Shown: piece by piece, positions 1 through 64,000 of the stretch
How positions within the stretch are numbered: position 1 is the first letter of the stretch
Layout: each line of letters begins with the position of its first letter
Origin: Fodinibius halophilus
GTDB taxonomy: Bacteria; Bacteroidota; Rhodothermia; Balneolales; Balneolaceae
Length of the DNA stretch: 64,000 bases
NCBI RefSeq assembly: GCF_011059105.1
Contig: NZ_JAALLS010000001.1
Span: 124,001 to 188,000, forward strand
Direction: 5' to 3'
Program-made: the position numbers and the translations under genes
Notes under the pieces: generated by a model
Told to the model about the DNA's origin: nothing
Database searches by the model: none
The model's input: only the letters and a program-made list of their open reading frames with translations

Positions 1-489
1 GTAGAAGGCAGTGAACAGTTATTGGAGTGGACTACTAGGATTATTCGACGGAATGACTCATCACATCATCATCCCCCATATGTCGCTGATTTGAGCAGGT
101 TGGTGAAGAATTACTATTATAACAGGGAGATGAATAACTCTTTGAGTATCAAAGGGGTGTTACAGTCGGTAATGAGCCATAGCAATTATTTGAAAGAACT
201 GTATTCTAAACCGTACTCAAGCGATAATTTCAGCAATATAAAATGGTGGCAAGATGATGGAGAGGGGGGCGCTCGAAATCCCTATACCATACTGACCGAA
301 ACCGGGGATTCTCCCATTCGTCGGGGCACTGAAGCGATGGTGGTATATGGTAAACTTCGTGCAACGGAATTCAGAGATGAACAAGTGCAGGCCTATCAAC
401 ATGCATTGCTTAAATATTGTGAGCTCGATACGTTAGCTATGGTGATGATTTACCAGCATTGGAAGAATAAAATTGCCGAAGAGCAGTAA
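1..489 (+). CDS. DUF2779 domain-containing protein, C-terminal fragment
   Basis: The reading frame is open to the left edge of the window, so the start lies outside and only about the last 162 residues are visible. The tail contains the sequence ALLKYCELDTLAMVMIYQHW, which I recognise as the characteristic end of DUF2779 proteins, together with the upstream R-G-x-E-A and Y-G-K-L segment of the same domain. DUF2779 proteins are usually several hundred residues long, often with an exonuclease-like or RecB-like N-terminal part, but that part cannot be seen here. The molecular function is not established. It is followed after 73 nt by an M48 protease gene on the same strand. Family assignment is fairly sure; function is unknown. 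Confidence 0.75.
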   Translation, partial: VEGSEQLLEWTTRIIRRNDSSHHHPPYVADLSRLVKNYYYNREMNNSLSIKGVLQSVMSHSNYLKELYSKPYSSDNFSNIKWWQDDGEGGARNPYTILTETGDSPIRRGTEAMVVYGKLRATEFRDEQVQAYQHALLKYCELDTLAMVMIYQHWKNKIAEEQ

Positions 490-562
490 TTTATTTGAGC
501 GGAACTTCTTGGTAATTCTTATCTTTATATATTCTAATGATTGCTAACCTATACTATTCGTT

Positions 563-2056
563 ATGGTAATATCATATTTCAAGAAAGTTATTCTACTCTT
601 ATTTGTTGTACTTTTTACTGCTTCATGTGTTGTTCAGCGAAGCCCGGTTTCCGGTTCAAAAAGAGCTTATGGTTATAGTTGGGAAAAGGAGATAAAAATT
701 GGTAAACAGGCAGATAAACAGATCCAGCAGCAATATGGGGTGTATGATGATGAAAATGTGCTTGAGTATGTAAAAGGCGTTGGACACAGCGTGTTAGAGG
801 TGAGCCATATGAGGCGCGATGATACCCCTCAAAAATATCGGGAAACAGAATTTCATTTCAGAGTATTAAATAGTCCCGTTGTCAATGCTTTTGCGTTGCC
901 GGGTGGCTATGTATATGTAACACGAGGGTTGTTGGCTCACTTGGAGAATGAAGCACAACTGGCTGTTGTATTGGGACATGAGATCGGGCACGTGGCAGCA
1001 AGGCATGCTTCTCAACGGGCCCTTGAGCAACAGATAGGTCAGATAGCCCTTATCGGCGGAGCTGTGGCAGGAGAGGAGCTTCTGGGCGTACCGGGCGGCA
1101 GTGTGTTGCAATTGGGTAGCCAGGCTGCTCAGTTCTTGTTTTTAAGTTATGGTCGCGATGATGAACGTGAATCAGATCGCCTGGGCGTGGAATATGCAGC
1201 GATGAAAAATTATGAGGCTGCCGAGGGAGCCGGATTCTTTGGAGCTTTACAGCGTATATCCAAACAGTCGGGGCAGGACATTCCTGACTGGCAATCAACG
1301 CACCCGGATCCTTCAGAGCGTGCTAATACGATCCCGGAGCTGGCAGAGAAATGGAAAGAAAAAGGATACGATCAGACCATAGAAGATACGGATGAGTATA
1401 TGGGTATGGTTGACGGTATGATTTATGGGAACAATCCCAGAGAAGGTTTTGCAGAAGAGGGTACCTTTTACCACCCCGAGTTGGCTTTTAAATTTAGCTA
1501 CCCTGAAAGCTGGAAAATTGTAAATCGACCTACATTGGTTGCTGCTGTCAATGAAGATCAGGATGCGGTTTCTGTGATGGAAATTGATGGGGAAGCTGAA
1601 ACCCCCAAAAGTTCAGTGATTAATTATGTAAGCCAAGAGGGTTTTACGGTGGTATCCCAAGAAGCGACCCAGAATAATGGATTAAGTGCCTATAAGGCTA
1701 ATGCTACAGCAATGACTAAAGATAGTACCCAGTATCGTTTCCATGTATATGCTGTTTCTTATGATGATAATATTTATCGATTTACTTCGTATAGTCTTGC
1801 CGATAAATTTGCCGCATACCAACCGCAGTTTGTTGATATCAGCAGCTCATTTGCTGAACTGAATGATCCGGACATTCTCAATATTAAGCCCGTTCGTTTG
1901 CAGGCGGTAAGGGCAGATCGTACCGGTGATTTCCGATCATTTTTACCACAAGATTTACCAATGGATATTGAACCGGAAGATATCGCTATTATAAATCAGG
2001 TAGAGATGAACGAGACGATTGAGAACGGAGATTGGATTAAGATACCAAGACAATAA
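563..2056 (+). CDS. M48 family metalloprotease lipoprotein (BepA/YfgC-like)
   Basis: This 497-residue protein begins with a hydrophobic signal segment ending in a lipobox (TASC, Cys about 22), so it should be a lipid-anchored envelope protein. The zinc-binding motif HEIGH is at residues 139-143, followed by AARHASQ, and a downstream E-S-D-R-L-G provides the expected third zinc ligand. This is the arrangement of M48 peptidases such as BepA/YfgC, which handle misfolded outer-membrane proteins. The region after about residue 290 (a PsbP-like or DUF4845-like beta domain that I cannot name with certainty) and the end, with an IEPEDIAIINQ segment resembling a LysM-like fold, are common in Bacteroidetes M48 lipoproteins. 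Quality control in the periplasm is inferred from the family. Confidence 0.88.
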   Translation: MVISYFKKVILLLFVVLFTASCVVQRSPVSGSKRAYGYSWEKEIKIGKQADKQIQQQYGVYDDENVLEYVKGVGHSVLEVSHMRRDDTPQKYRETEFHFRVLNSPVVNAFALPGGYVYVTRGLLAHLENEAQLAVVLGHEIGHVAARHASQRALEQQIGQIALIGGAVAGEELLGVPGGSVLQLGSQAAQFLFLSYGRDDERESDRLGVEYAAMKNYEAAEGAGFFGALQRISKQSGQDIPDWQSTHPDPSERANTIPELAEKWKEKGYDQTIEDTDEYMGMVDGMIYGNNPREGFAEEGTFYHPELAFKFSYPESWKIVNRPTLVAAVNEDQDAVSVMEIDGEAETPKSSVINYVSQEGFTVVSQEATQNNGLSAYKANATAMTKDSTQYRFHVYAVSYDDNIYRFTSYSLADKFAAYQPQFVDISSSFAELNDPDILNIKPVRLQAVRADRTGDFRSFLPQDLPMDIEPEDIAIINQVEMNETIENGDWIKIPRQ

Positions 2057-2140
2057 CCTTTTGGAAACAGAGTGGTTGACAAAAGGAAATTAGCCTGCAA
2101 CTAGTCATCTTTGCCGAGGTTAAAACACATCATAATTAGG

Positions 2141-2172
2141 TCTGTCTTTCTCATCCAAAACCAATATCTTTG
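2141..2172 (+). promoter_or_regulatory. Candidate Bacteroidetes-type promoter of purB
   Basis: TATCTTTG at 2165-2172 matches the TAnnTTTG -7 consensus of Bacteroidetes primary sigma factors. A partial -33 element (TCTG, 2141-2144) lies 20 nt upstream. Transcription would begin near 2179, giving a leader of about 35 nt before purB. The six fixed bases of the box occur by chance roughly once per 4 kb per strand, so the position is the main support. Confidence 0.45.
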
Positions 2173-2213
2173 GGTCAGCATCGAAACCCCAAATTTAGTG
2201 GAACCCATTTTTC

Positions 2214-3512
2214 ATGATTGAGCGATATTCACGCGAAGAGATGGCCGATATCTGGTCACTGGAAAACCAATTTCAAGCGTGGCTGGAAGTTGAACTGGCC
2301 GCCTGTAATGCCTGGAGTAAACTAGGAAAAATTCCAAAAGAAGATGTTAAAAAGCTGTACGATAAGGCTTCTTTTAATGTTGACAGAATCAAAGAGATTG
2401 AGAAGCAAACCCGCCATGATGTGGTGGCGTTTACACGGTCTGTTTCAGAGTCGCTCGGCGAAGAAAAGAAATGGGTTCACTACGGCCTGACTTCGACCGA
2501 TGTAGTCGATACAGCCAATGGATATCGCCTGAAGCAGGCGAATGAGATCCTCCGAAGAGATCTTGAGCATATCATTGAGGTATTGGCTGAGAAGGCTAAG
2601 AAGCATAAATTTACCGTTATGATGGGGCGTACCCATGGGGTACATGCCGAACCTACTACATTCGGACTGAAATGTGCGTTGTGGTATGCCGAGATGAAAC
2701 GAAATTTAGAGCGCTTCGAAAAAGCAGCAGAAGCGGTAGAATTTGGCAAGATGAGTGGATCCGTTGGGACATTTGCTAATATTCCACCTGAAGTTGAAGA
2801 GTCAGTGTGTGAGGAGTTGGGACTGAGTCCGGCGCCTATCTCTACTCAAACTCTCCAGCGAGATCGTCATGCCGATTATGTCTCTACATTGGCACTTATT
2901 GGATCTACCATGGAAAAGATGGCTGTTGAAATCCGTCACCTGCAGCGAAGTGAGGTACGCGAAGCAGAAGAGTTTTTCCGAAAAGGACAAAAGGGTTCCT
3001 CTTCGATGCCGCACAAGCGCAACCCGGTAAGTTCTGAAAATATATCGGGATGCTCGCGTGTACTTCGTGGCTACATGATGTCATCCTATGAAAATATACC
3101 GTTGTGGCATGAACGTGATATTTCACACTCCTCCGTAGAGCGTATCATCCTGCCCGATGCTACCATACTGTTAGATTATATGCTCAACCGTTTCTCAGGG
3201 GTGGTTGAAAAGCTGACGATCTATGAGGACAACATGGAAGAGAATATTTTTAAAACATATGGCCTTACTTTTTCTCAGCGTTTGCTGCATATGCTGATTG
3301 ATGAAGGGGAGATGTCACGGGAAAAAGCCTATGATACGGTACAGCCGCTGGCGATGCAGGCCTGGGAAGAGAAAACAATGTTCCGCGATTTGGTCGAAGC
3401 CGACGAAACGGTGCAGGAATATCTTTCTGATGAGGATATTGAAGAAGCCTTTGATCTTGATCACCATATGAGAAATGTTGATCGCATCTTTGAGCGCGTT
3501 GACTTAGCATAG
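2214..3512 (+). CDS. purB: Adenylosuccinate lyase
   Basis: This 432-residue protein belongs to the fumarase/aspartase superfamily. It carries the superfamily signature [10 protein letters not shown] at about residues 262-271, the TSTDVVDTA segment (about 93-101) and [14 protein letters not shown] (about 138-151) with the catalytic histidine region. Adenylosuccinate lyase cleaves SAICAR to AICAR in de novo purine synthesis and adenylosuccinate to AMP. The length fits the short bacterial PurB type (about 430 residues, as in Bacillus and Thermotoga). The gene stands alone: no other pur genes are adjacent, and a candidate promoter sits just upstream. The ATG at 2214 gives the expected N-terminus [10 protein letters not shown], typical of this family. 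Confidence 0.95.
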
Positions 3513-3526
3513 ATTCATTTTTTAAG

Positions 3527-3564
3527 ACCGCCCGGGTTTAGATCGGGTCGGTTAAATTACTTTT
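3527..3564 (+). terminator. Weak hairpin downstream of purB
   Basis: An eight-base stem ACCGCCCG (3527-3534) pairs with CGGGTCGGT (3544-3552) with one bulged T. It is followed by a T-rich stretch TTACTTTTAT. It could terminate purB transcription just before the LuxE-like gene, though the T tract is interrupted. Confidence 0.35.
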
Positions 3565-3573
3565 ATATTATCG

Positions 3574-4578
3574 ATGAAAAATTGGTCTGAATTTATATTC
3601 AACGACGAACCTTTTTTTGAAGAAAAGGCAAAGCAAGTTTTTAAACATCAGTTTAAGCATAATGCGGTCTATCGCAATTACTGTGAGGCGCTGGATGTAG
3701 GGACTGATATCCTGGAAGGAGTGCAGTATGATATTAACCAGGTACCGTTGCTTCCCATCAAAGCGTTTAAGGATACAACGGTTACAAGTAGTCCTGATAA
3801 AGAACCGGAGCTCACTTTTAAAAGCAGTGGCACCTCTGATATGCAACGCAGTATCCATACCGTGGTGGATGCCTCACTGTATGAAGAGTCACTGCTCAGA
3901 GGATTCCAGCAATTTTATGAGCTGGAAGATACGGTGATTTGGGGCTATACTCCCGGTTATTCAGATAACCCGGACTCTTCCCTTGTATACATGATTCAGA
4001 AGCTTATTGACCAAGATAACAGTGGGTTAAGTCGGTTTCTGCCACTGGATGAACCCATAAACCCGGGAGCTGTTAAAGAAGTAAAACGTCAACGAAAGCA
4101 GTTGATTATTTTTGGAGCTGCTTTTGGGTTGTTGGATCTACTTGAGTTACAAGATATCGATTTGCCCTCAGACAGTATCATCATCGAAACAGGGGGCATG
4201 AAAACCTATAAGCGTGAAATTTCCCGTGTTGAACTGCATAAAAAGCTGGCTTCCGGATTCGGATTGAATGGTAATCGTATTCACTCGGAATATGGAATGG
4301 CAGAACTACTCAGTCAGGCATACGCTACCGGTGGACAGTGGTTTAATACAGTGCCGTGGATGCAGGTGAGTATTCGTAATCCCCAAGATCCGGCAGAAGT
4401 ACTATCACCTTTTGATGAAGGATTAATTGGGATAATTGATTTAGCCAATGTTCATAGTTGTTCTTTCCTGTTGACCGATGATATGGGAGTGATGGATGAG
4501 AGGGGACGTTTTAAGGTATTGGGGCGTAGGAATCCCAATAATCCGCGAGGCTGTAATTTTTTAATTGAAGTAGATTAA
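3574..4578 (+). CDS. LuxE/PaaK-like acyl-protein synthetase
   Basis: A 334-residue member of the ANL (adenylate-forming) superfamily in the short LuxE subgroup. Visible signatures are the phosphate-binding-like FKSSGTSDMQRS (about 85-96) and HSEYGMAEL (about 237-245), the acyl-AMP-binding motif of LuxE proteins. In luminous bacteria LuxE activates fatty acids as acyl-AMP and transfers them to itself and then to the LuxC reductase. The next gene, 15 nt downstream, is a LuxC homologue, so the pair very likely acts together to activate and reduce a fatty acyl group. No luxA, luxB or luxD is present within the window. The pair is known to occur in non-luminous Bacteroidetes; its product there is not something I can state from sequence. 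Confidence 0.85.
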   Translation: MKNWSEFIFNDEPFFEEKAKQVFKHQFKHNAVYRNYCEALDVGTDILEGVQYDINQVPLLPIKAFKDTTVTSSPDKEPELTFKSSGTSDMQRSIHTVVDASLYEESLLRGFQQFYELEDTVIWGYTPGYSDNPDSSLVYMIQKLIDQDNSGLSRFLPLDEPINPGAVKEVKRQRKQLIIFGAAFGLLDLLELQDIDLPSDSIIIETGGMKTYKREISRVELHKKLASGFGLNGNRIHSEYGMAELLSQAYATGGQWFNTVPWMQVSIRNPQDPAEVLSPFDEGLIGIIDLANVHSCSFLLTDDMGVMDERGRFKVLGRRNPNNPRGCNFLIEVD

Positions 4579-4593
4579 AACGGGTATCATTTT

Positions 4594-5667
4594 ATGAAAA
4601 ATATGCAGAAAAGAGTAGAAGCACTGCTGGAAGCAACTGAAAATTGGTTGAAAGAAGATAATAAGTACCTGGCAGATGCAATTGATCGTACGGCGCGGGA
4701 AGGATACTTCAGTCTTGAAGATATTGAGTATGCCATTGCAGCTATTAAAGAAAGTATTACCAAAGAAGCCCTTGAGGATTGGGTCGGTCACGTGAACCCC
4801 AATTCTGAAAATAGTGCAGAAGGGCAAAATGTGTTATGCTTGCATGCCGGAAATTTGCCACTGGTTGGATTCCAGGATGCCTTCTCTACCTTATTGAGTG
4901 GGGCAAAGTATACGGGTAAAATATCACGCAAAGATCCTTATCTGCTGCCAACCTTTTTGAATGAAGTGAAGCAGATGGATTTATGGTCTGATATGGATGT
5001 TCAGTGGACTCATCGGTTGGATGATTTCGAAGGAATGCAGCATGATGCTATTATCTTTGCCGGCTCGGAATCATCGGTTCCAGGAGTGAAAGATGCCATT
5101 CAGCAATATAATCTTGCCAAAGAACACACACAATTCTTAATTCGTACTTCACACTTTTCGTTGGCGTATGTAGATCGTGACGATTTAGAAACGGTCGAGG
5201 ATCTGACAAACAGCATTCTACGTTATAGTGGAAAAGGATGTCGGTCAGTGGCCATAGTAGTTTCTCCCTATGAGCTTAATGAAATTAAGGAGAAGTTTAC
5301 AGAATGCGCTAAATCATTCTGGTTAGAGAATCCTCAGCACGAAACTCCTGCACCCAGTCTAAAACAGCAGGTCGCATATAATAAAGCAGTGGGGCGCGAT
5401 CAGCTCTGGCTGGATTATTTTCTCATCCAGGAAGAGGGACTGGAGCTGAACCAGGATTTTATTTGCTACTGGATAAAGGGAGATGAAAAAACAGCCGCAC
5501 AGTGTGCTGAGAAATACGAAGGTCAAATTCAAAGCATTTATGTAGCGGACCAGGATGTTACGATTCCGGGATGGGAATCAAATACTGAACTTCTTGAAAA
5601 TGCCCAAACTCCCCCAATCTCATGGGAGCCCGATGGTATTGATACCTTAGTTTGGTTGATGAGGTAA
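4594..5667 (+). CDS. LuxC-like acyl-CoA/acyl-protein reductase
   Basis: This 357-residue protein resembles LuxC, an aldehyde-dehydrogenase-related enzyme reducing a fatty acyl thioester to fatty aldehyde with NADPH. The family core LCLHAGNLPLVGFQDAF lies at about 81-97, followed by SGAKYTGKISRKDPYLLP. The GKGCRS motif places a cysteine at residue 216, the probable acyl-accepting nucleophile. LuxC of luminous vibrios is about 480 residues, so this is a short version. It directly follows the LuxE-like gene in an apparent two-gene operon. The ATG at 4594 is preceded only by AT-rich sequence, as is normal in this phylum. Aldehyde synthesis is inferred from the family; the physiological acyl donor and the fate of the aldehyde are unknown. 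Confidence 0.85.
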   Translation: MKNMQKRVEALLEATENWLKEDNKYLADAIDRTAREGYFSLEDIEYAIAAIKESITKEALEDWVGHVNPNSENSAEGQNVLCLHAGNLPLVGFQDAFSTLLSGAKYTGKISRKDPYLLPTFLNEVKQMDLWSDMDVQWTHRLDDFEGMQHDAIIFAGSESSVPGVKDAIQQYNLAKEHTQFLIRTSHFSLAYVDRDDLETVEDLTNSILRYSGKGCRSVAIVVSPYELNEIKEKFTECAKSFWLENPQHETPAPSLKQQVAYNKAVGRDQLWLDYFLIQEEGLELNQDFICYWIKGDEKTAAQCAEKYEGQIQSIYVADQDVTIPGWESNTELLENAQTPPISWEPDGIDTLVWLMR

Positions 5668-5838
5668 TGATTACATATTGTTAAAAAGTTTTTTTTGTTG
5701 CATTTTCTGTATGTGATGGTCTCGCAGCCATTGCATTCTTCTATTGAGATCTCAAGAGCGTTATTTAAGTAGCACTTCTTCTGCAAATATCATCATAATA
5801 ACGGATAAACATCCGAAAACACATATTTAAAGAGAACA

Positions 5839-8280
5839 ATGGACAAGAGTAAGATGATTTTAGGACTATCAGAAGTTAGCCTGGATATGGTTGATAAAGT
5901 AGGTGGTAAAAATGCTTCACTGGGCGAAATGATTGGCAATCTCGCCGATCGGGGTATTAATGTGCCAGATGGCTTTGTGGTTACCGTAGCAGCCTATGAT
6001 AAATATATGGAGGCCAACGGACTTACAGACCATATTCGAACACTCGTAGATCAGCTGGATGTTGATGACCTGGTACAGCTTAGAAAAACGGGTATGCAGA
6101 TTCGCCAGCTTATTATGGATGGTAATTTCCCCGATGATCTAAAAGAAGTTATCGAAGATCGTTATGAAGAGCTGTCATTGAATTACGGAAAGCCGGCAAC
6201 GGATGTAGCAGTTCGCTCATCGGCAACAACTGAAGATCTGCCTGATGCCTCTTTTGCAGGACAGCAAGATTCTTTTCTGAATGTCCGTGGCCATAATAAT
6301 GTAATTAACTCCATAAAAGCTTGTTTCGCCTCACTATTTACAGATCGGGCTATTTCATATCGTACTTCGGCTGGTTTCGATCATATGACTGCCAAACTAT
6401 CGGTCTGTATTCAGAAGATGGCTCGTTCCGACCTGGGAGCCTCGGGCGTTTCATTTTCTATAGATCCCGAAAGTGGATTTGATAATGCCGTAATAATCAA
6501 TGGTACATTCGGGCTTGGTGAACTGTTGGTGCAGGGAGAAATATCTCCTGATGAGTTTATTGTTTTTAAACCCACTTTAGCAGAAGGGAAAGATGCTATT
6601 ATTGAAAAGAAGCTGGGGGAGAAAACGCATAAACTGGCATATGGACATAAACCAAATGAATTAACTCGGAAATTAAGCCTGGAAGAAGAGCAGCGAAAAC
6701 AATTTTGCCTGACTGACGAGCAAGCACTTCAACTGGCTAAATGGGTCGTAGAAATTGAAGAATACTATACAAAACGTAATGACCGCTGGACCCCGGTGGA
6801 TGTCGAGTGGGCATATGACGGGCTGTCAGAGGAGCTTTTTATTGTACAGGCCCGGCCCGAAACGGTGCATGCCAATCAAAAGGTGGGAAGTCTCACCCAG
6901 TTTAATATTGATGATGAGAATCGGCACGAACGCCTCATTTTTGAAGGCATAGCTGTTGGCGACCGGATAGGCAAAGGAGAAGTCAATGTTATCCATACGC
7001 TTGATGGACGCGATGGTTCTGCCGATGAAGCAGACTTTGAAGATGGACAAGTGTTAGTTACGGAAATGACCGACCCTGATTGGGAACCCCTGATGAAAAA
7101 AGCATCAGCTATTGTTACTAATAAAGGGGGACGAACATGCCATGCTGCTATTGTCGCCCGGGAGCTGGGTATTCCCGCTATTGTGGGTTCAACAGTAGCC
7201 ACACAGACGCTTAATAACGAACAGGAAGTGACCGTTTCTTGTGCTGAGGGCAGTTCGGGAAAAGTTTATGAGGGATTAATTGACTTTAAAGAAATTGATC
7301 ATCAGATATCAGACCTGCCGGAAACCGAAACGCCAATTATGCTAAATGTAGCCTCCCCGGATATGGCATTCAAATTTAGTAAGGTTCCCAATTCAGGTGT
7401 GGGGTTGGCCCGGGAAGAGTTTATCATCAATAATTATATCCATGCCCATCCGCTGGCACTATTGTATCACGAAGATATTGGTGATGAAGAACTCACCGAA
7501 AGAATCAATGAAATTACCTATGGCTATGATGACGAATCGGAATTCTTTATCAAGAAGCTATCCTATGGGATCGCACATATTGGTGCAGCCTTTCATCCCA
7601 ACAGGGTCATCGTTCGGTTCTCGGATTTTAAATCCAATGAATACCGAAACCTGGTAGGGGGCAGCTATTTTGAGCCCGAAGAAGAGAACCCTATGATCGG
7701 CTGGCGGGGAGCTTCACGTTATTACTCTGACAAATATAAAGTGGCATTTGGATTAGAATGTCAGGCTATTAAAAGGGTTCGGGAAGTTTATGGACTTACC
7801 AATATTACGGTAATGATTCCATTTTGCCGTACGCCCGAAGAGCTCCAAAAAGTACTTGCAGTCATGGAAGAATATGGCCTCAAACGCGGTGAAAATGGCT
7901 TGGAAGTTTACCTGATGGCTGAACTGCCATCCAATATTATGATGGCCGAAGAGTTCGCTGAACATGTTGATGGATTTTCTATTGGATCTAATGATCTAAC
8001 TCAACTAACCTTAGGTTTAGATCGTGATTCCTCGCTCGTAGCTCATGTCTACGATGAACGGAACGAAGCCGTCAAACGCATGATTCTTATGCTGCTGGAA
8101 AAGGCTAAAAAAACAGGGACGAAAGTTGGAATTTGTGGACAAGGTCCGTCAGATTTCCCCGACTTCGCTGAATTCCTGGTGAAAAATGGAATCGATACAA
8201 TCTCCGTAACACCAGACTCTATGTTCAAAACGTTATATTCAATCAGTGAGCTAGAGAAAAAACTGGTGAAGGCTGAATAA
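5839..8280 (+). CDS. ppsA: Phosphoenolpyruvate synthase (pyruvate,water dikinase)
   Basis: An 813-residue three-domain enzyme. The N-terminal ATP-grasp PPDK domain (about 1-350) includes GGKNASLGEM and AVRSSATTEDLPDASFAGQQ. The swivelling phosphohistidine domain has GGRTCHAAIVARELGIPA with the phosphorylated histidine at about residue 435. The C-terminal TIM-barrel PEP domain (about 480-800) has FCRTPEEL, GSNDLTQL and a late GICGQGPSD with the catalytic cysteine. The enzyme converts pyruvate, ATP and water to PEP, AMP and phosphate, the entry to gluconeogenesis on C3 or amino-acid substrates. Length and motifs fit PpsA (792 in E. coli) better than the longer PPDK. It appears monocistronic, with 171 nt of AT-rich leader region upstream. 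Confidence 0.95.
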   Translation: MDKSKMILGLSEVSLDMVDKVGGKNASLGEMIGNLADRGINVPDGFVVTVAAYDKYMEANGLTDHIRTLVDQLDVDDLVQLRKTGMQIRQLIMDGNFPDDLKEVIEDRYEELSLNYGKPATDVAVRSSATTEDLPDASFAGQQDSFLNVRGHNNVINSIKACFASLFTDRAISYRTSAGFDHMTAKLSVCIQKMARSDLGASGVSFSIDPESGFDNAVIINGTFGLGELLVQGEISPDEFIVFKPTLAEGKDAIIEKKLGEKTHKLAYGHKPNELTRKLSLEEEQRKQFCLTDEQALQLAKWVVEIEEYYTKRNDRWTPVDVEWAYDGLSEELFIVQARPETVHANQKVGSLTQFNIDDENRHERLIFEGIAVGDRIGKGEVNVIHTLDGRDGSADEADFEDGQVLVTEMTDPDWEPLMKKASAIVTNKGGRTCHAAIVARELGIPAIVGSTVATQTLNNEQEVTVSCAEGSSGKVYEGLIDFKEIDHQISDLPETETPIMLNVASPDMAFKFSKVPNSGVGLAREEFIINNYIHAHPLALLYHEDIGDEELTERINEITYGYDDESEFFIKKLSYGIAHIGAAFHPNRVIVRFSDFKSNEYRNLVGGSYFEPEEENPMIGWRGASRYYSDKYKVAFGLECQAIKRVREVYGLTNITVMIPFCRTPEELQKVLAVMEEYGLKRGENGLEVYLMAELPSNIMMAEEFAEHVDGFSIGSNDLTQLTLGLDRDSSLVAHVYDERNEAVKRMILMLLEKAKKTGTKVGICGQGPSDFPDFAEFLVKNGIDTISVTPDSMFKTLYSISELEKKLVKAE

Positions 8281-8307
8281 CGCCCCCTTTCCCTCAAAGC
8301 ACATCTC

Positions 8308-8338
8308 TCGTCGGGCGACCGGGGTTGTCGTCCGACGA
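8308..8338. repeat. 31-nt hairpin repeat, copy A
   Basis: A 31-nt inverted repeat with 12-nt arms TCGTCGGGCGAC and GTCGTCCGACGA (one G-T wobble) and a 7-nt loop. A second copy of the same length, with four substitutions and in opposite orientation, lies at 30611-30641. It starts 28 nt after the ppsA stop codon and could help end or stabilise that transcript. Confidence 0.75.
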
Positions 8339-8853
8339 ATCATATAAAGCAAGGAAAAGTGAAATCCCGATGATTGAAAAACCATGTCATTCCGAGGGGA
8401 GCGTAGCGAAATCAAGGAATTTCCCAGAATAAGTTCATCTAGCGTCAAATAAGAAGCCCTCATGGATTAACCAATCGTTTCAGGGAAATTGCCACACCCT
8501 TACAGGCAACCCACGGTACTCCTCCCCGTAAAATGGGCACCGCGCAATGACAGGCGTTGATTTTAAAATTCAAAAGCAGTGTCACTGCGAGGGATTCCGG
8601 CGATTTTTCGGAAGACCGCGGCAGTCTCCCTTTCTTAGTTCGTCTAGGATCTAAAGGGCAACCATCATACATCAACCAGTTGCTTCATGGAGATCGCCAC
8701 GCTTCGCTCGCGATGACAAGCGTTGTTGTGAGAAGTTATGACAGCCGTTGAAGAGCAAGAAAAAGTCATAGCATTCCTTGTGGCACTATTGGTGAAAAAG
8801 CTGGGAGGTGAATCGAAGGAGGTGCCAGAAGACAACGGAAGGTTGTGAATAAA

Positions 8854-8879
8854 AAAAGGGGTGCTCACGCACCCCTTTT
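8854..8879. terminator. Bidirectional intrinsic terminator
   Basis: A perfect 11-bp stem AAAAGGGGTGC/GCACCCCTTTT with a TCAC loop. A run of seven A on the left edge supplies a U tract for transcripts arriving on the minus strand from the BNR-repeat gene, which ends at 8902. On the plus strand the U tract is four T within the stem. Confidence 0.85.
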
Positions 8880-8901
8880 CACATTGGTGCTTTTTTTAGA
8901 T

Positions 8902-11900
8902 TTAGTTTTGTTCGATAGGAGGAGCACCGGCTTGTTGTACCGCTTGCTTAAGTTCAGGTATCACATTTTCAGTGAATTTGCTGAGATCCTTCTTAAATGA
9001 GGCCAGCTCTTCTTTTCCTGTTTTAATGGCATCTTTGTGCATTTCGGTAGGACCGTAGGTAGTACGAAGGGCACGGTATCCCACAAATAAGCGAGAACGC
9101 GCTGACGGTTCATCCCCCAACTGTCCCACTTGTTGTTTAGCTTCGCTGCCATTCATCTGTTCATTGAGCTCTTTAAGCTGTAAACGGGTCTCATTTAAGC
9201 GTTTGTATACGTCAGGAGCTTCTTGATCTGCCCTGGAGAGTGCACGCTGCATAGCTCCAACCTGGTTCATTGCATCCTGCAGTGAATTGGTCGTTTGAGT
9301 TAGGTCTTGCTGGAACTTTTCAAGTTCCTCACGGAATGCAATAACCTCTTCGTTGGATGCTCCTTCTAACGCACCGTCACGAAGGGGAACAACCTCAAAG
9401 GTAACCGGATCAGAAAGCTGTGTAACTTCACCGCGAACCACTTTCGAAAGCGTAGCGGTGTAGGTGCCCGGAGTAGCCATAAAGCCGCCACCAAAGTATC
9501 CTTGGGGGGTCTCTTCCATCTCTACAACATCTTTCGATGGATATTGCAGCTCCCAGTTTACCCGGTGAAAACCTTTTGTGGCTGGTCCTTTAACTCGGTT
9601 AACCACATTGCCATCTTCATTTTTGATAGTGATAACAACTTTGGGTTTTTGTTCACGCATCTCTTTCTCAAGATTATCCCAGCCGGGGAAGGGGACATCT
9701 TCATCCTTCTCAAGATCTTGCTCGCGTTTTTTACGCTGTGCCTCCAGTGATTTATAACTGTCCTTGAGATAATAAGTGAAAACAGTACCAAAAGGTGGGT
9801 TATCAGCTTTAAAGTGACTAGCACCCATTGAGCCTACCACACTATTTTCAATATACCAGTAGGTATCACGAGGTGTAAAGAGTTTGGCCTCTTGACTAAG
9901 TGTCTCATCATCAACCTCACGAAGCGGACTGTAGTCGTCCAGTATATAGAAGCTTCGGCCAAAAGACGCCCCGACGAGGTCATTATGATCACGCTGAATT
10001 TCCAAGTCGCGGAAAGAGATTGTTGGTACACCACCTTTCAGCTGTTGCCAGTTTTCGCCACCATCAACAGTAAAGAAGATGCCAAATTCCGTTCCTGCGA
10101 ATAAAAGATCTTTATCTTTATGATCTTGTATAACTCTCCATACCAGGTGCCGATCGGGGAGGTCATCGCTAATCAATTCCCAGGACTCACCACGATCGGT
10201 ACTTTTGATGAGGTAAGGATTTAAGTCTCCATTCTTGTGATCATCCATCGCTACATAAACGGTATTAACGTCAAAACGATCAGCTTTAATATCATTAATG
10301 AAGGCTTTAGAAGGCACGTCATCAATATCGGAAAGTTCAATTTCACGCCAGCTTTCGCCGCCATTTTCAGTAACCTGTATGCGACCGTCATCCGTACCTG
10401 CATATATTAATCCCTCTTTTTTGGGAGATTCAGCCAGTGAGGTAATGGTGTTAAAATTTGACATAGCGTTCATATCCCATGGATTATCCCAGCTGCGCTG
10501 CTTACCCATGATTGGGAGCTTGAGACGATTTTGATCCAAAGTGAGATCTTCCGAGATCGCGGTCCAGCTGTTACCACGGTTTTCTGACACCCAAACGCGT
10601 TGTGAAGCTACAAGCAGTTTTTTGGGATTATGAGGACTGATTTCTACCGGGGCATCCCAGTTAAAGCGTTCAGACTCATCGTCTTTACCGGCTTGGGGTT
10701 GAATGTAAACCTGGTCACCGGTTGTTTTATCGATACGGTGTAGTCCTCCTTGCTGGGTTTCAGCATAAAAGATGTTGGGGTTACCCGGTTCAGTAGCGGT
10801 GTCATGCCCATCCGCAAAAAGAGTTTTGCTCCAGTCTGCATTACGGATTCCATCTTCATTATCGGTTCGCGAAGGCCCTGTTTGAGAACCGTTATCCTGG
10901 GTACCGCCATAAATATTGTAGAAGGGCTTGGCATCATCTACAGCCACTTTATAAAACTGGGTGATCGGCATATTATTGATGAAATTCCAGTTGTCGCCAT
11001 GGTCAAAGCTCTCATAAATTCCACCGTCAGATCCTACTAATAGATAATCAGGATCATCTTTTCGAAATGCCATAGCATGGCTGTCTGAGTGTTTAGCCTT
11101 TTCCTGGAGATTACTAAAGTTTGCTCCGTGATCATTTGATACTTCAATTCTGACATCCATCAGGTAGATTCTACCAAAATGATGAGGGGAGGCATACAGT
11201 TCTTGATAATAATGAGGTCCGGTACCGCCTGCTACAGTGTTAGACATTTTTTTCCAGGATGCACCGCGATTATCAGATTTATAAACTCCGCCGGTAGTGA
11301 GATCAAGCGTTATGGCAGCATAGACGATATCGGGTTTCTGAGGAGATATTGCCAACCCAATTTTGCCCATGTTGGAGCCGGGCAGTCCTCTCTTTTTCTC
11401 ATCCCAACTTTCGCCACCGTCGGTACTTTTGTAGATGCCGGTACCGGGACCACCGCCCATATATGCTGCTGCGGTACGGTGTCGTTGCCAAGTTGCGGCA
11501 TACATTCTGTCAGGGTTACGGGGATCAAGAACGAGATCAGTTACACCAACCCATTCATCATCACCTAATACTTTTTTCCAGTTCTGTCCACCATCGGTAG
11601 ATTTATATAAACCACGGTCGCCACCTTTATCCCAAAGTGGGCCTTGTGCAGCTACCCAGATGATATCCGAATTTTCGGGATGCACAACAATCTTAGAAAT
11701 GTGTTCAGAATCTTTAAGCCCCATATTTTTCCAGCTGGAGCCTCCATCTGTACTTTTATATACCCCATCCCCATAGCCGACATGGCGTCCGCCAACATTT
11801 TCACCGGAGCCAACCCAAATAGTACTCGGGTTATTCGGATCTATAGTAACCGACCCAATAGAATAGGATGATTGGTTATCAAAAATAGTATCCCAGGTAG

Positions 11901-12141
11901 TTCCTGCATTCTTGGTTTTCCATACGCCTCCTGAACCTACTGCCACGTACCATGTATTTTCATCATTAGGATGTATGGCTATATCGGCAATACGACCCGA
12001 GGTAAGAGCCGGACCAACACTTCGTAGTTTTAATCCATTATAACTCGTTTCTGATACAATTGATCCATTATCCTGTGCGGCCATTGGTAGGGTAGATACC
12101 GCAAAGAGGATCAGCAGAAGAGCACTAAGTTTTGTTTTCAT
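8902..12141 (-). CDS. VPS10/BNR-repeat beta-propeller exported protein
   Basis: A 1079-residue protein with a cleavable signal peptide (first about 22 residues, ending MAAQD). It is followed by repeated sialidase-like BNR/Asp-box motifs of the type S-x-D-x-G-x-x-W, for example STDGGSSWKN, STDGGQNWKK, STDGGESWDE, ENRGNSWTA and TVDGGENWQQ. These span about residues 60-720 and should build large propellers of the sortilin/VPS10 kind. The C-terminal third (about 760-1079) is helical and beta-rich without a motif I can name. Close relatives are common in Balneolota and Bacteroidetes, usually annotated as glycosyl hydrolase or VPS10 domain protein. No catalytic residues for a glycosidase are evident, so an enzymatic role is unproven. 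The gene is monocistronic on the minus strand and ends at a strong terminator. Confidence 0.82.
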   Translation of the reverse strand: MKTKLSALLLILFAVSTLPMAAQDNGSIVSETSYNGLKLRSVGPALTSGRIADIAIHPNDENTWYVAVGSGGVWKTKNAGTTWDTIFDNQSSYSIGSVTIDPNNPSTIWVGSGENVGGRHVGYGDGVYKSTDGGSSWKNMGLKDSEHISKIVVHPENSDIIWVAAQGPLWDKGGDRGLYKSTDGGQNWKKVLGDDEWVGVTDLVLDPRNPDRMYAATWQRHRTAAAYMGGGPGTGIYKSTDGGESWDEKKRGLPGSNMGKIGLAISPQKPDIVYAAITLDLTTGGVYKSDNRGASWKKMSNTVAGGTGPHYYQELYASPHHFGRIYLMDVRIEVSNDHGANFSNLQEKAKHSDSHAMAFRKDDPDYLLVGSDGGIYESFDHGDNWNFINNMPITQFYKVAVDDAKPFYNIYGGTQDNGSQTGPSRTDNEDGIRNADWSKTLFADGHDTATEPGNPNIFYAETQQGGLHRIDKTTGDQVYIQPQAGKDDESERFNWDAPVEISPHNPKKLLVASQRVWVSENRGNSWTAISEDLTLDQNRLKLPIMGKQRSWDNPWDMNAMSNFNTITSLAESPKKEGLIYAGTDDGRIQVTENGGESWREIELSDIDDVPSKAFINDIKADRFDVNTVYVAMDDHKNGDLNPYLIKSTDRGESWELISDDLPDRHLVWRVIQDHKDKDLLFAGTEFGIFFTVDGGENWQQLKGGVPTISFRDLEIQRDHNDLVGASFGRSFYILDDYSPLREVDDETLSQEAKLFTPRDTYWYIENSVVGSMGASHFKADNPPFGTVFTYYLKDSYKSLEAQRKKREQDLEKDEDVPFPGWDNLEKEMREQKPKVVITIKNEDGNVVNRVKGPATKGFHRVNWELQYPSKDVVEMEETPQGYFGGGFMATPGTYTATLSKVVRGEVTQLSDPVTFEVVPLRDGALEGASNEEVIAFREELEKFQQDLTQTTNSLQDAMNQVGAMQRALSRADQEAPDVYKRLNETRLQLKELNEQMNGSEAKQQVGQLGDEPSARSRLFVGYRALRTTYGPTEMHKDAIKTGKEELASFKKDLSKFTENVIPELKQAVQQAGAPPIEQN

Positions 12142-12366
12142 ACTGAACTGGTATTTATTAGAAAGAATAGTATTTGAAACTATAATTATTTTTGATGTTC
12201 ATTACCAATTCTATTTACAGGATTTAAAACGAAGCTTTAGATTGATAAAATAATGTTATGTGAATATGAAAAGGCTGGTCCTAATACAATAGAGAAATGC
12301 TATACTGTTTATTAGACAAAGAAGGGATACAAATAAGTATGTTAACTAATCTTATTTAATTACCAG

Positions 12367-12699
12367 TTACTTATTATTAAATAAAATGGTAACGAGCAGA
12401 ATTGTATCAGATTTTACACTGTATGAATATGATTGTTCTTTCTCGAGGTATAACCAATCATCTTCAGTCAGCTCCATGCCCTGTCCATCTATATTAAAGA
12501 AAATGTCACCCTTGAGACAATGTATCGACATCTCGCCTTCTACGCTATGTTCTTCGATACACTTACCATGAGGCAAATACATGCGGATAACCTCCATGTC
12601 AGATGTTTTTACAAGAGCATAGGTAGAGTCATCCTGTAAATTATCTGTTAGGTTTTCCAGATTAATTGGTTCGCCTGATACAATGTGACCTGTGCTCAT
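12367..12699 (-). CDS. Small cupin-domain protein
   Basis: A 110-residue protein with a single cupin barrel. The middle part has MYLPHGKCIEEHSVEGEMSI followed by LKGDIFFNIDGQGMELTEDDW, the two-motif layout of small cupins. The usual metal-binding pattern is only partly kept: HGK...EEHSVEGE offers two histidines and glutamates. The substrate is unknown. Its neighbour on the same strand is glutaminase, 131 nt upstream in transcription order, so joint transcription is possible but not shown. Similar cupins in this phylum are stand-alone stress or regulatory proteins; nothing in the sequence decides this. Confidence 0.65.
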   Translation of the reverse strand: MSTGHIVSGEPINLENLTDNLQDDSTYALVKTSDMEVIRMYLPHGKCIEEHSVEGEMSIHCLKGDIFFNIDGQGMELTEDDWLYLEKEQSYSYSVKSDTILLVTILFNNK

Positions 12700-12830
12700 G
12701 ACAACCCCTGTCTTTTTCTTTTGATATGCTGTTTCAAATCTAACCAGAAAAAGAGTTCCGGGAAAGTATTATTGCATAAATTTTTACGGTCGTCCGTAAA
12801 ACTCAGTGGAGGTGTCAGGATGCAGAAAAA

Positions 12831-13745
12831 TCAAAAAATTGATGATTTGGTCTCGGTGGTGAGTCGTTCTAAAAACTGCATACCCCGAACAGAATTTCCT
12901 TTTTTATTGAGTGGTGGACTCCATACAGCAATGCTATAAACGCCTGGATTTACGGCTCCAATTCCCCCGCCAACTCCACTTTTACCGGGCAGGCCAACTT
13001 TAAAAGTAAAATCCCCGGATTGGTCGTAGAAACCACAGGTTTGCATAATAGCATTAATGCGTTTGGCTTTACTGGCTGTTATTATCTGTTCGCCCGAAGA
13101 AGGGGAGAGGCCCCGGTTGGCATACAGTAAAAAGGTGTGAGCCAATTCCTTGCAGGTCATTTCCAAAGAACATTGATAGTAGTAGAAGTCGAGAACTTCC
13201 TCAACATTGTTCGTAATATTCCCGAAAGATTTCATAAGGTTTACCAAAGCCGCATTGCGGTGGCCGTGCCTTTTTTCTGACTTGGCTATTCTATGATTGT
13301 AGCTAATAGAATGATTCTCGGAAATAGAACGTACAAAATGCAAAAAATCTTTCTTGGGTTCTTCAAGAATACTTATCAATAGATCAGATATAACCAGTGC
13401 CCCGGAATTAATAAATGGGTTGCGGGGGATTCCTTTCTCATATTCTAACTGAACCAAAGAGTTGAATGGATTACCTGAAGGTTCTACTCCAACTCGAGTC
13501 CATATGTCATTGCCCCCAAGATTAAATGCAAGTGTAAGAGCGATAACTTTTGATATACTCTGGATTGAGAAGGATTCATCACTGTTCCCAAAAGAAAAAT
13601 CTTCACCATCCAAGGTGGATAAATGCACTCCAAATTTATTAGAAGGTACCTTAGAAAGTTCAGGAATGTATGAAGCAACTTCACCCTGGCAGGGGATGCC
13701 ACGAATCTGTTCAGAGATATTGTGAATAATCTGTTGGTAGTCCAT
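12831..13745 (-). CDS. glsA: Glutaminase A
   Basis: A 304-residue serine-dependent beta-lactamase-like glutaminase hydrolysing L-glutamine to glutamate and ammonia. The catalytic S-x-x-K motif is SISK at residues 63-66 within FSIQSISKVIALTLA. The family blocks GVEPSGNPFNSLVQLE, RNPFINSGALVISDLL, AALVNLMKSFGN, CSLEMTCKELA and the glycine-rich GLPGKSGVGGGIGAV are all present and in order. Length matches bacterial GlsA/YbaS-type enzymes (about 305-310). The ATG start gives the normal N-terminus. It stands between a cupin gene and a repeat element; no transporter or glutamate decarboxylase that would suggest acid resistance is nearby. Confidence 0.93.
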   Translation of the reverse strand: MDYQQIIHNISEQIRGIPCQGEVASYIPELSKVPSNKFGVHLSTLDGEDFSFGNSDESFSIQSISKVIALTLAFNLGGNDIWTRVGVEPSGNPFNSLVQLEYEKGIPRNPFINSGALVISDLLISILEEPKKDFLHFVRSISENHSISYNHRIAKSEKRHGHRNAALVNLMKSFGNITNNVEEVLDFYYYQCSLEMTCKELAHTFLLYANRGLSPSSGEQIITASKAKRINAIMQTCGFYDQSGDFTFKVGLPGKSGVGGGIGAVNPGVYSIAVWSPPLNKKGNSVRGMQFLERLTTETKSSIF

Positions 13746-13790
13746 AGATAAGGTAGTACTGATACAATTTAGTAGTTAGGGAAATTATTA

Positions 13791-13921
13791 GGGAGCTTTG
13801 CAAAACTCGGTAATGTCATCCTGAATTCAGTTCAGGATCTCGGTTTTAATGCTAATAACTGTATATGAGATGCTGAAACAAGTTCAGCATGACAAGATGT
13901 GACTAGTTTCGCAAAGCCCCC
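13791..13921. repeat. Composite inverted-repeat element, copy 1 (short form)
   Basis: A 131-nt element between glsA and a histidine kinase gene. Its ends are GGGAGCTTTGCAAAAC (left) and the inverted GTTTCGCAAAGCCCCC (right). Inside, each arm holds its own hairpin: TCCTGAA..TTCAGGA on the left and ATGCTGAA..TTCAGCAT on the right, each bordered by ATCTC or GAGAT. The whole is an imperfect palindrome. Its interior (for example CTAATAACTGTATA with GAGATGCTGAAA or variants) recurs almost unchanged in the copy at 48365-48646. Confidence 0.8.
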
Positions 13922-14140
13922 TATTAAATAATCAAAAAAATAATAGAAAGGGAATCTTTTATATAATCCAAAAGGGAAATCTTAGCCTATTAGCTTATGC
14001 AGATTAATATCTAAATAGATAAAAGGTTTTGTGCTATCAGGTCTCTTGATGAACGTATCCCACTTATGAAAGTGATATTGTTTCTACTTTCGAAACCATT
14101 GGAACTGAGAGATTGGCAAAGAAAAAAACGCGGTTCTTAA
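13922..14140. other. Gene-free AT-rich spacer before the PepSY remnant
   Basis: No gene, hairpin or promoter match is seen here apart from possible decayed coding sequence from about 14060 onward, which continues into the remnant described next. Confidence 0.4.
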
Positions 14141-14317
14141 GGACCGATCATACCCGCAGGGAACGGTAAAATAATTGTCTTTTTGAGTAGTCTGATAGTT
14201 GGTAGCCTTCCTGTTACCGGTTTTATGATCTGGTGGGGGCGTCGTAAAAAGGTCATGCATCAATCCCGCCGAAATGGGAAGCAAAAAGAGAAATCAAAGC
14301 TGGTTAATGCTGCATAA
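14141..14317 (+). pseudogene. Remnant of a PepSY-associated transmembrane protein
   Basis: A plus-strand frame ending with TAA at 14315-14317 reads GKIIVFLSSLIVGSLPVTGF, then MIWWGRRKK and a charged tail. This is the typical last transmembrane helix and end of PepSY-associated TM proteins, which accompany siderophore receptors. The same frame is closed by a stop at 14138-14140. An adjacent frame just upstream (14056-14169) ends in HTRRER, faintly like the HTG segment that should precede this helix, suggesting a frameshift. There is no start codon giving a plausible complete protein. I read this as the 3' stump of a largely deleted gene; a very small intact membrane protein is less likely. Confidence 0.55.
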
Positions 14318-14351
14318 GAAATAACCCAAAGAGAATGGTCAACCCAATTTA

Positions 14352-15869
14352 CTACACAAAATAATTACTGGCCGACCCGGAATTACGTTCTATCTTGAAG
14401 TTTATTTCAAAACAGGCACCCTGACCATTCTTGATGCTGAGGTCCCCATTTAACTGTTGTGTAAGCTGTTGGACCATGGAGAGGCCTAAAGAGCTTGACT
14501 CTTGGAGGTCGAAATCTTTTGGCAGTCCTTTACCGTCATCATCAACCATAATACTGACATTCTTGTCATTTTGCTTCATTTTAATTTTTAGTTCTCCCTT
14601 CGCCTGTTTATCAAAACCGTGTTTGTAAGCGTTGGTGACCAGCTCATTGATGATAAGAGAGCAGGGAATCGCCTGATTGACATTTAGCTTAATATTATTG
14701 CTGAATACTTTTAATGATATCTCCTTACCATCAGTATTGACGGTAGTAGATATGTTTTCGACAAGTTCTTCTACATAATCATCAAAGGAAAGGTTTGCAA
14801 AGTCTTTGGTTTGGTAAAGTTGTTCATGAATCATGGCAATAGAATTAATACGAAGCATGCTTTCATTGAGCACGCCCTTTATTTGAGAATTGTCATCCCA
14901 GTTCATCGATTCAAGTTGTAATAAACCGGAGATAACAGCCAGGTTGTTCTTTACCCGGTGGTGGATCTCTTCCATGAGTACCTGGTTGTTTTCCAAGGCA
15001 GAGGTTATTTCTGCCGTTCTCGATTTTACTTGCTGTCTTAAAAAGATAATAGCAAGGATAATCAGAACTGCTAATATACTTCCCCCCCAAATGATAATTT
15101 GCCAGTACCGTTGGGGAACCCCTATATACCGCAGATCTTGGGAACTGCGTGGAATAATTTGGTAAATAGTCTTATTTGATTCTTGGTACGTATACTTATC
15201 TAGGATTCCCTGAACAGTAATGGGATCACCAATACTAAGCATATCAAAATCAAAGCTTGCAAATTTTTCATGGCCTTTATCAATATAAACTGAGACCGTC
15301 TTTTCGGCGGAAGTAGAGGGGGCAATTTCCAGTTTCTTCCAAGCCTCTTCTTGTTGTTTGCTTACAACAACGGCTTTACCCTGTACTAAGGTCCCGAGGT
15401 ATCTTTCGGGATTTTCATAAGTTTTGTCGATAGAAACAGCAGGAGGGATGTTTGAGGAAGTTTCTATTACCTGATACTCATCTGCTACGACTTCGGCCTT
15501 ACCATAGTAAAGTTTGAGGGTTCCTGAGACTACTAAGCTGTCTCCTTTTTGTACTTCTTGCTTGAGTTCATCAGAGTATACTAAGACTCCTTTCAACTGG
15601 TCTTGTACATAAATAATCATTGAGTTTGCATGCAATACAGAAGAGGAGACGGTAGCGCGGCCGGTTACCGTAACTTTACTGCCTAATAGATCTAATTTTC
15701 CGTCGTTATTTTTATCTATTAAGACCTCAGAAACGGTTTTAATTTGTGTCGAGTCAGAGGTTGTTTCAGCTGAAACCTTGGAGGTCGCTATAACCAACAA
15801 GAATGAGATAAATGGTAAAGCTATAAAATATACTGAGCTATTGAGACTGTACCTTCCGAAATAATCCAC
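14352..15869 (-). CDS. Membrane histidine kinase with periplasmic OB-like sensor (HisKA_2 type)
   Basis: A 505-residue kinase. An N-terminal hydrophobic segment (about 13-33, ending SAET) acts as signal peptide or first membrane anchor. Residues about 55-240 look like two OB-fold modules: LLGSKVTVTGRATVSSSVLH, then VVSGTLKLYYGKAEVVADE and LSIGDPITVQGILDKY. One membrane helix lies at about 256-277, followed by a HisKA_2 dimerisation/phosphotransfer segment EEIHHRVKNNLAVISGLLQL (His 303/304) and an HATPase_c domain with NELVTNAYKHG (N box) and DDDGKGLP (G1 box). HisKA_2 kinases usually pair with unorthodox response regulators. None is adjacent, so it is an orphan. The ligand sensed is unknown. 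Confidence 0.85.
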   Translation of the reverse strand: MDYFGRYSLNSSVYFIALPFISFLLVIATSKVSAETTSDSTQIKTVSEVLIDKNNDGKLDLLGSKVTVTGRATVSSSVLHANSMIIYVQDQLKGVLVYSDELKQEVQKGDSLVVSGTLKLYYGKAEVVADEYQVIETSSNIPPAVSIDKTYENPERYLGTLVQGKAVVVSKQQEEAWKKLEIAPSTSAEKTVSVYIDKGHEKFASFDFDMLSIGDPITVQGILDKYTYQESNKTIYQIIPRSSQDLRYIGVPQRYWQIIIWGGSILAVLIILAIIFLRQQVKSRTAEITSALENNQVLMEEIHHRVKNNLAVISGLLQLESMNWDDNSQIKGVLNESMLRINSIAMIHEQLYQTKDFANLSFDDYVEELVENISTTVNTDGKEISLKVFSNNIKLNVNQAIPCSLIINELVTNAYKHGFDKQAKGELKIKMKQNDKNVSIMVDDDGKGLPKDFDLQESSSLGLSMVQQLTQQLNGDLSIKNGQGACFEINFKIERNSGSASNYFV

Positions 15870-16205
15870 CGCAGACGAACCTAAATGTTAGATACTCAAT
15901 TTTTTACTTAAACCAGCTAATAGGGTGGTCGAATTATCTTTAAAGAATAATTCGAGGTAGGAAACTGAATATTTCACATATCGGATCATGTTAGTAAAAC
16001 ATTCAGTCAATAATTATTCATTAGTTGAAGAATTATAATATGTAGAACGATTGTACCCTAAAATTTTGTCACTCTTTTGTACTGTAAATCCCGTTACCAC
16101 CGCAAAAATTTATTATGTCTTAATATATTAAAAAAAATAATATTCCTTAAGCGAATTTTATAATTGGTGAGAGTGAGAGTAGAATTATTGCACTGTTTTA
16201 ATTCA
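15870..16205. other. AT-rich divergent intergenic region
   Basis: This 336-nt stretch separates the divergently transcribed histidine kinase and DUF4382 genes and should hold both promoters. No clear TAnnTTTG box, hairpin or gene was found. Confidence 0.4.
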
Positions 16206-16335
16206 AAGGGCCCTTTGCAAAACCAGGCAGTCATCCTGAATGTAATGAAGGATCTCCCTTTCAAGGGCAGCAGATGGATACTGGAGATTCTTCGACAAGC
16301 TCAGAATGACGAAATCAAAGGTTTTGCAAAGCCCT
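16206..16335. repeat. Composite inverted-repeat element, copy 2
   Basis: A 130-nt element with the same plan as the copy at 13791. The left end is GGGCCCTTTGCAAAAC and the right end is the inverted GTTTTGCAAAGCCCTC. Left-arm GTCATCCTGAA..GGATCTCC corresponds to right-arm GGAGATTCTTCG..CAGAATGAC. The interior sequence is diverged from copy 1, but the order end, GTCAT hairpin, ATCTC, centre, GAGAT hairpin, ATGAC, end is the same. It lies 93 nt before the DUF4382 start codon. Confidence 0.75.
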
Positions 16336-16427
16336 CTCAAAAAAAGTTAGTAACCAATTCCGTTTTCGCTCGTCGTACGACATAATAAATCACTACAGTT
16401 AAAAAAAATCTTAAAAATGGTATAATT

Positions 16428-17252
16428 ATGTTACGACAGAAACTATCTTTTATTCCATTTGCGATTACATTAGCATTTTCGATTCTTTTGGTAGGGTGTA
16501 GCGGTTCTGATTCAGGGGTAGGCACTTCCGGTGAAACAGGAACATTGGAAGTACAGATGCATGATGCTCCCGCCAATTACGAAGAAGTAAATATATTTGT
16601 AAAAAGTGTAGAGGTTAATAATGCGGATACCGACACCGGCTGGGTTGTAATTAACGAGCCCCAACAAACGTATGACCTACTTGAGTTAACCAACGGAGCA
16701 ACAACGGTGTTAGGTTCCAAAGAACTGGAAACCGGCACCTATGAGCAGATAAGACTGATTGTTAAGGTAGATCAAAGTTATATTGTTGTTGATGGCAAAT
16801 CGCATAACTTATTTGTTCCGGGGGGTAATGAAACGGGGGTCAAATTACCGGTTAATGCCGAGATTAAACCTGATATTACCTATACACTGTTGTTAGATTT
16901 TGATGCTGCACGTTCTGTGGTTGAACGTGGAAATGAACAGTCAGGGATAAGCTATTTACTTCAGCCGGTTATTAGTGCCAGTAACCAGGCAGAAACCGGT
17001 AATATCGCCGGAACTGTAGAGCCTGTGGATGCCAATCCGTTTGTGTATGCTATTGCAGCCGATGATACGTTGTCATCAACGAAAGCGGATACTTCTGATG
17101 GTTCATTTAAGCTAATAGGGCTAGAAGAAGGCACGTATACAGTATCGGTAGACCCTACGAATGACACCTACCAAGCCAGTGATACGTCTGGTGTTGATGT
17201 AACGGTAGATAAAACGAATGAGTTAGGTACAATTCAGCTATCACAAAATTAA
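16428..17252 (+). CDS. DUF4382 domain-containing lipoprotein
   Basis: A 274-residue lipoprotein with signal peptide and lipobox LVGC (Cys about 24), followed by a Ser/Gly-rich linker. Residues about 37-185 form a DUF4382 domain, recognisable from GTLEVQMHDAPANYEEVNIF, then GWVVINEPQQTYDLLEL and a long beta-rich remainder. The C-terminal part (about 190-274, GNIAGTVEPVDANPFVYAIA to the end) is a carboxypeptidase-regulatory-like beta sandwich. Both are extracellular modules of unknown function. The gene is monocistronic, with a repeat element upstream and a strong terminator downstream. Confidence 0.85.
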   Translation: MLRQKLSFIPFAITLAFSILLVGCSGSDSGVGTSGETGTLEVQMHDAPANYEEVNIFVKSVEVNNADTDTGWVVINEPQQTYDLLELTNGATTVLGSKELETGTYEQIRLIVKVDQSYIVVDGKSHNLFVPGGNETGVKLPVNAEIKPDITYTLLLDFDAARSVVERGNEQSGISYLLQPVISASNQAETGNIAGTVEPVDANPFVYAIAADDTLSSTKADTSDGSFKLIGLEEGTYTVSVDPTNDTYQASDTSGVDVTVDKTNELGTIQLSQN

Positions 17253-17293
17253 TGATCTTCCAGGTCTAGAGACCTGAGAAGCGTTGAAAAGAG

Positions 17294-17328
17294 AAAAAGG
17301 CCTGCAAGTGAAATTGCAGGCCTTTTTT
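17294..17328 (+). terminator. Intrinsic terminator after the DUF4382 gene
   Basis: A perfect 14-bp stem AAAAAGGCCTGCAA/TTGCAGGCCTTTTT with loop GTGAAA, ending in a run of six T. The A run on the left makes it usable in both directions, so it may also end the convergent M3 peptidase transcript (stop at 17389). Confidence 0.9.
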
Positions 17329-17388
17329 ATTGTGTGAAATATAGCGTACTACTCGTAAAATGGAGTAGCTCACTTTTTAGGTTCCCTT

Positions 17389-19515
17389 TTAATTGTCTGT
17401 ATCCAGTCCTCTGCGCTTAAGCAAATGTTTAACTTCGGGTTCTTGCCCCCGGTATTTTTTGTAAAGTTCCATTGCTTCGTTACTGCCGCCTTGCGAGAGA
17501 ATATACTTTCTGAAACGGTCTCCATTTTCAGTGGTAAGCCCACCTTCTTGCTGTATATAGGCAAATGCGTCGGCAGCTAATACGCCACTCCAGATGTAGG
17601 CATAGTAGTTGGCAGCATATCCACCGGAAAAGATATGCGCGAAGTAGGGAGATTTATAGCGAGGAGGGATGGCTTCGGTATCAAGGTTATATTTTGCCAG
17701 GGCTCTCTGCTCAAAGTTTTGCACCTCAGAAGGGATATCATTAGTGCCAAGCAGGTGCCATTCCATATCCAGCATCGTAGCTGCAAGATATTCCTGGGTG
17801 TCAAAGCCTTGATTAAAGTTACTGGCTTCAATCACTTTATCGAGTAGATCTTGTGAAATTTGCGCTCCTGTTTTATAGTGCACAGCATAGTTTTCGAGTA
17901 CTTCCGGCTGGATAGCCCAATCTTCTTCAAAAGTTGATGGGAATTCAACAAAATCACGTGGTACGGAGGTGCCTCCTTGTGAGGGATATTTTACATCCGA
18001 AAGCAGACCGTGTACGGCATGACCCATTTCATGGAACATGGTGGTAACATTGTCGAAGCTGATAAGTGCAGGTTCACCTTCGGCGGGTTTGGGGATGTTC
18101 ATCACATTAACAATCACGGGCTTTTTGTCCAGCAGATGGGATTGCGAAACATAAGCGTTCATCCATGCGCCTCCACGCTTAGAATCACGAGCAAAATAAT
18201 CGGCATAAAACAGTCCAAGTTGTTCTCCATCCTTATCATAGACGTTAAATACACGTACATCCGGATGGTAAACGGGCAGGTCGGTACGTTCCTCAAAGCT
18301 AATGCCAAACAGCTTATTCATGGTAAAGAAAACACCATCTTTGAGAACACGATCTAGTTCAAAATAGGGACGTACTTTGGATTGATCGATGTTGTACTTG
18401 GCCTGACGGACTTTTTCTGCATAGTAGTTCCAGTCCCACGGCTTAACGTCTTCTTCGATACCGTCTTTCCGCATCATCTTTTCAATGGCAGCCGCTTCTT
18501 TTTCGGTATTATCGATCACCGGTGGAATAAGATCGGTGAGCATATTAAGCGCAGCGTCGGGCGTTTTCGCTGTCTGGGGATCCAGCTTATAGGCTGCGTG
18601 ATTGGCATAGCCAAGGAGTTCAGCTCGTTCAGCGCGCAGTTTAACCAGTTCTAGTATAAGGGGACGATTGTCGATGCCCTCGTCTTGCCCGACTCCTCTA
18701 TAGGCCGAAGCTTTCCACAGGCGTTTACGCAGCTCGCGGTTATGTAAGCTTTTGAGGGTGGGAACACGGGTAGTATTCGTAATGGTAAGCAAGTATTGGT
18801 TGTCTTTGCCACGATCAGCTGCGGCTTCTTTGGCTGCTGCAATACGGTCTTCGCTGAGGCCATCAAGCTTTGCTTTATCTTTAACCAGAACAGAACGCTC
18901 TTTCGTAATTTTTAGCAGATTGTCCTGGAATTGGGTCGTAAGTGTAGAGAGACGTTCGTTAATCTCTCTCATACGTTGTTTTTCATCTTCGCTTAGCTGT
19001 GCGCCTGCACGAACAAAATCTCGATGGGTATCTTCAAGTAGTTTTAGCTCTGCCTCTGTAAGATCCAACTCTTTGCGCTTGTTATACAGCGTTTTGACGC
19101 GATCATAAAGGTCGGCATTCAGCAAAATATTATCAGAGTGGGCGGCCAGTTTTGGTGCCATCTCTTTTTGAATTTCCTGGATTTCATTATTGGTATGGGC
19201 CGAAGTAAGGTTATAAAAGACCGATCTTGTTCGGTTTAGCAGTTCACCAATTTTTTCCATTGCAACAATGGTATTCTCAAAAGTAGGAGCTTCTGAGTTT
19301 GAAGCGATAGCCTCCATCTCTTTTAGCTCCTGTTCCATACCTGTTTCAAAAGCAGGGCGATAATGTTCGACCTTTATTGCATCAAAATCGGGAGTTTCAA
19401 AGGGGAGCGTACTCGGTGAAAATAGGGGGTTGTCGTTCATGTCGGTTGATTTACTGCAGGCGGCTAACATCATGCTAACTGCCAGTATTATTATAAAGAG
19501 TGATTGGGTTTTCAT
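17389..19515 (-). CDS. M3 family metallopeptidase lipoprotein (Dcp/OpdA-like)
   Basis: A 708-residue zinc peptidase with an N-terminal lipobox (LAAC, Cys about 20), so probably anchored in the envelope. The M3 zinc motif HEMGHAVHG lies at about residue 490 (TTMFHEMGHAVHGLLSD), with the downstream E-x-F-A-S-like glutamate region FVEFPSTFEEDWA supplying the third ligand. The ending ILSQGGSNEAMELYKKYRGQEP is typical of the peptidyl-dipeptidase Dcp and oligopeptidase A group. The family cleaves short peptides, Dcp removing C-terminal dipeptides. Subtype cannot be settled by eye. Being a lipoprotein distinguishes it from the cytoplasmic OpdA. It is a single gene on the minus strand, convergent with the DUF4382 gene. 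Confidence 0.92.
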   Translation of the reverse strand: MKTQSLFIIILAVSMMLAACSKSTDMNDNPLFSPSTLPFETPDFDAIKVEHYRPAFETGMEQELKEMEAIASNSEAPTFENTIVAMEKIGELLNRTRSVFYNLTSAHTNNEIQEIQKEMAPKLAAHSDNILLNADLYDRVKTLYNKRKELDLTEAELKLLEDTHRDFVRAGAQLSEDEKQRMREINERLSTLTTQFQDNLLKITKERSVLVKDKAKLDGLSEDRIAAAKEAAADRGKDNQYLLTITNTTRVPTLKSLHNRELRKRLWKASAYRGVGQDEGIDNRPLILELVKLRAERAELLGYANHAAYKLDPQTAKTPDAALNMLTDLIPPVIDNTEKEAAAIEKMMRKDGIEEDVKPWDWNYYAEKVRQAKYNIDQSKVRPYFELDRVLKDGVFFTMNKLFGISFEERTDLPVYHPDVRVFNVYDKDGEQLGLFYADYFARDSKRGGAWMNAYVSQSHLLDKKPVIVNVMNIPKPAEGEPALISFDNVTTMFHEMGHAVHGLLSDVKYPSQGGTSVPRDFVEFPSTFEEDWAIQPEVLENYAVHYKTGAQISQDLLDKVIEASNFNQGFDTQEYLAATMLDMEWHLLGTNDIPSEVQNFEQRALAKYNLDTEAIPPRYKSPYFAHIFSGGYAANYYAYIWSGVLAADAFAYIQQEGGLTTENGDRFRKYILSQGGSNEAMELYKKYRGQEPEVKHLLKRRGLDTDN

Positions 19516-19686
19516 GGTACCACAGAATTAAAGAAAAATATGATTTATTGGTATGACGAATATAAAGAAAATTGTGAAACCGACGATTTATTAATTCAGC
19601 ATTGGTTGTGATATAAAGTTATCGGGTTTAAAGCAGATATAGTATATTATCGGCTCTTAAGACGATATTTTGATATATCCGATATA

Positions 19687-20316
19687 ATGTCGATAATAAA
19701 CCTTATGAAAGCAGTTATTACTGGAGATATCATTAATTCGCGGGATAAATCACCGGAAGAGGCGTTAAACAGCCTAAAATCAGTGTTGCAAGAGTATGGT
19801 GGATCTCCCCGGCAATGGGAGATATATCGAGGTGACAGCTTTCAGCTGATGACAGCTCAACCCCAGGAGAGTTTTTGTATTGCAATTCGGATTAAAGCAG
19901 CGTTGAAAACGGTAAAAAAACGAGACGTCAGAATGGCGATTGGTATTGGGGATGTTGACTACGAGGCTGAGACCGTGACAGAATCAAATGGAGAAGCGTT
20001 TGTTCGCTCGGGCGCTCGGTTTGAACAGCTCGAAAAAGAAAAAGTAAACTTGGCTGTTCAAACACCTTGGCGTTCTTTTGATGATGAGATGAACCTCTAT
20101 ATTCGGTTGGCTCTTATTGCAATGGATCACTGGAGTGAGGCATCAGCTGAATTTATGGATACCCAATTGACATATAGAAATCTCACGCAAAAGGAGCTGG
20201 CAAAAAAATTGGGTATCGGTCAATCTTCTGTTAGTGAACGAAAGAAACGAGCAAACTGTGACGAAATTTTGGAACTGGAACAACGGTATAAACGTAGGCT
20301 CAAAGAGTATTTATAA
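19687..20316 (+). CDS. SatD family protein with C-terminal HTH
   Basis: A 209-residue protein. The N-terminal part, MKAVITGDIINSRDKSPEEA followed by WEIYRGDSFQLM and AIRIKAALK, matches the SatD family, which has a nucleotidyl-cyclase-like look (the G-D-I-x-x-S start and the R-G-D-S-F core). Near the C-terminus LTQKELAKKLGIGQSSVSER (about 165-184) is a clear helix-turn-helix. The family is associated with stress tolerance in Streptococcus (SatD of the sat operon); its biochemistry is unknown to me. The next gene overlaps by one base (TAATG), so the two are co-translated. The first in-frame ATG at 19687 precedes another at 19708 (MKAVITGD), which fits family N-termini better. Confidence 0.75.
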   Translation: MSIINLMKAVITGDIINSRDKSPEEALNSLKSVLQEYGGSPRQWEIYRGDSFQLMTAQPQESFCIAIRIKAALKTVKKRDVRMAIGIGDVDYEAETVTESNGEAFVRSGARFEQLEKEKVNLAVQTPWRSFDDEMNLYIRLALIAMDHWSEASAEFMDTQLTYRNLTQKELAKKLGIGQSSVSERKKRANCDEILELEQRYKRRLKEYL

Positions 20317-21011
20317 TGCTACTATTTTGTAAACTGATACTGGCCCATATTTTAGGTGATTTTGTATTTCAGCCGCTGAGCTGGGTGAAACACAAAAAGA
20401 AAAAGGGACTAAAGTCGGGGATCTTATATCTTCATATCTTAATTCATGGGCTTTTGGTGTACTTATTTGTTCAGTCGTGGATTATAGCGGTGGTTGTGGG
20501 TGGTACTCATGCCATCATTGATATTACGAAACTGTTAATGCAGCGCGAAAGTAATCGTCGGCAATGGTTTTTTTATGACCAGCTGTCGCATACAGTAGTG
20601 ATTTTGGGCGTGGTGGGCTGGCTGAATATTGATAATGCCGGAATATTGCGTGAGCTGTTCCTGGAACATATTTACCTTATCACCGGTCTTATATTTTTGA
20701 CAAAGCCGGCCTCCATCATAATACAAAATGCTATTTCGCGATGGGATCCGGACCCCGATGATGATTCGCCTGATTCGCTCGAAAGGGCAGGAGCTTATAT
20801 TGGAGTAATTGAACGCCTTTTTGTGTTTATCTTTGTATTAGCCGGACAGTGGGGGGCGTTAGGGTTTTTAATAGCGGCCAAATCGGTATTTCGTTTTGGC
20901 GACTTAAAGGAGGCGAACGATCGCAAACTCACCGAGTACATTTTGATTGGGACCCTTATGAGTGTTGGTGTCGCAACTATTGTTGCGGCTGCTGTTCGGT
21001 ATCTGTCGTAG
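20316..21011 (+). CDS. DUF3307 domain-containing membrane protein
   Basis: A 231-residue integral membrane protein starting at an ATG that overlaps the SatD stop codon. The N-terminus LILAHILGDFVFQPLSWVKHKKKK is the DUF3307 signature, and HIDITK-like GGTHAIIDITKLLMQR follows at about 67-82. Roughly five to six hydrophobic segments can be counted. DUF3307 proteins recurrently neighbour SatD-like HTH proteins, suggesting that the pair is one functional unit. The transported or sensed molecule is unknown. Confidence 0.82.
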   Translation: MLLFCKLILAHILGDFVFQPLSWVKHKKKKGLKSGILYLHILIHGLLVYLFVQSWIIAVVVGGTHAIIDITKLLMQRESNRRQWFFYDQLSHTVVILGVVGWLNIDNAGILRELFLEHIYLITGLIFLTKPASIIIQNAISRWDPDPDDDSPDSLERAGAYIGVIERLFVFIFVLAGQWGALGFLIAAKSVFRFGDLKEANDRKLTEYILIGTLMSVGVATIVAAAVRYLS

Positions 21012-21121
21012 AGTAGCTACCTAAGAGAGACTAAGAACCTTTATCAAGGTTAAAACAGGAGATTTAGCGAGATCCGGAAGTATGGGCTGACACAGTAGCT
21101 ATTTCAACCGCTAAATGCATT

Positions 21122-21136
21122 GTTTTGCAAAGCCCT
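21122..21136. repeat. Solitary end of the composite inverted-repeat element
   Basis: GTTTTGCAAAGCCCT, identical to the right end of the elements at 16206 and 48365, appears here without a matching left end or internal hairpins. It is either a decayed copy or the remains of an excision event. The following T run extends to 21141. Confidence 0.55.
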
Positions 21137-21214
21137 TTTTTAAATTGAATCTCTTTAAGAAAGAGTGTTAAGCATGAGAAGTCTTTAGAACTATCAAAAA
21201 TCCTAAAAAAAAGG

Positions 21215-21222
21215 TATATTTG
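21215..21222 (+). promoter_or_regulatory. Candidate -7 box for the Na/Pi cotransporter gene
   Basis: TATATTTG matches the TAnnTTTG consensus and would place a transcription start near 21229, about 55 nt before the start codon. No convincing -33 element was seen at the expected spacing. Confidence 0.4.
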
Positions 21223-21283
21223 CAGCCATTTCTTTAGGGGGATGGATCAGCACAAATAAAAAAGAACACAATTTGCTTCTACA

Positions 21284-23029
21284 ATGACGTATACGTTTTG
21301 GGATTTTCTGCAACTGATCGGGTCGCTGGGTATTTTTATTTATGGAATGAAGGTTTTTAGTGATGGTCTTCAGAAGGTTGCCGGTAATAAATTACGGTCC
21401 ATCCTTAAAGGAATGACAAGCACGAGATTTCGAGGGGTACTTACCGGTTTTGGTACTACTACGATTACACAATCTTCCTCTACCACCACCGTGATGGTTG
21501 TAAGCTTTGTGAACGCAGGCTTGATCACTTTTTTGGAGTCAACCGGAGTTGTTATGGGAGCCAATATCGGGACGACCGTAACGGCCTGGATGATTTCAAT
21601 TTTTGGTTTTAAGATGAAAATAACCCCTGTAGCAATGGTTCTTATTGGGGTGTTTTTTCCGTTTATGTTTTTTGGAAGAGAAAAACTGCGTAACCTGGCC
21701 GAAGCCATGATGGGGTTTGGAATTCTTTTTATTGGACTGGATTTTATCAAAAATGGAGTGCCCAATATTGAGCAGAATCCCGAGATGTTTATGTTCCTGG
21801 ATCAGTTCACGGAGTTTGGTTTTGCTTCAATCATCATATTTGTAATTGCCGGAACGCTATTGACACTTATTACCCAGTCTTCTTCTGCAGCATCAGCTAT
21901 TACCTTGGTAATGTTGTTCCAGGGGTGGATCGATTTTCCTATGGCTGCAGCTATGGTACTGGGAGAAAATATTGGAACTACGGTTACCGCTAATATTGCG
22001 GCTATCGTTGGAAATGTATATGCGAAGCGGGCTGCACGGTTTCACTTTGTCTTTAACATAGTGGGAGTATTATGGATGCTGGCCTTAATGCAGCCGTTTC
22101 TTATGGGAATTGATTCTCTTATGGGATATTTTATCCCTGGGGCAGAATCGATTTTGCATGCCACCGATGAAATAGGGCGGGCAAATGCCACGTTAGCACT
22201 GTCATTATTCCATAGTACGTTTAATATACTCAATGTACTTCTCTTGATCGGGTTTGTCCCTTATATTGTAAACTTCATCAAGAAGTATCAAAAGGATAAA
22301 GAAGGAGAAGACAGCCAGCATCGATTAAAGTATATCTCTTCTGGGATGATGTCGTCACCCGAGCTTTCAATTTCACAGGCTCATAAAGAAATTAAGCTAT
22401 TTGCCAAACTGATTGATAAGATGCACTTTAGCATGGAAGGGTTGCTGTCAAATAAGCTGAATAAAAAGTCTCAGTTTTTGAAGAAAATTGAGAAACGTGA
22501 AGGCATTACAGATAATATTGAACTGGAAATCGCCGAATATCTGACCAAGATTTCCAGTGAAAATTTAACAGAAGGTGGAAGCCGACGTATTCGCGGTATG
22601 CACAGCATAATTAATGATCTTGAACGAGTTGGGGATATCTATTACCAGATGTCAAAGACGTATGAGCGGATGCAAAACGAGGGTACAAACCTACCTCAAG
22701 AGGCGATGGACAAGATCATTCAACTGCTCGATTTAACCCATGATGCCATTCGACAAGTGCGCCAGAACCTGGATCTAGAGGTTGAAGACATTGATCTCGA
22801 TAAAGCAGTAGAAATAGAAGAGGCCATTAATAAATGTCGTGATGAATTGATGACATATCACTATGCTCAACTCGAAAATAATGTATACTCAAACAAGGTA
22901 GGATTTGTCTTCCTCGATTATATCAATCGACTTGAGAAGATTGGGGATCACTTGTTTAATGTAAATGAGGCGTTGGCGGGTGTTAAGGTAAAAGCGGCTT
23001 ACGAAGAGGTACTTGAGGGGAATAAATAG
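21284..23029 (+). CDS. Na+/phosphate cotransporter with PhoU domain
   Basis: A 581-residue NptA/YjbB-type transporter. The membrane part (about 1-330) contains the duplicated family motifs TQSSS (ITQSSSTTT and ITQSSSAAS) and G-x-NIGTT (GANIGTTVTA and GENIGTTVTA), which form the inverted-repeat phosphate and sodium site. The cytoplasmic part (about 355-575) is a PhoU-like helical domain (RRIRGMHSIINDLERVGDIY and NRLEKIGDHLFNV). Two-domain proteins of this kind move phosphate with sodium; the direction, uptake or export, cannot be read from sequence. The gene is monocistronic with a candidate promoter and a strong terminator. Confidence 0.93.
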   Translation: MTYTFWDFLQLIGSLGIFIYGMKVFSDGLQKVAGNKLRSILKGMTSTRFRGVLTGFGTTTITQSSSTTTVMVVSFVNAGLITFLESTGVVMGANIGTTVTAWMISIFGFKMKITPVAMVLIGVFFPFMFFGREKLRNLAEAMMGFGILFIGLDFIKNGVPNIEQNPEMFMFLDQFTEFGFASIIIFVIAGTLLTLITQSSSAASAITLVMLFQGWIDFPMAAAMVLGENIGTTVTANIAAIVGNVYAKRAARFHFVFNIVGVLWMLALMQPFLMGIDSLMGYFIPGAESILHATDEIGRANATLALSLFHSTFNILNVLLLIGFVPYIVNFIKKYQKDKEGEDSQHRLKYISSGMMSSPELSISQAHKEIKLFAKLIDKMHFSMEGLLSNKLNKKSQFLKKIEKREGITDNIELEIAEYLTKISSENLTEGGSRRIRGMHSIINDLERVGDIYYQMSKTYERMQNEGTNLPQEAMDKIIQLLDLTHDAIRQVRQNLDLEVEDIDLDKAVEIEEAINKCRDELMTYHYAQLENNVYSNKVGFVFLDYINRLEKIGDHLFNVNEALAGVKVKAAYEEVLEGNK

Positions 23030-23093
23030 AAGCTATTTGTAAGTTGCATTTTCTGTATTTCTTCGTAGTAATTAGCAGGTAATATTTTATATG

Positions 23094-23121
23094 AAAGCCG
23101 GTCTGTCAGGACCGGCTTTTT
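23094..23121 (+). terminator. Intrinsic terminator after the Na/Pi cotransporter gene
   Basis: A perfect 10-bp stem AAAGCCGGTC/GACCGGCTTT with loop TGTCAG and a T-rich tail, 65 nt after the stop codon. Confidence 0.9.
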
Positions 23122-23324
23122 ATTTACCAACACGGCTATCAATATAGTTGACAAAAAGAGAACTGGTTCCTACTCTATTGCTTTACATAGATTTTCTAAG
23201 TTGACTTTTTACTGCTTGATAGATGTTGTGAGTTTAGAACAAAATATTATTCGGTAGACTCAATAGTTAAGCTGGTAGAAAGCAACACTTCAATATCTTA
23301 CTACAAAACAGCCCAAATTTTGCT
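23122..23324. other. Gene-free spacer before leuS
   Basis: No gene, repeat or hairpin was recognised in this AT-rich stretch between the terminator and the candidate leuS promoter. No tRNA-like leader or T-box is evident. Confidence 0.4.
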
Positions 23325-23332
23325 TATCTTTG
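23325..23332 (+). promoter_or_regulatory. Candidate -7 box for leuS
   Basis: TATCTTTG matches TAnnTTTG. It predicts a start near 23339 and a leader of about 130 nt. A -33 element is not obvious. Confidence 0.35.
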
Positions 23333-23471
23333 GCAACTTGTAGAGCACGGCTAAAGTAGAAATGGTAGGCAGTTCGACAGTGTGTTGTTTTATGATCAGC
23401 AAGTATCCATGTTTACTGTAACATCCGTGTTCCTTCACAAAAACAATGAATAAAGATTTAGCAGTTACTGA

Positions 23472-26057
23472 ATGAGCTCGTATAAGCCGGAAGATATTGA
23501 ATCGAAGTGGCAAGAATATTGGCAGGAGAACAAAACGTTTAAAACGCCGGAAGATCACGATAAGCCCAAATATTATGTGCTGGATATGTTTCCGTATCCC
23601 AGCGGATCGGGACTGCATGTTGGGCACCCGGAAGGCTATACTGCAACGGATATCCTGGCTCGTTACAAACGCATGAATGGATTTAACGTACTTCATCCTA
23701 TTGGTTGGGATGCCTTTGGACTGCCGGCTGAACAGTATGCCGTAAAAACGGGTACGCATCCTCGCGAGACCACTGAGAAAAACGTTAATCGTTTTCGTGA
23801 GCAGCTGCAAGATCTGGGCTTTAGCTACGATTGGGACCGTGAGGTAAATACTACTGATCCTGATTATTATAAATGGACCCAGTGGATCTTTTTGAAGCTC
23901 TATGAAAAAGGATTGGCCTATGAAGACGATGTGCCGGTCAACTGGTGTCCTGAATTGGGTACGGTGCTGGCCAATGAAGAAGTTATTGATGGCAAGAGTG
24001 AGGTCGGAGGATACCCGGTAATTAAAAAGCCGATGCGCCAATGGGTGTTGAAGATTACCGAATATGCCGAGCGTCTGCTCGAAGGGCTTGATGACTTAGA
24101 CTGGCCGGATTCCACAAAGAAAATGCAGCGCGACTGGATCGGCAAGTCCATAGGGGCAGATATCGATTTTAAAGTGGCAGATCATGACGAGGAAATTCGT
24201 GTGTTTACCACTCGCCCCGATACGATCTTTGGTGCTACCTATATGGTATTAGCGCCCGAGCATGATTTGGTAGATGAGATTACAATTGAAGATCAAAAAG
24301 AAGCGGTAGCCAATTACCGGGAAGAGGCCGCACGCAAGTCCGATTTAGAGCGTACCGAGCTTAGCGACGAAAAGACCGGCGTCTTTACGGGGGCTTATGC
24401 TATCAATCCGGCCACGGGAGAAGAAATTCCGATCTGGGTAGCCGACTATGTGTTGGTAAGCTACGGTACCGGAGCTATTATGGCCGTACCGGGACAGGAT
24501 GAGCGAGACTGGGAGTTTGCCGAAAAATTTGATCTGCCAATTGTTCGAACGGTGCAGCCGCCAGAAGATTTTGAGGGTGATGCCTATACCGGCGAGGGCA
24601 AAGCGATCAACAGTGAGTTTTTGAATGGATTAGAAGTTGACGAGGCCAAAGAGAAAATTATTGACTGGCTTGAAGAACATGATGCCGGTAAGAAAGCGGT
24701 GAATTACAAGCTGCGCGATTGGTTATTCTCACGCCAACGCTATTGGGGCGAACCATTTCCTATTATTCATGTTGACGGAGAACCCAAACCGGTAGGAGAG
24801 GATAACCTGCCGGTAACGTTGCCGGAGATGGACGACTTTGAGCCTACTGATGACGGTAACCCGCCATTGGCAAAAGCTACTGATTGGGTCAATACGGAAG
24901 ATCCTGAGACCGGTGAGCCTGCAAAGCGTGAGACCAACACAATGCCACAGTGGGCCGGTTCTTGCTGGTATTACTTGCGTTATTGTAGTCCTGAGTTTGA
25001 AGGCGGACCTGTTGATTCGGATGAGGAAAAGTACTGGATGCCGGTGGATATGTATGTTGGCGGTGCGGAACACAGCGTGCTCCACTTGCTGTATGCGCGG
25101 TTCTGGCACAAAGTGCTTTACGACTGTGGAGTAGTATCCACAAAAGAACCGTTCCAGCGATTGGTCCATCAAGGTATGATTTTGGGAGAAGTCGAATTTA
25201 CCGGTTATAAACACGAAGGGAACTGGATTTCTGCCAACACCAAGGACGATTTTGAAGAGGTTGAGCGGATAAAGCTCGACGAAGAGCAGGTAGAAAAGAA
25301 AGGCGATGACTTTGTTATTGAAGGCACTGAAATCCGAGTGGATGCGAAGGCCCATAAGATGTCGAAGTCACGCGGGAATGTCGTAAATCCTGATGATATT
25401 GTAGATCAGTATGGAGCCGACTCAATGCGCCTTTATGAGATGTTTATGGGGCCACTGGAGCAAGTGAAGCCATGGAGTACACAGGATGTAGACGGAGTGT
25501 ACCGATTCCTGGGGCGTGTTTGGCGGATGATCATCGATGAAGACAGTGGAGAGTTAAATGACTCTGTTACTGATGAGGAGCCTCCCAAAGAGCAGCTGAA
25601 GGTGCTCCACGAATGCATTCAAAAGGTAACGGGAGACATCACAGATTTATCGTTTAATACGGCTATTTCTGCCATGATGATCTTCGTCAATGAGGCAAAT
25701 AAGTGGGATAATCATCCGAAGTCGGTGTTAAATAGTTTTATCAAGCTGTTATCACCTTTTGCACCGCATATCGCAGAGGAGATATGGTACCGATTGGGCC
25801 ATGATGAAACCATCGCTTATACCGATTGGCCGGAGTTCAATGAAGAGTATCTTGTTTCTGATACGCAACTGTATCCCATACAGGTTAATGGGAAAGTTCG
25901 CGGAGAGATTCATGTGCCGCGAGAAAAAGCGAAAGACAAAGAGTATGTCCTTTCAGAGGCTAAAGCCGAAGATAACGTTCAGCGGTATTTAGAGGACGGG
26001 AATCTTGTAAAAGAGATCTTTGTCCCAGAGCGGATTGTGAATCTTGTAGTGAAGTAA
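23472..26057 (+). CDS. leuS: Leucyl-tRNA synthetase
   Basis: An 861-residue class I aminoacyl-tRNA synthetase charging tRNA-Leu. The HIGH-type motif appears as [15 protein letters not shown] at about residues 42-56 and the KMSKS loop as [15 protein letters not shown] at about 632. The CP1 editing domain lies between (about 220-430; threonine-rich [20 protein letters not shown]). The C-terminal anticodon-binding part includes [18 protein letters not shown]. Length fits bacterial LeuS (860 in E. coli). It is transcribed alone. The nearest upstream in-frame starts are not supported, and the N-terminus [16 protein letters not shown] is standard. Confidence 0.97.
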
Positions 26058-26149
26058 AATAGAACACGGTTAGACGCAGATTGAGAATTTTCTGCGCAAA
26101 TTATATCAATCCGTGTATTCTGTTTAGCACTGAGCATTTTTAAAAATGG

Positions 26150-26180
26150 CACCGCAGTCTTGCTGCGGTGTTTTTCTTTT
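26150..26180 (+). terminator. Intrinsic terminator after leuS
   Basis: Stem CACCGCAG/CTGCGGTG (26150-26157 and 26163-26170) with a five-base loop, followed by TTTTTCTTTTT. Confidence 0.88.
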
Positions 26181-26450
26181 TGGGAGGGGTAAGCTATATC
26201 GTTGAAGTGCAGAAATATGAAGTTTGCAGTGCATCGTTTTAGAAAAAGAGGAATGAGTATCCGGGGGTCATCAGGTATCAACCAAACTCCTTTCTGAATT
26301 CTGGTTCCTGACTTCTAAATTTTGAGCACATCATTTAGAAACTGGCATCCAGTATTCTGTCGTATCAGAAAGAATACTTCTTTTCTTTTTTAATTATAAA
26401 CCCGTTCTTCCATTGAGCACCAAAGATGAATTATACGGTATTGAGGCTAT
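26181..26450. other. Gene-free spacer before the antiporter gene
   Basis: Nothing recognisable was found in the remainder of the 393-nt gap between leuS and the antiporter gene. It presumably contains the antiporter promoter. Confidence 0.35.
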
Positions 26451-27389
26451 ATGATCTATTCAGTTTTGACCTGTGTAGTTGGTATCATGCTTATTGTATA
26501 CTTTTCTGAAAAACTGGTAGAGTCGACGGTAGGTACCTCTCTGCATGTTGGATTATCAACCTTTTTAATCAGCGTTATTTTTATCGGCTTTGACCCCGAA
26601 AACTTAGCCCTTGGTTCGGTTGCGTCATATGAGGGCGTTTCCGGCATTGCAATGGGAACCGTTATGGGATCGGCAATGGTGGCTTTGGCCTTGGCTTTGG
26701 GGATTACAGCCCTGATTGCTCCAATGAAATTTAAAAAAGTGCCCATGCAAATTCCCCTGATACAGGTGGGGGCAGTATTACTTTTTGGCGGCCTTTGTTT
26801 AGACGGAATGCTTTCGCGGGTTGATGGTATGTTATTGCTTCTGGGTTATGGGTTAGCTCTATGGTATCTGATTTATTTGGGTAATAGGGGACTCGATATT
26901 CGTCCCACTGGCGAAGCTGCAGAAGCACTGGAAGAGGGCAAAGAGTTTGGTAAATGGCAAGCGATAGGTCTGCTGGTTATTTCATTACTAGCAATAATCG
27001 CGGGCAGTGAAATCGTGGTAGATGCCTCTTCTGATATATTAGCAGGCTTGGAACTTTCAGATACTGTTTTTGGGATGTCTGCCTTGGCACTGGTGGTAAG
27101 TATTGAAGAGCTGGCTCGTGAGATTCCCGCGGCATTGAAAGGTCATCCCGAAATTACTATGGGAAATGTAATAGGATCAGTCTTAGCTTTTTTCCTTTTT
27201 AACGCAGGGATAATAGCGCTTGTTAACCCCATACCTATTGGATCCGAACTAATAAATTTTTACCTGCCGGTAAGTCTTGCCATCGTTTTATTTGTTACCT
27301 CTCTTATGATTCAAAAATCAATCGGGCGCTGGGCGGGGGCGATACTGGTGGTCGCCTATGTGGGCTTTTTTCTGTGGGGATATTTTTAG
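26451..27389 (+). CDS. Ca2+/cation antiporter family membrane protein
   Basis: A 312-residue membrane protein of the CaCA (sodium/calcium exchanger) type with about ten hydrophobic segments. Two inverted alpha-repeats are visible: GFDPENLALGSVASYEGVSG with GTVMGSAMVALALALG (about 43-83), and VSIEELAREIPAALKGHPEI with GNVIGSVLAFFLFN (about 213-250). The acidic residues in the repeats are the expected ion ligands. In the family these exchange Ca2+ for Na+ or H+, as YrbG of E. coli does. The ion is not determined by sequence. Length is usual for bacterial members. Confidence 0.82.
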   Translation: MIYSVLTCVVGIMLIVYFSEKLVESTVGTSLHVGLSTFLISVIFIGFDPENLALGSVASYEGVSGIAMGTVMGSAMVALALALGITALIAPMKFKKVPMQIPLIQVGAVLLFGGLCLDGMLSRVDGMLLLLGYGLALWYLIYLGNRGLDIRPTGEAAEALEEGKEFGKWQAIGLLVISLLAIIAGSEIVVDASSDILAGLELSDTVFGMSALALVVSIEELAREIPAALKGHPEITMGNVIGSVLAFFLFNAGIIALVNPIPIGSELINFYLPVSLAIVLFVTSLMIQKSIGRWAGAILVVAYVGFFLWGYF

Positions 27390-27502
27390 ATTCAGCACCT
27401 TTAAAAGGAGGTTGAATAGAATTGTACGTGAGGTTATTGGAGCAAGATGGAGTGTTTCAACATAAGTTACGAAGGGCTTGAAACATTGAGTAGCCGATCA
27501 TA

Positions 27503-28930
27503 TTAGCTGAAGAATTTGATATCCTCTTCATCCTGCAGTATAGCGGGGAGCTTTCCCTGGGCTTTTTGTTTTCCCTGCTGGTTAAGCCAATTGTTTATCT
27601 GTTGTTGGGATATTGTATGAAACTTCGGCAGAGCGAGGGCATCACTTTCTCGGCGTATAGCATAGTGTCGATTGGATTCTTGTAGAATAGAATCAACTTT
27701 TTCGGCCAGGCGATCAAGAGTATCAGGGTGAAGCGGTGCTGGGCTCTGAATAAACCAAAAGTGCCGAGGGATGGAGTGCTTATCTTGCAGGGTTGCTCCA
27801 ATAGTAAAGGAGCATGTTTCAATATCCAGGTTTTCAGCGGCCTTAGTCAGTGCTTCACGGGCCTCATAGCTGTATAGGGCTTCTCCGTAATCATCCAACA
27901 TTTCGCTGACGCGTCCCATTACGTTGATACGGGGTGGATCAGTTTGGGTAAATTCTACAATATCGTTGAGGGCATAGCGCCATAGCCCGGCATTGGTTGT
28001 TACTACCATTGCATAGGGGATACCGGGCTGGACTTCCCAGATGGGCACGGCTTGCTGTATGGCTATGGAGTTTTTATCGGGCAGAGGATTGGGGATGAAT
28101 TCGTAAAAGACCCCATTATCGATGACCAGCTTCATATCATTTTTTTGGAGATCATCGCGGTAGGCAAAGTACCCTTCGGAGGCGCCATAGGTTTCGATAA
28201 AATCTACATCGGAATTTTGGATAAGATTCTGAAGGTGAGAACAGTAATGCTCCAGTTTAACTCCTCCGCAGACGAGCAGGGAGAGGTTGGGCCATATCTC
28301 TTTAATACAGTTTGTACCCGTTTTGTTAAGTACCCGCTGAAAAATGGTAAGCATCCAGCTGGGCACGGCAGTAATAACGCGTACATCGTTGGTTATGGCT
28401 TCTTCTACAATACGATCTATCTTTTCCTGAAATGGTAGTGTTACGAGCTGTTGCGTATCTATGAGTTGAAAAGGGGAGAGCCACCAAGGGACGTTGCAGG
28501 CTGTAAAAGCACTGATCTCACCCGTATCGTATCCATCATGCTGTTCCAGTGTCCCGGGCAGGCTCACATGTTTGCCCCAGAGCCTGAATATATTTGGGCG
28601 CTGTTTGAGATAGCTCCATACTACCTTCCGCATAAATCGCTGGTCTGACGCCAGGCGGCTATCCGGCAGGGGTAGGTGCTTGCCGTCGCCCGACGTGCCC
28701 GCAGAGATCGCAAATTGGCTGATGGAGCCGGGCCACAGGATATTTTCTGCCCCTTCTTTGAGCTGCTCTATTTCTTCTGCAATGTTTTTGAAGAAAGAGA
28801 GAGGCACTTCTTGGCAGAAATCTTCGTAGCGCTGCAGCTCGCTAAACCGATGTTGTCGGCCAAACTTTGTTTCCCGTGCCGCCCGGATGAGTATAAAAAG
28901 CTGTTCTTCTTGGTAATCTCTGAGTGTCAA
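27503..28930 (-). CDS. GH3 auxin-responsive promoter family protein (bacterial acyl-adenylate ligase)
   Basis: A 475-residue protein of the GH3 branch of adenylate-forming enzymes. Visible motifs are FAISAGTSGDGKHLPL (about 72-87, the phosphate-binding loop), ETYGASEGYFAY (about 242-253, acyl-AMP motif) and YRYALNDIVEFTQ-like WRYALNDIVEFTQ. Plant GH3 enzymes join amino acids to jasmonate or auxin; the substrate of bacterial members is unknown. The only available start is TTG at 28930, because an in-frame stop lies 27 nt upstream (seven codons between them). The N-terminus is therefore roughly 20-25 residues shorter than many Bacteroidetes relatives, which usually have a helix before the x-P-V-E-x-Q-E segment. 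This suggests either a true short form or a small 5' change. Confidence 0.85.
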   Translation of the reverse strand: MTLRDYQEEQLFILIRAARETKFGRQHRFSELQRYEDFCQEVPLSFFKNIAEEIEQLKEGAENILWPGSISQFAISAGTSGDGKHLPLPDSRLASDQRFMRKVVWSYLKQRPNIFRLWGKHVSLPGTLEQHDGYDTGEISAFTACNVPWWLSPFQLIDTQQLVTLPFQEKIDRIVEEAITNDVRVITAVPSWMLTIFQRVLNKTGTNCIKEIWPNLSLLVCGGVKLEHYCSHLQNLIQNSDVDFIETYGASEGYFAYRDDLQKNDMKLVIDNGVFYEFIPNPLPDKNSIAIQQAVPIWEVQPGIPYAMVVTTNAGLWRYALNDIVEFTQTDPPRINVMGRVSEMLDDYGEALYSYEAREALTKAAENLDIETCSFTIGATLQDKHSIPRHFWFIQSPAPLHPDTLDRLAEKVDSILQESNRHYAIRRESDALALPKFHTISQQQINNWLNQQGKQKAQGKLPAILQDEEDIKFFS

Positions 28931-29059
28931 GGTTGTAGGTGTTCTGCTGTTTTATTGATTGCCAATGTGATGTAGGATGAGGATGCCCGACCATAGGGCA
29001 TGATTGTGGTGTCTGGCTCGTCGGTAGATACAAATTCGGCGTATAATAATAAAAATAAA

Positions 29060-29083
29060 AAAGCCCCGAAATTTCGGGGCTTT
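29060..29083. terminator. Palindromic terminator after gltA
   Basis: A perfect 24-bp palindrome AAAGCCCCGAAA/TTTCGGGGCTTT preceded on the left by an A-rich run (29050-29062). For the minus-strand citrate synthase transcript this gives a GC-rich stem followed by a U-rich tail. Confidence 0.85.
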
Positions 29084-29107
29084 GATAATCAGTAAAATGG
29101 ATATGCT

Positions 29108-30271
29108 TTAGCGCTGTTCTGCGGGAACCCATTCTTTATTCTTTTCGCCGATGTACAGGGCACGGGGACGAACGAGGCGGTTGTTTTCTGCCTGTTCGAT
29201 GTAGTGACCGGTCCAGCCGGAAACGCGACTCATGGTAAAAATGCATGTGTAAAGATCAGGCTTGATTCCCATGGAGTAGTATACCGTAGCTGAGAAGAAA
29301 TCGACATTGGGGTCGATATCTTTTTCGCTCTTCATGGTTTCGAGGATAGCCTCGGACCATTCGTAGAGATCGGTATGCCCTGTTTCTTCGGAAAGCTGCT
29401 TTGACATGCCACGGAGAATACGGGCACGAGGGTCCATCGTTTTATAAACGCGGTGGCCAAAGCCCATTACTTTCTCTTTTGCATCCAGCCGCTGGTGGAT
29501 ATACTCAACGGGATCGGCATCTTTTTCATCAATATCGAGCAGCATGTTCATTACTTGCTGGTTGGCACCGCCGTGAAGTGGCCCTTTGAGTGCACCAATA
29601 GCACCGGTGACAGAGGAATACATATCAGATTCTGTTGAGCAGATGGCACGGTTGGTAAAGGTGGAGGCATTCATACCGTGTTCAGCATGTAGGATGAGGC
29701 AAAGGTCCATCGTCTTTTCGGCTTCTTCGCCCGGCTCTTCACCGTTTAACATGTAGAGGAAGTTGAACGCCGTACTTTTTTCGTTGAGGGGTTCAATAAT
29801 ATCTTTTCCGCTACGGCTGCGGTCAAAAGCAGCGATGATCGTAGGAATTTTGGCAGTAATAGTTATAGCTTTGTTGATACGGAATTCTTCGGTATCATCG
29901 GCTTCTACTTTATGGAAATCGCCGAGCATGGAAACGGCCGTTCGGAGTACCGCCATCGGCTCGGCATTTTTTGAGGTGTTTTGAATATAATTCAATACCG
30001 GCTGGGGCAGTTCGCGACTGTTTTGCAGCTTGGTATTGAGGTCATCTAATTCTGTTTGGTTGGGCAAACGATTGTTCCAAAGCAGGAAGCATACCTCTTC
30101 GAAACTAGCGTTTTCTGCTAAGGTGTCGATGTCATATCCGGCATAGATAAGTTCGCCTTTTTCTCCGTCTATAAAACTTTTATTGGAAGAAAAAGCGACA
30201 ATACCTGCCAAACCTTTGTTAATGTGCGGATATTGACTTAGGTCAATTTCTGTCTTTAAGCTCTCAGCCAT
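29108..30271 (-). CDS. gltA: Citrate synthase
   Basis: A 387-residue citrate synthase condensing oxaloacetate with acetyl-CoA at the start of the TCA cycle. Catalytic histidine regions are ALKGPLHGGANQQVM (about 228-242) and VMGFGHRVYKTMDPRA (about 270-285), and the aspartate region is PNVDFFSATVYYSMGI (about 324-339). The short length and lack of the N-terminal NADH-binding extension of E. coli GltA point to the dimeric CitZ/type I-like form. The N-terminus GLAGIVAFSSNKSFIDGEKG is typical of short bacterial enzymes. It is monocistronic on the minus strand, with a candidate -7 box upstream and a perfect terminator downstream. Confidence 0.95.
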   Translation of the reverse strand: MAESLKTEIDLSQYPHINKGLAGIVAFSSNKSFIDGEKGELIYAGYDIDTLAENASFEEVCFLLWNNRLPNQTELDDLNTKLQNSRELPQPVLNYIQNTSKNAEPMAVLRTAVSMLGDFHKVEADDTEEFRINKAITITAKIPTIIAAFDRSRSGKDIIEPLNEKSTAFNFLYMLNGEEPGEEAEKTMDLCLILHAEHGMNASTFTNRAICSTESDMYSSVTGAIGALKGPLHGGANQQVMNMLLDIDEKDADPVEYIHQRLDAKEKVMGFGHRVYKTMDPRARILRGMSKQLSEETGHTDLYEWSEAILETMKSEKDIDPNVDFFSATVYYSMGIKPDLYTCIFTMSRVSGWTGHYIEQAENNRLVRPRALYIGEKNKEWVPAEQR

Positions 30272-30317
30272 TCTGTACTCCGAATTTTAGATTGGATATA
30301 AACTTTTTGTTGCGGGT

Positions 30318-30325
30318 CAAATATA
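30318..30325 (-). promoter_or_regulatory. Candidate -7 box for gltA
   Basis: On the minus strand the sequence reads TATATTTG, a full match to TAnnTTTG, 47 nt before the gltA start codon. A -33 partner was not recognised. Confidence 0.4.
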
Positions 30326-30825
30326 ATATAAAGTGATCAAAAAATCAGGTTTTAGTTTCTTGTTTTTCGCTGTTTAACGTTTGTTTGAGTGGTTTATAAC
30401 GTTAAACTAGTTAACAGCGTTTAGTTGGTCACATAATTTAATACTTTTTACTCTTTTTTTGGGGCGAAGGCCAGAAGTATTGACAAAATAGTAATCGTTA
30501 TTGTGATCAAACATTTGGTAGCGCTTCCATTATTAATGCTATCAAGGGCTGCGATTGTAAGGTGGGGTATGATTAATTTACAGCAGTAGTAATTAGCTGC
30601 TTTATATCATTCGCCGGACGACAATCCCAGTCGTCCGACGAAGGGGGGACATCGCTCACAATTCTAATGTCGGTTATAATGAGCATTTTGGGTAATGGTG
30701 GCTTTAACCGGGAGATCGAGGCGCAACAAGCATAGTAGAGGGTTATCCTGACTCTACGCAAATCTCACCAGGCTTAGTATATGATTGGGGATGTTCTGAT
30801 GGAAATAGTACAGCAAAACCAGTGA
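30326..30825. other. Gene-free region between gltA and mazG
   Basis: These 500 nt hold no convincing gene. The 31-nt hairpin repeat copy B is at 30611-30641. An imperfect palindrome AAAACCAG..CTGGTTTT (30815-30846) spans the mazG stop codon but lacks a good U tract in the mazG direction. Confidence 0.45.
30611..30641. repeat. 31-nt hairpin repeat, copy B
   Basis: Arms TCGCCGGACGAC and GTCGTCCGACGA with a 7-nt loop AATCCCA. The reverse complement differs from the copy at 8308-8338 at only four of 31 positions. Two of those four lie in the stem and are G/A changes that keep a base pair or wobble. Confidence 0.75.
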
Positions 30826-31608
30826 TCAGCTGTCAGTGCTGGTTTTGGCGTTATCCCAATGCTTATCCATCTCTTCGAGGGTAACTTCTGTGATCTCTTT
30901 GTCTTCTTCTTTTAGTTGTTCTTCAATGTATTGAAATCGATGAATGAACTTTCTGTTTGTAGCACGCAGGCTGTCTTCGGCGTTGAGGTTAAAAAATCGC
31001 CCGGCATTGACCAGCGAAAAGAGGAGGTCACCGAATTCGTCTTGTTTTTCTTTTTCGGTTCCGGTTTCAAGTACCTCTTTAAACTCATCGAGTTCTTCTT
31101 CGAGCTTTTCCCAAACCTGTGAAAACTCGGGCCAGTCGAAGCCAACATTTGCCGCTTTTTCTTGCATCCGCTGGGCGCGAATAAGGGCAGGTAGCTGCTT
31201 GGGGATACCTTCGAGTACTGATTCCTTCCCTTCATCCATCTTAATACTTTCCCAATTTTTGGCTACTTGCTCTTCGTCTTCGGCATTTTCATCACCAAAA
31301 ACATGAGGATGGCGCCGGATGAGCTTTTGTTGGATGGAATAGATCACATCATCGATAGTGAAGTTCTTTTTTTCGTCTGCCATTCGGCTGTGAAATACCA
31401 CATGAAGAAGAACATCTCCCAGCTCTTTCTGGAGTTCACCAAAGTCTTTGGTATCGATCGCTTCTACGGCTTCGTAGGCTTCTTCAATTAAGTTGTCTTT
31501 AATACTTTCGTGAGTTTGTTTGCGATCCCAGGGACACTCTTTGCGCAGGATACCTACAATTTCTACAAGGTCATCGAAGTTTGAGGTGGGGTTACGATCT
31601 TCAGCCAT
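30826..31608 (-). CDS. mazG: Nucleoside triphosphate pyrophosphohydrolase MazG
   Basis: A 260-residue all-alpha NTP pyrophosphatase with two MazG repeats. The first has CPWDRKQTHESIKDNLIEEA followed by YEAVEAIDTKDFGELQKELG and D-V-L-L-H-V-V-F-H, which supplies the E-x-x-E and E-x-x-D metal ligands. The second has EELDEFKEVLETG...EFGDLLFSLVNAGR. It hydrolyses non-canonical or all NTPs to NMP and PPi; in E. coli it also limits (p)ppGpp. Length matches E. coli MazG (263). It stands alone: no mazEF toxin genes are adjacent. The 5' side is bordered by a repeat region. Confidence 0.93.
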   Translation of the reverse strand: MAEDRNPTSNFDDLVEIVGILRKECPWDRKQTHESIKDNLIEEAYEAVEAIDTKDFGELQKELGDVLLHVVFHSRMADEKKNFTIDDVIYSIQQKLIRRHPHVFGDENAEDEEQVAKNWESIKMDEGKESVLEGIPKQLPALIRAQRMQEKAANVGFDWPEFSQVWEKLEEELDEFKEVLETGTEKEKQDEFGDLLFSLVNAGRFFNLNAEDSLRATNRKFIHRFQYIEEQLKEEDKEITEVTLEEMDKHWDNAKTSTDS

Positions 31609-31614
31609 GTTTTT

Positions 31615-31812
31615 ACAGTGATCAGTGATCAGTTTGCAGTTATCAGTGTCCAGTTTACGATAATGGAGAAGATACTGAATTCAAAACAAGAAATAAGGTG
31701 TATAAGGTAGTTTACTTGGGTACCGATGGAAGTAACATTAATTCTTGGCTGCTATTTCTTTTAGCTTTGCTTACCTATTAACTGTTCACTGTAAACTGAT
31801 CACTGTTTACTG
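31615..31812. repeat. Inverted CAGTGATCAGTTT-type repeats flanking a short spacer
   Basis: The mazG upstream gap contains a tract at 31615-31657 built from CAGT(G/T)ATCAGT units. An inverted tract lies at 31778-31812; its complement begins CAGTAAACAGTGATCAGTTT. The spacer of about 120 nt shows nothing else. The right tract ends two bases before the stop codon of the next gene. Repeats of this CAGT-rich type are common between genes in several phyla; here they form terminal inverted repeats of about 35 nt. Confidence 0.6.
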
Positions 31813-31814
31813 CC

Positions 31815-33083
31815 TTATGTTTTTCGTTTTTTCTTTTTAGCAGCGGGGAACAGGATGTTATTGAGGATCAATCGGTAGCCCGGGCTGCTGGTATGCAGGC
31901 TCAGGTCGGTTGGGGGATCGTTAACGCGGTGCGTATAATCTTCGGGATCGTGGCCGGCATAAAAGGTAAAGGTTCCGCGTCCATAGTTACCGTGGACATA
32001 TTTTACCATGTTGCGTCCGGGACTTTCTCCCAGTACTACGACCGACTCTTTGACTTTATCTTTCTGGAAGGCAGTAGTTTGTCCATAGAATCCGCGGATA
32101 CTACTCACATGATTTTGGGTTAACATCGTGGGTACCGGATCCCATTTGGCCGAGAATTCGAAAAGGGTAAAAAAGTCTAACGATTTATCTACTTCGTTTA
32201 TTTGTACGGGCACATCAATGTTGGCATGTTCATATTCCGAAGGGTTGGTACTGACTTTGAAATCGGTAAATGCTAGGGTGTTGTTGAAATTAAGTTTCTG
32301 CTGGGCGTTGGGATCCATAGGGTCACCGTCAAAAGGAGTGGGGGCAATATCGACTCCCTGGGCAGCAAGGGCAATATCAAAGGTGTCGGTTCCGGAGCAC
32401 ATGGAGAACATAAAGCCACCGTTGCCTACATATTCTTTGATTCGGGCTGCTACGGCTTTCTTCTCTTTACTAACTGTTTTGTACCCTAGCTCTTTGGCCA
32501 TGGCCTCCATTTGTCGAACTTGCTGTATGTACCACGGCTGATTTCGGGAGGAGCCCCAGAATTTACCGTACTGTCCGGTAAAGTCTTCGTGATGGAGATG
32601 CAGCCAGTCATATTCTGATAATTTACCGTTAAGTACCTCGGGATCCCAAACCTTATCAAATTCAACATCGGCATAGGTTAGGGCCAGGGTTACGGCATCA
32701 TCCCAGGGCAGGGCTTGCTTAGGCGTATAAACTGCAATTTTGGGAGCCTTGTCGAGTTTTATAACTGAGGTATTGGAATTCGGTTGTTCTACTTCCGTTA
32801 TAATATTGGCAGCTTGTTTATTTGAAATGACTTTTACTTTTACATTTTTGAGCCGGCAGGTGCGCAACAGTTCATCCGAATAGCCGGTCATAAAACTGCC
32901 GCCTTTATAATTTAGCAGCCATTGCGAGGAGTTGCCATCCTGTAGGTTATTAAAAATTATGCCATAGGCTTTCAGATGGTTGGTTTGTGAGGCATCCATG
33001 GGGATAAAAAGCCGTTGTTGAGCAAGGCTTGCCGAGCTCAGAAAAAGAGAAATAAGAAATACAGTGAGAGTGCGTAGAAGCAT
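31815..33083 (-). CDS. Secreted 'asparagine synthetase B'-annotated protein (amidotransferase-like fold)
   Basis: A 422-residue exported protein with signal peptide ending SASLAQQ (about 22). I recognise it as a Bacteroidetes family usually labelled asparagine synthetase B from an old transfer of names; it lacks the N-terminal catalytic cysteine and the PP-loop of true AsnB. The core resembles a class I amidotransferase/ThuA-like Rossmann fold: KIAVYTPKQALPWDDAVTLA, YDWLHLHHEDFTGQYGKFWG, then EYVGNGGFMFSMCSGTDTFD with a Cys at the nucleophile elbow, and later YVHGNYGRGTFTFYAGHDPE. It follows a TPR gene by one base on the same strand, so both likely work together in the envelope. True substrate and activity are unknown. 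Confidence 0.7.
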   Translation of the reverse strand: MLLRTLTVFLISLFLSSASLAQQRLFIPMDASQTNHLKAYGIIFNNLQDGNSSQWLLNYKGGSFMTGYSDELLRTCRLKNVKVKVISNKQAANIITEVEQPNSNTSVIKLDKAPKIAVYTPKQALPWDDAVTLALTYADVEFDKVWDPEVLNGKLSEYDWLHLHHEDFTGQYGKFWGSSRNQPWYIQQVRQMEAMAKELGYKTVSKEKKAVAARIKEYVGNGGFMFSMCSGTDTFDIALAAQGVDIAPTPFDGDPMDPNAQQKLNFNNTLAFTDFKVSTNPSEYEHANIDVPVQINEVDKSLDFFTLFEFSAKWDPVPTMLTQNHVSSIRGFYGQTTAFQKDKVKESVVVLGESPGRNMVKYVHGNYGRGTFTFYAGHDPEDYTHRVNDPPTDLSLHTSSPGYRLILNNILFPAAKKKKRKT

Positions 33084-33084
33084 A

Positions 33085-35016
33085 TCAGGTTTGGATATTT
33101 TGCAATTCGTTTATTCGATTGCGAACATAGGTGGCATAAAAGCCATTTGGGAAGTGAATCAGCACTTCTTCATAAATCGGTATAAGCTGTTTTACCGTTT
33201 CAGGAAGTTCTACCTCGGTATCAGCTGAAAAGGCATTAGTGTTATCAGCTGCTTCACTTAAAGTGGGAGAAAGATTGTTATTGGTGACCAGTTGGTCAGC
33301 TAACCGGGCGCGTTCCCATAAGAGACGTTCATATAGGGGGGAGACGGAACCGTATTGTGCAAGGTAATGACTGAGTGTTTTATATATGTAGCCGATATTT
33401 CCTTCTGTTTTATGGGTACTCAGTTCTAGTATTGCATCATCAATGAGAGGGTGGTAGGCCTTTTCCTCAAAAAGTTCGTGCAGACTATTTTGGGCAAGCT
33501 GATCTTTACCTTGAGAGAAGTATTCAATGGCATCTGCAAAGGGCTGGAGCTGTTTACCGGTACTATCAGCATGGAGCCCGTTTTGGATCCATAGCCGAAG
33601 TTGTACGGCATCATTGGCAAAATAGGAGGTATTTTGTCGCTCTAAGGCATTGAGCTGTATTTTGGCAAATTCGTAATCGCCGGCATAAAAATCGGTGAGG
33701 GCAAGATAATAGCGGCTTTCTTCGGCTAGTGATCCTGTTTTGCTCTGCTTATTACTTTTAGTGAAAGCAATACGGGCTCGGCTGTATTCTTGATTATAGA
33801 GATGTAATCGTCCCTGGATATAATGTATTTTTGATTGCAAAGATTGTCCCGATAGTGCTTGTAGCTCTTCCAGGTATTTAGCTGCGGTATCTGGTTGATG
33901 CGTAATATCGAGGGAAAGCTCAGCCATAGCAACGAGTACCTTATCCAGGCGCCGGTAGCTCGGGTTTTGTTGTTTGATCGATTGTAGCGTTTTAAAAGCT
34001 TTATCGTAGAGGCTGTTGCGCTTTGTGGAAAGATCAAGGTTATAATTTTCCAAATATGCAGCCCAACGACGATAGGCAGTAGCCAGTTTTTCCATCGATC
34101 GATATTTTAGCGAATGCACATCATTTTTGATGTAATAGGAGTAGGCTTCTTTTGCTAATTCAAACTTTTGGGCAGCGAGTAATTTGCGCCCAATATTAAA
34201 AGGCAGATAGGTAAGATTCGAGGATTTGGCCTCATATTCTTTGGCCGTAACGAGTGCTCGTTTGTATAGTTCACGCTCCATCAACAGCCAAACCTCTAGT
34301 TGTTGTAAATTTCTATAGCTGGGATGGCGGGGAGAAAGCTGTTCTAAAAAGTCTGATATCTCTAATATTGCTACGTCATAGATATAATCATCCTGAAACC
34401 GGATTAGGCGTTGTTGCATAAAACTCATCCGTGCCGGGCTTTTCTTGACTAATTGCAGGTATTCTCTAATAGCTTGTTCGTATTTTCCGGCTTGTAAGTA
34501 GGTATCAGCCAGCTCGGAGCTAATCATGTTTGAGCTGGTAACATAGCTTTGAAGTTGTTGATAAATATCAATAGCTCGGTCGAAAGCTTGGCGGCGGGTC
34601 AGCGTACGAGCCAGTTGCAGGCTTATTTGCCGGTCTTTAGTATATTCATTCGCAAGTTTATCCCAGATGGAAAAGGCTTTATCGGTACTCCCTTTAACAT
34701 GATAGATTTTTCCGAGTTGTATTTGTGCCCGAGCTTTGTAGTGGTTCTCTTCAACAGCTTGTTGAGCCAGTGATATTGCCCGGTCATACTTTTTAAGATT
34801 TATGAGACACTCAACGGCCTTATTGAAATAGGTGAAATTATTGGGTCGTTCTTTGTGCAGATGATTGAATTTTTGAAAAGCTTGCTGATACTCTTGTTGA
34901 CGAAAAAGCTGCTCGGCTGCAAAATATTCATTATCGAGCTGTGCCCAACCTGTTTGGGGAATAAAGGCAAGACACAATACCAGCAGTAGATATATTGAGA
35001 TTGAGTGTTTCTTCAT
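33085..35016 (-). CDS. TPR-rich exported protein
   Basis: The start is set at the ATG at 35016 (MKKHSISIYLLLVLCLAFIP), which gives a normal signal peptide and does not overlap maf; a longer frame to 35058 would overlap it. The mature part is about 620 residues of tetratricopeptide-like helical repeats, for example AEQLFRQQEYQQAFQKFNHL, AISLAQQAVEENHYKARAQI and ADTYLQAGKYEQAIREYLQL. It is likely a periplasmic scaffold. The downstream amidotransferase-like gene follows with a one-base gap, so the two are probably translated together. This TPR plus amidotransferase-like pairing is conserved in the phylum as far as I recall. Confidence 0.82.
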   Translation of the reverse strand: MKKHSISIYLLLVLCLAFIPQTGWAQLDNEYFAAEQLFRQQEYQQAFQKFNHLHKERPNNFTYFNKAVECLINLKKYDRAISLAQQAVEENHYKARAQIQLGKIYHVKGSTDKAFSIWDKLANEYTKDRQISLQLARTLTRRQAFDRAIDIYQQLQSYVTSSNMISSELADTYLQAGKYEQAIREYLQLVKKSPARMSFMQQRLIRFQDDYIYDVAILEISDFLEQLSPRHPSYRNLQQLEVWLLMERELYKRALVTAKEYEAKSSNLTYLPFNIGRKLLAAQKFELAKEAYSYYIKNDVHSLKYRSMEKLATAYRRWAAYLENYNLDLSTKRNSLYDKAFKTLQSIKQQNPSYRRLDKVLVAMAELSLDITHQPDTAAKYLEELQALSGQSLQSKIHYIQGRLHLYNQEYSRARIAFTKSNKQSKTGSLAEESRYYLALTDFYAGDYEFAKIQLNALERQNTSYFANDAVQLRLWIQNGLHADSTGKQLQPFADAIEYFSQGKDQLAQNSLHELFEEKAYHPLIDDAILELSTHKTEGNIGYIYKTLSHYLAQYGSVSPLYERLLWERARLADQLVTNNNLSPTLSEAADNTNAFSADTEVELPETVKQLIPIYEEVLIHFPNGFYATYVRNRINELQNIQT

Positions 35017-35023
35017 CTTATTT

Positions 35024-35629
35024 TTAGTTCCCGGGGTTAGGTAGGAATTCGCCTGCAAAATTTCTTACAGTATTATAAAAGCTGTGAAGCGGAAATCCTA
35101 CCACATTGTTATAATCACCTTCTATGCGTTTAACAAAAATGGCACCAAAATCATCCTGAATACCATAACTGCCAGCTTTATCCATTGGACTGCCTCCCTC
35201 TACATAATTTTTAATATCTTGCGGGTTTAGTTTTCCAAATGTTACATCGGTAACTTCAAAAAACGTTTTAGTACCTGCAATGTTATTTATTTGATCTGTT
35301 TTACAAAGGGCAACTCCGGTATATACTTGGTGGGTATTATTACTCAGTTGGGTTAGCATATCGTAGGCTTCATTTGCATCTTCCGGTTTTTCAAGAATGG
35401 TATCCTCGAAGGTAACAATGGTATCTGCACTAATAACCAATGCACTGCTAAAATCGGTCGCCACATTTTTTCCTTTTTTTAACGATAGTTCTTTAACGAT
35501 TTTTCCCGGTGACCATTCTGGGTTGTAGTTTTCTTCAACAGAACTGGGATGAACCTCGAAAGGTAAATTAATTTGCTGGAGTAATTTTTTTCGACGAGGA
35601 CTGGCAGAAGCAAGGACTATTTGTTTCAA
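35024..35629 (-). CDS. maf: Maf-like nucleoside triphosphate pyrophosphatase
   Basis: A 201-residue Maf protein that hydrolyses dTTP/UTP or modified pyrimidine nucleotides to monophosphates. The N-terminal signature is VLASASPRRKKLLQQINLPF, followed by ISADTIVTFEDTILEKPEDA with the catalytic aspartate region, VYTGVALCKTD and GSYGIQDDFGAIFVKRIEGDYNNVVGFP. The motif composition fits the YhdE (dTTPase/UTPase) subgroup. It is the first gene of a minus-strand run maf-TPR-amidotransferase with a gap of seven bases before the TPR start. Confidence 0.93.
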   Translation of the reverse strand: MKQIVLASASPRRKKLLQQINLPFEVHPSSVEENYNPEWSPGKIVKELSLKKGKNVATDFSSALVISADTIVTFEDTILEKPEDANEAYDMLTQLSNNTHQVYTGVALCKTDQINNIAGTKTFFEVTDVTFGKLNPQDIKNYVEGGSPMDKAGSYGIQDDFGAIFVKRIEGDYNNVVGFPLHSFYNTVRNFAGEFLPNPGN

Positions 35630-35938
35630 CTGATTAAATATGGGTTAAAGATGATTTTCTGGAAAAGATATTGTACAATTTAAGTAGGTGATAGTTAAAA
35701 TAACAAAAAGGCATCAGCGAAGCGGGTAGAAAAAATAACAAATAATTTTTCTAACGGTAAGGGTATAAATCTTGGTTTAGCTGACTATTTCTTGTAAATA
35801 GGTTGTAATATGGATGGCAGTAGTAATTAAACGCTAAACATATTTCTATCTTCTCCGATAAGTCTTAAGTAGGTTATTGGTTTATAAATAAAAAAAGGTA
35901 CAGTAGAAGGGCTACATTAAACATCAAAGGCATAGGAA
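35630..35938. other. Divergent intergenic region, maf and multi-PAS kinase
   Basis: About 309 nt, AT-rich. It must carry promoters for both divergent genes, but no full TAnnTTTG box or hairpin was seen. Confidence 0.35.
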
Positions 35939-38900
35939 ATGTATAATTCATATCGTCTATTGCTTATTAGTAATGCTAAAAGTGAAATCGAGCAATTACA
36001 ATCATTGTTGAGTAGTTTGGATTTGCAGATTGCCTTTGAGGTTATTTCTGAGAAGGATCAGCTTATTGATAACATAGATCATTTCCGACCGGATGTAATC
36101 GTTAGTAAATATTCTTTTCCAGGCTATTCAGGCATGGATGCATTTCGATTAATTCAGAATGATCATTCTGACATCCCTTTCATTTTAATAGCTGATTCTC
36201 TTGATGAGGATGAGGTGGTTGACTTGATGCTAGAAGGGATTTCCGACTTTGTCAAAAAAGATAATTTAGAACGGTTATTACCGGCTGTAAAACGAGAAGT
36301 GCAGAATTACAGGGAACAGAAAAAAAAGGAAGAGCAGTTAACAGAATCCCTTAAGCGATACCAAGATTTGGTACAATCGGTCGATGGAATTGTTTGGGAA
36401 GCAGATGCTAAAACGTTTGAATTTAATTATGTTAGCCCGCAATCAGAGGAAATATTGGGTTATTCTCCTTCTGAATGGTGCGAAAACAGTAATTTTTGGA
36501 AAAACCACATCCACCCGGATGACAGAGAGAAAGCCGTTACCTTTTGTCATCATAAAACCAAGAAAGGAGAAAACCATTCTTTTGAATATCGGATGATGAC
36601 CTCTGATGGTAATGAAGTCTGGCTGCGCGATTATGTTACGGTAGTAAGGGAAGAGGGGGAGCCTACTATTTTGCGTGGGTTGATGGTTGATATTACGGAG
36701 CATAAGTATTTGTCCGAGATTGACCATCTGGAAAATCACTTGGCGAATATGATTATTGACCCTGATACTTCTCTGAAAGAAATTCTCGATTTCTTTATTG
36801 ATCGTTTGGAAGAAATTTTTCCGCAGATGATTCCCTCAATTGTTAAAATCAAAGATGACAAAATATATAATTGGTCGGCTTCAGATCGTTTGTCTGAGCA
36901 ATATTTGGATGTGATAAATGGGGTAGCTATCGGTCCGGATGTAGGTGCATGCGGTACGGCGGCTTTTTTAAAAGAAAAAGTTATTGTATCAGATATTGCA
37001 AATGATGTACGCTGGCAAGAGTCCAGAGATGTAGCCCTAGAGAGTGGTTTGCAAGCTTGTTGGTCGCAACCCTTGGTGAATAGTGCGGATAAGGTAATTG
37101 GAACATTCGCAATTTATTATGAAGAGCCTAAAGAACCTGTTCGGTTTGAAGAGAAAGTGATAAATAGAGCAAAAAATATTTTGCAGGTTCTTATTGAGAA
37201 TAAAAGATCAGAAAAGGCTTTGGAACAGAAACAAAAATTGCTTGATAAAGCTTATCAACTAGCTGATATCGGTCATTGGGAATTTAATCTGAAAGAAGAT
37301 CAACTGTTTTGGTCTGCGAGCGTTAAGAAGATTCATGAAGTGCCGAGCGATTATACGCCTGATCTGGAAAGTGCCATACATTTCTATAAAAAGGGGATGA
37401 GTCGCCAGACTATTAAAAGGATTATTGATAACGCCATCGAAACCGGAGAGGGCTTTGACGTAGAGTTAGAAATTGTTACTGCTAAAGGGAATAACCGTTG
37501 GGTGAGGACCGTAGGGGAGGCAGAATTTAAGAATGGTAAATGTCATAAAATTTATGGTAGTGCCCAAGAAATTACCACACGCAAAAAAGCTGAACTGAAG
37601 CTGCGAAATACCCGGCAAAAGCTTACAGATATTGTAGAGCATAGCACAAATATGTTTTACCGGCATGATCAGAATCATGTGCTTTCGTATGTTAGTCCGC
37701 AGTCTGAAGAATTTTTGGGATACAAGCCGGAAGAGGCAAAGAGAAAATGGACCGAGTTTGCTACTGATCATCCTATAAATGAAGAAGGCTTTGAAAAGAC
37801 TCAGAAGGCCATTGATACCGGAGAATCTCAGTCCCCTTTTGAATTACAACTAAAGAAAAGAGACGGTGAAAAAATTTGGGTGCAGGTTAATGAAGCACCA
37901 ATTGTAGAAGATGGTGAAACAGTAGCTATTGTAGGCTCTCTTACTGATATTACCGAACGAAAAGAATATGAGGAAAAGCTGGAGGAATTAGCTTTGGTGG
38001 CTTCTAAAACCACCGATTGCATTTTTATGACGGATCCCAATGAACGAATCACTTGGGTGAATAACGCTTTTGAGCAGGTGTTGGGATATCAGTTTGAGGA
38101 AGTTGTGGGTAAGGCGCCGGGAAATATTCTGAGGGGACCTGATAACAATCAACAAAAGATGAATCGTATTTCTAAGGCTTTTAAAAAACGAAGACCATTC
38201 CAAGAAGTCGTGCTCAATTATTCCAAAACCGGCGAAAAGTATTGGTTCGATCTAACGCTGGATCCCATTTTTGATAACAATGGCGATTGTGACGGATTTA
38301 TCGGCATCCAGAAAGACGTCACGGAACAAGTTAAACGGCAGAAAGAGCTGAAAGAAAGCGTGGAGCGCTATGAGATCGTCTCAAAGGCCACAAGTGATAC
38401 CATTTGGGATTATGATTTGGAAGAAGATGTAAACCGCTATAGCAGTAACCTGGAAAAAATATTCGGGTACAAAGATACGGAGGTCAAGAACCCTAAAAAA
38501 TGGTGGCGTGATAAAATTCATCCTGAAGACTATTCGAGAGTTATAGAACAGATAGAACAGGCCTTATCGTCGAATAAAGATCGATTCCAGATGGAATATC
38601 GATTTCGATCGTATGATGGAGTCTATAAATTTATATACGATCGTGCTTTTATTGTTTCAGATGAGCAGGGCAAGCCTATTCGGATGATCGGGGCTATGCA
38701 GGATGTAACCAGGCAAAAGGCCGAAAAGAAATGGTTAAAACTTTTTGAGTCGGCAGTTTCAAATACCACAGAGTCGGTTGCTATTTTACAGGGAGAGCCA
38801 ACTGATGATATCGGCCGAAAAATATTATATGTCAATGAAGCATTTAAAAAGATGACAGGGTATAGCTCGGAAGAAATTCTGGGTAATACCTTGGATATGC

Positions 38901-39775
38901 TCATAGGCCCCGAAAGCGACGGTAAACAACATGAAAAAGTAAAGCATGCCGTTGAAAACTGGCAACCGGTAGAAGCGGAGTTTTTGAATTATAAAAAAGA
39001 TGGGGAAGCTTTTTGGGTACGAATATCTCTTGCCCCGGTTCAAGATGAAGAAGGCTTGTACAGCCATTGGATCTGTGTAGGTCGTAACATTACCGATCGT
39101 CGAGAACGAGAAAATGAACTTCGCGAATCACTGAACGAGAAGGAAATTTTATTGATGGAAATCCATCACCGGGTGAAAAATAATCTGGCGGTAGTCTCCG
39201 GAATGATGCAACTACAGGCTTATGAAGCGGAAGATGAGGACCTCAAACAAAAATTATTTGATAGTGTTGTTCGCATAAAAACTATGGGCTCCATCCACGA
39301 GCTTCTTTATAAGTCTGAGAGTTTTTCGAAACTCCAGCTTGATAAAAACATAAAAAGACTTATTTCTGATATAACAGAAACTTTTAAAACGAATACAGAT
39401 CTTAATCTACAGTTTAACATGGATGAGGTGATCCTAAATATTAATCAGGCTATTCCATGTTCACTTATTGTTAACGAAGTGGTGACAAATGTACTCAAAC
39501 ACGCTTACAAGAATGAAGAAGAGGGGATGCTGAAAGTGGAACTTAATGAAGAAGAGGACAGGATATATCTAAATGTTGAAGACAGTGGAAAAGGCCTCCC
39601 CGAAGATTTTAACACAAATACAAACGGCAGCTCGCTGGGAGTTCAACTTATTGAGACACTATCAAATCAGCTTGAAGCAGATTATACATACAAATCAACA
39701 GGGAATGGAACACTCTTCACAATCGCTTTTAAGAGAACAGAAATCAAAGGGATAGGGAGTGCACATCTGGCATAA
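35939..39775 (+). CDS. Multi-PAS/GAF soluble histidine kinase with degenerate receiver
   Basis: A 1278-residue cytoplasmic sensor kinase without membrane segments. Order: receiver-like domain (about 1-125), PAS1 (about 140-262), GAF (about 265-425), then PAS2 to PAS6 (about 440-550, 560-680, 685-805, 815-930, 935-1060), ending in HisKA_2 (LLMEIHHRVKNNLAVVSGMM, His about 1076) and HATPase_c (NEVVTNVLKHAY, VEDSGKGLPEDF). In the receiver the normal phospho-accepting aspartate in DVIVSKYSFPGYSG is lysine (residue 57) and the N-terminal acidic pair is S-N, so it cannot be phosphorylated in the normal way. No cognate regulator is adjacent. PAS4 has GNILRGPDN, like LOV domains but without the flavin cysteine. 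The signals are unknown. Confidence 0.88.
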   Translation: MYNSYRLLLISNAKSEIEQLQSLLSSLDLQIAFEVISEKDQLIDNIDHFRPDVIVSKYSFPGYSGMDAFRLIQNDHSDIPFILIADSLDEDEVVDLMLEGISDFVKKDNLERLLPAVKREVQNYREQKKKEEQLTESLKRYQDLVQSVDGIVWEADAKTFEFNYVSPQSEEILGYSPSEWCENSNFWKNHIHPDDREKAVTFCHHKTKKGENHSFEYRMMTSDGNEVWLRDYVTVVREEGEPTILRGLMVDITEHKYLSEIDHLENHLANMIIDPDTSLKEILDFFIDRLEEIFPQMIPSIVKIKDDKIYNWSASDRLSEQYLDVINGVAIGPDVGACGTAAFLKEKVIVSDIANDVRWQESRDVALESGLQACWSQPLVNSADKVIGTFAIYYEEPKEPVRFEEKVINRAKNILQVLIENKRSEKALEQKQKLLDKAYQLADIGHWEFNLKEDQLFWSASVKKIHEVPSDYTPDLESAIHFYKKGMSRQTIKRIIDNAIETGEGFDVELEIVTAKGNNRWVRTVGEAEFKNGKCHKIYGSAQEITTRKKAELKLRNTRQKLTDIVEHSTNMFYRHDQNHVLSYVSPQSEEFLGYKPEEAKRKWTEFATDHPINEEGFEKTQKAIDTGESQSPFELQLKKRDGEKIWVQVNEAPIVEDGETVAIVGSLTDITERKEYEEKLEELALVASKTTDCIFMTDPNERITWVNNAFEQVLGYQFEEVVGKAPGNILRGPDNNQQKMNRISKAFKKRRPFQEVVLNYSKTGEKYWFDLTLDPIFDNNGDCDGFIGIQKDVTEQVKRQKELKESVERYEIVSKATSDTIWDYDLEEDVNRYSSNLEKIFGYKDTEVKNPKKWWRDKIHPEDYSRVIEQIEQALSSNKDRFQMEYRFRSYDGVYKFIYDRAFIVSDEQGKPIRMIGAMQDVTRQKAEKKWLKLFESAVSNTTESVAILQGEPTDDIGRKILYVNEAFKKMTGYSSEEILGNTLDMLIGPESDGKQHEKVKHAVENWQPVEAEFLNYKKDGEAFWVRISLAPVQDEEGLYSHWICVGRNITDRRERENELRESLNEKEILLMEIHHRVKNNLAVVSGMMQLQAYEAEDEDLKQKLFDSVVRIKTMGSIHELLYKSESFSKLQLDKNIKRLISDITETFKTNTDLNLQFNMDEVILNINQAIPCSLIVNEVVTNVLKHAYKNEEEGMLKVELNEEEDRIYLNVEDSGKGLPEDFNTNTNGSSLGVQLIETLSNQLEADYTYKSTGNGTLFTIAFKRTEIKGIGSAHLA

Positions 39776-39931
39776 AATTCTATTGTTATTACAACAATAG
39801 TCGCCAAAATCCTTATTTTTGTAGCTCACTAAATCAATAGTTACTTTAGCCCCAGAGATAACGTATAAGTATAAGAAAATTATACTGATCTCGTTTCAAC
39901 TTTTTGAATTACTAAATAACGATCTTTCATA

Positions 39932-40171
39932 ATGGCTACAAAACAGCGCAGTAATAATAGAATGATTTTTAGTTCCTGGAATTATAAAGTGTTGGCGCTG
40001 GGAATACTGTTGGTTATTGCGGGATTTTCAGCAATGTACATCGAAAATGAAGTGAAAGGATTTATTTCTCTGTATATTTCGCCTATTGTAATTATGGCCG
40101 GATATATAACCGTTATTGTTTCTATTATGAAACATGATGACGACGCAACCAACCCATCCGAAGACTCTTAA
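39932..40171 (+). CDS. DUF3098 small membrane protein
   Basis: A 79-residue protein with two transmembrane segments (about 17-40 and 43-66) that fits DUF3098, a short membrane family largely confined to Bacteroidetes-like phyla. The F-S-S-W-N-Y-K-V-L-A-L-G-I segment is the family start. The function is unknown. A TATTTTTG (-7-like) box at 39814-39821 may drive it. Its 3' end overlaps the start of the DUF92 gene, implying translational coupling. In many genomes this family neighbours cell-division or undecaprenyl-phosphate genes, but not here. Confidence 0.75.
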   Translation: MATKQRSNNRMIFSSWNYKVLALGILLVIAGFSAMYIENEVKGFISLYISPIVIMAGYITVIVSIMKHDDDATNPSEDS

Positions 40172-40991
40172 TGCCGCCCCTGTGGATCGTAAATTAAATG
40201 CTTTATTCTGCTTTTTATTGGTGGTGGTGTTTATCTCGGCAGCTAATGTTCAACAGCAATGGCATGTCATATTAGGGTTACTCTTGGCTACCGCTTTTTC
40301 TTTTCTGGCTTTTTTGATCCAACGATTAACCCTCGATGGAATGTTTGCAGCCATTGTAATAGGCATTTTTGTGCTCGGTTTTGGCGGGTGGCCAACGGTT
40401 GGGGTATTACTGATCTTTTTTATCAGCAGTGTTGCTCTTTCTAATACAAAAAGTAAATTACCGGCCGATCTGCCCAAAGATATTCGTAGAGACGGTAAAC
40501 AAGTTTGGGCCAATGGCTTCTGGCTTGTTGTATCGCTCATACTCTATGGTATTTTTAATTCGCCCCTGTTTATTATAGCAGCATTGGGTTCAATAGCAAC
40601 GGCAACAGCAGATACATGGGGCACAGAAGTGGGAACCCGGCTAAGCAATAAAACATATCTTGTTACCGATTTTAGTAAAGTAGCTACCGGTTCTAATGGA
40701 GGTGTAAGTATCAAAGGAACCATAGCTACGGTGCTGGGGAGTACACTTATCGCTGCTATATCAATTTACGTTTTTTCATTACAATTGGCTGTATTTATCT
40801 GCATATTTGCAGCAGGATTTTTAGGATCTGTCGCCGATTCTTATTTTGGGGCGATTTTTCAACGTAATAATAGTTCAGTAACACTTCCCGTTTTAAATCA
40901 GACAATTCCTTTTAGTAATAATATTGTTAATGGAATTTCTACCGGAATTGGCGGGTTACTGGCAGCAATATTAAAACTGATAATTATATGA
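40134..40991 (+). CDS. DUF92 membrane protein (VTE6-like CTP-dependent kinase family)
   Basis: A 285-residue membrane protein of the DUF92/TMEM19 family with about six to seven hydrophobic segments. Marked motifs are RDGKQVWANG, ATADTWGTEVGTRLS (about 159-173), TGSNGGVSIKGTIATVLGS and GSVADSYFGAI. Plant relatives (VTE6) phosphorylate phytyl phosphate. A bacterial role in isoprenoid phosphate salvage is an inference. The first in-frame ATG (40134) overlaps the previous gene by 38 nt; a GTG at 40182 would give no overlap and a start nine residues before the first membrane helix. I keep the ATG with modest certainty. The stop overlaps the next start (ATGA). Confidence 0.85.
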   Translation: MMTTQPTHPKTLNAAPVDRKLNALFCFLLVVVFISAANVQQQWHVILGLLLATAFSFLAFLIQRLTLDGMFAAIVIGIFVLGFGGWPTVGVLLIFFISSVALSNTKSKLPADLPKDIRRDGKQVWANGFWLVVSLILYGIFNSPLFIIAALGSIATATADTWGTEVGTRLSNKTYLVTDFSKVATGSNGGVSIKGTIATVLGSTLIAAISIYVFSLQLAVFICIFAAGFLGSVADSYFGAIFQRNNSSVTLPVLNQTIPFSNNIVNGISTGIGGLLAAILKLIII

Positions 40992-42298
40992 AGAAGTGGT
41001 ACAAGCAATTACACTGGCAAATTATCATTGGTTTGGTACTCGGGTTGATCTGGGGGCTCATAGCCAGCGTTTCTGGGTTTACGGAGTTTACGATAGACTA
41101 TATTCAGCCTGTTGGAACCATATTTATAAATTTGCTGAAACTGATTGCTGTTCCACTGGTTCTCGCCTCTTTGATAGTTGGAGTAACAAATCTGAATGAC
41201 GTTACCCAACTTTCTCGAATGGGAGGGAAAACGATTGGAATTTACCTGGTAACCACAATTTGTGCTATTACAATCGGCTTAACGGTTGTTAACATTATTC
41301 AACCGGGGGATTTTTTACCGGCCGAAACACAAGAACAGTTAATGTCGAGTTATGAGGGAAATATAGAGGGGTCAGCTGAATCAGCTCAGGAAGTGATAGA
41401 TCGTAGCCCAATGACCTTCTTTGTAGATATTGTTCCTCAAAATTTCTTTAAAGCAGCCTCCGACAATGGCAATATGCTACAGGTAGTGTTTGTTGCTATT
41501 TTGTTGGGAATAGGGCTTATTCAAATTCCTTCAGACAAAAGTAAATCATTGGTTAACTTTTTTGACTCCTTAAATGAGGTAATTATCAAGATTGTTGATC
41601 TGGTGATGAAAATAGCACCCTATGGGGTATTTGCTTTGATGGCAGGGGTGATTGTAGATCTGGCCGGTGACGATATCGGACAGGCCCTAAACCTTTTGGG
41701 GGCCTTGGGTTGGTATTGTGTGGCTGTTCTGGTAGGTCTGTTATTGCACCTCTTTATCGTGTATTCGAGTTTGTTCAAAATGTTCAGCAAAATGAAGCTG
41801 ACAGACTTTTTCAAAGCTATTCGCCCGGCTATGTTATTAGGATTTAGTACCAGTTCCAGTTCTGCAACTCTACCGGTTACCATGGAACGGGTAGAAAAGA
41901 ACGTAGGTGTTGACGAAGAAGTTGCCAGTTTTGTACTGCCTATTGGTGCAACAATCAACATGGATGGAACCAGCCTGTACCAGGCCGTTGCAGCAGTCTT
42001 TATTGCACAAGCACTGGGCCTCGACCTTGGTCTCGGTCAACAGCTTACCATTGTGATAACTGCTACACTTGCTTCTATAGGATCGGCGGGTGTACCCGGC
42101 GCGGGAATTATTATGCTCGTAATTGTGCTTCAAGCTATTCAAGTTCCGGTCGAAGGTATTGCTCTGATCCTTGGAGTCGATCGAATTCTGGATATGTGTC
42201 GCACCGCTGTAAATATTACCGGCGATGCTGCGGTATCCGTTGCAGTGGCCCACACAGAAGGGTTACTTGGGGAAATGCACCTCGAAGATGATGAATAG
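40988..42298 (+). CDS. Dicarboxylate/amino acid:cation symporter (DAACS/GltP type)
   Basis: A 436-residue transporter of the SLC1/GltPh fold. The hairpin-1 serine-rich motif is STSSSSATLPVTMERV (about 286-301), the NMDGT motif appears in GATINMDGTSLYQAVAAVFIAQ (about 322-330), and the TM8 ligand site is DRILDMCRTAVNITGDAAVSV with the aspartate and the R-T-x-x-N-V/I-x-G-D pattern. It imports glutamate, aspartate or C4-dicarboxylates with Na+ or H+. The arginine in MCRTAVN favours acidic substrates. The start overlaps the DUF92 stop codon by four bases, so it belongs to the DUF3098-DUF92 operon. A metabolic link with DUF92 is not obvious. Confidence 0.93.
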   Translation: MKKWYKQLHWQIIIGLVLGLIWGLIASVSGFTEFTIDYIQPVGTIFINLLKLIAVPLVLASLIVGVTNLNDVTQLSRMGGKTIGIYLVTTICAITIGLTVVNIIQPGDFLPAETQEQLMSSYEGNIEGSAESAQEVIDRSPMTFFVDIVPQNFFKAASDNGNMLQVVFVAILLGIGLIQIPSDKSKSLVNFFDSLNEVIIKIVDLVMKIAPYGVFALMAGVIVDLAGDDIGQALNLLGALGWYCVAVLVGLLLHLFIVYSSLFKMFSKMKLTDFFKAIRPAMLLGFSTSSSSATLPVTMERVEKNVGVDEEVASFVLPIGATINMDGTSLYQAVAAVFIAQALGLDLGLGQQLTIVITATLASIGSAGVPGAGIIMLVIVLQAIQVPVEGIALILGVDRILDMCRTAVNITGDAAVSVAVAHTEGLLGEMHLEDDE

Positions 42299-42356
42299 CG
42301 ATAAGAACAGATAAGATTCGTACCGGGCCATAATGTAAAATTCATAATTTTGTCCT

Positions 42357-43265
42357 ATGAAGAAAGGTACGATCATAGTTATTTTGTTGATATTCATGGG
42401 CTCTATTTCTGGGGCCCATGCTTCTTTTCAACCTATTGCAAACGATACAACTAGCTACGAAAGTAAGCTGAAAGAGGGAATAGCGTCTTTTTATAAAACT
42501 AACTGGGAACGGTCTGAGGCAATATTTGATAAGCTGAAAAGGGTACAACATGATGATGCACGAGCTTATTTCTTCTCATCAATGATCCCTTTTTGGACTT
42601 ACTATTTTGGAGATCAGTCCAAACAAGCAGCAAAACAGTTCTTGGAACGGTCCCAAAAAGCTATTCAGGTAAGTCGCAAGCAGCTGCAAAAGAATCCTCA
42701 AGATACCACGATGGTTCTCATGCTGAGTGGTCTCTACGGATATCGCAGTTTGGTGGCAGCCAGCCAAAATGAGTACCGTACCGCCGTAGAAAGTGGCATG
42801 ACCGGTTTTAAATATACCCGGCAGTTGCTCACACTTGATGCTGATGATCCCCGGGCTCTCATTGGCAAAGGGATGTTTTATTACATGGTTGGTAGTGTAC
42901 CAAAAGGTTTGCAATGGGTAACAAATATGATTGGATTTTCGGGAGATATTCAAACGGGATTTGCAGCTTTGGAGAAAGCAGCTGTCTCTCAAAGTTATGT
43001 AAGTAATGATGCTAAAATGATCTTGGCCTATCTTTACGAGAGAGAAGAGCAACCTCGTAAGGCATTGCCATTCTTGCAAGATCTGGTATCAGAATATCCC
43101 TCAAATATGATATTTCAGTATAACATTGCGAACATTCTTCAGAAATGCGGAAACCATGCAAAAGCAAGCAATATATATCAAAGAATCTTAACAATGGACA
43201 CCGTTTATCTTGAATCATTGAAAGAGAAAAGTCGCCGACGCCTACAACAATTTAACTCTTTTTGA
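42357..43265 (+). CDS. TPR-like exported protein
   Basis: A 302-residue protein with an N-terminal signal segment (about 1-22, ending GAHASFQ). Helical repeats then follow, such as GIASFYKTNWERSEAIFDKL and NIANILQKCGNHAKASNIYQ near the C-terminus, of the tetratricopeptide type. It resembles TPR proteins next to secreted cargo genes in Bacteroidetes. A TAATTTTG box at 42345-42352 is a match to the -7 consensus but lies only five bases before the start codon, so it may be chance or a nearly leaderless transcript. The function is unknown. Confidence 0.75.
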   Translation: MKKGTIIVILLIFMGSISGAHASFQPIANDTTSYESKLKEGIASFYKTNWERSEAIFDKLKRVQHDDARAYFFSSMIPFWTYYFGDQSKQAAKQFLERSQKAIQVSRKQLQKNPQDTTMVLMLSGLYGYRSLVAASQNEYRTAVESGMTGFKYTRQLLTLDADDPRALIGKGMFYYMVGSVPKGLQWVTNMIGFSGDIQTGFAALEKAAVSQSYVSNDAKMILAYLYEREEQPRKALPFLQDLVSEYPSNMIFQYNIANILQKCGNHAKASNIYQRILTMDTVYLESLKEKSRRRLQQFNSF

Positions 43266-43369
43266 CAGGCATTATTAATCAATATTTAACATTCATTTAA
43301 TTGAAAATGACTTTAAAAAAGTATTAATTATAACTACAGACGCTGATAATTAGAAATGACTAGAATTAT

Positions 43370-46366
43370 ATGGCCCCAAGGCTACTTTTTGAGGTAAAAT
43401 TTAAAGCTATTCTTTTTTCAGTTTTCCTTGTATTGGGGGGATTGCAAGTAGGGTACGGACAATCGTTGACTGCCGGAGATGTTGCATTTACTGGATTTAA
43501 TGCAGATTCGCCTGACGGGTTTGCAGTGGTCGTGTTTAAAAATATTGCAGCCGGTGAAGAGATTCATTTTAGTGAAGGACCTTGGGAAGGCAGTGCATTT
43601 GACAGCAATGCCGGCGACCTAACATGGGTGGCACCTTCGGGTGGAATCTCTGCGGGTACCGTACTTGCCTTTAGCGATGTAAATAGTACTCCGTCTGTAA
43701 ATACGGGTACAATCACTGATGATTCGAATATTAATTTATCAGGAAGCAGCAGTGTCATTTATGCCTATACCGGATCGGATAAAGATACACCCGATACCAT
43801 ATTGGCTGCGGCGGCAAATTCCGTGGATGAATACAACGGAACTGAAGGAACCTTGACCGGGACCGGGCTATCACAAAATGATGAGGCTATTTTGCTTTCC
43901 GATGCTGTTGATGTTCATGAATATATCGGAGACCGAAGCGGGAATACCCCAATAGGGTATCTGTCTCAGTTAAATGACAATGCCAAGTGGCAAGAAGAAA
44001 ATGGCTCTGGAAGCCAGGCGTCTCAAGTGTTACCATTTAATACTGAGCCTTTCACTATTGTTTCGGCACCCACCATAGCATTCTCGTCTGATAAAGCTAG
44101 TGGAACTGAGGGGGGCACGGCTTCCATTACCGTTAAATTATTGGAATCAAACGGCTTGGCAGTTGATGTAGAGGTGAAATTTTTGAGTACCGCTAGTACT
44201 GCTGATGTTTCAGATATTGATAATTATGCTAATACTACTGTAAGTTTTGGAGCCGGTGCTGCGGACGGAACTACTCAGGATGTATCTATAACCCTTTCGG
44301 ATGACAGCGATTTTGAAGGGAGCGAAAAGGCAGTATTTGAATTAAGTAATAATACCGGCGGTGCTATTATAAAGCCGGGCGTATTGACCTTGACTATTGA
44401 GGATAACGATGCTGCCAAAGTTGTAATCAATGAGTTTTTAGCGGATCCGCCATCCGGAAGTGCGGGAGATGCCAATGGAGATGGTACCAGGGATACTTAT
44501 GATGATGAATTTGTTGAAATTGTTAATTCCGAAACTAAAGATATTGACATTTCGGGTTGGCAGCTTTCTGATGATGGGGGAAGCAGTAAAACTTATACTT
44601 TTCCTGAGGGGACGGTGTTGTCGGCGGGTAGAGCAATTGTTGTTTTTGGAGGAGGTTCGCCATCGGGGCAGTTCGGCAGCGCATTGGTGCATGCTGCAAG
44701 TAGTTTGAGTTTGTCAAACAGTTCGGGACAGGTAACATTGCTAGATGCCTCCGGTACTATTGTTGATAATTTCTCTTATGGCAGTGAGGCCGGTGAAGAT
44801 GAATCTTTAACCCGTGATCCTGATGTGTCGGGTGCACTTGGCAGTAAGCATGCAGGGGTGTCCGGTAGTGGTGGCGCCCCCTTTTCTCCCGGTACCGAAG
44901 TAGATGGCAGTTCTTTTGGCACTGGCCATGCGATAGCAATCCGGGGCAGTGAGGGCTGGCGCATGATATCATCTCCGGTTCAGGGAGCTTCATTTGATAC
45001 TATGATTGGCGACTTCTGGGTGCAGGGGCTATCCGGCTCTGATGATCCCTCGGGGAGTGAAACGGTCTTTTCGTGGACGGAGTCGAGTGGTGGGGCATTT
45101 TCTGCGCCATCCGGTATGTCTTCTACTTTGGAGGCCGGTAAAGGATATATCATTTACGTTTTTGAAGATGATGAATTTAGTACTTCCGGTATCCAAGGGG
45201 GATTCCCAAAAATTATTAAATCAACAAATACTGAAAACAGTGGAACGGTCAATGTGCCTGTTTCATCAAATGATGCTAATGGTGTAAACGGTATTGATGA
45301 AAACGAGGGATGGAATCTTTTGGGGAATCCTTTTGATGCAGATATTTCGGTAGACGCGCTATTTACGGCTTTGGAGACTGCCGGTACTGTTAATGCCAAT
45401 ATTTATGTTTGGGATAACGACAACAGTGGAGGGGCAGACTATGTGGAATTGTCAAAAGGGGATGGCGAACTCCTGGCCCCTTACCAGGCCTTTTGGGTCC
45501 GCTACACTCAAAGTGGTATTGATACGGATGTTGCTTTTGATAGAGATGATTTGATAGCAAATACCGGAACCGCTTTTTATAAAGAAACTGCTGAGCCTTC
45601 TTTCCGTTTTGCCCTGAAGCTCCATGCCGGGCAAAAGCATGATGCCTATCAGTTGGAGTTTAATGAGAACGGGGCCATCGATTTAGATCGTTTTGATGGG
45701 TACCACCTGTTTTCTTTAGATCCGAGCTCTATAAATATTTTTAGTACGTTGAATAACAATCGTCTGCAGAAAAATGTGTTGCCTGCTAATCTGGATGTCA
45801 CGGTGGAGATTCCACTTCAGTTTCAAGTTGGCAGTATCAATGAACTGGTATTTAAGTGGGGAGACCTCCAAGGTGCTCCAAAAGATTGGGAGTTTGTACT
45901 TGTAGATAAAACGACCAATCGGGAAATAAATTTACGAACTTCAAATAAGTATGAGTTCAAAAATTATACCGAAGGGCAGCCGCAAAAAACGAATGGAAAC
46001 AGACAGTTACTAAATAAAGGGAAGGGCGAAGCGGATTCTGACACTCGGTTTGTACTCTCAGTTCGACCCAATCCAAACGAACTATCTTCTGACGAAATAC
46101 CCAATTCTGCTAAACTAAATCCCAATTATCCCAATCCATTTAATCCTACTACAACTATTTCATATGAACTTGCTAAAGATATGGAAGTGACGTTGACGGT
46201 TTGGAATATGATTGGTCAAAAAGTAGCAACACTTGTTGATGGGCCGGTAGAAGCGGGTGAAAAAGAAGTCACCTGGAATGCCAGTAATATGCCAAGTGGT
46301 ATTTATATCGCACGTTTTGAGGTAGGTGGAGCGGTTTATACCCGAAAAATGACACTAATCAAATAA
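43370..46366 (+). CDS. T9SS-sorted extracellular protein with Calx-beta and lamin-tail domains
   Basis: A 998-residue secreted protein. A signal peptide (about 1-30, ending GYGQS) is followed by an N-terminal domain of unknown type (about 32-225, AGDVAFTGFNADSPDGFAVV). Next come a Calx-beta domain (about 236-347, GTEGGTASITVKL to LTIEDNDAA) and a lamin-tail domain (about 350-475, KVVINEFLADPPSGSAGDA to SGTIVDNFSYGS) with a calcium-like D-A-N-G-D-G-T-R-D loop. A long beta-rich region precedes the C-terminal sorting signal (about 915-998): NPNYPNPFNPTTTISYELA, then VEAGEKEVTWNASNMPSGIY and RKMTLIK. The last is the type A T9SS signal, so the protein should cross the outer membrane and be anchored or released. 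Such cargo often includes hydrolases or adhesins; no catalytic domain is evident here. Confidence 0.85.
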   Translation: MAPRLLFEVKFKAILFSVFLVLGGLQVGYGQSLTAGDVAFTGFNADSPDGFAVVVFKNIAAGEEIHFSEGPWEGSAFDSNAGDLTWVAPSGGISAGTVLAFSDVNSTPSVNTGTITDDSNINLSGSSSVIYAYTGSDKDTPDTILAAAANSVDEYNGTEGTLTGTGLSQNDEAILLSDAVDVHEYIGDRSGNTPIGYLSQLNDNAKWQEENGSGSQASQVLPFNTEPFTIVSAPTIAFSSDKASGTEGGTASITVKLLESNGLAVDVEVKFLSTASTADVSDIDNYANTTVSFGAGAADGTTQDVSITLSDDSDFEGSEKAVFELSNNTGGAIIKPGVLTLTIEDNDAAKVVINEFLADPPSGSAGDANGDGTRDTYDDEFVEIVNSETKDIDISGWQLSDDGGSSKTYTFPEGTVLSAGRAIVVFGGGSPSGQFGSALVHAASSLSLSNSSGQVTLLDASGTIVDNFSYGSEAGEDESLTRDPDVSGALGSKHAGVSGSGGAPFSPGTEVDGSSFGTGHAIAIRGSEGWRMISSPVQGASFDTMIGDFWVQGLSGSDDPSGSETVFSWTESSGGAFSAPSGMSSTLEAGKGYIIYVFEDDEFSTSGIQGGFPKIIKSTNTENSGTVNVPVSSNDANGVNGIDENEGWNLLGNPFDADISVDALFTALETAGTVNANIYVWDNDNSGGADYVELSKGDGELLAPYQAFWVRYTQSGIDTDVAFDRDDLIANTGTAFYKETAEPSFRFALKLHAGQKHDAYQLEFNENGAIDLDRFDGYHLFSLDPSSINIFSTLNNNRLQKNVLPANLDVTVEIPLQFQVGSINELVFKWGDLQGAPKDWEFVLVDKTTNREINLRTSNKYEFKNYTEGQPQKTNGNRQLLNKGKGEADSDTRFVLSVRPNPNELSSDEIPNSAKLNPNYPNPFNPTTTISYELAKDMEVTLTVWNMIGQKVATLVDGPVEAGEKEVTWNASNMPSGIYIARFEVGGAVYTRKMTLIK

Positions 46367-46383
46367 AGTTTATTATTACAAAA

Positions 46384-46587
46384 GTGGGAATAAAAAAGAA
46401 TTACTCCTTATTACTGGTTACGGTACTGTGTCTGTTAATTATCATAATCCTTGGATTACCCGGCGACTCTGTTGCTCAACCGAGCCTTCCCGGTAACCCT
46501 GAGCAAACACCTATTGACGGGGGATTAGGAATATTGGCAGCTATAGGCGGAGGATATGCTATTAAGAAATTACGGAAACAGAAATAG
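46384..46587 (+). CDS. PID-CTERM-like small membrane-tail protein
   Basis: A 67-residue protein starting at GTG, 17 nt after the previous stop codon. It has an N-terminal hydrophobic stretch (about 8-27) followed by SVAQPSLPGNPEQTP, then PIDGGLGILAAIGGGYAIKK and RKQK. The P-I-D-G-G motif, short hydrophobic helix and basic end form the PID-CTERM-like protein-sorting tail known in Bacteroidetes, comparable to PEP-CTERM. The predicted mature peptide between the signal sequence and this tail is only about 15 residues. No exosortase-like enzyme is visible nearby. It probably shares the transcript of the T9SS cargo gene. Sorting by a dedicated enzyme is inference from the tail. Confidence 0.72.
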   Translation: MGIKKNYSLLLVTVLCLLIIIILGLPGDSVAQPSLPGNPEQTPIDGGLGILAAIGGGYAIKKLRKQK

Positions 46588-46697
46588 CCTTTCAGATCCG
46601 TTTTAGTTTATATATTTTAGTTCATCGTTGATTAATTCAAAAGAATTCATAGCTTTACTTAAATCTCAATAAATACGGAGTATTTCTTTTAATAAAA

Positions 46698-47516
46698 ATG
46701 CAATATAAAAACATACAGGGACTTGAGGTCCCGGAAATTGGCCTCGGGACTTATAAGCTACACGACAGAGAGTGTTCTAAAATAGTTCGAACAGCACTCG
46801 ATCTTGGTTACAGACATATTGATACTGCTCAGATGTACAAAAATGAGCGTGAAATCGGGGAGGCACTCAGTGTTTCTAATGTACCCAGAGAAGATATCTT
46901 TCTGAGTACAAAGATCTGGCACACCAACCTCGATGCCGATGACGTTTTACAATCTACTGAAGAGAGCCTTAGACAGCTGGATACTCCATACGTAGATCTG
47001 CTAATGATTCACTGGCCCAATAACCAGTACGACCTTCGAGCAACCATTGAGTCTATGTTGGTACTCCGCGATCAGGGTAAGGCAATGAATATAGGGGTCA
47101 GTAACTTTCCGCTGGATCTACTCAAAGTAGTTAATGATGAGATTCGAGCACCTATTTTTTGTAACCAAGTTGAATTCCATCCGTTTATCGACCAGCTGGA
47201 TCTGCTTGATTATGCCCTGGAGAAAGATATTATGGTTACCGCCTATAGTCCGCTGGCTCAAGGGAAGGTTACGGAAAACAATGAAATGCAGGAGATTGCC
47301 CAAAAGTACGATAAATCACCTGCGCAGATCTCTTTACGCTGGTTGATCGAACAGGAAAATGTGGTGGCTATCCCTAAAGCCTCAAGTGAAGAACACCTCA
47401 AAGAAAACTTTGAAGTGTTTGATTTCTATCTTGAAGATGAGGATTTCGAAAGGATCGACCAACTGGAGAAAGGCACTCGATTGGTGAATCCAAGCTTTGC
47501 TCCGGACTGGGGATAG
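46698..47516 (+). CDS. Aldo/keto reductase
   Basis: A 272-residue NADPH-dependent aldo/keto reductase of the 2,5-diketogluconate reductase (DkgA) group. The catalytic tetrad is visible in order: Asp and Tyr in YRHIDTAQMYKNEREIGEAL (about 43-54), Lys in LSTKIW (about 74) and His in LLMIHWP (about 104-107). The cofactor phosphate-recognition segment VAIPKASSEEHLKENFEVFD lies near residue 226. Members reduce a wide range of sugar and lipid aldehydes and ketones. The sequence gives no specific substrate. It is a single gene followed by a strong terminator. Confidence 0.9.
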   Translation: MQYKNIQGLEVPEIGLGTYKLHDRECSKIVRTALDLGYRHIDTAQMYKNEREIGEALSVSNVPREDIFLSTKIWHTNLDADDVLQSTEESLRQLDTPYVDLLMIHWPNNQYDLRATIESMLVLRDQGKAMNIGVSNFPLDLLKVVNDEIRAPIFCNQVEFHPFIDQLDLLDYALEKDIMVTAYSPLAQGKVTENNEMQEIAQKYDKSPAQISLRWLIEQENVVAIPKASSEEHLKENFEVFDFYLEDEDFERIDQLEKGTRLVNPSFAPDWG

Positions 47517-47545
47517 AGCTTAGTACATAGCATATTTCTTTTTAG

Positions 47546-47577
47546 GGGGAACGATTTATTCGTTCCCCTTTTTTTAT
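47546..47577 (+). terminator. Intrinsic terminator after the aldo/keto reductase gene
   Basis: A 9-bp perfect stem GGGGAACGA/TCGTTCCCC with loop TTTAT and a tail of nine T. Its left side is also A/T-rich, so it may serve the convergent thioesterase gene. Confidence 0.9.
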
Positions 47578-47602
47578 AGCTTTGATATCAAGATATCTTA
47601 GA

Positions 47603-48319
47603 CTAAGAATGGGCCAATGCTAAAATCTTGCCATTGGTTTTTCTTATTTGAAATTGGTGCTGGTCTTTTTTCAATTGATATAATGCTTCTACGGTATCTC
47701 CCAGCATCGCTTCAGCCTTAAAAATAACATCAAGGTTGTTTATTCTTGTTTCTTTAGGCAGGCAAGCACACATCCATTCTATATATTTAACATTATTTAG
47801 GTGGTTGTTAAGATCTAAATCTGTTTTTCGAATATTATAAGTGTGATTTGACTCGACTTCTTCAAAAGTCTCAAATTCAGCTTCTGTTGGCGAAAGTAGA
47901 TGCTCGCTATCCCGAGGCACCAATTCCAGGATCTTCTTGGGAATTCTTACTGGGAGACGACTTTTTAGATCCAGTATTAGCCAATAGCTCAAGGCTCTTC
48001 CAATGATATTTTCATTATCGTCTAGCAGTAAAAAATCACGATGTGCCCGGAGGCCATCACCACCGGATGGCCAGGTTTTGATACGGATCGATTCTCGCCA
48101 TTCGGGGAATCGATTTATTTGAATCTGCAAGCGGTGAAGTACCCAAGTCCGTTTATCCTGTTGCAAATCAGTGATATCAAAGGAGAGTTTACGGGCATGA
48201 TTTCCGGCAATCTCTTGCAGTAGATCACAAATTGCGGGGAGGGTAGCCTGATGGTTATTATCTACCTCAGAGGCACGAATTTTAAATGATTCCTCGTAAA
48301 TTGATTTTTTAGTTGTCAT
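47603..48319 (-). CDS. Acyl-ACP thioesterase
   Basis: A double hot-dog acyl-ACP thioesterase of the FatA/FatB type. The N-terminal hot-dog has SFKIRASEVDNNHQATLPAI and WVLHRLQIQINRFPEWRESI with TWPSGGDGLRAHRDFLL. The C-terminal one has the catalytic-type segment RKTDLDLNNHLNNVKYIEWM, with Asp, Asn and His in D-x-N-x-H-x-N. It releases free fatty acids from acyl carrier protein. I choose the ATG at 48319 (MTTKKSIYEESF), giving 238 residues; a longer frame to a TTG at 48349 adds ten unlikely residues. It is monocistronic. A possible link with the LuxE/LuxC pair at 3.6-5.7 kb, which needs free fatty acid, is speculative. Confidence 0.88.
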   Translation of the reverse strand: MTTKKSIYEESFKIRASEVDNNHQATLPAICDLLQEIAGNHARKLSFDITDLQQDKRTWVLHRLQIQINRFPEWRESIRIKTWPSGGDGLRAHRDFLLLDDNENIIGRALSYWLILDLKSRLPVRIPKKILELVPRDSEHLLSPTEAEFETFEEVESNHTYNIRKTDLDLNNHLNNVKYIEWMCACLPKETRINNLDVIFKAEAMLGDTVEALYQLKKDQHQFQIRKTNGKILALAHS

Positions 48320-48364
48320 AGGAATGGGGCTTTTAGAAAGAAAGGACAAAGTAAACTTTTAAAT

Positions 48365-48646
48365 GGGAGTTTTGCAAAATTCGGTATGTTATCCTGAACC
48401 TGTGCTACGAAGCCATACCTGCACTTAAGGGTTTCGACAGATTACACCTTGGCGTAGTAGTAATGAGTTCAGGATCTCGGTTTTTAAAGTTAATAACTGT
48501 ATACGAGATGCTGAAAGAGATACTTCGACAGGCCAACCTGCGCCAGGGTATAACCTACTGAAACCTAAGGTGTAGGTCTGGCTTCGGCTGATAAACTCAG
48601 TACATGGTTCATGTATCACAAGATGTGACTAGTTTTGCAAAGCCCT
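48365..48646. repeat. Composite inverted-repeat element, copy 3 (long form)
   Basis: A 282-nt element with ends GGGAGTTTTGCAAAA and the inverted GTTTTGCAAAGCCC. Apart from two internal additions it aligns with copy 1 (13791-13921): GGATCTCGGTTTTTAAAG, TTAATAACTGTATACGAGAT and ACAAGATGTGACTAGTTTTG recur. The additions sit in each arm at the tip of the small hairpin, and the right-arm addition is close to the reverse complement of the left-arm one; for example GAAGCCATACCTGCAC on the left matches GAAGCCAGACCTACAC on the right's complement. The whole element is thus one long imperfect palindrome. Confidence 0.8.
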
Positions 48647-48774
48647 TTACAATGCTTTTTGGGAATGATCTCTGTAATAAACATTCCAAGTTTTCAAAAC
48701 TTGGAATGTTTGTATTGTAGCCCAACACACATGGTTACCAGTAGGAATGGGCTAAGATCGGCAGGCTATCAGGC
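48647..48774. other. Short spacer with ATTCCAAG/CTTGGAAT hairpin
   Basis: CATTCCAAGTTTT and AAAACTTGGAATG (48685-48710) form a perfect stem of about 13 bp around 48697. With the T-rich sequence on the left this could act as the terminator for the minus-strand RND operon ending at 48775. Nothing else is seen. Confidence 0.6.
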
Positions 48775-51700
48775 TCATTTTGTACCTGCCTGCCAAACCC
48801 GACTACCCCAGAGTTTAATATCATCAAGGATAAGATAAATTGCCGGTAAGATAACCAAAGTCACAACGGTAGAGAAGGTTAAGCCACCCACAATGGCACG
48901 AGCCATTGGAAAGTAGGGAGGTCCGTCACCGCCAATTTGGGTATTTCCAAAACAGAGGGGGAGAAGCCCCAGCACCGTAGTGGCAGCGGTCATCAAAATT
49001 GGGCGCATACGATCTTTTCCACCTTTGATAATGGCTTCGAAACGAGGCATACCTGATTCACGGAGCTGGTGGATATGGTCGATCAGTACGATACCGTTGT
49101 TTACCACAATTCCCATTAAGATAAGTATCCCGATCATCGCCATAAAAGAGAAGGTAGTGCCGGTAACCAGGAAGAACCAAAAGACCCCAACGACGGCAAA
49201 GAAAATAGAGGTAATGATACTGGATGGAAAGAGCACAGACTCGAAAAGCGAAGCCATCACCAAGTAAATCAGAAACATGGCTAAAAACATATTTACGAGC
49301 ATCTCATCCATTGCTTCTTGGTCTTGTTCAAAACTTCGGCCTTGGCTCCAGCCATAACCTGCGGGATAGTTAATTTGGTCCAGGACGGGGAAGATTCGCT
49401 CTTTTGCCTTGTTCATTGGCAGATCATCAAGACTAATGGTTACGCCCATCGAAGTTTGACGGTTTTCTCTGCGGATAGTCCGGGGGCCGGTATCCATTCG
49501 GTAATCTGCCAGTGAGGCAAGGGTAACCGTTTTTTCTTGATCTTCCAGCGTAACAGGCAGTTTCATAAGATCATCAATTGATTGGCGATCGCTATCTTGT
49601 AACGCCAATACAACATCGGTTTCGCCAAATTTGCCACGAACCCTGCGTAAATTCACGCCTCGTATAGAGCTGGAAACAAGATTGGCTACTTCACGCGTGG
49701 AAACCCCCAATTTTCGGGCTCGTTCCCGATCGACCATAACTTGTACTTCTTCGGTGCCGGTTTCCGCTTCAGAACGAACCTCAGCAATACCGGGGGTGTC
49801 CTCCAGTCGCCTGACAACTTCATCTGCCAAGTCTACAAGAACCTCCGAAGATTCTCCAATGATATATACCTGGAGCTGTTCGCCCCCGGTTCGGTCGCGA
49901 AATTCAAAAGATACCTCCCCGATAGCAAGTTTGGGCAGATTCTCTTCTATCTCTTTTTTGATGGTTTTAACATCTTTTTCTGCCTGGTCATTATCCGTAA
50001 GTAAAAGGGTAGATGTAGCTTGTTCAGGTTCGAAATAGGAATAGACCGCATCAATTTCGAACTTTTTCTTATTGCTGTAGAGGTATTCCTCTATTCGACT
50101 CACAGATTGTTCTACTCGTTCAACGGTATACCGGTCATTAAGTTGATAGTGGAGATAAAGTTCGCGTGATTTCGATGAAGGAAACATATCGATGTTTGTC
50201 ATACTCATGGGCACAATAACACTGAAAAGGGTACCAAAGATAAGCAAGCTCGAGGTATACCGGCGTTTTAAAAGCCAAGCTAATCCCTGGCTATACTTTT
50301 CTTCAAGCTTATCAATAATACGATTTTTCTCCTCTGACTTCTCTGGAGCTTTTACTTTCGAAGTAAGCAATGGAATAATCGTCAGGGAGATCAGCAGCGA
50401 AGCACATAGTGCCAGAATAATCGTAATGGCTACATGATATAGCTGAATGGCGATCATAGAATCTTCGCTGATGATATTAGGCAAAAATACTATGATCGTT
50501 GTCAGGGTACCGGCTGTAACAGCCATTGCTACCTGTTTAACTCCCCGTTTGGTAGCTTCTACCTTATCATTAATCAGGTTTTGGTTGCGATGGATATTCT
50601 CAGTGACTACAACCGCATTATCGACGAGCATTCCTACGGCCAGCATAAGCCCCATCATCGATAAAATATTAAGAGACAGATCCATAAAGTATAACAGCCC
50701 CAATGTTACGATAAGAGAAAAGGGAACCGCCATGGCAACAATAAGGGTGGTGCTGAGGCGTCGAAGGAAAAGGTAGAGGATAATAATAGAGAAAAAAGCA
50801 CCCAGCAGCCCGGCCTTTAAAAGCTCGGAAAGTGAACTTATAATACCGGCAGCCTGGTTGTTCATCTCATAGATTTTGATGCCCCGCATTTCGGGTAGCT
50901 TATTTATTTCATCAATTTCAGATAATACGTTGTCGCCAATTTCAACGGTATTGGCGCCTGATTCTTTAAATATATCAAGCCCAATGGCATATGTTTGATC
51001 TAAGTGGCGACCATAATCTCTATCGGGTTTTCCATAACCGACTGTTGCAATGTCTTTGAGCTGAAGATTATCTGGTCCAACAATCAATTGGGCAAATTCA
51101 GCAGGATCTGAAAGTTCTCCTGTAGGTCGAACCATATACCGTTTGCCGGCATCCTCTACTTTTCCGGCTGTGACCGAGAAATTACTTCTCCGTAGCTTCT
51201 GAGTGAGTTCATTAAGGTTTATTTTGTGGGCTTTGAGCCGCTCCGGAATGAGTTCAATTCGAATCTGTTTCTGTTCTACTCCATACAGATCTACCTTTGC
51301 AACCCCATTAATACGTTCAATACGTCGTTTAAGGTTGCGGTCAAGCAGATCATAAGCATTGGAAAGATTCCGCTCGCTGGATATACGAAGCTTCATCATG
51401 GGGTCGTCTTGTGCAGAAAACTTGTTGATGGTAAAACGCTCCATATCGTCAGGTAGCTGGTTACGAATACCATCAATCTTTTCTTTAACCTCCATCGCTT
51501 TCATACTGATGTTGGTCCCCATTTTGAACTGTACAAAAATACCCGCTTGGTTTTCGCTGGAAGTGGAGTTCATGCGTTCCAAACCGCTGATTGTTGCCAG
51601 GGCTTCCTCAATAGGTCGGGTAATGTTACGCTCGACCTCTTCTGGGGTAGAGTTGGGGTAGGGAACAGAAATATATGCACCGGGAAAAGAGATATCCGGG

Positions 51701-51810
51701 AAATACTCGAGAGGTACCATTCGGCTGGCAATGATGCCAATAACTACAAAGCTGATAAACACCATAATGGTGGTTACCGGTCGACGAAGTGAGAGATCAG
51801 TAAAATTCAT
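48775..51810 (-). CDS. RND efflux permease (second of two)
   Basis: A 1011-residue inner-membrane RND pump subunit of the AcrB/MdtB family with the usual twelve-helix plan and two large periplasmic loops. The N-terminus NFTDLSLRRPVTTIMVFISF is typical. The proton-relay motif in TM4, GLMLAVGMLVDNAVVVTENI (Asp pair), and the TM10-12 region MGIVVNNGIVLIDHIHQLRE and MTAATTVLGLLPLC are intact. It is transcribed last in a minus-strand operon with an adaptor and another RND permease 11 nt upstream. Having two permeases with one adaptor suggests a heteromeric MdtBC-like pump. Substrates are unknown; no TolC-like outer membrane factor is present in the window. Confidence 0.92.
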   Translation of the reverse strand: MNFTDLSLRRPVTTIMVFISFVVIGIIASRMVPLEYFPDISFPGAYISVPYPNSTPEEVERNITRPIEEALATISGLERMNSTSSENQAGIFVQFKMGTNISMKAMEVKEKIDGIRNQLPDDMERFTINKFSAQDDPMMKLRISSERNLSNAYDLLDRNLKRRIERINGVAKVDLYGVEQKQIRIELIPERLKAHKINLNELTQKLRRSNFSVTAGKVEDAGKRYMVRPTGELSDPAEFAQLIVGPDNLQLKDIATVGYGKPDRDYGRHLDQTYAIGLDIFKESGANTVEIGDNVLSEIDEINKLPEMRGIKIYEMNNQAAGIISSLSELLKAGLLGAFFSIIILYLFLRRLSTTLIVAMAVPFSLIVTLGLLYFMDLSLNILSMMGLMLAVGMLVDNAVVVTENIHRNQNLINDKVEATKRGVKQVAMAVTAGTLTTIIVFLPNIISEDSMIAIQLYHVAITIILALCASLLISLTIIPLLTSKVKAPEKSEEKNRIIDKLEEKYSQGLAWLLKRRYTSSLLIFGTLFSVIVPMSMTNIDMFPSSKSRELYLHYQLNDRYTVERVEQSVSRIEEYLYSNKKKFEIDAVYSYFEPEQATSTLLLTDNDQAEKDVKTIKKEIEENLPKLAIGEVSFEFRDRTGGEQLQVYIIGESSEVLVDLADEVVRRLEDTPGIAEVRSEAETGTEEVQVMVDRERARKLGVSTREVANLVSSSIRGVNLRRVRGKFGETDVVLALQDSDRQSIDDLMKLPVTLEDQEKTVTLASLADYRMDTGPRTIRRENRQTSMGVTISLDDLPMNKAKERIFPVLDQINYPAGYGWSQGRSFEQDQEAMDEMLVNMFLAMFLIYLVMASLFESVLFPSSIITSIFFAVVGVFWFFLVTGTTFSFMAMIGILILMGIVVNNGIVLIDHIHQLRESGMPRFEAIIKGGKDRMRPILMTAATTVLGLLPLCFGNTQIGGDGPPYFPMARAIVGGLTFSTVVTLVILPAIYLILDDIKLWGSRVWQAGTK

Positions 51811-51821
51811 GAGATAGTCCC

Positions 51822-54800
51822 TCAGTTTTTAACGTTTGATTGTTCTGCTGCTGTGGCGGATTTGTATACCTTTTGATCCATGATGGCATACATTGTAGGT
51901 ATAACAACAAGCGTAAGCAGGGTAGAAACGATAAGCCCGGCAATTACCGTTATTGCCATCGGGGCACGGAGCTCAGCTCCATCACCAATTCCTATTGCAA
52001 GCGGTAATAAGCCCAGAGTCGTAGTTAGTGTTGTCATGAGGATTGGGCGTAACCTGGATTTTCCTCCTTCCAAAATAGCTTGGATTTTATCTTTCCCGCG
52101 AGCTCGCATCTGGTTAATCAGATCGATGAGAACGATAGCATTATTCACAACTATACCGGCGAGAAGGATGAGCCCAATAAATACGACCACACTAATGGTG
52201 GAACCGGTAATCCATAATCCAAGAATGGCACCGACAAGGGCTAATGGAATAGTAAAAAGGATGATAAATGGGTGTAGCAATGACTCGAACTGTGAGGCCA
52301 TCACCAGGTAAACCAGGAATACGGCCAGAGAAAGAGCGAAAATGAGCGACTGGAAAGAGTCTGCCATCTCTTCATTTTGTCCACTTACCCGGGCTTGTAA
52401 TCCGGCCGGGATGGTGGTTTCATCAATAACTGATCTTATCTCTTCTGCTGCAGTAGCAAGGTCGCCATAGCTAAGGTTGGCAGATATTACGGCAACACGT
52501 TGTTGAGCTCGGCGCCGAATCTCGCTTGGGCCGGTAGCCACTTTAATATTGGCTATACTGGAAAGTGGCACCGGGGAGCTGCTGTTGGGATTAATAATGA
52601 GGTTACGAATATCATCAACAGTAGAACGATCTTGTTTTTGGGCTCTTACCAGAACATCAACTTTTTGGTCTCGCCAAGAATAGCGAGTAGCAACATCTCC
52701 TCGCACTTTGCTGACAACCAGATCTGCTACTTCGTAGACTTGCAGTCCCAGTGAAGCGGCTTTAGGACGATCAAAAGTCACCTGTATTTCCGGATTTCCC
52801 TGTTCCATGGTAGACTTGACATCTGCAAAGCGATCATTAGAAGTAAGCTTCTGAAGTATTCGATCACTAACGGTTTTGAGATCTTTGAGATCATATCCGG
52901 AAACTTCAACTTCGACAGGGGTTTTAAACGTAAACAGGGCAGGACGTGAAAACTTATAGTCGAGCCCGGGAATGCGCTGTAAGTCTAGTCTCAGCTCATC
53001 CATGGTGTTCTCTTCAAGGGATCGACCGGACCCATCATTGAGAGCAACATTGAGTTCACCCCAATTTTCTCCCCCTTGATTTGGGGTTGCATCCATTTGG
53101 TTACCGGTACCGGCAACAGCAAAGGTAGCATCAATTGTTGAAATATTATTTGCTGCTTTTTGAACCTGCTTAAGGGCACGGTCGGTTTGTTCAATGGGAG
53201 TACCTGGGGGGAGTTGAAATTCTACGTTGAATTCGCCCTGTGAAAGGGAAGGAATAAGCTCCATACCCAGCTGTGGAACGAGCATTAAGGTACCCATGAG
53301 CGATAAAAAGGCAAATGCGATAACGGTAAATCGATGACGGAGTGACCATCTTAACAAATCGGGGTATCGCTCTTCAATAGCAGTAAATCCTTTATCAAAA
53401 GCATTGAGAAATGGGTTCAGGATGTACATAATCCCTTTGCTGAGGCCACTAATAATTTTGCTAAAAACCCCAATAACAAAGGTAGGGGCCGTTTCAAAAA
53501 TGAAGATACGTGCTGCACGCATCCATTTACCCGCCATGGTTCTGGGTTCACGAAGTTCCGGTTTTTCAACCTCGGCTTTTTTTCTTCCCGCCAGTGATGA
53601 TAACATTGGTATCAGGGTAATAGCTACAACCAATGAAGCCAACAGTGAGAAGGTTACCGTAAGGGCTTGGTCGCGGAACAGCTGACCGGCAATACCATGG
53701 ACAAAAACAAGGGGGAAGAATACAGCAATAGTTGTGAGGGTAGAAGCAATAACGGCAGTGCCTACCTCCCCGGCACCGTCTTTTGCGGCCTTTATAGGGC
53801 CTTTACCCATCTCCCTGTGCCGGGCAATATTTTCAAGCACCACAATGGAGTTATCTACCAATAGGCCAATCCCCAGGGCTATACCTCCAAGCGACATGAT
53901 ATTCAGAGTGATATCGTTGCCGTACATCAGGTTAAAAGTAGCAATTACAGAGACCGGTATTGACAGAGATATAATAACGGTAGCCCAGAAACTGCGGAGG
54001 AACAGAAAGAGGATAATAATTGCTAATATTCCACCAATTATGCCAGCGTTGACTACTTCACTAACAGCCGAAGATATAAAGGTCGACTGGTCATACACTT
54101 TAGTTACGGCCATGCCTTCGGGCAGACGATCAGAAACACTGGCCATTTGAGCCTGTACATTCTTGGCAACATTTACAGTGTTGGCATCACCTTCCTTATA
54201 TATAGCAATCTCCACTGCTTCTTGTCCGTTAAGGCGAGATATCGCTTCTCGCTCTTTGTAACCCTGTTGAATCGTGGCAATATCTTTTAAATAAACAGGA
54301 GACCCATTTTTATTAGTTATAACTACATTGCGGATATTATCAACATTTTGGAACTGGTTTAGGGTGCGTACCAAATACTGCTGATTTCCTTCTTCCAGGC
54401 GCCCGCCGGAAAGGTTTACATTCTCAGCATCAAGAACCTGTGTGACTTGTGATATTGGGATATTTAAATGAGCAAGTCGATCTTGGTTAATAGAAACCTG
54501 AATTTCTTCTTCAAGTCCACCACTTACCTTTATAGAGGCAACACCCTGGGAAGATTGTAGATCTTTTTTTATCTGCTCATCGGCAAAGCGGCGAAGCTTT
54601 TTAAGTTTATTAATTTGATTGTCTGAAGCTTGTCCATTTTCCAAGCTGGCGTAATTGACATCCGTTTGTTCGTCCTTGGTATCTTTGATAAAGAAAGCGT
54701 AGCGCATAATAGGATCCAGGGTAGGATCGAAACGAAGAATAACCGGTCGTTCAACTTCGAGGGGAAGTTGCAGAGCGTCGAGTTTTTCACGGACATCAAT

Positions 54801-55115
54801 ACTGGCAAAATCCATATCAGTCCCCCAGGAAAATTCCAGGGTAACGTCGGACTGGCCTGATCGCGAGATAGAACGAACCTGTTGAACATCTTTAACAACG
54901 CCCAGTGCTTCTTCAACCGGCTTTGATACCAGATTTTCAACTTCTGCAGGAGCAGCCCCCTCAAATTCAGTACGCACTGTAAGGGTAGGGTAGCTCAGTT
55001 CTGGCAGTAAGTTGATGTTAAGTCGACTTAACGACACAAAACCAAATAAAATGATGCCAATCGTAAACATGGCAATCGTCACTTTACGGCGGATGGAAAA
55101 ATCAATCAATTTCAT
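51822..55115 (-). CDS. RND efflux permease (first of two)
   Basis: A 1097-residue RND permease. It begins KLIDFSIRRKVTIAMFTIGI and keeps the TM4 motif GGIALGIGLLVDNSIVVLEN and the TM10-11 motifs AGIVVNNAIVLIDLINQMRA and MTTLTTTLGLLPLA. It is about 80 residues longer than its partner because of an extended cytoplasmic stretch between the two halves (about 500-590, GRKKAEVEKPELREPRTM through ERYPDLLRW). It lies 38 nt after the adaptor stop codon and 11 nt before the second permease. The two permeases are clearly different proteins rather than recent duplicates. Proton-driven export of hydrophobic or metal substrates is inferred from the family. Confidence 0.92.
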   Translation of the reverse strand: MKLIDFSIRRKVTIAMFTIGIILFGFVSLSRLNINLLPELSYPTLTVRTEFEGAAPAEVENLVSKPVEEALGVVKDVQQVRSISRSGQSDVTLEFSWGTDMDFASIDVREKLDALQLPLEVERPVILRFDPTLDPIMRYAFFIKDTKDEQTDVNYASLENGQASDNQINKLKKLRRFADEQIKKDLQSSQGVASIKVSGGLEEEIQVSINQDRLAHLNIPISQVTQVLDAENVNLSGGRLEEGNQQYLVRTLNQFQNVDNIRNVVITNKNGSPVYLKDIATIQQGYKEREAISRLNGQEAVEIAIYKEGDANTVNVAKNVQAQMASVSDRLPEGMAVTKVYDQSTFISSAVSEVVNAGIIGGILAIIILFLFLRSFWATVIISLSIPVSVIATFNLMYGNDITLNIMSLGGIALGIGLLVDNSIVVLENIARHREMGKGPIKAAKDGAGEVGTAVIASTLTTIAVFFPLVFVHGIAGQLFRDQALTVTFSLLASLVVAITLIPMLSSLAGRKKAEVEKPELREPRTMAGKWMRAARIFIFETAPTFVIGVFSKIISGLSKGIMYILNPFLNAFDKGFTAIEERYPDLLRWSLRHRFTVIAFAFLSLMGTLMLVPQLGMELIPSLSQGEFNVEFQLPPGTPIEQTDRALKQVQKAANNISTIDATFAVAGTGNQMDATPNQGGENWGELNVALNDGSGRSLEENTMDELRLDLQRIPGLDYKFSRPALFTFKTPVEVEVSGYDLKDLKTVSDRILQKLTSNDRFADVKSTMEQGNPEIQVTFDRPKAASLGLQVYEVADLVVSKVRGDVATRYSWRDQKVDVLVRAQKQDRSTVDDIRNLIINPNSSSPVPLSSIANIKVATGPSEIRRRAQQRVAVISANLSYGDLATAAEEIRSVIDETTIPAGLQARVSGQNEEMADSFQSLIFALSLAVFLVYLVMASQFESLLHPFIILFTIPLALVGAILGLWITGSTISVVVFIGLILLAGIVVNNAIVLIDLINQMRARGKDKIQAILEGGKSRLRPILMTTLTTTLGLLPLAIGIGDGAELRAPMAITVIAGLIVSTLLTLVVIPTMYAIMDQKVYKSATAAEQSNVKN

Positions 55116-55154
55116 TGTGTAGACCCCTTTTGGATGTGAAAGAGCAGATATTAA

Positions 55155-56210
55155 TTAGTAGGAGACAATTTCTACCAAAGCACTGTCTTGCAGGCTGTTT
55201 TGCCCGACTGTTACCACCGTATCGGCAGGATTTATCCCTTCTATAATTTCGATATTATCCCCATTGATATACCCAGTACGTACATTCTGGCGATAAGCCA
55301 TTTTATCGTTGATTACATAAACACTGCTGGCACCGTCTTCTGTCATCACTGCGTTCTTTGGAATCATTAAGGTATTTTGGTGGGTGTCGTAGACAATACG
55401 TACTCGACCAAACATGCCCGGTTTAAGCTTCCGTGATTCATCTTTTATTGAAACGGTAACCTCAAAGGTTCCGGTTTCTGAGTTAACAGTGGGGCTGATT
55501 CGTAAAACACGTCCCGAGAAAGTTGCACCGGGGATAGCATCTACTTTTATTTTTGCAGACTGTCCCTTGTTAAGCTTATTCATCTCATGCTCAGGGATAT
55601 CAAGGACGGCCAGAAGAGGGTCAAAGTCAGTAATCTGAAATACCTCTTGATCGGAATTAATCATATTACCCACTTTGATCATACGGTCAGAAATGATCCC
55701 ATTGATGGGAGCCGTAATCTGTGTATAGTTTAGCTGCAGTTGTGCAAGTTCATAGGATGATTTCTGTGCCTGGAATTCATATTTAGCATTTTCAAACTCC
55801 TGTGCACTAATTAGCTCTTTTTGATAGAGTTCTTTCTTACGATTAAGTTCATTTTTGAGACGGTCCATTGTCGCTTTGGCCTGTTGTGCTTCCAGCCTAA
55901 GCTGTTCATCTTCGAGTTGTGCCAACAGGTCTCCGGCTTGTACAATATCCCCTTCTTCAACATGGAGCGTTTCGACCAAACCACGAACTTTTGCTACAAC
56001 AGTAGCTTCTTCATCTGCTTCGAGGGTTGTTGTACTGGAATAATAAGCCGATATATCTCCTGTATTGGCAGTAGCTACTTCTACCGGCACAGCTGCTGTG
56101 GAATCTTTATCCATGACATCTTTTGACTGTGTTTCTGTACTACAAGAAGAGATGAATACAGCACACAACCCAACCAATCCTAAAGCCAATCTTTTTGCTG
56201 AAAAATTCAT
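55155..56210 (-). CDS. RND periplasmic adaptor lipoprotein (membrane fusion protein)
   Basis: A 351-residue adaptor of the AcrA/MdtA type. The start is set at the ATG at 56210 (MNFSAKRLALGLVGLCAVFI), which gives a lipobox ISSC; an ATG four codons earlier is possible. Visible parts are the lipoyl-like halves VAKVRGLVETLHVEEGDIVQ and YTQITAPINGIISDRMIKVG, a coiled coil between them (about 105-160, RLEAQQAKATMDRLKNELNR), and a beta-barrel/membrane-proximal end (GQSAKIKVDAIPGATFSGRV). It would connect the two downstream permeases to an outer-membrane channel encoded elsewhere. It is the first gene of the operon. Confidence 0.92.
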   Translation of the reverse strand: MNFSAKRLALGLVGLCAVFISSCSTETQSKDVMDKDSTAAVPVEVATANTGDISAYYSSTTTLEADEEATVVAKVRGLVETLHVEEGDIVQAGDLLAQLEDEQLRLEAQQAKATMDRLKNELNRKKELYQKELISAQEFENAKYEFQAQKSSYELAQLQLNYTQITAPINGIISDRMIKVGNMINSDQEVFQITDFDPLLAVLDIPEHEMNKLNKGQSAKIKVDAIPGATFSGRVLRISPTVNSETGTFEVTVSIKDESRKLKPGMFGRVRIVYDTHQNTLMIPKNAVMTEDGASSVYVINDKMAYRQNVRTGYINGDNIEIIEGINPADTVVTVGQNSLQDSALVEIVSY

Positions 56211-56724
56211 GCTAAAAACCAATTTGAAAAGATTAAGAATTATTAAACTATCTGTTTTTCAATACGGAGCAGTTTTGAAAATTGTTACGAAAAGTTTTTG
56301 ACCGACTGGGAGAACGGTGTTTTTATTGGTTATAAAATTCCCATAAAAATGGCCATAGATTGCTATAAGGGCTGTTTTGAGGGGAGGCATATTTCTTAGA
56401 ACGAATAGGTCATATAAGCTAAATAAATTAGCAGCCAATCAATTTAGTATTTAAAAATATTGGTTTGGGAACCTTGTAAAACAATTTTATTAAGCCATTT
56501 TGTTCGCCCGCGGATCGGTTTTTTCTCCAATTCTGTTCTTCGTAATCTTTGTGACCAGCTTGGTCTCTCCCGACAGTATATTTGGTCTCGATGTAACTGA
56601 GGGAAAGAAACAGTTTGGCCTCTTTTCCCTTTATATTGATGGATATGTTTTGACCATTTCGGTGTTGGCTTATGATCCAGAATACCGTTATTATTATGGA
56701 TCTTATAATTTTAACGTACTGATT
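56211..56724. other. Gene-poor gap upstream of the B12 locus
   Basis: About 514 nt between the divergent adaptor gene and the first riboswitch. A plus-strand frame 56500-56730 (76 residues, ending IDGYVLTISVLAYDPEYRYY and more) and an overlapping minus-strand frame exist. Neither resembles a protein I know, and neither has a supporting start signal, so I call no gene. The promoter for the riboswitch-controlled operon should be here. Confidence 0.4.
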
Positions 56725-56944
56725 CAATAAAGGTCTGCATTAAATCAAATGCAGTTAAAATGGGAATCCGGTGATTGGTCTTACGCATTGCTAATACCCA
56801 AAGTCCGGAGCAGTCCCCGCTGCTGTAATCTCTACGCACCTAATAGGGTGTGACCTTTTGATAGCTGTTATATCCACTCCTGATGATAGATTTCGGGGGG
56901 AAGGTTCTCAAAAGTGGAGTAAGCCAGAAGACCTGCCCGTATTG
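56725..56944 (+). ncRNA. Cobalamin riboswitch 1 (ABC importer operon)
   Basis: The conserved cobalamin-aptamer elements occur in order: GGGAATCCGGTG (56762-56773), the core CCGGAGCAGTCCCCGCTGCTGTAAT (56805-56829), and AAGCCAGAAGACCTGCC (56921-56937). The last is the B12-box. A closing P1 stem CAATA (56725-56729)/TATTG (56940-56944) brackets them. A small hairpin AGCTTT..AAAGCT (56957-56973) between the aptamer and the btuF-like ATG at 56981 may be the expression platform that hides the start region when B12 is bound. Binding of adenosyl- or methylcobalamin is expected from the class. Confidence 0.93.
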
Positions 56945-56980
56945 ATGACGGAAAAAGCTTTCGGGAGAAAAGCTGTATCC

Positions 56981-58168
56981 ATGTTGCAACAACGCTTTTA
57001 CCATCTCTGTTTTCGTTTATTGATCATTGTCATCTTTCCGGTAGTTTTAACGGTAATAGCCTGCCAAAAAACATCGGAAAAGCCCAAGACCAGCAATGTT
57101 CCTGCCGATTCCACCTACTTTCAAGATCAGGTTCATACTGAATTTGCTGAAGGCTTCCAGATTGAGTACCACAACAACTATAAGCTACTCGAAATCCTAA
57201 AACCTTTTCAGGATAAGGTTGATACCCTGCGCTATGCTTTAGTACCCCGAGAATTGAAAGGGAAAGTAGATGTAGAAGGGGCACGTGCAATTCCTATTCC
57301 CATTCGCAGTATGGTTGCCAGTTCTACTACACATATTGGTCTTCTAGAAATGCTGGAAGCCAATGAAGTTCTCTCTGGGATGGTTGGTGCCGAGTATGTG
57401 TATAGCTCTAAAGTGAGAAAGGGGATTGAAAGCGGGGAGATAATGAGCCTGAAACAAGGAGAGATTAATAAAGAAAAAGTATTAGAATTAAATCCGGACC
57501 TGCTGATGATATCGGGCGGACAATCGTCACAGTTTGATAACTATCGGGTACTTATTGAATCAGGCATCAATATCCTGGTAAACTCTGAATGGTTGGAGAC
57601 CACCCCGCTGGGTAAAGCAGAGTGGGTGAAAGTAATGGCTGCTTTATTGAATAAAGAAAAGGTGGCGAATAAAAAGTTTGATGCTGTTGTAGCCCGGTAC
57701 AACAAATTGAAAGCTGCTACTGATACGGTATCACAAAAGCCGATGATTATAAACAGTATGCCCTATAAAGGAGCATGGTTTGTATCGGCAGGTGATAGTT
57801 TTGCTGCACAGTTTTTAAAAGATGCCGGGGCCGACTACCCCTGGCTGGATACGGAAGGCACTGGTGGATTGAGAAAAAGTTTTGAAGTAGTATATGAGCA
57901 AGGATTAGAAGCAGATATTTGGTTGAATCCCGGTTCTGCTCAAACGAAGGAAGATATTTTAGCCAAGGACAGCCGATTTAAGGAATTTAAAGCATTAAAA
58001 ACTGGAGAGATTTATAATAATAACAAGCGACTTCACCCCTCAGGAGGTAATGATTACTGGGAGTCCGGGGTGGTCAATCCCGATATTTTGTTGGCTGATC
58101 TTATTAAGATCCTACATCCCCAAATAGTTCCGGATCATCAACTCTATTACTACCAGAAAATTAAGTAA
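56981..58168 (+). CDS. BtuF-like corrinoid ABC transporter substrate-binding lipoprotein
   Basis: The reading frame is open from 56858, but that part lies inside the riboswitch; the ATG at 56981 (MLQQRFYHLCFRLL) gives 395 residues with a good signal peptide and lipobox VIAC (Cys 28). The mature protein is a class III (TroA/BtuF-like) periplasmic binding protein: PRELKGKVDVEGARAIPIPI, STTHIGLLEMLEANEVLSGM, NPDLLMISGGQ and KPMIINSMPYKGAWFVSAGD are the usual blocks, with a long helix between the lobes. It delivers substrate to the BtuC/BtuD genes that follow with overlapping starts. Corrinoid rather than iron-siderophore is inferred from the upstream cobalamin riboswitch. Confidence 0.88.
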   Translation: MLQQRFYHLCFRLLIIVIFPVVLTVIACQKTSEKPKTSNVPADSTYFQDQVHTEFAEGFQIEYHNNYKLLEILKPFQDKVDTLRYALVPRELKGKVDVEGARAIPIPIRSMVASSTTHIGLLEMLEANEVLSGMVGAEYVYSSKVRKGIESGEIMSLKQGEINKEKVLELNPDLLMISGGQSSQFDNYRVLIESGINILVNSEWLETTPLGKAEWVKVMAALLNKEKVANKKFDAVVARYNKLKAATDTVSQKPMIINSMPYKGAWFVSAGDSFAAQFLKDAGADYPWLDTEGTGGLRKSFEVVYEQGLEADIWLNPGSAQTKEDILAKDSRFKEFKALKTGEIYNNNKRLHPSGGNDYWESGVVNPDILLADLIKILHPQIVPDHQLYYYQKIK

Positions 58169-59244
58169 TGGGAAGATTAATGACTGATCAGCCACAACAA
58201 CACGGACCGGGCATACGTCCGCTTTACTTATTTCTGTTGGTTACCGGAGTATGTGTGCTATTTGTGTTAAACCTGGCTCTTGGTTCGGTTGATATTCCCA
58301 TAGAAGCTATTCTTCAGATTTTAGTGGGAGGAGAAGCCGGACAGGAATCTTGGCACAAAATTGTGGTAAATATTCGTCTGCCACGTGCGGTAACAGCCAT
58401 TATAGCTGGTAGTGCTTTGGCTGTGGGTGGCCTCCAGATGCAGACGCTGTTTCGAAATCCATTGGCCGGACCTTCGGTATTGGGCATCACGGCAGGAGCC
58501 AGCTTAGGTGTTGCCGTTGTGATGTTAGCAGCCGGAACTATCACCAGTATTTTTGCCATTCAACAGCTTTCGGCCATGGGAAGCTGGCTCATTGTGTTAG
58601 CTGCCAGCTTGGGATCGGCTGCCGTGTTACTGCTTATTTTACTGATATCCATTAAAGTGCGTGATAATGTGACGCTACTCATTATCGGTTTGATGATAGG
58701 CAATGTTACCATCGCTCTCGTAAGTATTTGGCAATATTTCAGCCGTCCCGAGCAGATTCAGGATTATCTCATTTGGACTTTTGGTAGCCTGGGTGGGGTG
58801 CCACTGGATCAACTCTGGATTTTAGCAGCAGTTGCTGTTGTGGGAGGGGGAATAGCCCTGGTACTGTCGAAACCATTGAATGGGCTGTTACTTGGTGAAA
58901 ACTATGCGCGCAGTATGGGGCTGTCGGTTGCCAGCACGCGCATATGGATTATTGTGAGTACCAGTCTGCTGGCCGGAGGTATTACCGCTTTTTGTGGTCC
59001 CATCGGTTTTGTGGGGATTGCGGTGCCTCATTTAACCCGCTCACTTTTAGGTACCAACGACCACCGGGTGTTGATTCCCAGTACATTGTTAATGGGAGCC
59101 ATTCTGCTGTTGGCTTGCGATATTATTGCGCAGGTACCCGGTTCCACAACCACACTTCCTATCAGTGCTGTAACATCCTTGGTGGGTTCGCCGGTAGTAA
59201 TATGGGTAATCATCCAACGCAAAAACCTGCAGGCCTCATTTTGA
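58168..59244 (+). CDS. BtuC/FecD-like ABC transporter permease
   Basis: A 358-residue permease of the FecCD/BtuC family with about ten membrane helices. Typical blocks are NIRLPRAVTAIIAGSALAVG followed by LQMQTLFRNPLAGPSVLGIT, then TFGSLGGVPLDQLW, GENYARSMGLSV and GPIGFVGIAVPHLTRSLLGT with the coupling sequence. The C-terminal AVTSLVGSPVVIWVIIQRKN is standard. Its ATG overlaps the btuF-like stop codon by one base (TAATG) and its stop overlaps the ATP-binding gene, so the three are co-translated. Corrinoid transport is inferred from the riboswitch. Confidence 0.92.
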   Translation: MGRLMTDQPQQHGPGIRPLYLFLLVTGVCVLFVLNLALGSVDIPIEAILQILVGGEAGQESWHKIVVNIRLPRAVTAIIAGSALAVGGLQMQTLFRNPLAGPSVLGITAGASLGVAVVMLAAGTITSIFAIQQLSAMGSWLIVLAASLGSAAVLLLILLISIKVRDNVTLLIIGLMIGNVTIALVSIWQYFSRPEQIQDYLIWTFGSLGGVPLDQLWILAAVAVVGGGIALVLSKPLNGLLLGENYARSMGLSVASTRIWIIVSTSLLAGGITAFCGPIGFVGIAVPHLTRSLLGTNDHRVLIPSTLLMGAILLLACDIIAQVPGSTTTLPISAVTSLVGSPVVIWVIIQRKNLQASF

Positions 59245-60269
59245 TGGAGTTTGAAAAACAGATCATATCTACGGAGGAATTGAGTATCGGCTTTCCGGCC
59301 CGCCGAACTATGGGGACTCCTACAGTAGTAGCTTCAGATATTGATGTAGTTCTCAACAGTGGGGAGATTGTTTGCTTGTTGGGACCCAACGGATCGGGTA
59401 AGTCAACGCTTATCCGAACGTTGACCGGATTGCACCGTCCTCTTGGAGGATTAATTGAGTTAGAAGACCAAAAATTACAGGCCTTTTCTGCTAAGCAGAT
59501 TGCTAAAAAGGTAAGTACGGTGCTTACCGACCGGCTTACAATCGGTAATTTGAGTGTTTACGAACTGGTATCGTTTGGCCGGTCACCCTATACGGGATGG
59601 TTTGGGTCGCTCAGTAAACAGGATGAAGAGATTGTTGACTGGGCAATACAGTCAACCGGCATTGAACAGTTTGTAAATAGGGATGTGCTTCGGCTCAGTG
59701 ACGGGGAGCGCCAAAAGGTGATGATTGCCCGGGCGTTGGCCCAAAACACCTCAGCCATCATGCTTGACGAGCCGACCGCTCACCTGGATCTGCCTAATAG
59801 GGTAGAGATCATTCGCCTGCTCCGAGAACTGGCCCATGACACCCAAAAAGGAATTCTACTGTCCACCCACGAACTGGATCTGGCTCTTAAGGCAGCTGAT
59901 ACATTATGGTTAATCGATATGAATGGTAATGTAATTACCGGCACGCCCGAAGATTTGGTGTTGGATGGTACTTTTGAGTCGGTTTTTGAACGCGACAGCT
60001 TTGAATTTGATCGCAGCACGGGCTCATTTAAGCTGCTCCATCCCCAAAAAGCCCCGATTTATTTACATGGTGATGCGGTGGGTCAGTTTTGGACACGGCG
60101 GGCCCTGGAGCGATCGGGATACCAGGTAAAAGAATCGAATGGCACCGATATTCAGGTAGAGGTCAAACGAACGGGCAATGATTTTGAATGGAGGCTGCAT
60201 TGCTGTGAAGACCATTTTGAGTGTAATTCTATTGAAGTAATGTTAGAACAGCTAAAGAAATATTGTTAG
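59244..60269 (+). CDS. BtuD/FecE-like ABC transporter ATP-binding protein with C-terminal extension
   Basis: Start chosen at the ATG at 59244 (MEFEKQIISTEELSIGF), which overlaps the permease stop (TGATG); an upstream-extended frame covers the permease gene and is discarded. The protein has 341 residues: Walker A GPNGSGKST (47-55), signature LSDGERQKVMIARAL (about 151-165), Walker B AIMLDEPTAHLD (about 172-183) and the switch histidine in LLSTHELDLAL. After about residue 250 there is an extra domain (TGSFKLLHPQKAPIYLHGDA, then VGQFWTRRALERSGYQVKES to the end) that E. coli BtuD lacks. It powers import through the BtuC-like permease. The role of the tail is unknown. Confidence 0.9.
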   Translation: MEFEKQIISTEELSIGFPARRTMGTPTVVASDIDVVLNSGEIVCLLGPNGSGKSTLIRTLTGLHRPLGGLIELEDQKLQAFSAKQIAKKVSTVLTDRLTIGNLSVYELVSFGRSPYTGWFGSLSKQDEEIVDWAIQSTGIEQFVNRDVLRLSDGERQKVMIARALAQNTSAIMLDEPTAHLDLPNRVEIIRLLRELAHDTQKGILLSTHELDLALKAADTLWLIDMNGNVITGTPEDLVLDGTFESVFERDSFEFDRSTGSFKLLHPQKAPIYLHGDAVGQFWTRRALERSGYQVKESNGTDIQVEVKRTGNDFEWRLHCCEDHFECNSIEVMLEQLKKYC

Positions 60270-60337
60270 ATATGAAATTTTTAATGGTTAACACGCTTTT
60301 ATTTTCTAGTTAAAGGTTATACCTTACAGCGCTCTTT

Positions 60338-60543
60338 GAAATAGTGATTCGGTTCCCCATTAGTACTGGGGTGAAAAGGGAATTTCGTGACCGAGCGTTC
60401 TAGCTTGGGAATCGGAAGCTGTACCCGCAACTGTAATTCCGTGAAATAACTATCGCATATCTTTGTGTCACTATCTACCTGCCGGTGGATGGGAAGGCCC
60501 GATAGTTGGAAAAGCCAGGAGACCTGCCAATCGATTCTATTTC
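60338..60543 (+). ncRNA. Cobalamin riboswitch 2 (TonB receptor operon)
   Basis: Conserved elements in order: AAAAGGGAAT (60374-60383), ATCGGAAGCTGTACCCGCAACTGTAAT (60411-60437) and AAAGCCAGGAGACCTGCC (60511-60528, the B12-box). An extended closing stem is GAAATAG (60338-60344) with CTATTTC (60537-60543). An extra hairpin CTATCTACCTGCCGG..GATAG lies within the variable part. The receptor ATG follows at 60582. With riboswitch 1 this puts importer and receptor under the same signal in separate transcripts. Confidence 0.93.
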
Positions 60544-60581
60544 GAGGAACTTTCGGGAGTTAAAGTTTCTACGAGGATTTT

Positions 60582-62507
60582 ATGTTAAAACTATGTATTC
60601 GTTATAGCACAGCTATAATTTGTTGTGTCCTTTTTCTTACCCCTATTACCACTTATGGGCAAACTGTAAGTGATACGCTTCAGTTGGATGAAATTGAAGT
60701 GAAAGCCACTCGTATATACCAGCCAAGAAACTACCAACCTACCAATGTAGAAGTTATTGATTCGGTGCAGCTTGAGATGTTAAAGACCTTATCAGTAGCT
60801 GAGGTGTTAGCCTCACAGTCCTCTCTTATGATTAAAGATTATGGGCCCGGCGGGATGGCTACAGCATCACAACGTGGGCTCTCTTCAGAGCAGATACAGG
60901 TATTGTGGGAAGGAATTCCCATCAACAGCCCAATGCAGGGACAGGCAGATTTATCATTGCTGCCGGCCAGCTTTTTCTCAAATGTACAGGTTAGTTCCGG
61001 CACGCCCAGTACCGCTTTTGGCGGAGGAAGTCTTTCGGGTGCACTTTATCTCGGATCAGATTGGAAACAAACGAATTATGTTTCCACGCATCAAAGTATT
61101 GGGTCTTTTGGTCAGTGGCAATCGTCGGTGCAGGGCAAGTATAATGCTGATGGGGTTCTGGTATCAGTTCGGGGGCTCTATGATTATGGAGATAATGACT
61201 ATGAATATTTTAGCCGCGCTTATAATAGAGTTGAAAAACGAAAGCACAACCGGAGTAAACGCTACAGTGTAATGAGTTCGGTTGGACAAAACAGAGATTC
61301 TGATCAATGGAAAACTACTTTCTGGCTATCTGATAGTAAAAACCAGATCCCTGGTGATATACTTAGTACGAACCCCAAGGCACGACAAAATGATAAGTCA
61401 TTACGTTGGTTGAGTTCATACGATAAAAATTGGGGTGATACGGAGCTGGCATTTAAGAATTATTTAGAAAAGATAAAGCTGAATTACTTTGATCCCGGCA
61501 ATGGTACTCGCAGCTTAAGTACGACCAAACGTTGGATGGTAAGTTCCACTGCTATCCATTCGGTTGGTGAACACTTGTTACTAAAGGGGGAGGTTAGTGG
61601 TGAATTGACAAGTGTTGAGACAAATAATTATAAAGACATTAAGAATCGACAACAGTTTAGTGTATTAACGAACCCAGAGCTTACACTAGACAGTCAACGG
61701 TTGCGTATTTATCCGTCATTGCGGGTTGATATGTATAGTGATTTTGGAACGGTATTAAGTCCTTCATTGGGAGCAAATTATGAACTGTTTGCAGACCGTC
61801 TCTTTTTGCGCGGGCAATTGAGTCGCGATTTTAATGCACCATCATTTAATGCCCTGTATTGGGGAGATGCCGGCGATCCTAACCTTAAACCTGAGCGAAG
61901 TAACAGTGCAGAGTTGGGAGTTTCCTTAAGCCAAACGCAGTTTGTAGGGATTACCTCCCTCGATATTACGGGGTACTACAGTAAGGTGGATAATGGTATT
62001 CGGTGGTATCCTAATAATTCGGGACAATGGGCACCGAGTAATGTGGAGCAGGTAACGACTAAAGGAATTGAAGCCCATCTTACCAATACTTTTTTATATG
62101 AAGGACCATGGTTATTAACGATTGATCAGAAAGGAATAATGACAAGTACAGAGATTTCAGAAGCTCGTTTCCGGGGAGATCAAGGGGTAGGTAATCAAGT
62201 CCGCCTGGTACCCAAATGGAAGTATAACGCATCGCTGACACTACAACGAGGCATTGCTACAGCGGTTCTAAAATACCGTTGGATAAGTAGAAGATATTTG
62301 ACAGAAACCGAAGCTGTCAGCAATTCTCTAGATCCATATCAAGTGATAGATGCTCACCTGCAACTGAAGAAAACGTATCAAAATTTCAATCTAAAAGTAC
62401 TGGCAGCAGCTAAAAACATACTTGGTGAGAACTATGAAATTATCAGCTGGTATCCCATGCCTAAACGGAACTACAACTTTTCAATAACTGCAACCTATAA
62501 ATTCTAA
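60582..62507 (+). CDS. TonB-dependent corrinoid receptor (BtuB-like)
   Basis: A 641-residue outer-membrane receptor. Signal peptide (about 1-27, ending TYGQT) is followed by the TonB-box-like DTLQLDEIEVKATRI, the plug domain (about 45-165; LASQSSLMIKDYGPGGMATA, RGLSSEQIQVLWEGIPINSP, FGGGSLSGALYL) and a 22-strand barrel to the C-terminal aromatic YNFSITATYKF. Length is near E. coli BtuB (614). The cobalamin riboswitch just upstream and the corrinoid genes around it support the vitamin as substrate. The gene for the propeller lipoprotein begins 12 nt downstream. Confidence 0.92.
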   Translation: MLKLCIRYSTAIICCVLFLTPITTYGQTVSDTLQLDEIEVKATRIYQPRNYQPTNVEVIDSVQLEMLKTLSVAEVLASQSSLMIKDYGPGGMATASQRGLSSEQIQVLWEGIPINSPMQGQADLSLLPASFFSNVQVSSGTPSTAFGGGSLSGALYLGSDWKQTNYVSTHQSIGSFGQWQSSVQGKYNADGVLVSVRGLYDYGDNDYEYFSRAYNRVEKRKHNRSKRYSVMSSVGQNRDSDQWKTTFWLSDSKNQIPGDILSTNPKARQNDKSLRWLSSYDKNWGDTELAFKNYLEKIKLNYFDPGNGTRSLSTTKRWMVSSTAIHSVGEHLLLKGEVSGELTSVETNNYKDIKNRQQFSVLTNPELTLDSQRLRIYPSLRVDMYSDFGTVLSPSLGANYELFADRLFLRGQLSRDFNAPSFNALYWGDAGDPNLKPERSNSAELGVSLSQTQFVGITSLDITGYYSKVDNGIRWYPNNSGQWAPSNVEQVTTKGIEAHLTNTFLYEGPWLLTIDQKGIMTSTEISEARFRGDQGVGNQVRLVPKWKYNASLTLQRGIATAVLKYRWISRRYLTETEAVSNSLDPYQVIDAHLQLKKTYQNFNLKVLAAAKNILGENYEIISWYPMPKRNYNFSITATYKF

Positions 62508-62519
62508 ATATATACTATA

Positions 62520-63572
62520 ATGAAACAACGATACTCAATACTTCTTTTATCATTGGTGCTTGTTATAGCATCATGTGGAAAAGATAATGGCAATAATACT
62601 GATCCGTTAGAAGATGCCACAGTTTATGTGCTTAATGAAGGGAACTTTAGTTCTGCAAATGGATCTATTACAAGTTACAGTCCTGAATCGGGCAGTACCA
62701 CCTTACAAGCTTTTGATAAGGCAAACGGTCGTCCCATGGCAGGTTATCTGCAAACTTCAAAAGTAATTGGTGATCGCCTGTATATTGTATCAAATAAAGC
62801 CAATAAAATTGAAATTGTAGATAAAAATTCACTAAAAAGCGAAGGAACTATTGAATTTACTTATTCTCCTACTGCTATAGAGGTGGTGGACGAAACCGCG
62901 TATGTAGGTCTTTATCAATACAATCAAAATAGTGAAGATATAAGAAGAATTATTGCTTATGATTTGGCTAACATGAAAAAAACGGATCAAAAAACAGATG
63001 TGAGTTCTATGGTCCGTGATATTGAGTTTGCGGGCGGCAAGTTATATGCCACAAATAATGGAGGGAATACGGTAACTGTTCTTGATCCTTCAGATATTTC
63101 TATTGAGAAAACAATTAATGTAGGATATGCACCAAATGAAATGTTACTCGATAATGAAGATCGAATTTGGATTGCTTGTAATGGATCGTCGTACACAGAT
63201 AAACCCGCTAGCCTTTATGTTCTAGACGCTCAAACAGCTACAAAGATTGATTCGATTGTTACAGGCGTTGAGGTCGGAACCACATCGTACCAAAAACGTA
63301 TGTCATTGAACGTTGAAAAAGCAGAAGCCTATTTGATCAATGATGGTATCTCTGTAATTGATATGAATACGTATTCAATAAAAGAACAGGCAATTGATAC
63401 TGAGTCTTTCTATTCAATTGGTTATTTCCCTTTGCAGGAGCGTATTTATACTGGCAAAAGTAAAGGCACCTCTCAAGCCGGTAAAGGGTATGTTTATGAT
63501 CTGAAAGGGACTGCTGTGGATTCTTTTAACGTAGGTATTATTCCCCACAAGTTTCATTTTACAAGCAACTGA
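62520..63572 (+). CDS. BtuG-like surface beta-propeller lipoprotein
   Basis: A 350-residue lipoprotein with lipobox IASC (Cys about 19). It then shows repeated YVTN/YncE-type blades (VYVLNEGNFSSANGSITSYS, LYIVSNKANKIEIVDKN, LYATNNGGNTVTVLDP and IWIACNGS-type segments), consistent with a seven-bladed propeller. It follows the TonB-dependent receptor by 12 nt under the same cobalamin riboswitch. In Bacteroides thetaiotaomicron the propeller lipoprotein BtuG caps BtuB and binds vitamin B12 with extreme affinity; this gene occupies the same place and has the same fold class. Equivalence is inferred from neighbourhood and repeat type, as pairwise identity was not computed. DUF5074 is the closest named domain I recognise. 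Confidence 0.8.
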   Translation: MKQRYSILLLSLVLVIASCGKDNGNNTDPLEDATVYVLNEGNFSSANGSITSYSPESGSTTLQAFDKANGRPMAGYLQTSKVIGDRLYIVSNKANKIEIVDKNSLKSEGTIEFTYSPTAIEVVDETAYVGLYQYNQNSEDIRRIIAYDLANMKKTDQKTDVSSMVRDIEFAGGKLYATNNGGNTVTVLDPSDISIEKTINVGYAPNEMLLDNEDRIWIACNGSSYTDKPASLYVLDAQTATKIDSIVTGVEVGTTSYQKRMSLNVEKAEAYLINDGISVIDMNTYSIKEQAIDTESFYSIGYFPLQERIYTGKSKGTSQAGKGYVYDLKGTAVDSFNVGIIPHKFHFTSN

Positions 63573-63631
63573 TACCCCTAAAAGAGAGACCAATAATCGG
63601 GCTTCTCTAAGGTCCGATTACTTGAGCCAAT

Positions 63632-63672
63632 AAAATAATCCTGGATGGGTTCGCCCGTTCAGGATTATTTTA
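63632..63672 (+). terminator. Strong terminator with TTCG tetraloop
   Basis: An 18-bp continuous stem: AAAATAATCCTG (63632-63643) pairs with CAGGATTATTTT (63660-63671), and the inner GATGGG pairs with CCCGTT with two G-U pairs around a TTCG loop (63650-63653). It ends the receptor/propeller operon and separates it from cobU. Confidence 0.9.
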
Positions 63673-63750
63673 TACTCGGATGTACTTTCGGATGGAATAG
63701 TTTGAATAAGAATGCCATTTGTATTGAAAGGTTAATTGAATAATGATGAT

Positions 63751-64000
63751 ATGATCCACTTAATAACCGGCGGACAGCGATCGGGCAAAAGCAGCAGGGC
63801 CCAGGAGCTTGCTCTATCATTAACCGACAGTCCGGTATACATTGCTACGGCACGCGTTTGGGATGAGGACTTTGAGCAGCGCGTGGAACGGCATAAAGAT
63901 GATCGTGACGAGCGGTGGACTAGCCTCGAAGTTGAAAAAGCGTTGGGAGATATTGAGGTCAAAGCAGAAGTTGTGGTTGTCGATTGTATTACACTTTGGC
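63751..64000 (+). CDS. cobU: Adenosylcobinamide kinase/guanylyltransferase, N-terminal part
   Basis: The first 83 residues are in the window; the gene runs off the right edge. The N-terminus MIHLITGGQRSGKSSRAQEL is a CobU P-loop (GGQRSGKSS), followed by YIATARVWDEDFEQRVERHK with the conserved HK(x) guanylylated histidine region, and VVVDCITLW for the D-x-x-T-x-x metal site. CobU phosphorylates adenosylcobinamide and attaches GMP, the entry to nucleotide-loop assembly used for salvage. It starts 79 nt after a strong terminator, so it begins a new transcript that probably continues into cobS/cobT beyond the window. No riboswitch lies in the short gap. Confidence 0.93.
   Translation, partial: MIHLITGGQRSGKSSRAQELALSLTDSPVYIATARVWDEDFEQRVERHKDDRDERWTSLEVEKALGDIEVKAEVVVVDCITLW

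Follow-up and report, generated by a model that had tools for sequence, protein, structure and literature searches.

A palindrome of 280 bases lies at positions 48365..48646 (+ strand) of the window, that is, the whole 64 kb stretch of DNA that was analysed. This is an A-type copy of a MITE, a small mobile DNA element, and it carries long cassettes in the loops of both of its REP hairpins. Its left terminal inverted repeat is GGGAGTTTTGCAAAAT (48365..48380, +) and its right one is GGGCTTTGCAAAAC (48632..48645, -). The REP hairpin GTTATCCTGAAC ... GTTCAGGATCTC forms the left arm (48388..48478, +) and has a loop of 67 nt; the right arm (48505..48619, -) is an inverted REP hairpin, GAGATGCTGAA ..., with a loop of 92 nt and a degraded outer stem TTCATGTATCAC. 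The left loop cassette is the long module (48400..48466, +) and the right one is named level 3 (48516..48607, -). The two cassettes share a core, which lies at about 48409-48457 in the left arm (GAAGCC...GCGTAG) and at about 48538-48585 on the minus strand in the right arm. The target duplication of this copy is not intact (TAAAT vs TACAA), and the orthologous intergenic region in the same-genus genome G010 is an empty site without the element. Rfam search of the region gave no credible family. Just downstream, at 48679-48711 and between two genes, there is a perfect 16-bp inverted repeat (AAACATTCCAAGTTTT/AAAACTTGGAATGTTT), which looks like a terminator.

The window contains other members of the family. 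An A-type copy with short loops, TTCAG on the left and ACAAG on the right, is located at 13791..13923 (+) with TATTA flanking both sides, and a B-type copy with the 5-bp duplication TCAAA is located at 16207..16335 (+). A solitary terminal repeat, GTTTTGCAAAGCCC, is located at 21122..21135 (-), and a search of about 1.5 kb to each side gave no partner. An earlier sequence-only reading of this DNA had noticed the B-type copy (placed at 16206) and the solitary end, and both exist as it described. It also stated that the 13.8 kb and 48 kb copies share ends and interior, which is matched with an alignment identity of 88-92% over ends and spacer; the REP stems are common to both copies as well. For each of the three window copies, the predicted fold is much better than those of dinucleotide shuffles (z -6.7, -4.2 and -7.2).

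The left REP loop is 67 nt in the 48 kb copy vs 5 nt in the 13.8 kb copy (+62), and the right one is 92 nt vs 5 nt (+87), so the extra nucleotides reported for both arms are real and the growth is similar but unequal. The two inserts of the 48 kb copy are mirror-image related over about 51 columns with 76% identity; the local alignment score is 25.5, while 5,000 shuffles averaged 8.3 and reached 17.5 at most. It means that the inserts are approximate reverse complements, as had been claimed.

The arm REP has the form GTC-ATCCTGAA-loop-TTCAGGAT-CTC, and the loop of its basic form is CTTGT. The pattern GTCATCCTGAACTYGTTTCAGGATCTC with at most 3 mismatches gave 70 matches, and none in the reversed control. 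In the REP stems 98.3% of the stem cells are paired with 8 double-sided changes, a level that none of 500 shuffles reached. Among 22 distinct sequences, the third stem pair is C-G, G-C or U-A, and no one-sided change was seen. The REPs have the features of the CGTC type: a CGTC/TGTC head, a stem of 8-9 bp, A-T in the first two positions and a short tail. The 4-5 nt loop of that type is present in the basic form, and the cassette-bearing forms have 16-92 nt. By these sequence features, the arms fit the CGTC/TGTC-tagged REP superfamily.

CGTC-tagged REPs were described in 2013 (PMC3733652) with loops of 4-5 bp, and repeats with unusual loops were discarded from that survey; they are reported to have no associated transposase gene, and the way of their spread was left open. 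The REPs reported here are similar to them in the TGTC head, the 8-bp stem starting with a paired A-T, the basic loop of 5 nt, the short unpaired tail, the compensatory stem changes and the presence of dimers. They differ in that loops reach 92 nt, the tail is CTC instead of CCA, and the REP pairs are located inside an IS5-type MITE. Here the tails face inwards, which is a rare arrangement according to PMC3733652 if its head/tail convention is read correctly.

The surveyed genome is a draft of 4.19 Mb in 91 contigs, in which repeats can be mis-joined. It has about 29 near-complete A-type copies with the spacer ...GGTTTTAA...TAATAACTGTATATG..., and at least 40 copies of the 129-bp B type with 95-100% identity, one of which is the copy at 16207. 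The sequence-only reading was right that this is a palindromic element of the mobile type whose family extends across the genome, and this family is much larger than the window shows; the other part of its overall interpretation, the coupling of the two arms, did not hold, as described below. Copies across the genome have the ends GGGRGCTTTGC and a 5-bp target duplication, and many B-type copies have perfect duplications such as TTATA, TCGCA, TATCA and TTTTA.

No transposase matching the DDE_Tnp_1 or Y1 profiles was present in the 64 kb window, which agrees with the sequence-only reading. The autonomous element was not found among exact end copies or at contig ends; it was located through PF01609 profile matches as a resident IS of 1,278 bp. 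This IS has two copies, at C41:2391-3668 and around C15:53843, with the ends GGGAGCTTTGCAGAAC / GGGGGCTTTG and the 5-bp duplications TTAAA and TAATA. It shares with the A-type MITE the ends GGGAGCTTTGCARAAC on the left and GGGGGCTTTG on the right, including the asymmetry of GGGAGC on the left and GGGGGC on the right, and both IS copies and many MITE copies have the same duplication length of 5 bp. The transposase frame of 306 aa matched the IS5-family model NF033581 at 242 bits (cut-off 140) and also Pfam DDE_Tnp_1, which has five matches in the genome, two of them in this IS. The two transposase copies are 85% identical over the aligned frame. Judging from the ends and the duplication length, this IS5-family transposase probably moves the MITE.

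The element resembles known IS5-family MITEs in the terminal inverted repeats, the 5-bp target duplication matching a resident IS5-family element, the lack of apparent coding capacity and the recent burst of near-identical copies. It is unlike them in its interior, which is a REP hairpin pair and not an IS remnant. REPINs linked to RAYT (PMC3116915, 2011) also have two inverted REPs and a spacer folding into one long hairpin, but they consist of GTAG-type REPs with RAYT, whereas IS5-family ends with target duplications are found here. Mobilisation by RAYT was rejected because none of the eight Y1 loci in the genome has these REPs as its own ends, so there is no REP-flanked Y1 transposase gene as in REPINs. 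At one Y1 locus, a separate B-type MITE lies about 0.5 kb away.

Each arm holds one loop from a shared, interchangeable set. The left-arm loops are TTCAG, the palindromic CGACGGCTGTCG, a short module (GTGCTACGAAGCC joined to TTGGCGTAGTA) or the long module with an inserted tip, and the right-arm loops are ACAAG, TCCGCCAGCCGGCGGA, level 1 (AGAGATACTTCGACAGGCTCAGTACATGG), level 2, or the level 3 of the 48 kb copy. The loop size ranges from 5 to about 92 nt across cassettes. The same cassettes are found in REPs with other stems (CCTGAA, CCCGAA, ATCGC and ATTGC), and the C27 copy has a right-type loop in its left arm. In the cases examined, solo REPs included, the cassettes keep one orientation relative to the REP head. 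The long module was also seen outside REPs (L012, L013, L141, L024, L026, L140, L021 and L025), and there the repeated contexts recur as larger composite repeats, for example ...ACCTGCACTAT followed by the module and ATCAAGAAAGTTTCGGTGTGCTCGC....

The mirror-image relation of the two inserts over about 50 nt was the basis for the earlier proposal that hairpin-templated copying or arm-to-arm conversion had lengthened both arms of the 48 kb copy together. Among 27 full copies there are 10 left/right loop combinations. Of the six copies with a long left arm, four have a short right arm and two have a level-2 or level-3 right arm, and in five copies the right loop is lengthened (level 1 or 2) and the left one is short; the association of long left with long right gave Fisher p = 0.10. 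Unequal arms, which the sequence-only reading had itself set against its symmetry, are thus found in many copies across the genome. The 110-nt backbone is identical in the 13.8 kb copy and C9:73307, and the right loop differs. The fewest loop-state changes for the 27 copies are 9 (left) and 12 (right) on a backbone tree with weak support (2 of 23 branches starred). The loop state can hardly be predicted from the backbone sequence, and the two arms change independently. Because cassettes have a fixed orientation and the two REPs are mutually inverted, related cassettes in both arms form mirror images; with independent arms, mirror-image lengthening follows from this layout and is no proof that one arm copied the other.

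The core sequences also bear on this proposal. The two cores of the 48 kb copy are 76% identical to each other. In comparison with its right core, the left cores of other A-type copies have an identity of 80-82%, and the right-type core of one solo REP has 80%. The flanks of the two cores of the 48 kb copy differ, with CTGTGCTAC... on the left and ...TTTATCAGCC on the right (REP orientation), and each matches other copies of the same arm type. Since the right core resembles other copies at least as closely as the left core beside it, recent arm-to-arm copying is unsupported at this locus and was rejected, and we regard coupled lengthening of the arms as very improbable. A conversion-like process, as a more general part of the proposal, probably does act on the element.

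The replacement of a loop can be seen at a single insertion. This one insertion is present three times, at C67:37076, C9:58799 and C9:73307 (L033, L039 and L040), each time in a copy of a larger dispersed repeat. The three have common flanks and an identical left arm and spacer; their right loops are ACAAG, TCCGCCAGCCGGCGGA and AGAGATACTTCGACAGGCTCAGTACATGG, respectively, which are unrelated sequences of 5, 16 and 29 nt. An empty paralog of the insertion site adjoins C9:73307. Identical left arms with three right loops mean that the loop of one arm was replaced alone and in place; this is observed in the draft assembly of 91 contigs, and the order of the replacements is not polarisable. The surrounding dispersed repeat is about 200-300 bp with GGGGAAGAACAAGATGGGGTCAGAA and CTCTCCCTACTCGCCGCAGGGAGAG motifs, and it has several copies that are partly tandem. 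At two other A-type loci, C45:151694 and C8:115, duplicated sequence lies next to gaps. Two chimeras are joined at a REP stem: C34:16493 (L042), which has a B-type left half and an A-type right half joined at TTCAGGATCTC, and C11:64016, which has an inverted right arm.

We think it likely that the element is an IS5-type MITE of two inverted REP hairpins whose loops are swapped as cassettes via the REP stems. An IS5-family transposase would recognise the two GGGRGCTTTGC ends and move the MITE, producing the 5-bp duplication. The interior is two inverted REP hairpins with a short spacer, and after transposition the REP stems would serve as short homology handles, where the loop of another genomic REP would be copied by a nascent strand that has stalled or slipped, or during repair. 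Loops would thereby behave as cassettes, and the 48 kb copy would have a member of the longest cassette family in each arm. With a length of only 8-11 bp, the stems are short for RecA-type conversion, which speaks against stem-mediated conversion, and no loop-replacement intermediate was seen among the copies examined.

The cassettes might instead be tiny mobile palindromes that inserted into REP loops, one inside another, with the hairpin kept. Solo REPs have ACTTG on both sides of the long module, as in GGACTTG-TGCTACG...GTAGT-ACTTGTTTC in L022 and similarly in L028, the module exists outside REPs at L012, L013, L021 and L025, and the right-arm states do nest, with level 1 in the REP loop, level 2 in level 1 and level 3 in level 2. 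However, no target duplication is seen where the palindromic loop TCCGCCAGCCGGCGGA or the level-1 loop takes the place of the short loop, neither a transposase nor consistent ends were found for a 60-nt element, and the flanking repeats of several solo copies are imperfect. Nested insertion therefore seems rather unlikely to us, and we infer replacement by template switching or conversion between REPs.

Still less probable is that the long form is ancestral and that deletion of hairpin tips, by replication slippage or a hairpin nuclease, made the short forms. Palindromes are known to lose their tips, and the junction of GAAGCC with TTGGCRTAG, with 2-nt microhomology, is the same in two A-type copies and two loci of another species (L091 and L093). 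But the same junction across species fits an ancestral short form at least equally, and the TCCGCCAGCCGGCGGA and CGACGGCTGTCG loops are not derivable by trimming the long module. Loop replacement, nested insertion and tip deletion may all contribute.

More generally, and tentatively, REPs in this genus could be cassette holders with 8-11-bp stems, in which any REP swaps its loop with any other in place and in fixed orientation; the IS5-type MITE would spread pairs of such holders and supply the missing transposase link of CGTC-type REPs. IS elements inserting in REPs (PMC1525189, 2006) likewise show that REP hairpins are preferred for new DNA, but the inserts here are hairpin-forming cassettes of 16-92 nt and not full insertion sequences.

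IS5-family MITEs, dimers of REPs and variation in REP loops are already known. Our search of the open-access literature gave no match for nested palindromes in REP loops or for MITEs in this genus; nor did we find, in the literature searched, a MITE with a resident IS that contains pairs of CGTC-type REPs, exchangeable cassettes that form REP loops of up to 92 nt, or in-place loop replacement at a single insertion. The presence of CGTC-type REP pairs between IS5-family MITE ends, with target duplications and a resident IS, makes the question of their spread testable. The triplicated insertion, with three different loops in one arm, offers a naturally occurring example of hairpin-loop replacement, through which the rewriting of hairpins in replication can be studied.

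A-type relatives gave matches in 11 of the 12 genus genomes searched, own genome included, though part of them are REP pairs that lack MITE ends. The long module had no match in pattern scans of a contig collection that may lack the species of the window, and the same scans found the short module form in one contig of Aliifodinibius salipaludis. The sequence of this locus (L157) is identical to that of L091 in a relative from the genus, to which A. salipaludis therefore probably belongs. One A-type insertion is common to two species (L047 at G000:C89:23936 and L159 at G010:C1:1427690) with flanks 98-99% identical, either by recent transfer or by unusual conservation; in contrast, G000 and G010 are only about 71-82% identical around the 48 kb element.

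Follow-up and report, generated by a model that had tools for sequence, protein, structure and literature searches.

Vitamin B12 capture by BtuG, a propeller lipoprotein serving as a lid for the receptor BtuB, is known from gut Bacteroides, and BtuG is called exclusive to Bacteroidetes in PMC6143338 on the basis of 313 gut genomes. No paper on BtuG from non-gut organisms was found among the openly licensed PMC papers, which were covered mostly by listing. A 64,000-nucleotide stretch of the Fodinibius halophilus genome (hereafter the window) raises the question of how far the lid extends beyond the gut, and for how long it has done so. The sequence-only reading of this stretch had pointed to a YncE-type lipoprotein gene directly after a btuB-like gene with a cobalamin riboswitch ahead of it, in a presumably environmental phylum, and had supposed that the lid either predates the gut lineage or arose twice. 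The arrangement is as described, with 12 nt between the two genes, which share strand and frame, and an Rfam match of 85.2 bits for the riboswitch; the host, a member of the Balneolaceae, likewise bears out the environmental attribution. The features of the locus are collected in Table 1.

Table 1. Features of the B12 locus, in window coordinates.
Feature	Position	Strand	Basis
Cobalamin riboswitch 1, before btuF	56714..56954	+	Rfam RF00174, 83.7 bits, cut-off 31.5
btuF-like substrate-binding lipoprotein	56981..58168	+	PF01497; start inferred
btuC permease	58168..59244	+	FecCD, PF01032; best NCBIfam model BtuC, below cut-off
btuD ATPase	59241..60269	+	ABC_tran; start inferred
Cobalamin riboswitch 2, directly before btuB	60332..60545	+	Rfam RF00174, 85.2 bits, cut-off 31.5
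btuB, TonB-dependent corrinoid receptor, 641 aa, plug and barrel	60582..62507	+	PF07715, PF00593, PDB BtuB matches
btuG homologue, window-type	62520..63572	+	ATG start, 350-aa lipoprotein, 7-bladed propeller
Lipobox Cys19 codon (lipid anchor)	62574..62576	+	Recognised by eye; GKDNGNNTD after Cys
Pliers-loop equivalent NEGNFSSANGS, residues 39-49	62634..62666	+	Alignment to BtuG2 Asn54-Thr64
cobU, cobinamide kinase/guanylyltransferase	63751..64000	+	PF02283 5e-26; continues past window end

The gene at 62520-63572 is confirmed as a BtuG homologue; it forms a pair with btuB, and a B12 riboswitch precedes the two. Its product has a signal peptide with the lipobox VIAS-C19 and gives the sole match to Pfam DUF5074 above cut-off in its genome (E 1.9e-17, 63.8 bits against a cut-off of 27.2), where the gene is present in one copy. 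A phmmer search of the PDB placed twelve BtuG-type chains at the top, from 8bmx_D (1.2e-18) to 8blw_B (4.8e-8), among which 8puj is included on score alone, and the first match after them was 1l0q at 4e-4. The AlphaFold2 model (23-row alignment) is a propeller with pLDDT 88.7 and pTM 0.85. Searched with Foldseek, it returned BtuG in all of the top 16 rows, and in VIA-align the top 11 rows were BtuG (Z 36.3-38.3, rmsd 2.0-2.6, 303-308 residues aligned), with the next fold at Z 30.7.

The receptor was matched in the same way. Its top four PDB matches, at 1.8e-38 to 1.2e-23, come from solved BtuBG complexes and are in each case the BtuB chain, and the NCBIfam BtuB model scores 117.8 bits, under its cut-off of 599.7. 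The two proteins were also modelled as one fused chain in which the btuB stop was read as Q; 36 of the best 80 loci described below gave a complete close pair, L038 was excluded from the fold alignment, and the resulting 57-row alignment held 15 fused rows, the window included, together with separate proteins from 21 loci. The best 15 structural rows for the barrel part were E. coli or Bacteroides BtuB (Z 39.7-43.3), followed by ChuA (Z 38.7). Both parts of the read-through model are well folded (pLDDT 88.3), but the model did not place the lid, its pTM of 0.64 being about the value expected from the larger part alone. The position equivalent to Y538 of BtuB3, in loop EL8, is occupied by a Trp, within GQWAPSN (residues 481-487), and an aromatic residue (W, Y or F) stands there in 62 of 70 BtuBs; the aromatic is possibly a general feature of TonB receptors. 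Taken together, we consider it quite probable that 60582-63572 is a BtuB-BtuG corrinoid uptake pair, and for the window lid we infer surface exposure, corrinoid binding, capping and hand-over.

Read beyond the window end (extended locus L145), the gene order is riboswitch-btuF-btuC-btuD-riboswitch-btuB-btuG-cobU-cobT-cobS-cobC-(Dph6-like)-nrdJ, where nrdJ encodes a vitamin B12-dependent (class II) ribonucleotide reductase well above cut-off. The btuF-like reading frame is open from a TTG at 56858 and that of btuD from 58944; their starts were set at the ATG just after the riboswitch and at the ATG that overlaps the btuC stop, respectively. In all ten extended loci of the window type, the riboswitch ends 34-41 nt ahead of btuB. 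In this 98.6% complete genome CbiC was not found and CobQ gave no match above cut-off, these being the two families tested. Most likely, then, corrinoids are taken up and completed by the organism, which would not make the ring itself. The third cobalamin riboswitch of the genome, and the strongest at 124 bits, lies ahead of metE, which is followed by the genes for the beta and alpha subunits of a class I ribonucleotide reductase (L146); metE and this reductase are B12-independent stand-ins that B12 probably shuts off. The gene between cobC and nrdJ resembles Dph6/diphthine-ammonia ligase (PF01902, L145:12993-13715) and has kin in three other B12 loci (L135, L138, L144).

In the mechanism that we propose, a lipid-anchored BtuG propeller on the cell surface would capture a corrinoid and shut over BtuB, and loop EL8 of the receptor would assist in pressing the ligand inward. 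TonB would drive the corrinoid to the periplasm, BtuF-BtuCD would import it, and CobU, CobT, CobS and CobC would complete salvaged cobinamide, the product of which could be used by the adjoining class II ribonucleotide reductase; plentiful B12 would shut the genes off through the riboswitches.

Across the Bacteroidota/Balneolota/Kryptoniota/Chlorobiota group, to which the searches were confined, the pair is common and is no rarity outside Bacteroides, so that the exceptional status which it was first given there does not hold. The window protein as query had matches in 79 of 198 sampled genomes of its GTDB phylum and BtuG2 in 169 of 394 sampled genomes, and in the family 37 of 92 genomes gave a match. 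Of 30 loci from the first sample, the window's own included, the 1.5-kb flank contains a BtuB-like match in 26. A scan of named genomes then provided 194 relatives, the best 80 of which were kept; since its search pattern contained the NEGNF loop, relatives without that loop are under-sampled. The best 80 come from Balneolaceae, Kryptoniota, Chlorobiales, Cytophagia, Flavobacteriia, Saprospiria, Chitinophaga, Sphingobacteriia and Bacteroidales. Among these 80, the start of the lid gene is preceded by a BtuB-like gene at no more than 400 bp in 51; for the 72 loci that have 2.3 kb or more of sequence on that side, the count is 47. A further 12 have a BtuB-like gene within 5.5 kb and one has it downstream, and BtuB was not found near 16, four of which have less than 2.3 kb of upstream sequence. 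A riboswitch-like motif precedes at least 45 of the 80 and occurs nowhere else in the 1.06 Mb; the figure is a lower bound because, of the two riboswitches in the window, the regular expression picks up just one. Riboswitch-btuB-btuG is the most frequent arrangement across the group. Seven Bacteroidales metagenome-assembled genomes, three of them with goat or red deer labels, have a BtuG-like gene near which no BtuB was found and which is followed, at 1.1-1.6 kb, by a btuF-like gene (L072, L075, L086, L089, L095, L101 and L102); in L072 both upstream neighbours of the BtuG-like gene bear type IX secretion (T9SS) sorting tails.

Two quick, unrooted trees with SH-aLRT support bear on the age of the pair. 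In the tree of 121 lids, from which 8 duplicate BtuG rows had been removed beforehand, Bacteroides BtuG2 is nested among the Bacteroidales (support 91), the Balneolia, Rhodothermia, Kryptoniota and Chlorobi rows fall on a separate side (95), and a Balneolaceae clade of 12 rows (99) takes in the window protein, near the canonical lids of Balneola. The BtuB tree (70 rows) is concordant with it on both the Balneolales (18 rows, 99) and the window clade (12 rows, 97). Lid and receptor distances are correlated over 63 pairs (Spearman 0.51, with none of 999 permutations as high), although this correlation is inflated by the common species tree and species history alone would also produce one. The wide spread of the lid and the nested position of BtuG2 argue that the lid predates the gut lineage, as the sequence-only reading had suspected, and its other option, a double origin, is not needed for one homologous family with a congruent pair history. 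The simplest reading is of a single ancient pair that antedates the gut lineage. In Mucilaginibacter (L099, L109) lid and receptor are each placed, in their respective trees, on the side of Kryptoniota/Chlorobi, as though the two had been transferred together.

Against this background, two accounts that would make the locus either accidental or derivative have little to recommend them. A generic YncE propeller might have come to lie beside btuB by chance, propellers being common and 16 of the best 80 relatives having no BtuB found near them; however, the best matches in both sequence and fold are all BtuG, at VIA Z scores well clear of the next fold, and adjacency to btuB is conserved in distant lineages, so that we find coincidence scarcely credible. 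Recent acquisition of the pair from gut Bacteroides, or a second origin of the lid, is only slightly less improbable; nothing was found in its favour, and it was rejected on the two trees, where BtuG2 stands with the Bacteroidales, far from the Balneolaceae rows, and the receptors agree.

Comparison with the contact residues of BtuG2, which had been put forward as a check, gave a divided answer: the pliers loop is kept and several residues conserved in the family are lost. BtuG2 numbering is used here, that of 8bmx_D agreeing with the residues named in PMC10404256 at all 13 positions checked. The pliers loop is given there as Asn54-Thr64, and within it the window protein retains N54, E55, G56, N57, F58 and N62. 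At the 59 positions identical among B12-bound BtuG1, BtuG2 and BtuG3, the window clade keeps a mean of 29.6, against 35.4 in the sister clade (7 rows), 35.8 in T9SS-tailed Balneolaceae (11), 36.0 in the f2 family (4) and 37.7 in the others (86). Forty-one positions are conserved in at least 75% of the 108 other rows; at least 10 of the 12 window-clade rows keep 25 of these and lose seven, namely G89, D90, S109, R133, E180, Y316 and A332, the rows being relatives and the losses not independent events. The first five are present in all three B12-bound solved BtuGs. In the window protein Y316 is still present, and N108, D331 and Y335 are missing as well. An alignment slip at E180 was considered and dismissed, phmmer pairing this position with V165 and MAFFT with R166, so that the Glu is missing both ways. 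At the contacts W194, Y239, W272, Y316 and Y335 named in the text of PMC10404256, the residues of the window protein are N, S, Y, Y and T; BtuG1, a solved B12 binder, has S, D, a gap, F and Y, and so itself differs at four.

The exchanges have a pattern of their own. A89 and G90 each occur in 11 of the 12 rows of the window clade, E180 is replaced by R in six and by Q in four, and D331 by K, Q or H in eight; because the clade has conserved states of its own, decay as the sole explanation was rejected. That the change is unique to this clade was rejected in part: conserved positions are also lost in t9f2 (9 of 40, R133 included; 4 rows) and in Kryptoniota (4 of 41, R133 and E180 included; 4 rows). 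Elsewhere the losses are 5 of 39 in the sister clade (7 rows), 1 of 41 in T9SS-tailed Balneolaceae (11 rows), none of 40 in the Hymenobacteraceae group (8 rows), 1 of 40 in the Flavobacterium type (6 rows) and 3 of 40 in the Bacteroidales without BtuB (7 rows). As Kryptoniota lids without R133 and E180, and f2 lids without R133, stand in btuB-linked loci, these two residues may be dispensable in the lid. Two further lids of family f29 (L024, L026), a separate btuB-linked lineage, also have A-G at 89-90 and are without S109. According to PMC10404256, the 13 hydrogen bonds lie in blades 1-4 and are made by highly conserved residues; judged by conservation and blade register, the lost residues would be among those that contact the corrin through hydrogen bonds. 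The conservation analysis described there covered homologues at 35-95% identity, a range that leaves the window type outside. What is new here is the 12-member Balneolaceae clade, in which conserved residues of the lid have been replaced in an apparently clade-specific way.

With scaffold and pliers loop kept and conserved residues exchanged, the lid of the window clade probably binds corrinoids through contacts that differ in part from those of other lids. One version of this, somewhat less likely than not, is that the clade rebuilt its ligand pocket, the near-universal G89-D90, S109, R133 and E180 giving way to an A-G turn and to residues that are neutral or basic, and with them to other contacts or another corrinoid preference, for example for a corrinoid with more negative charge. 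Rather doubtful is the view that the exchanged residues sit at the lid-receptor interface or shape loops, corrinoid binding being as in BtuG2. The solved lid does bury a large interface, with its ligand site toward BtuB, and the main-text sections of PMC10404256 that were available do not itemise the hydrogen-bonding residues; but R133 and E180 would fall, going by the BtuG2 sequence, in the loop segment of the contacts W272 and Y316 (9-14 residues before the inner strand of each blade), S109 would fall on the same basis in the strand-end segment of W194, Y239 and Y335, and the hydrogen bonds of blades 1-4 involve highly conserved residues. We think it unlikely that tight B12 binding has been lost in this clade, its lid serving as a passive gate or binding something else, such as another corrinoid form or a carrier, and leaving specificity to BtuB alone. 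Such a loss would suit the clade-wide absence of G89, D90, S109, R133 and E180, with acidic residues exchanged for basic or neutral ones, and also the mean pairwise identity of btuG within the genus, which at 0.49 is the lowest of six locus proteins (btuB 0.59, btuF 0.66, btuD 0.69 and btuC 0.81, from 8 genomes each; nrdJ 0.90, from 6); the lid/receptor ratio of log identities is 1.33 in the genus and 0.55-1.15 in six other groups. Yet btuG lies beside btuB under B12 riboswitches in all ten extended loci, A89 and G90 are conserved as states of the clade, and the Kryptoniota, which are without R133 and E180, nevertheless have riboswitch-btuB-btuG loci.

Rebuilt or not, the window pair is readily compared with known lids. 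With BtuG2/BtuG3-BtuB2/BtuB3 of Bacteroides thetaiotaomicron (8bmx, 8bmy, 8bai, 8p97, 8p98; PMC6143338 and PMC10404256) it has in common a 7-bladed lipoprotein propeller (VIA Z 36.5-38.3, rmsd 2.1-2.2), a btuB neighbour, a cobalamin riboswitch, the NEGNF..N loop and the EL8 aromatic. It differs in its 22-23% identity over the structure, a shorter blade-5 loop, the exchange of G89, D90, N108, S109, R133, E180, D331 and Y335, and the presence of cobUTSC-nrdJ after btuG; a BtuH-type lipoprotein was not noticed in its locus. BtuG1 (8blw_B, 8ptd) is also a propeller with a btuB neighbour, but it retains G89, D90, S109, R133 and E180 and carries a BtuH-like C-terminal domain, and the window protein has neither. 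The canonical lipoprotein BtuG of Balneola (L002-L008, L032-L035), 33-35% identical to the window protein, has a similar locus order, riboswitch-btuB-btuG-nrdJ (L149), and retains G89, D90, S109, R133, E180 and Y316 in 7 of 7 clade rows, unlike the window clade. BtuK1 (9s6c), a B12-binding propeller of like fold, is clearly under the BtuG rows (Z 29.8, 14-16% identity).

Lid-and-channel B12 uptake is on this evidence an old and common outfit of environmental bacteria in the wider group, one that did not evolve for gut competition. The natural variants, with their exchanged residues and T9SS tails, offer access to the residues behind femtomolar B12 binding and to the role of the anchor. The lids of f2, a second Balneolales family, and of Kryptoniota have changed partly other sets of residues, and the two f29 lids have the A-G turn too; should the pocket of the window clade indeed be rebuilt, BtuG would amount to a naturally occurring collection of alternative corrinoid sites built on a single scaffold.

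The anchor itself varies among Balneolales lids. The lipobox is present in most rows of the window clade, and most have Asp or Asn after the Cys; residues +1 to +4 are GKDN in the window protein against MKWD in BtuG2. In 8 of the 30 loci of the first sample (L010, L016, L018, L019, L021, L022, L023 and L025), the lid beside btuB is without the lipobox Cys and has a C-terminal T9SS type A sorting domain instead, so its attachment would be by type IX secretion and not by lipid. TIGR04183 was above cut-off in all four such lids tested (L018, L019, L010 and L021).
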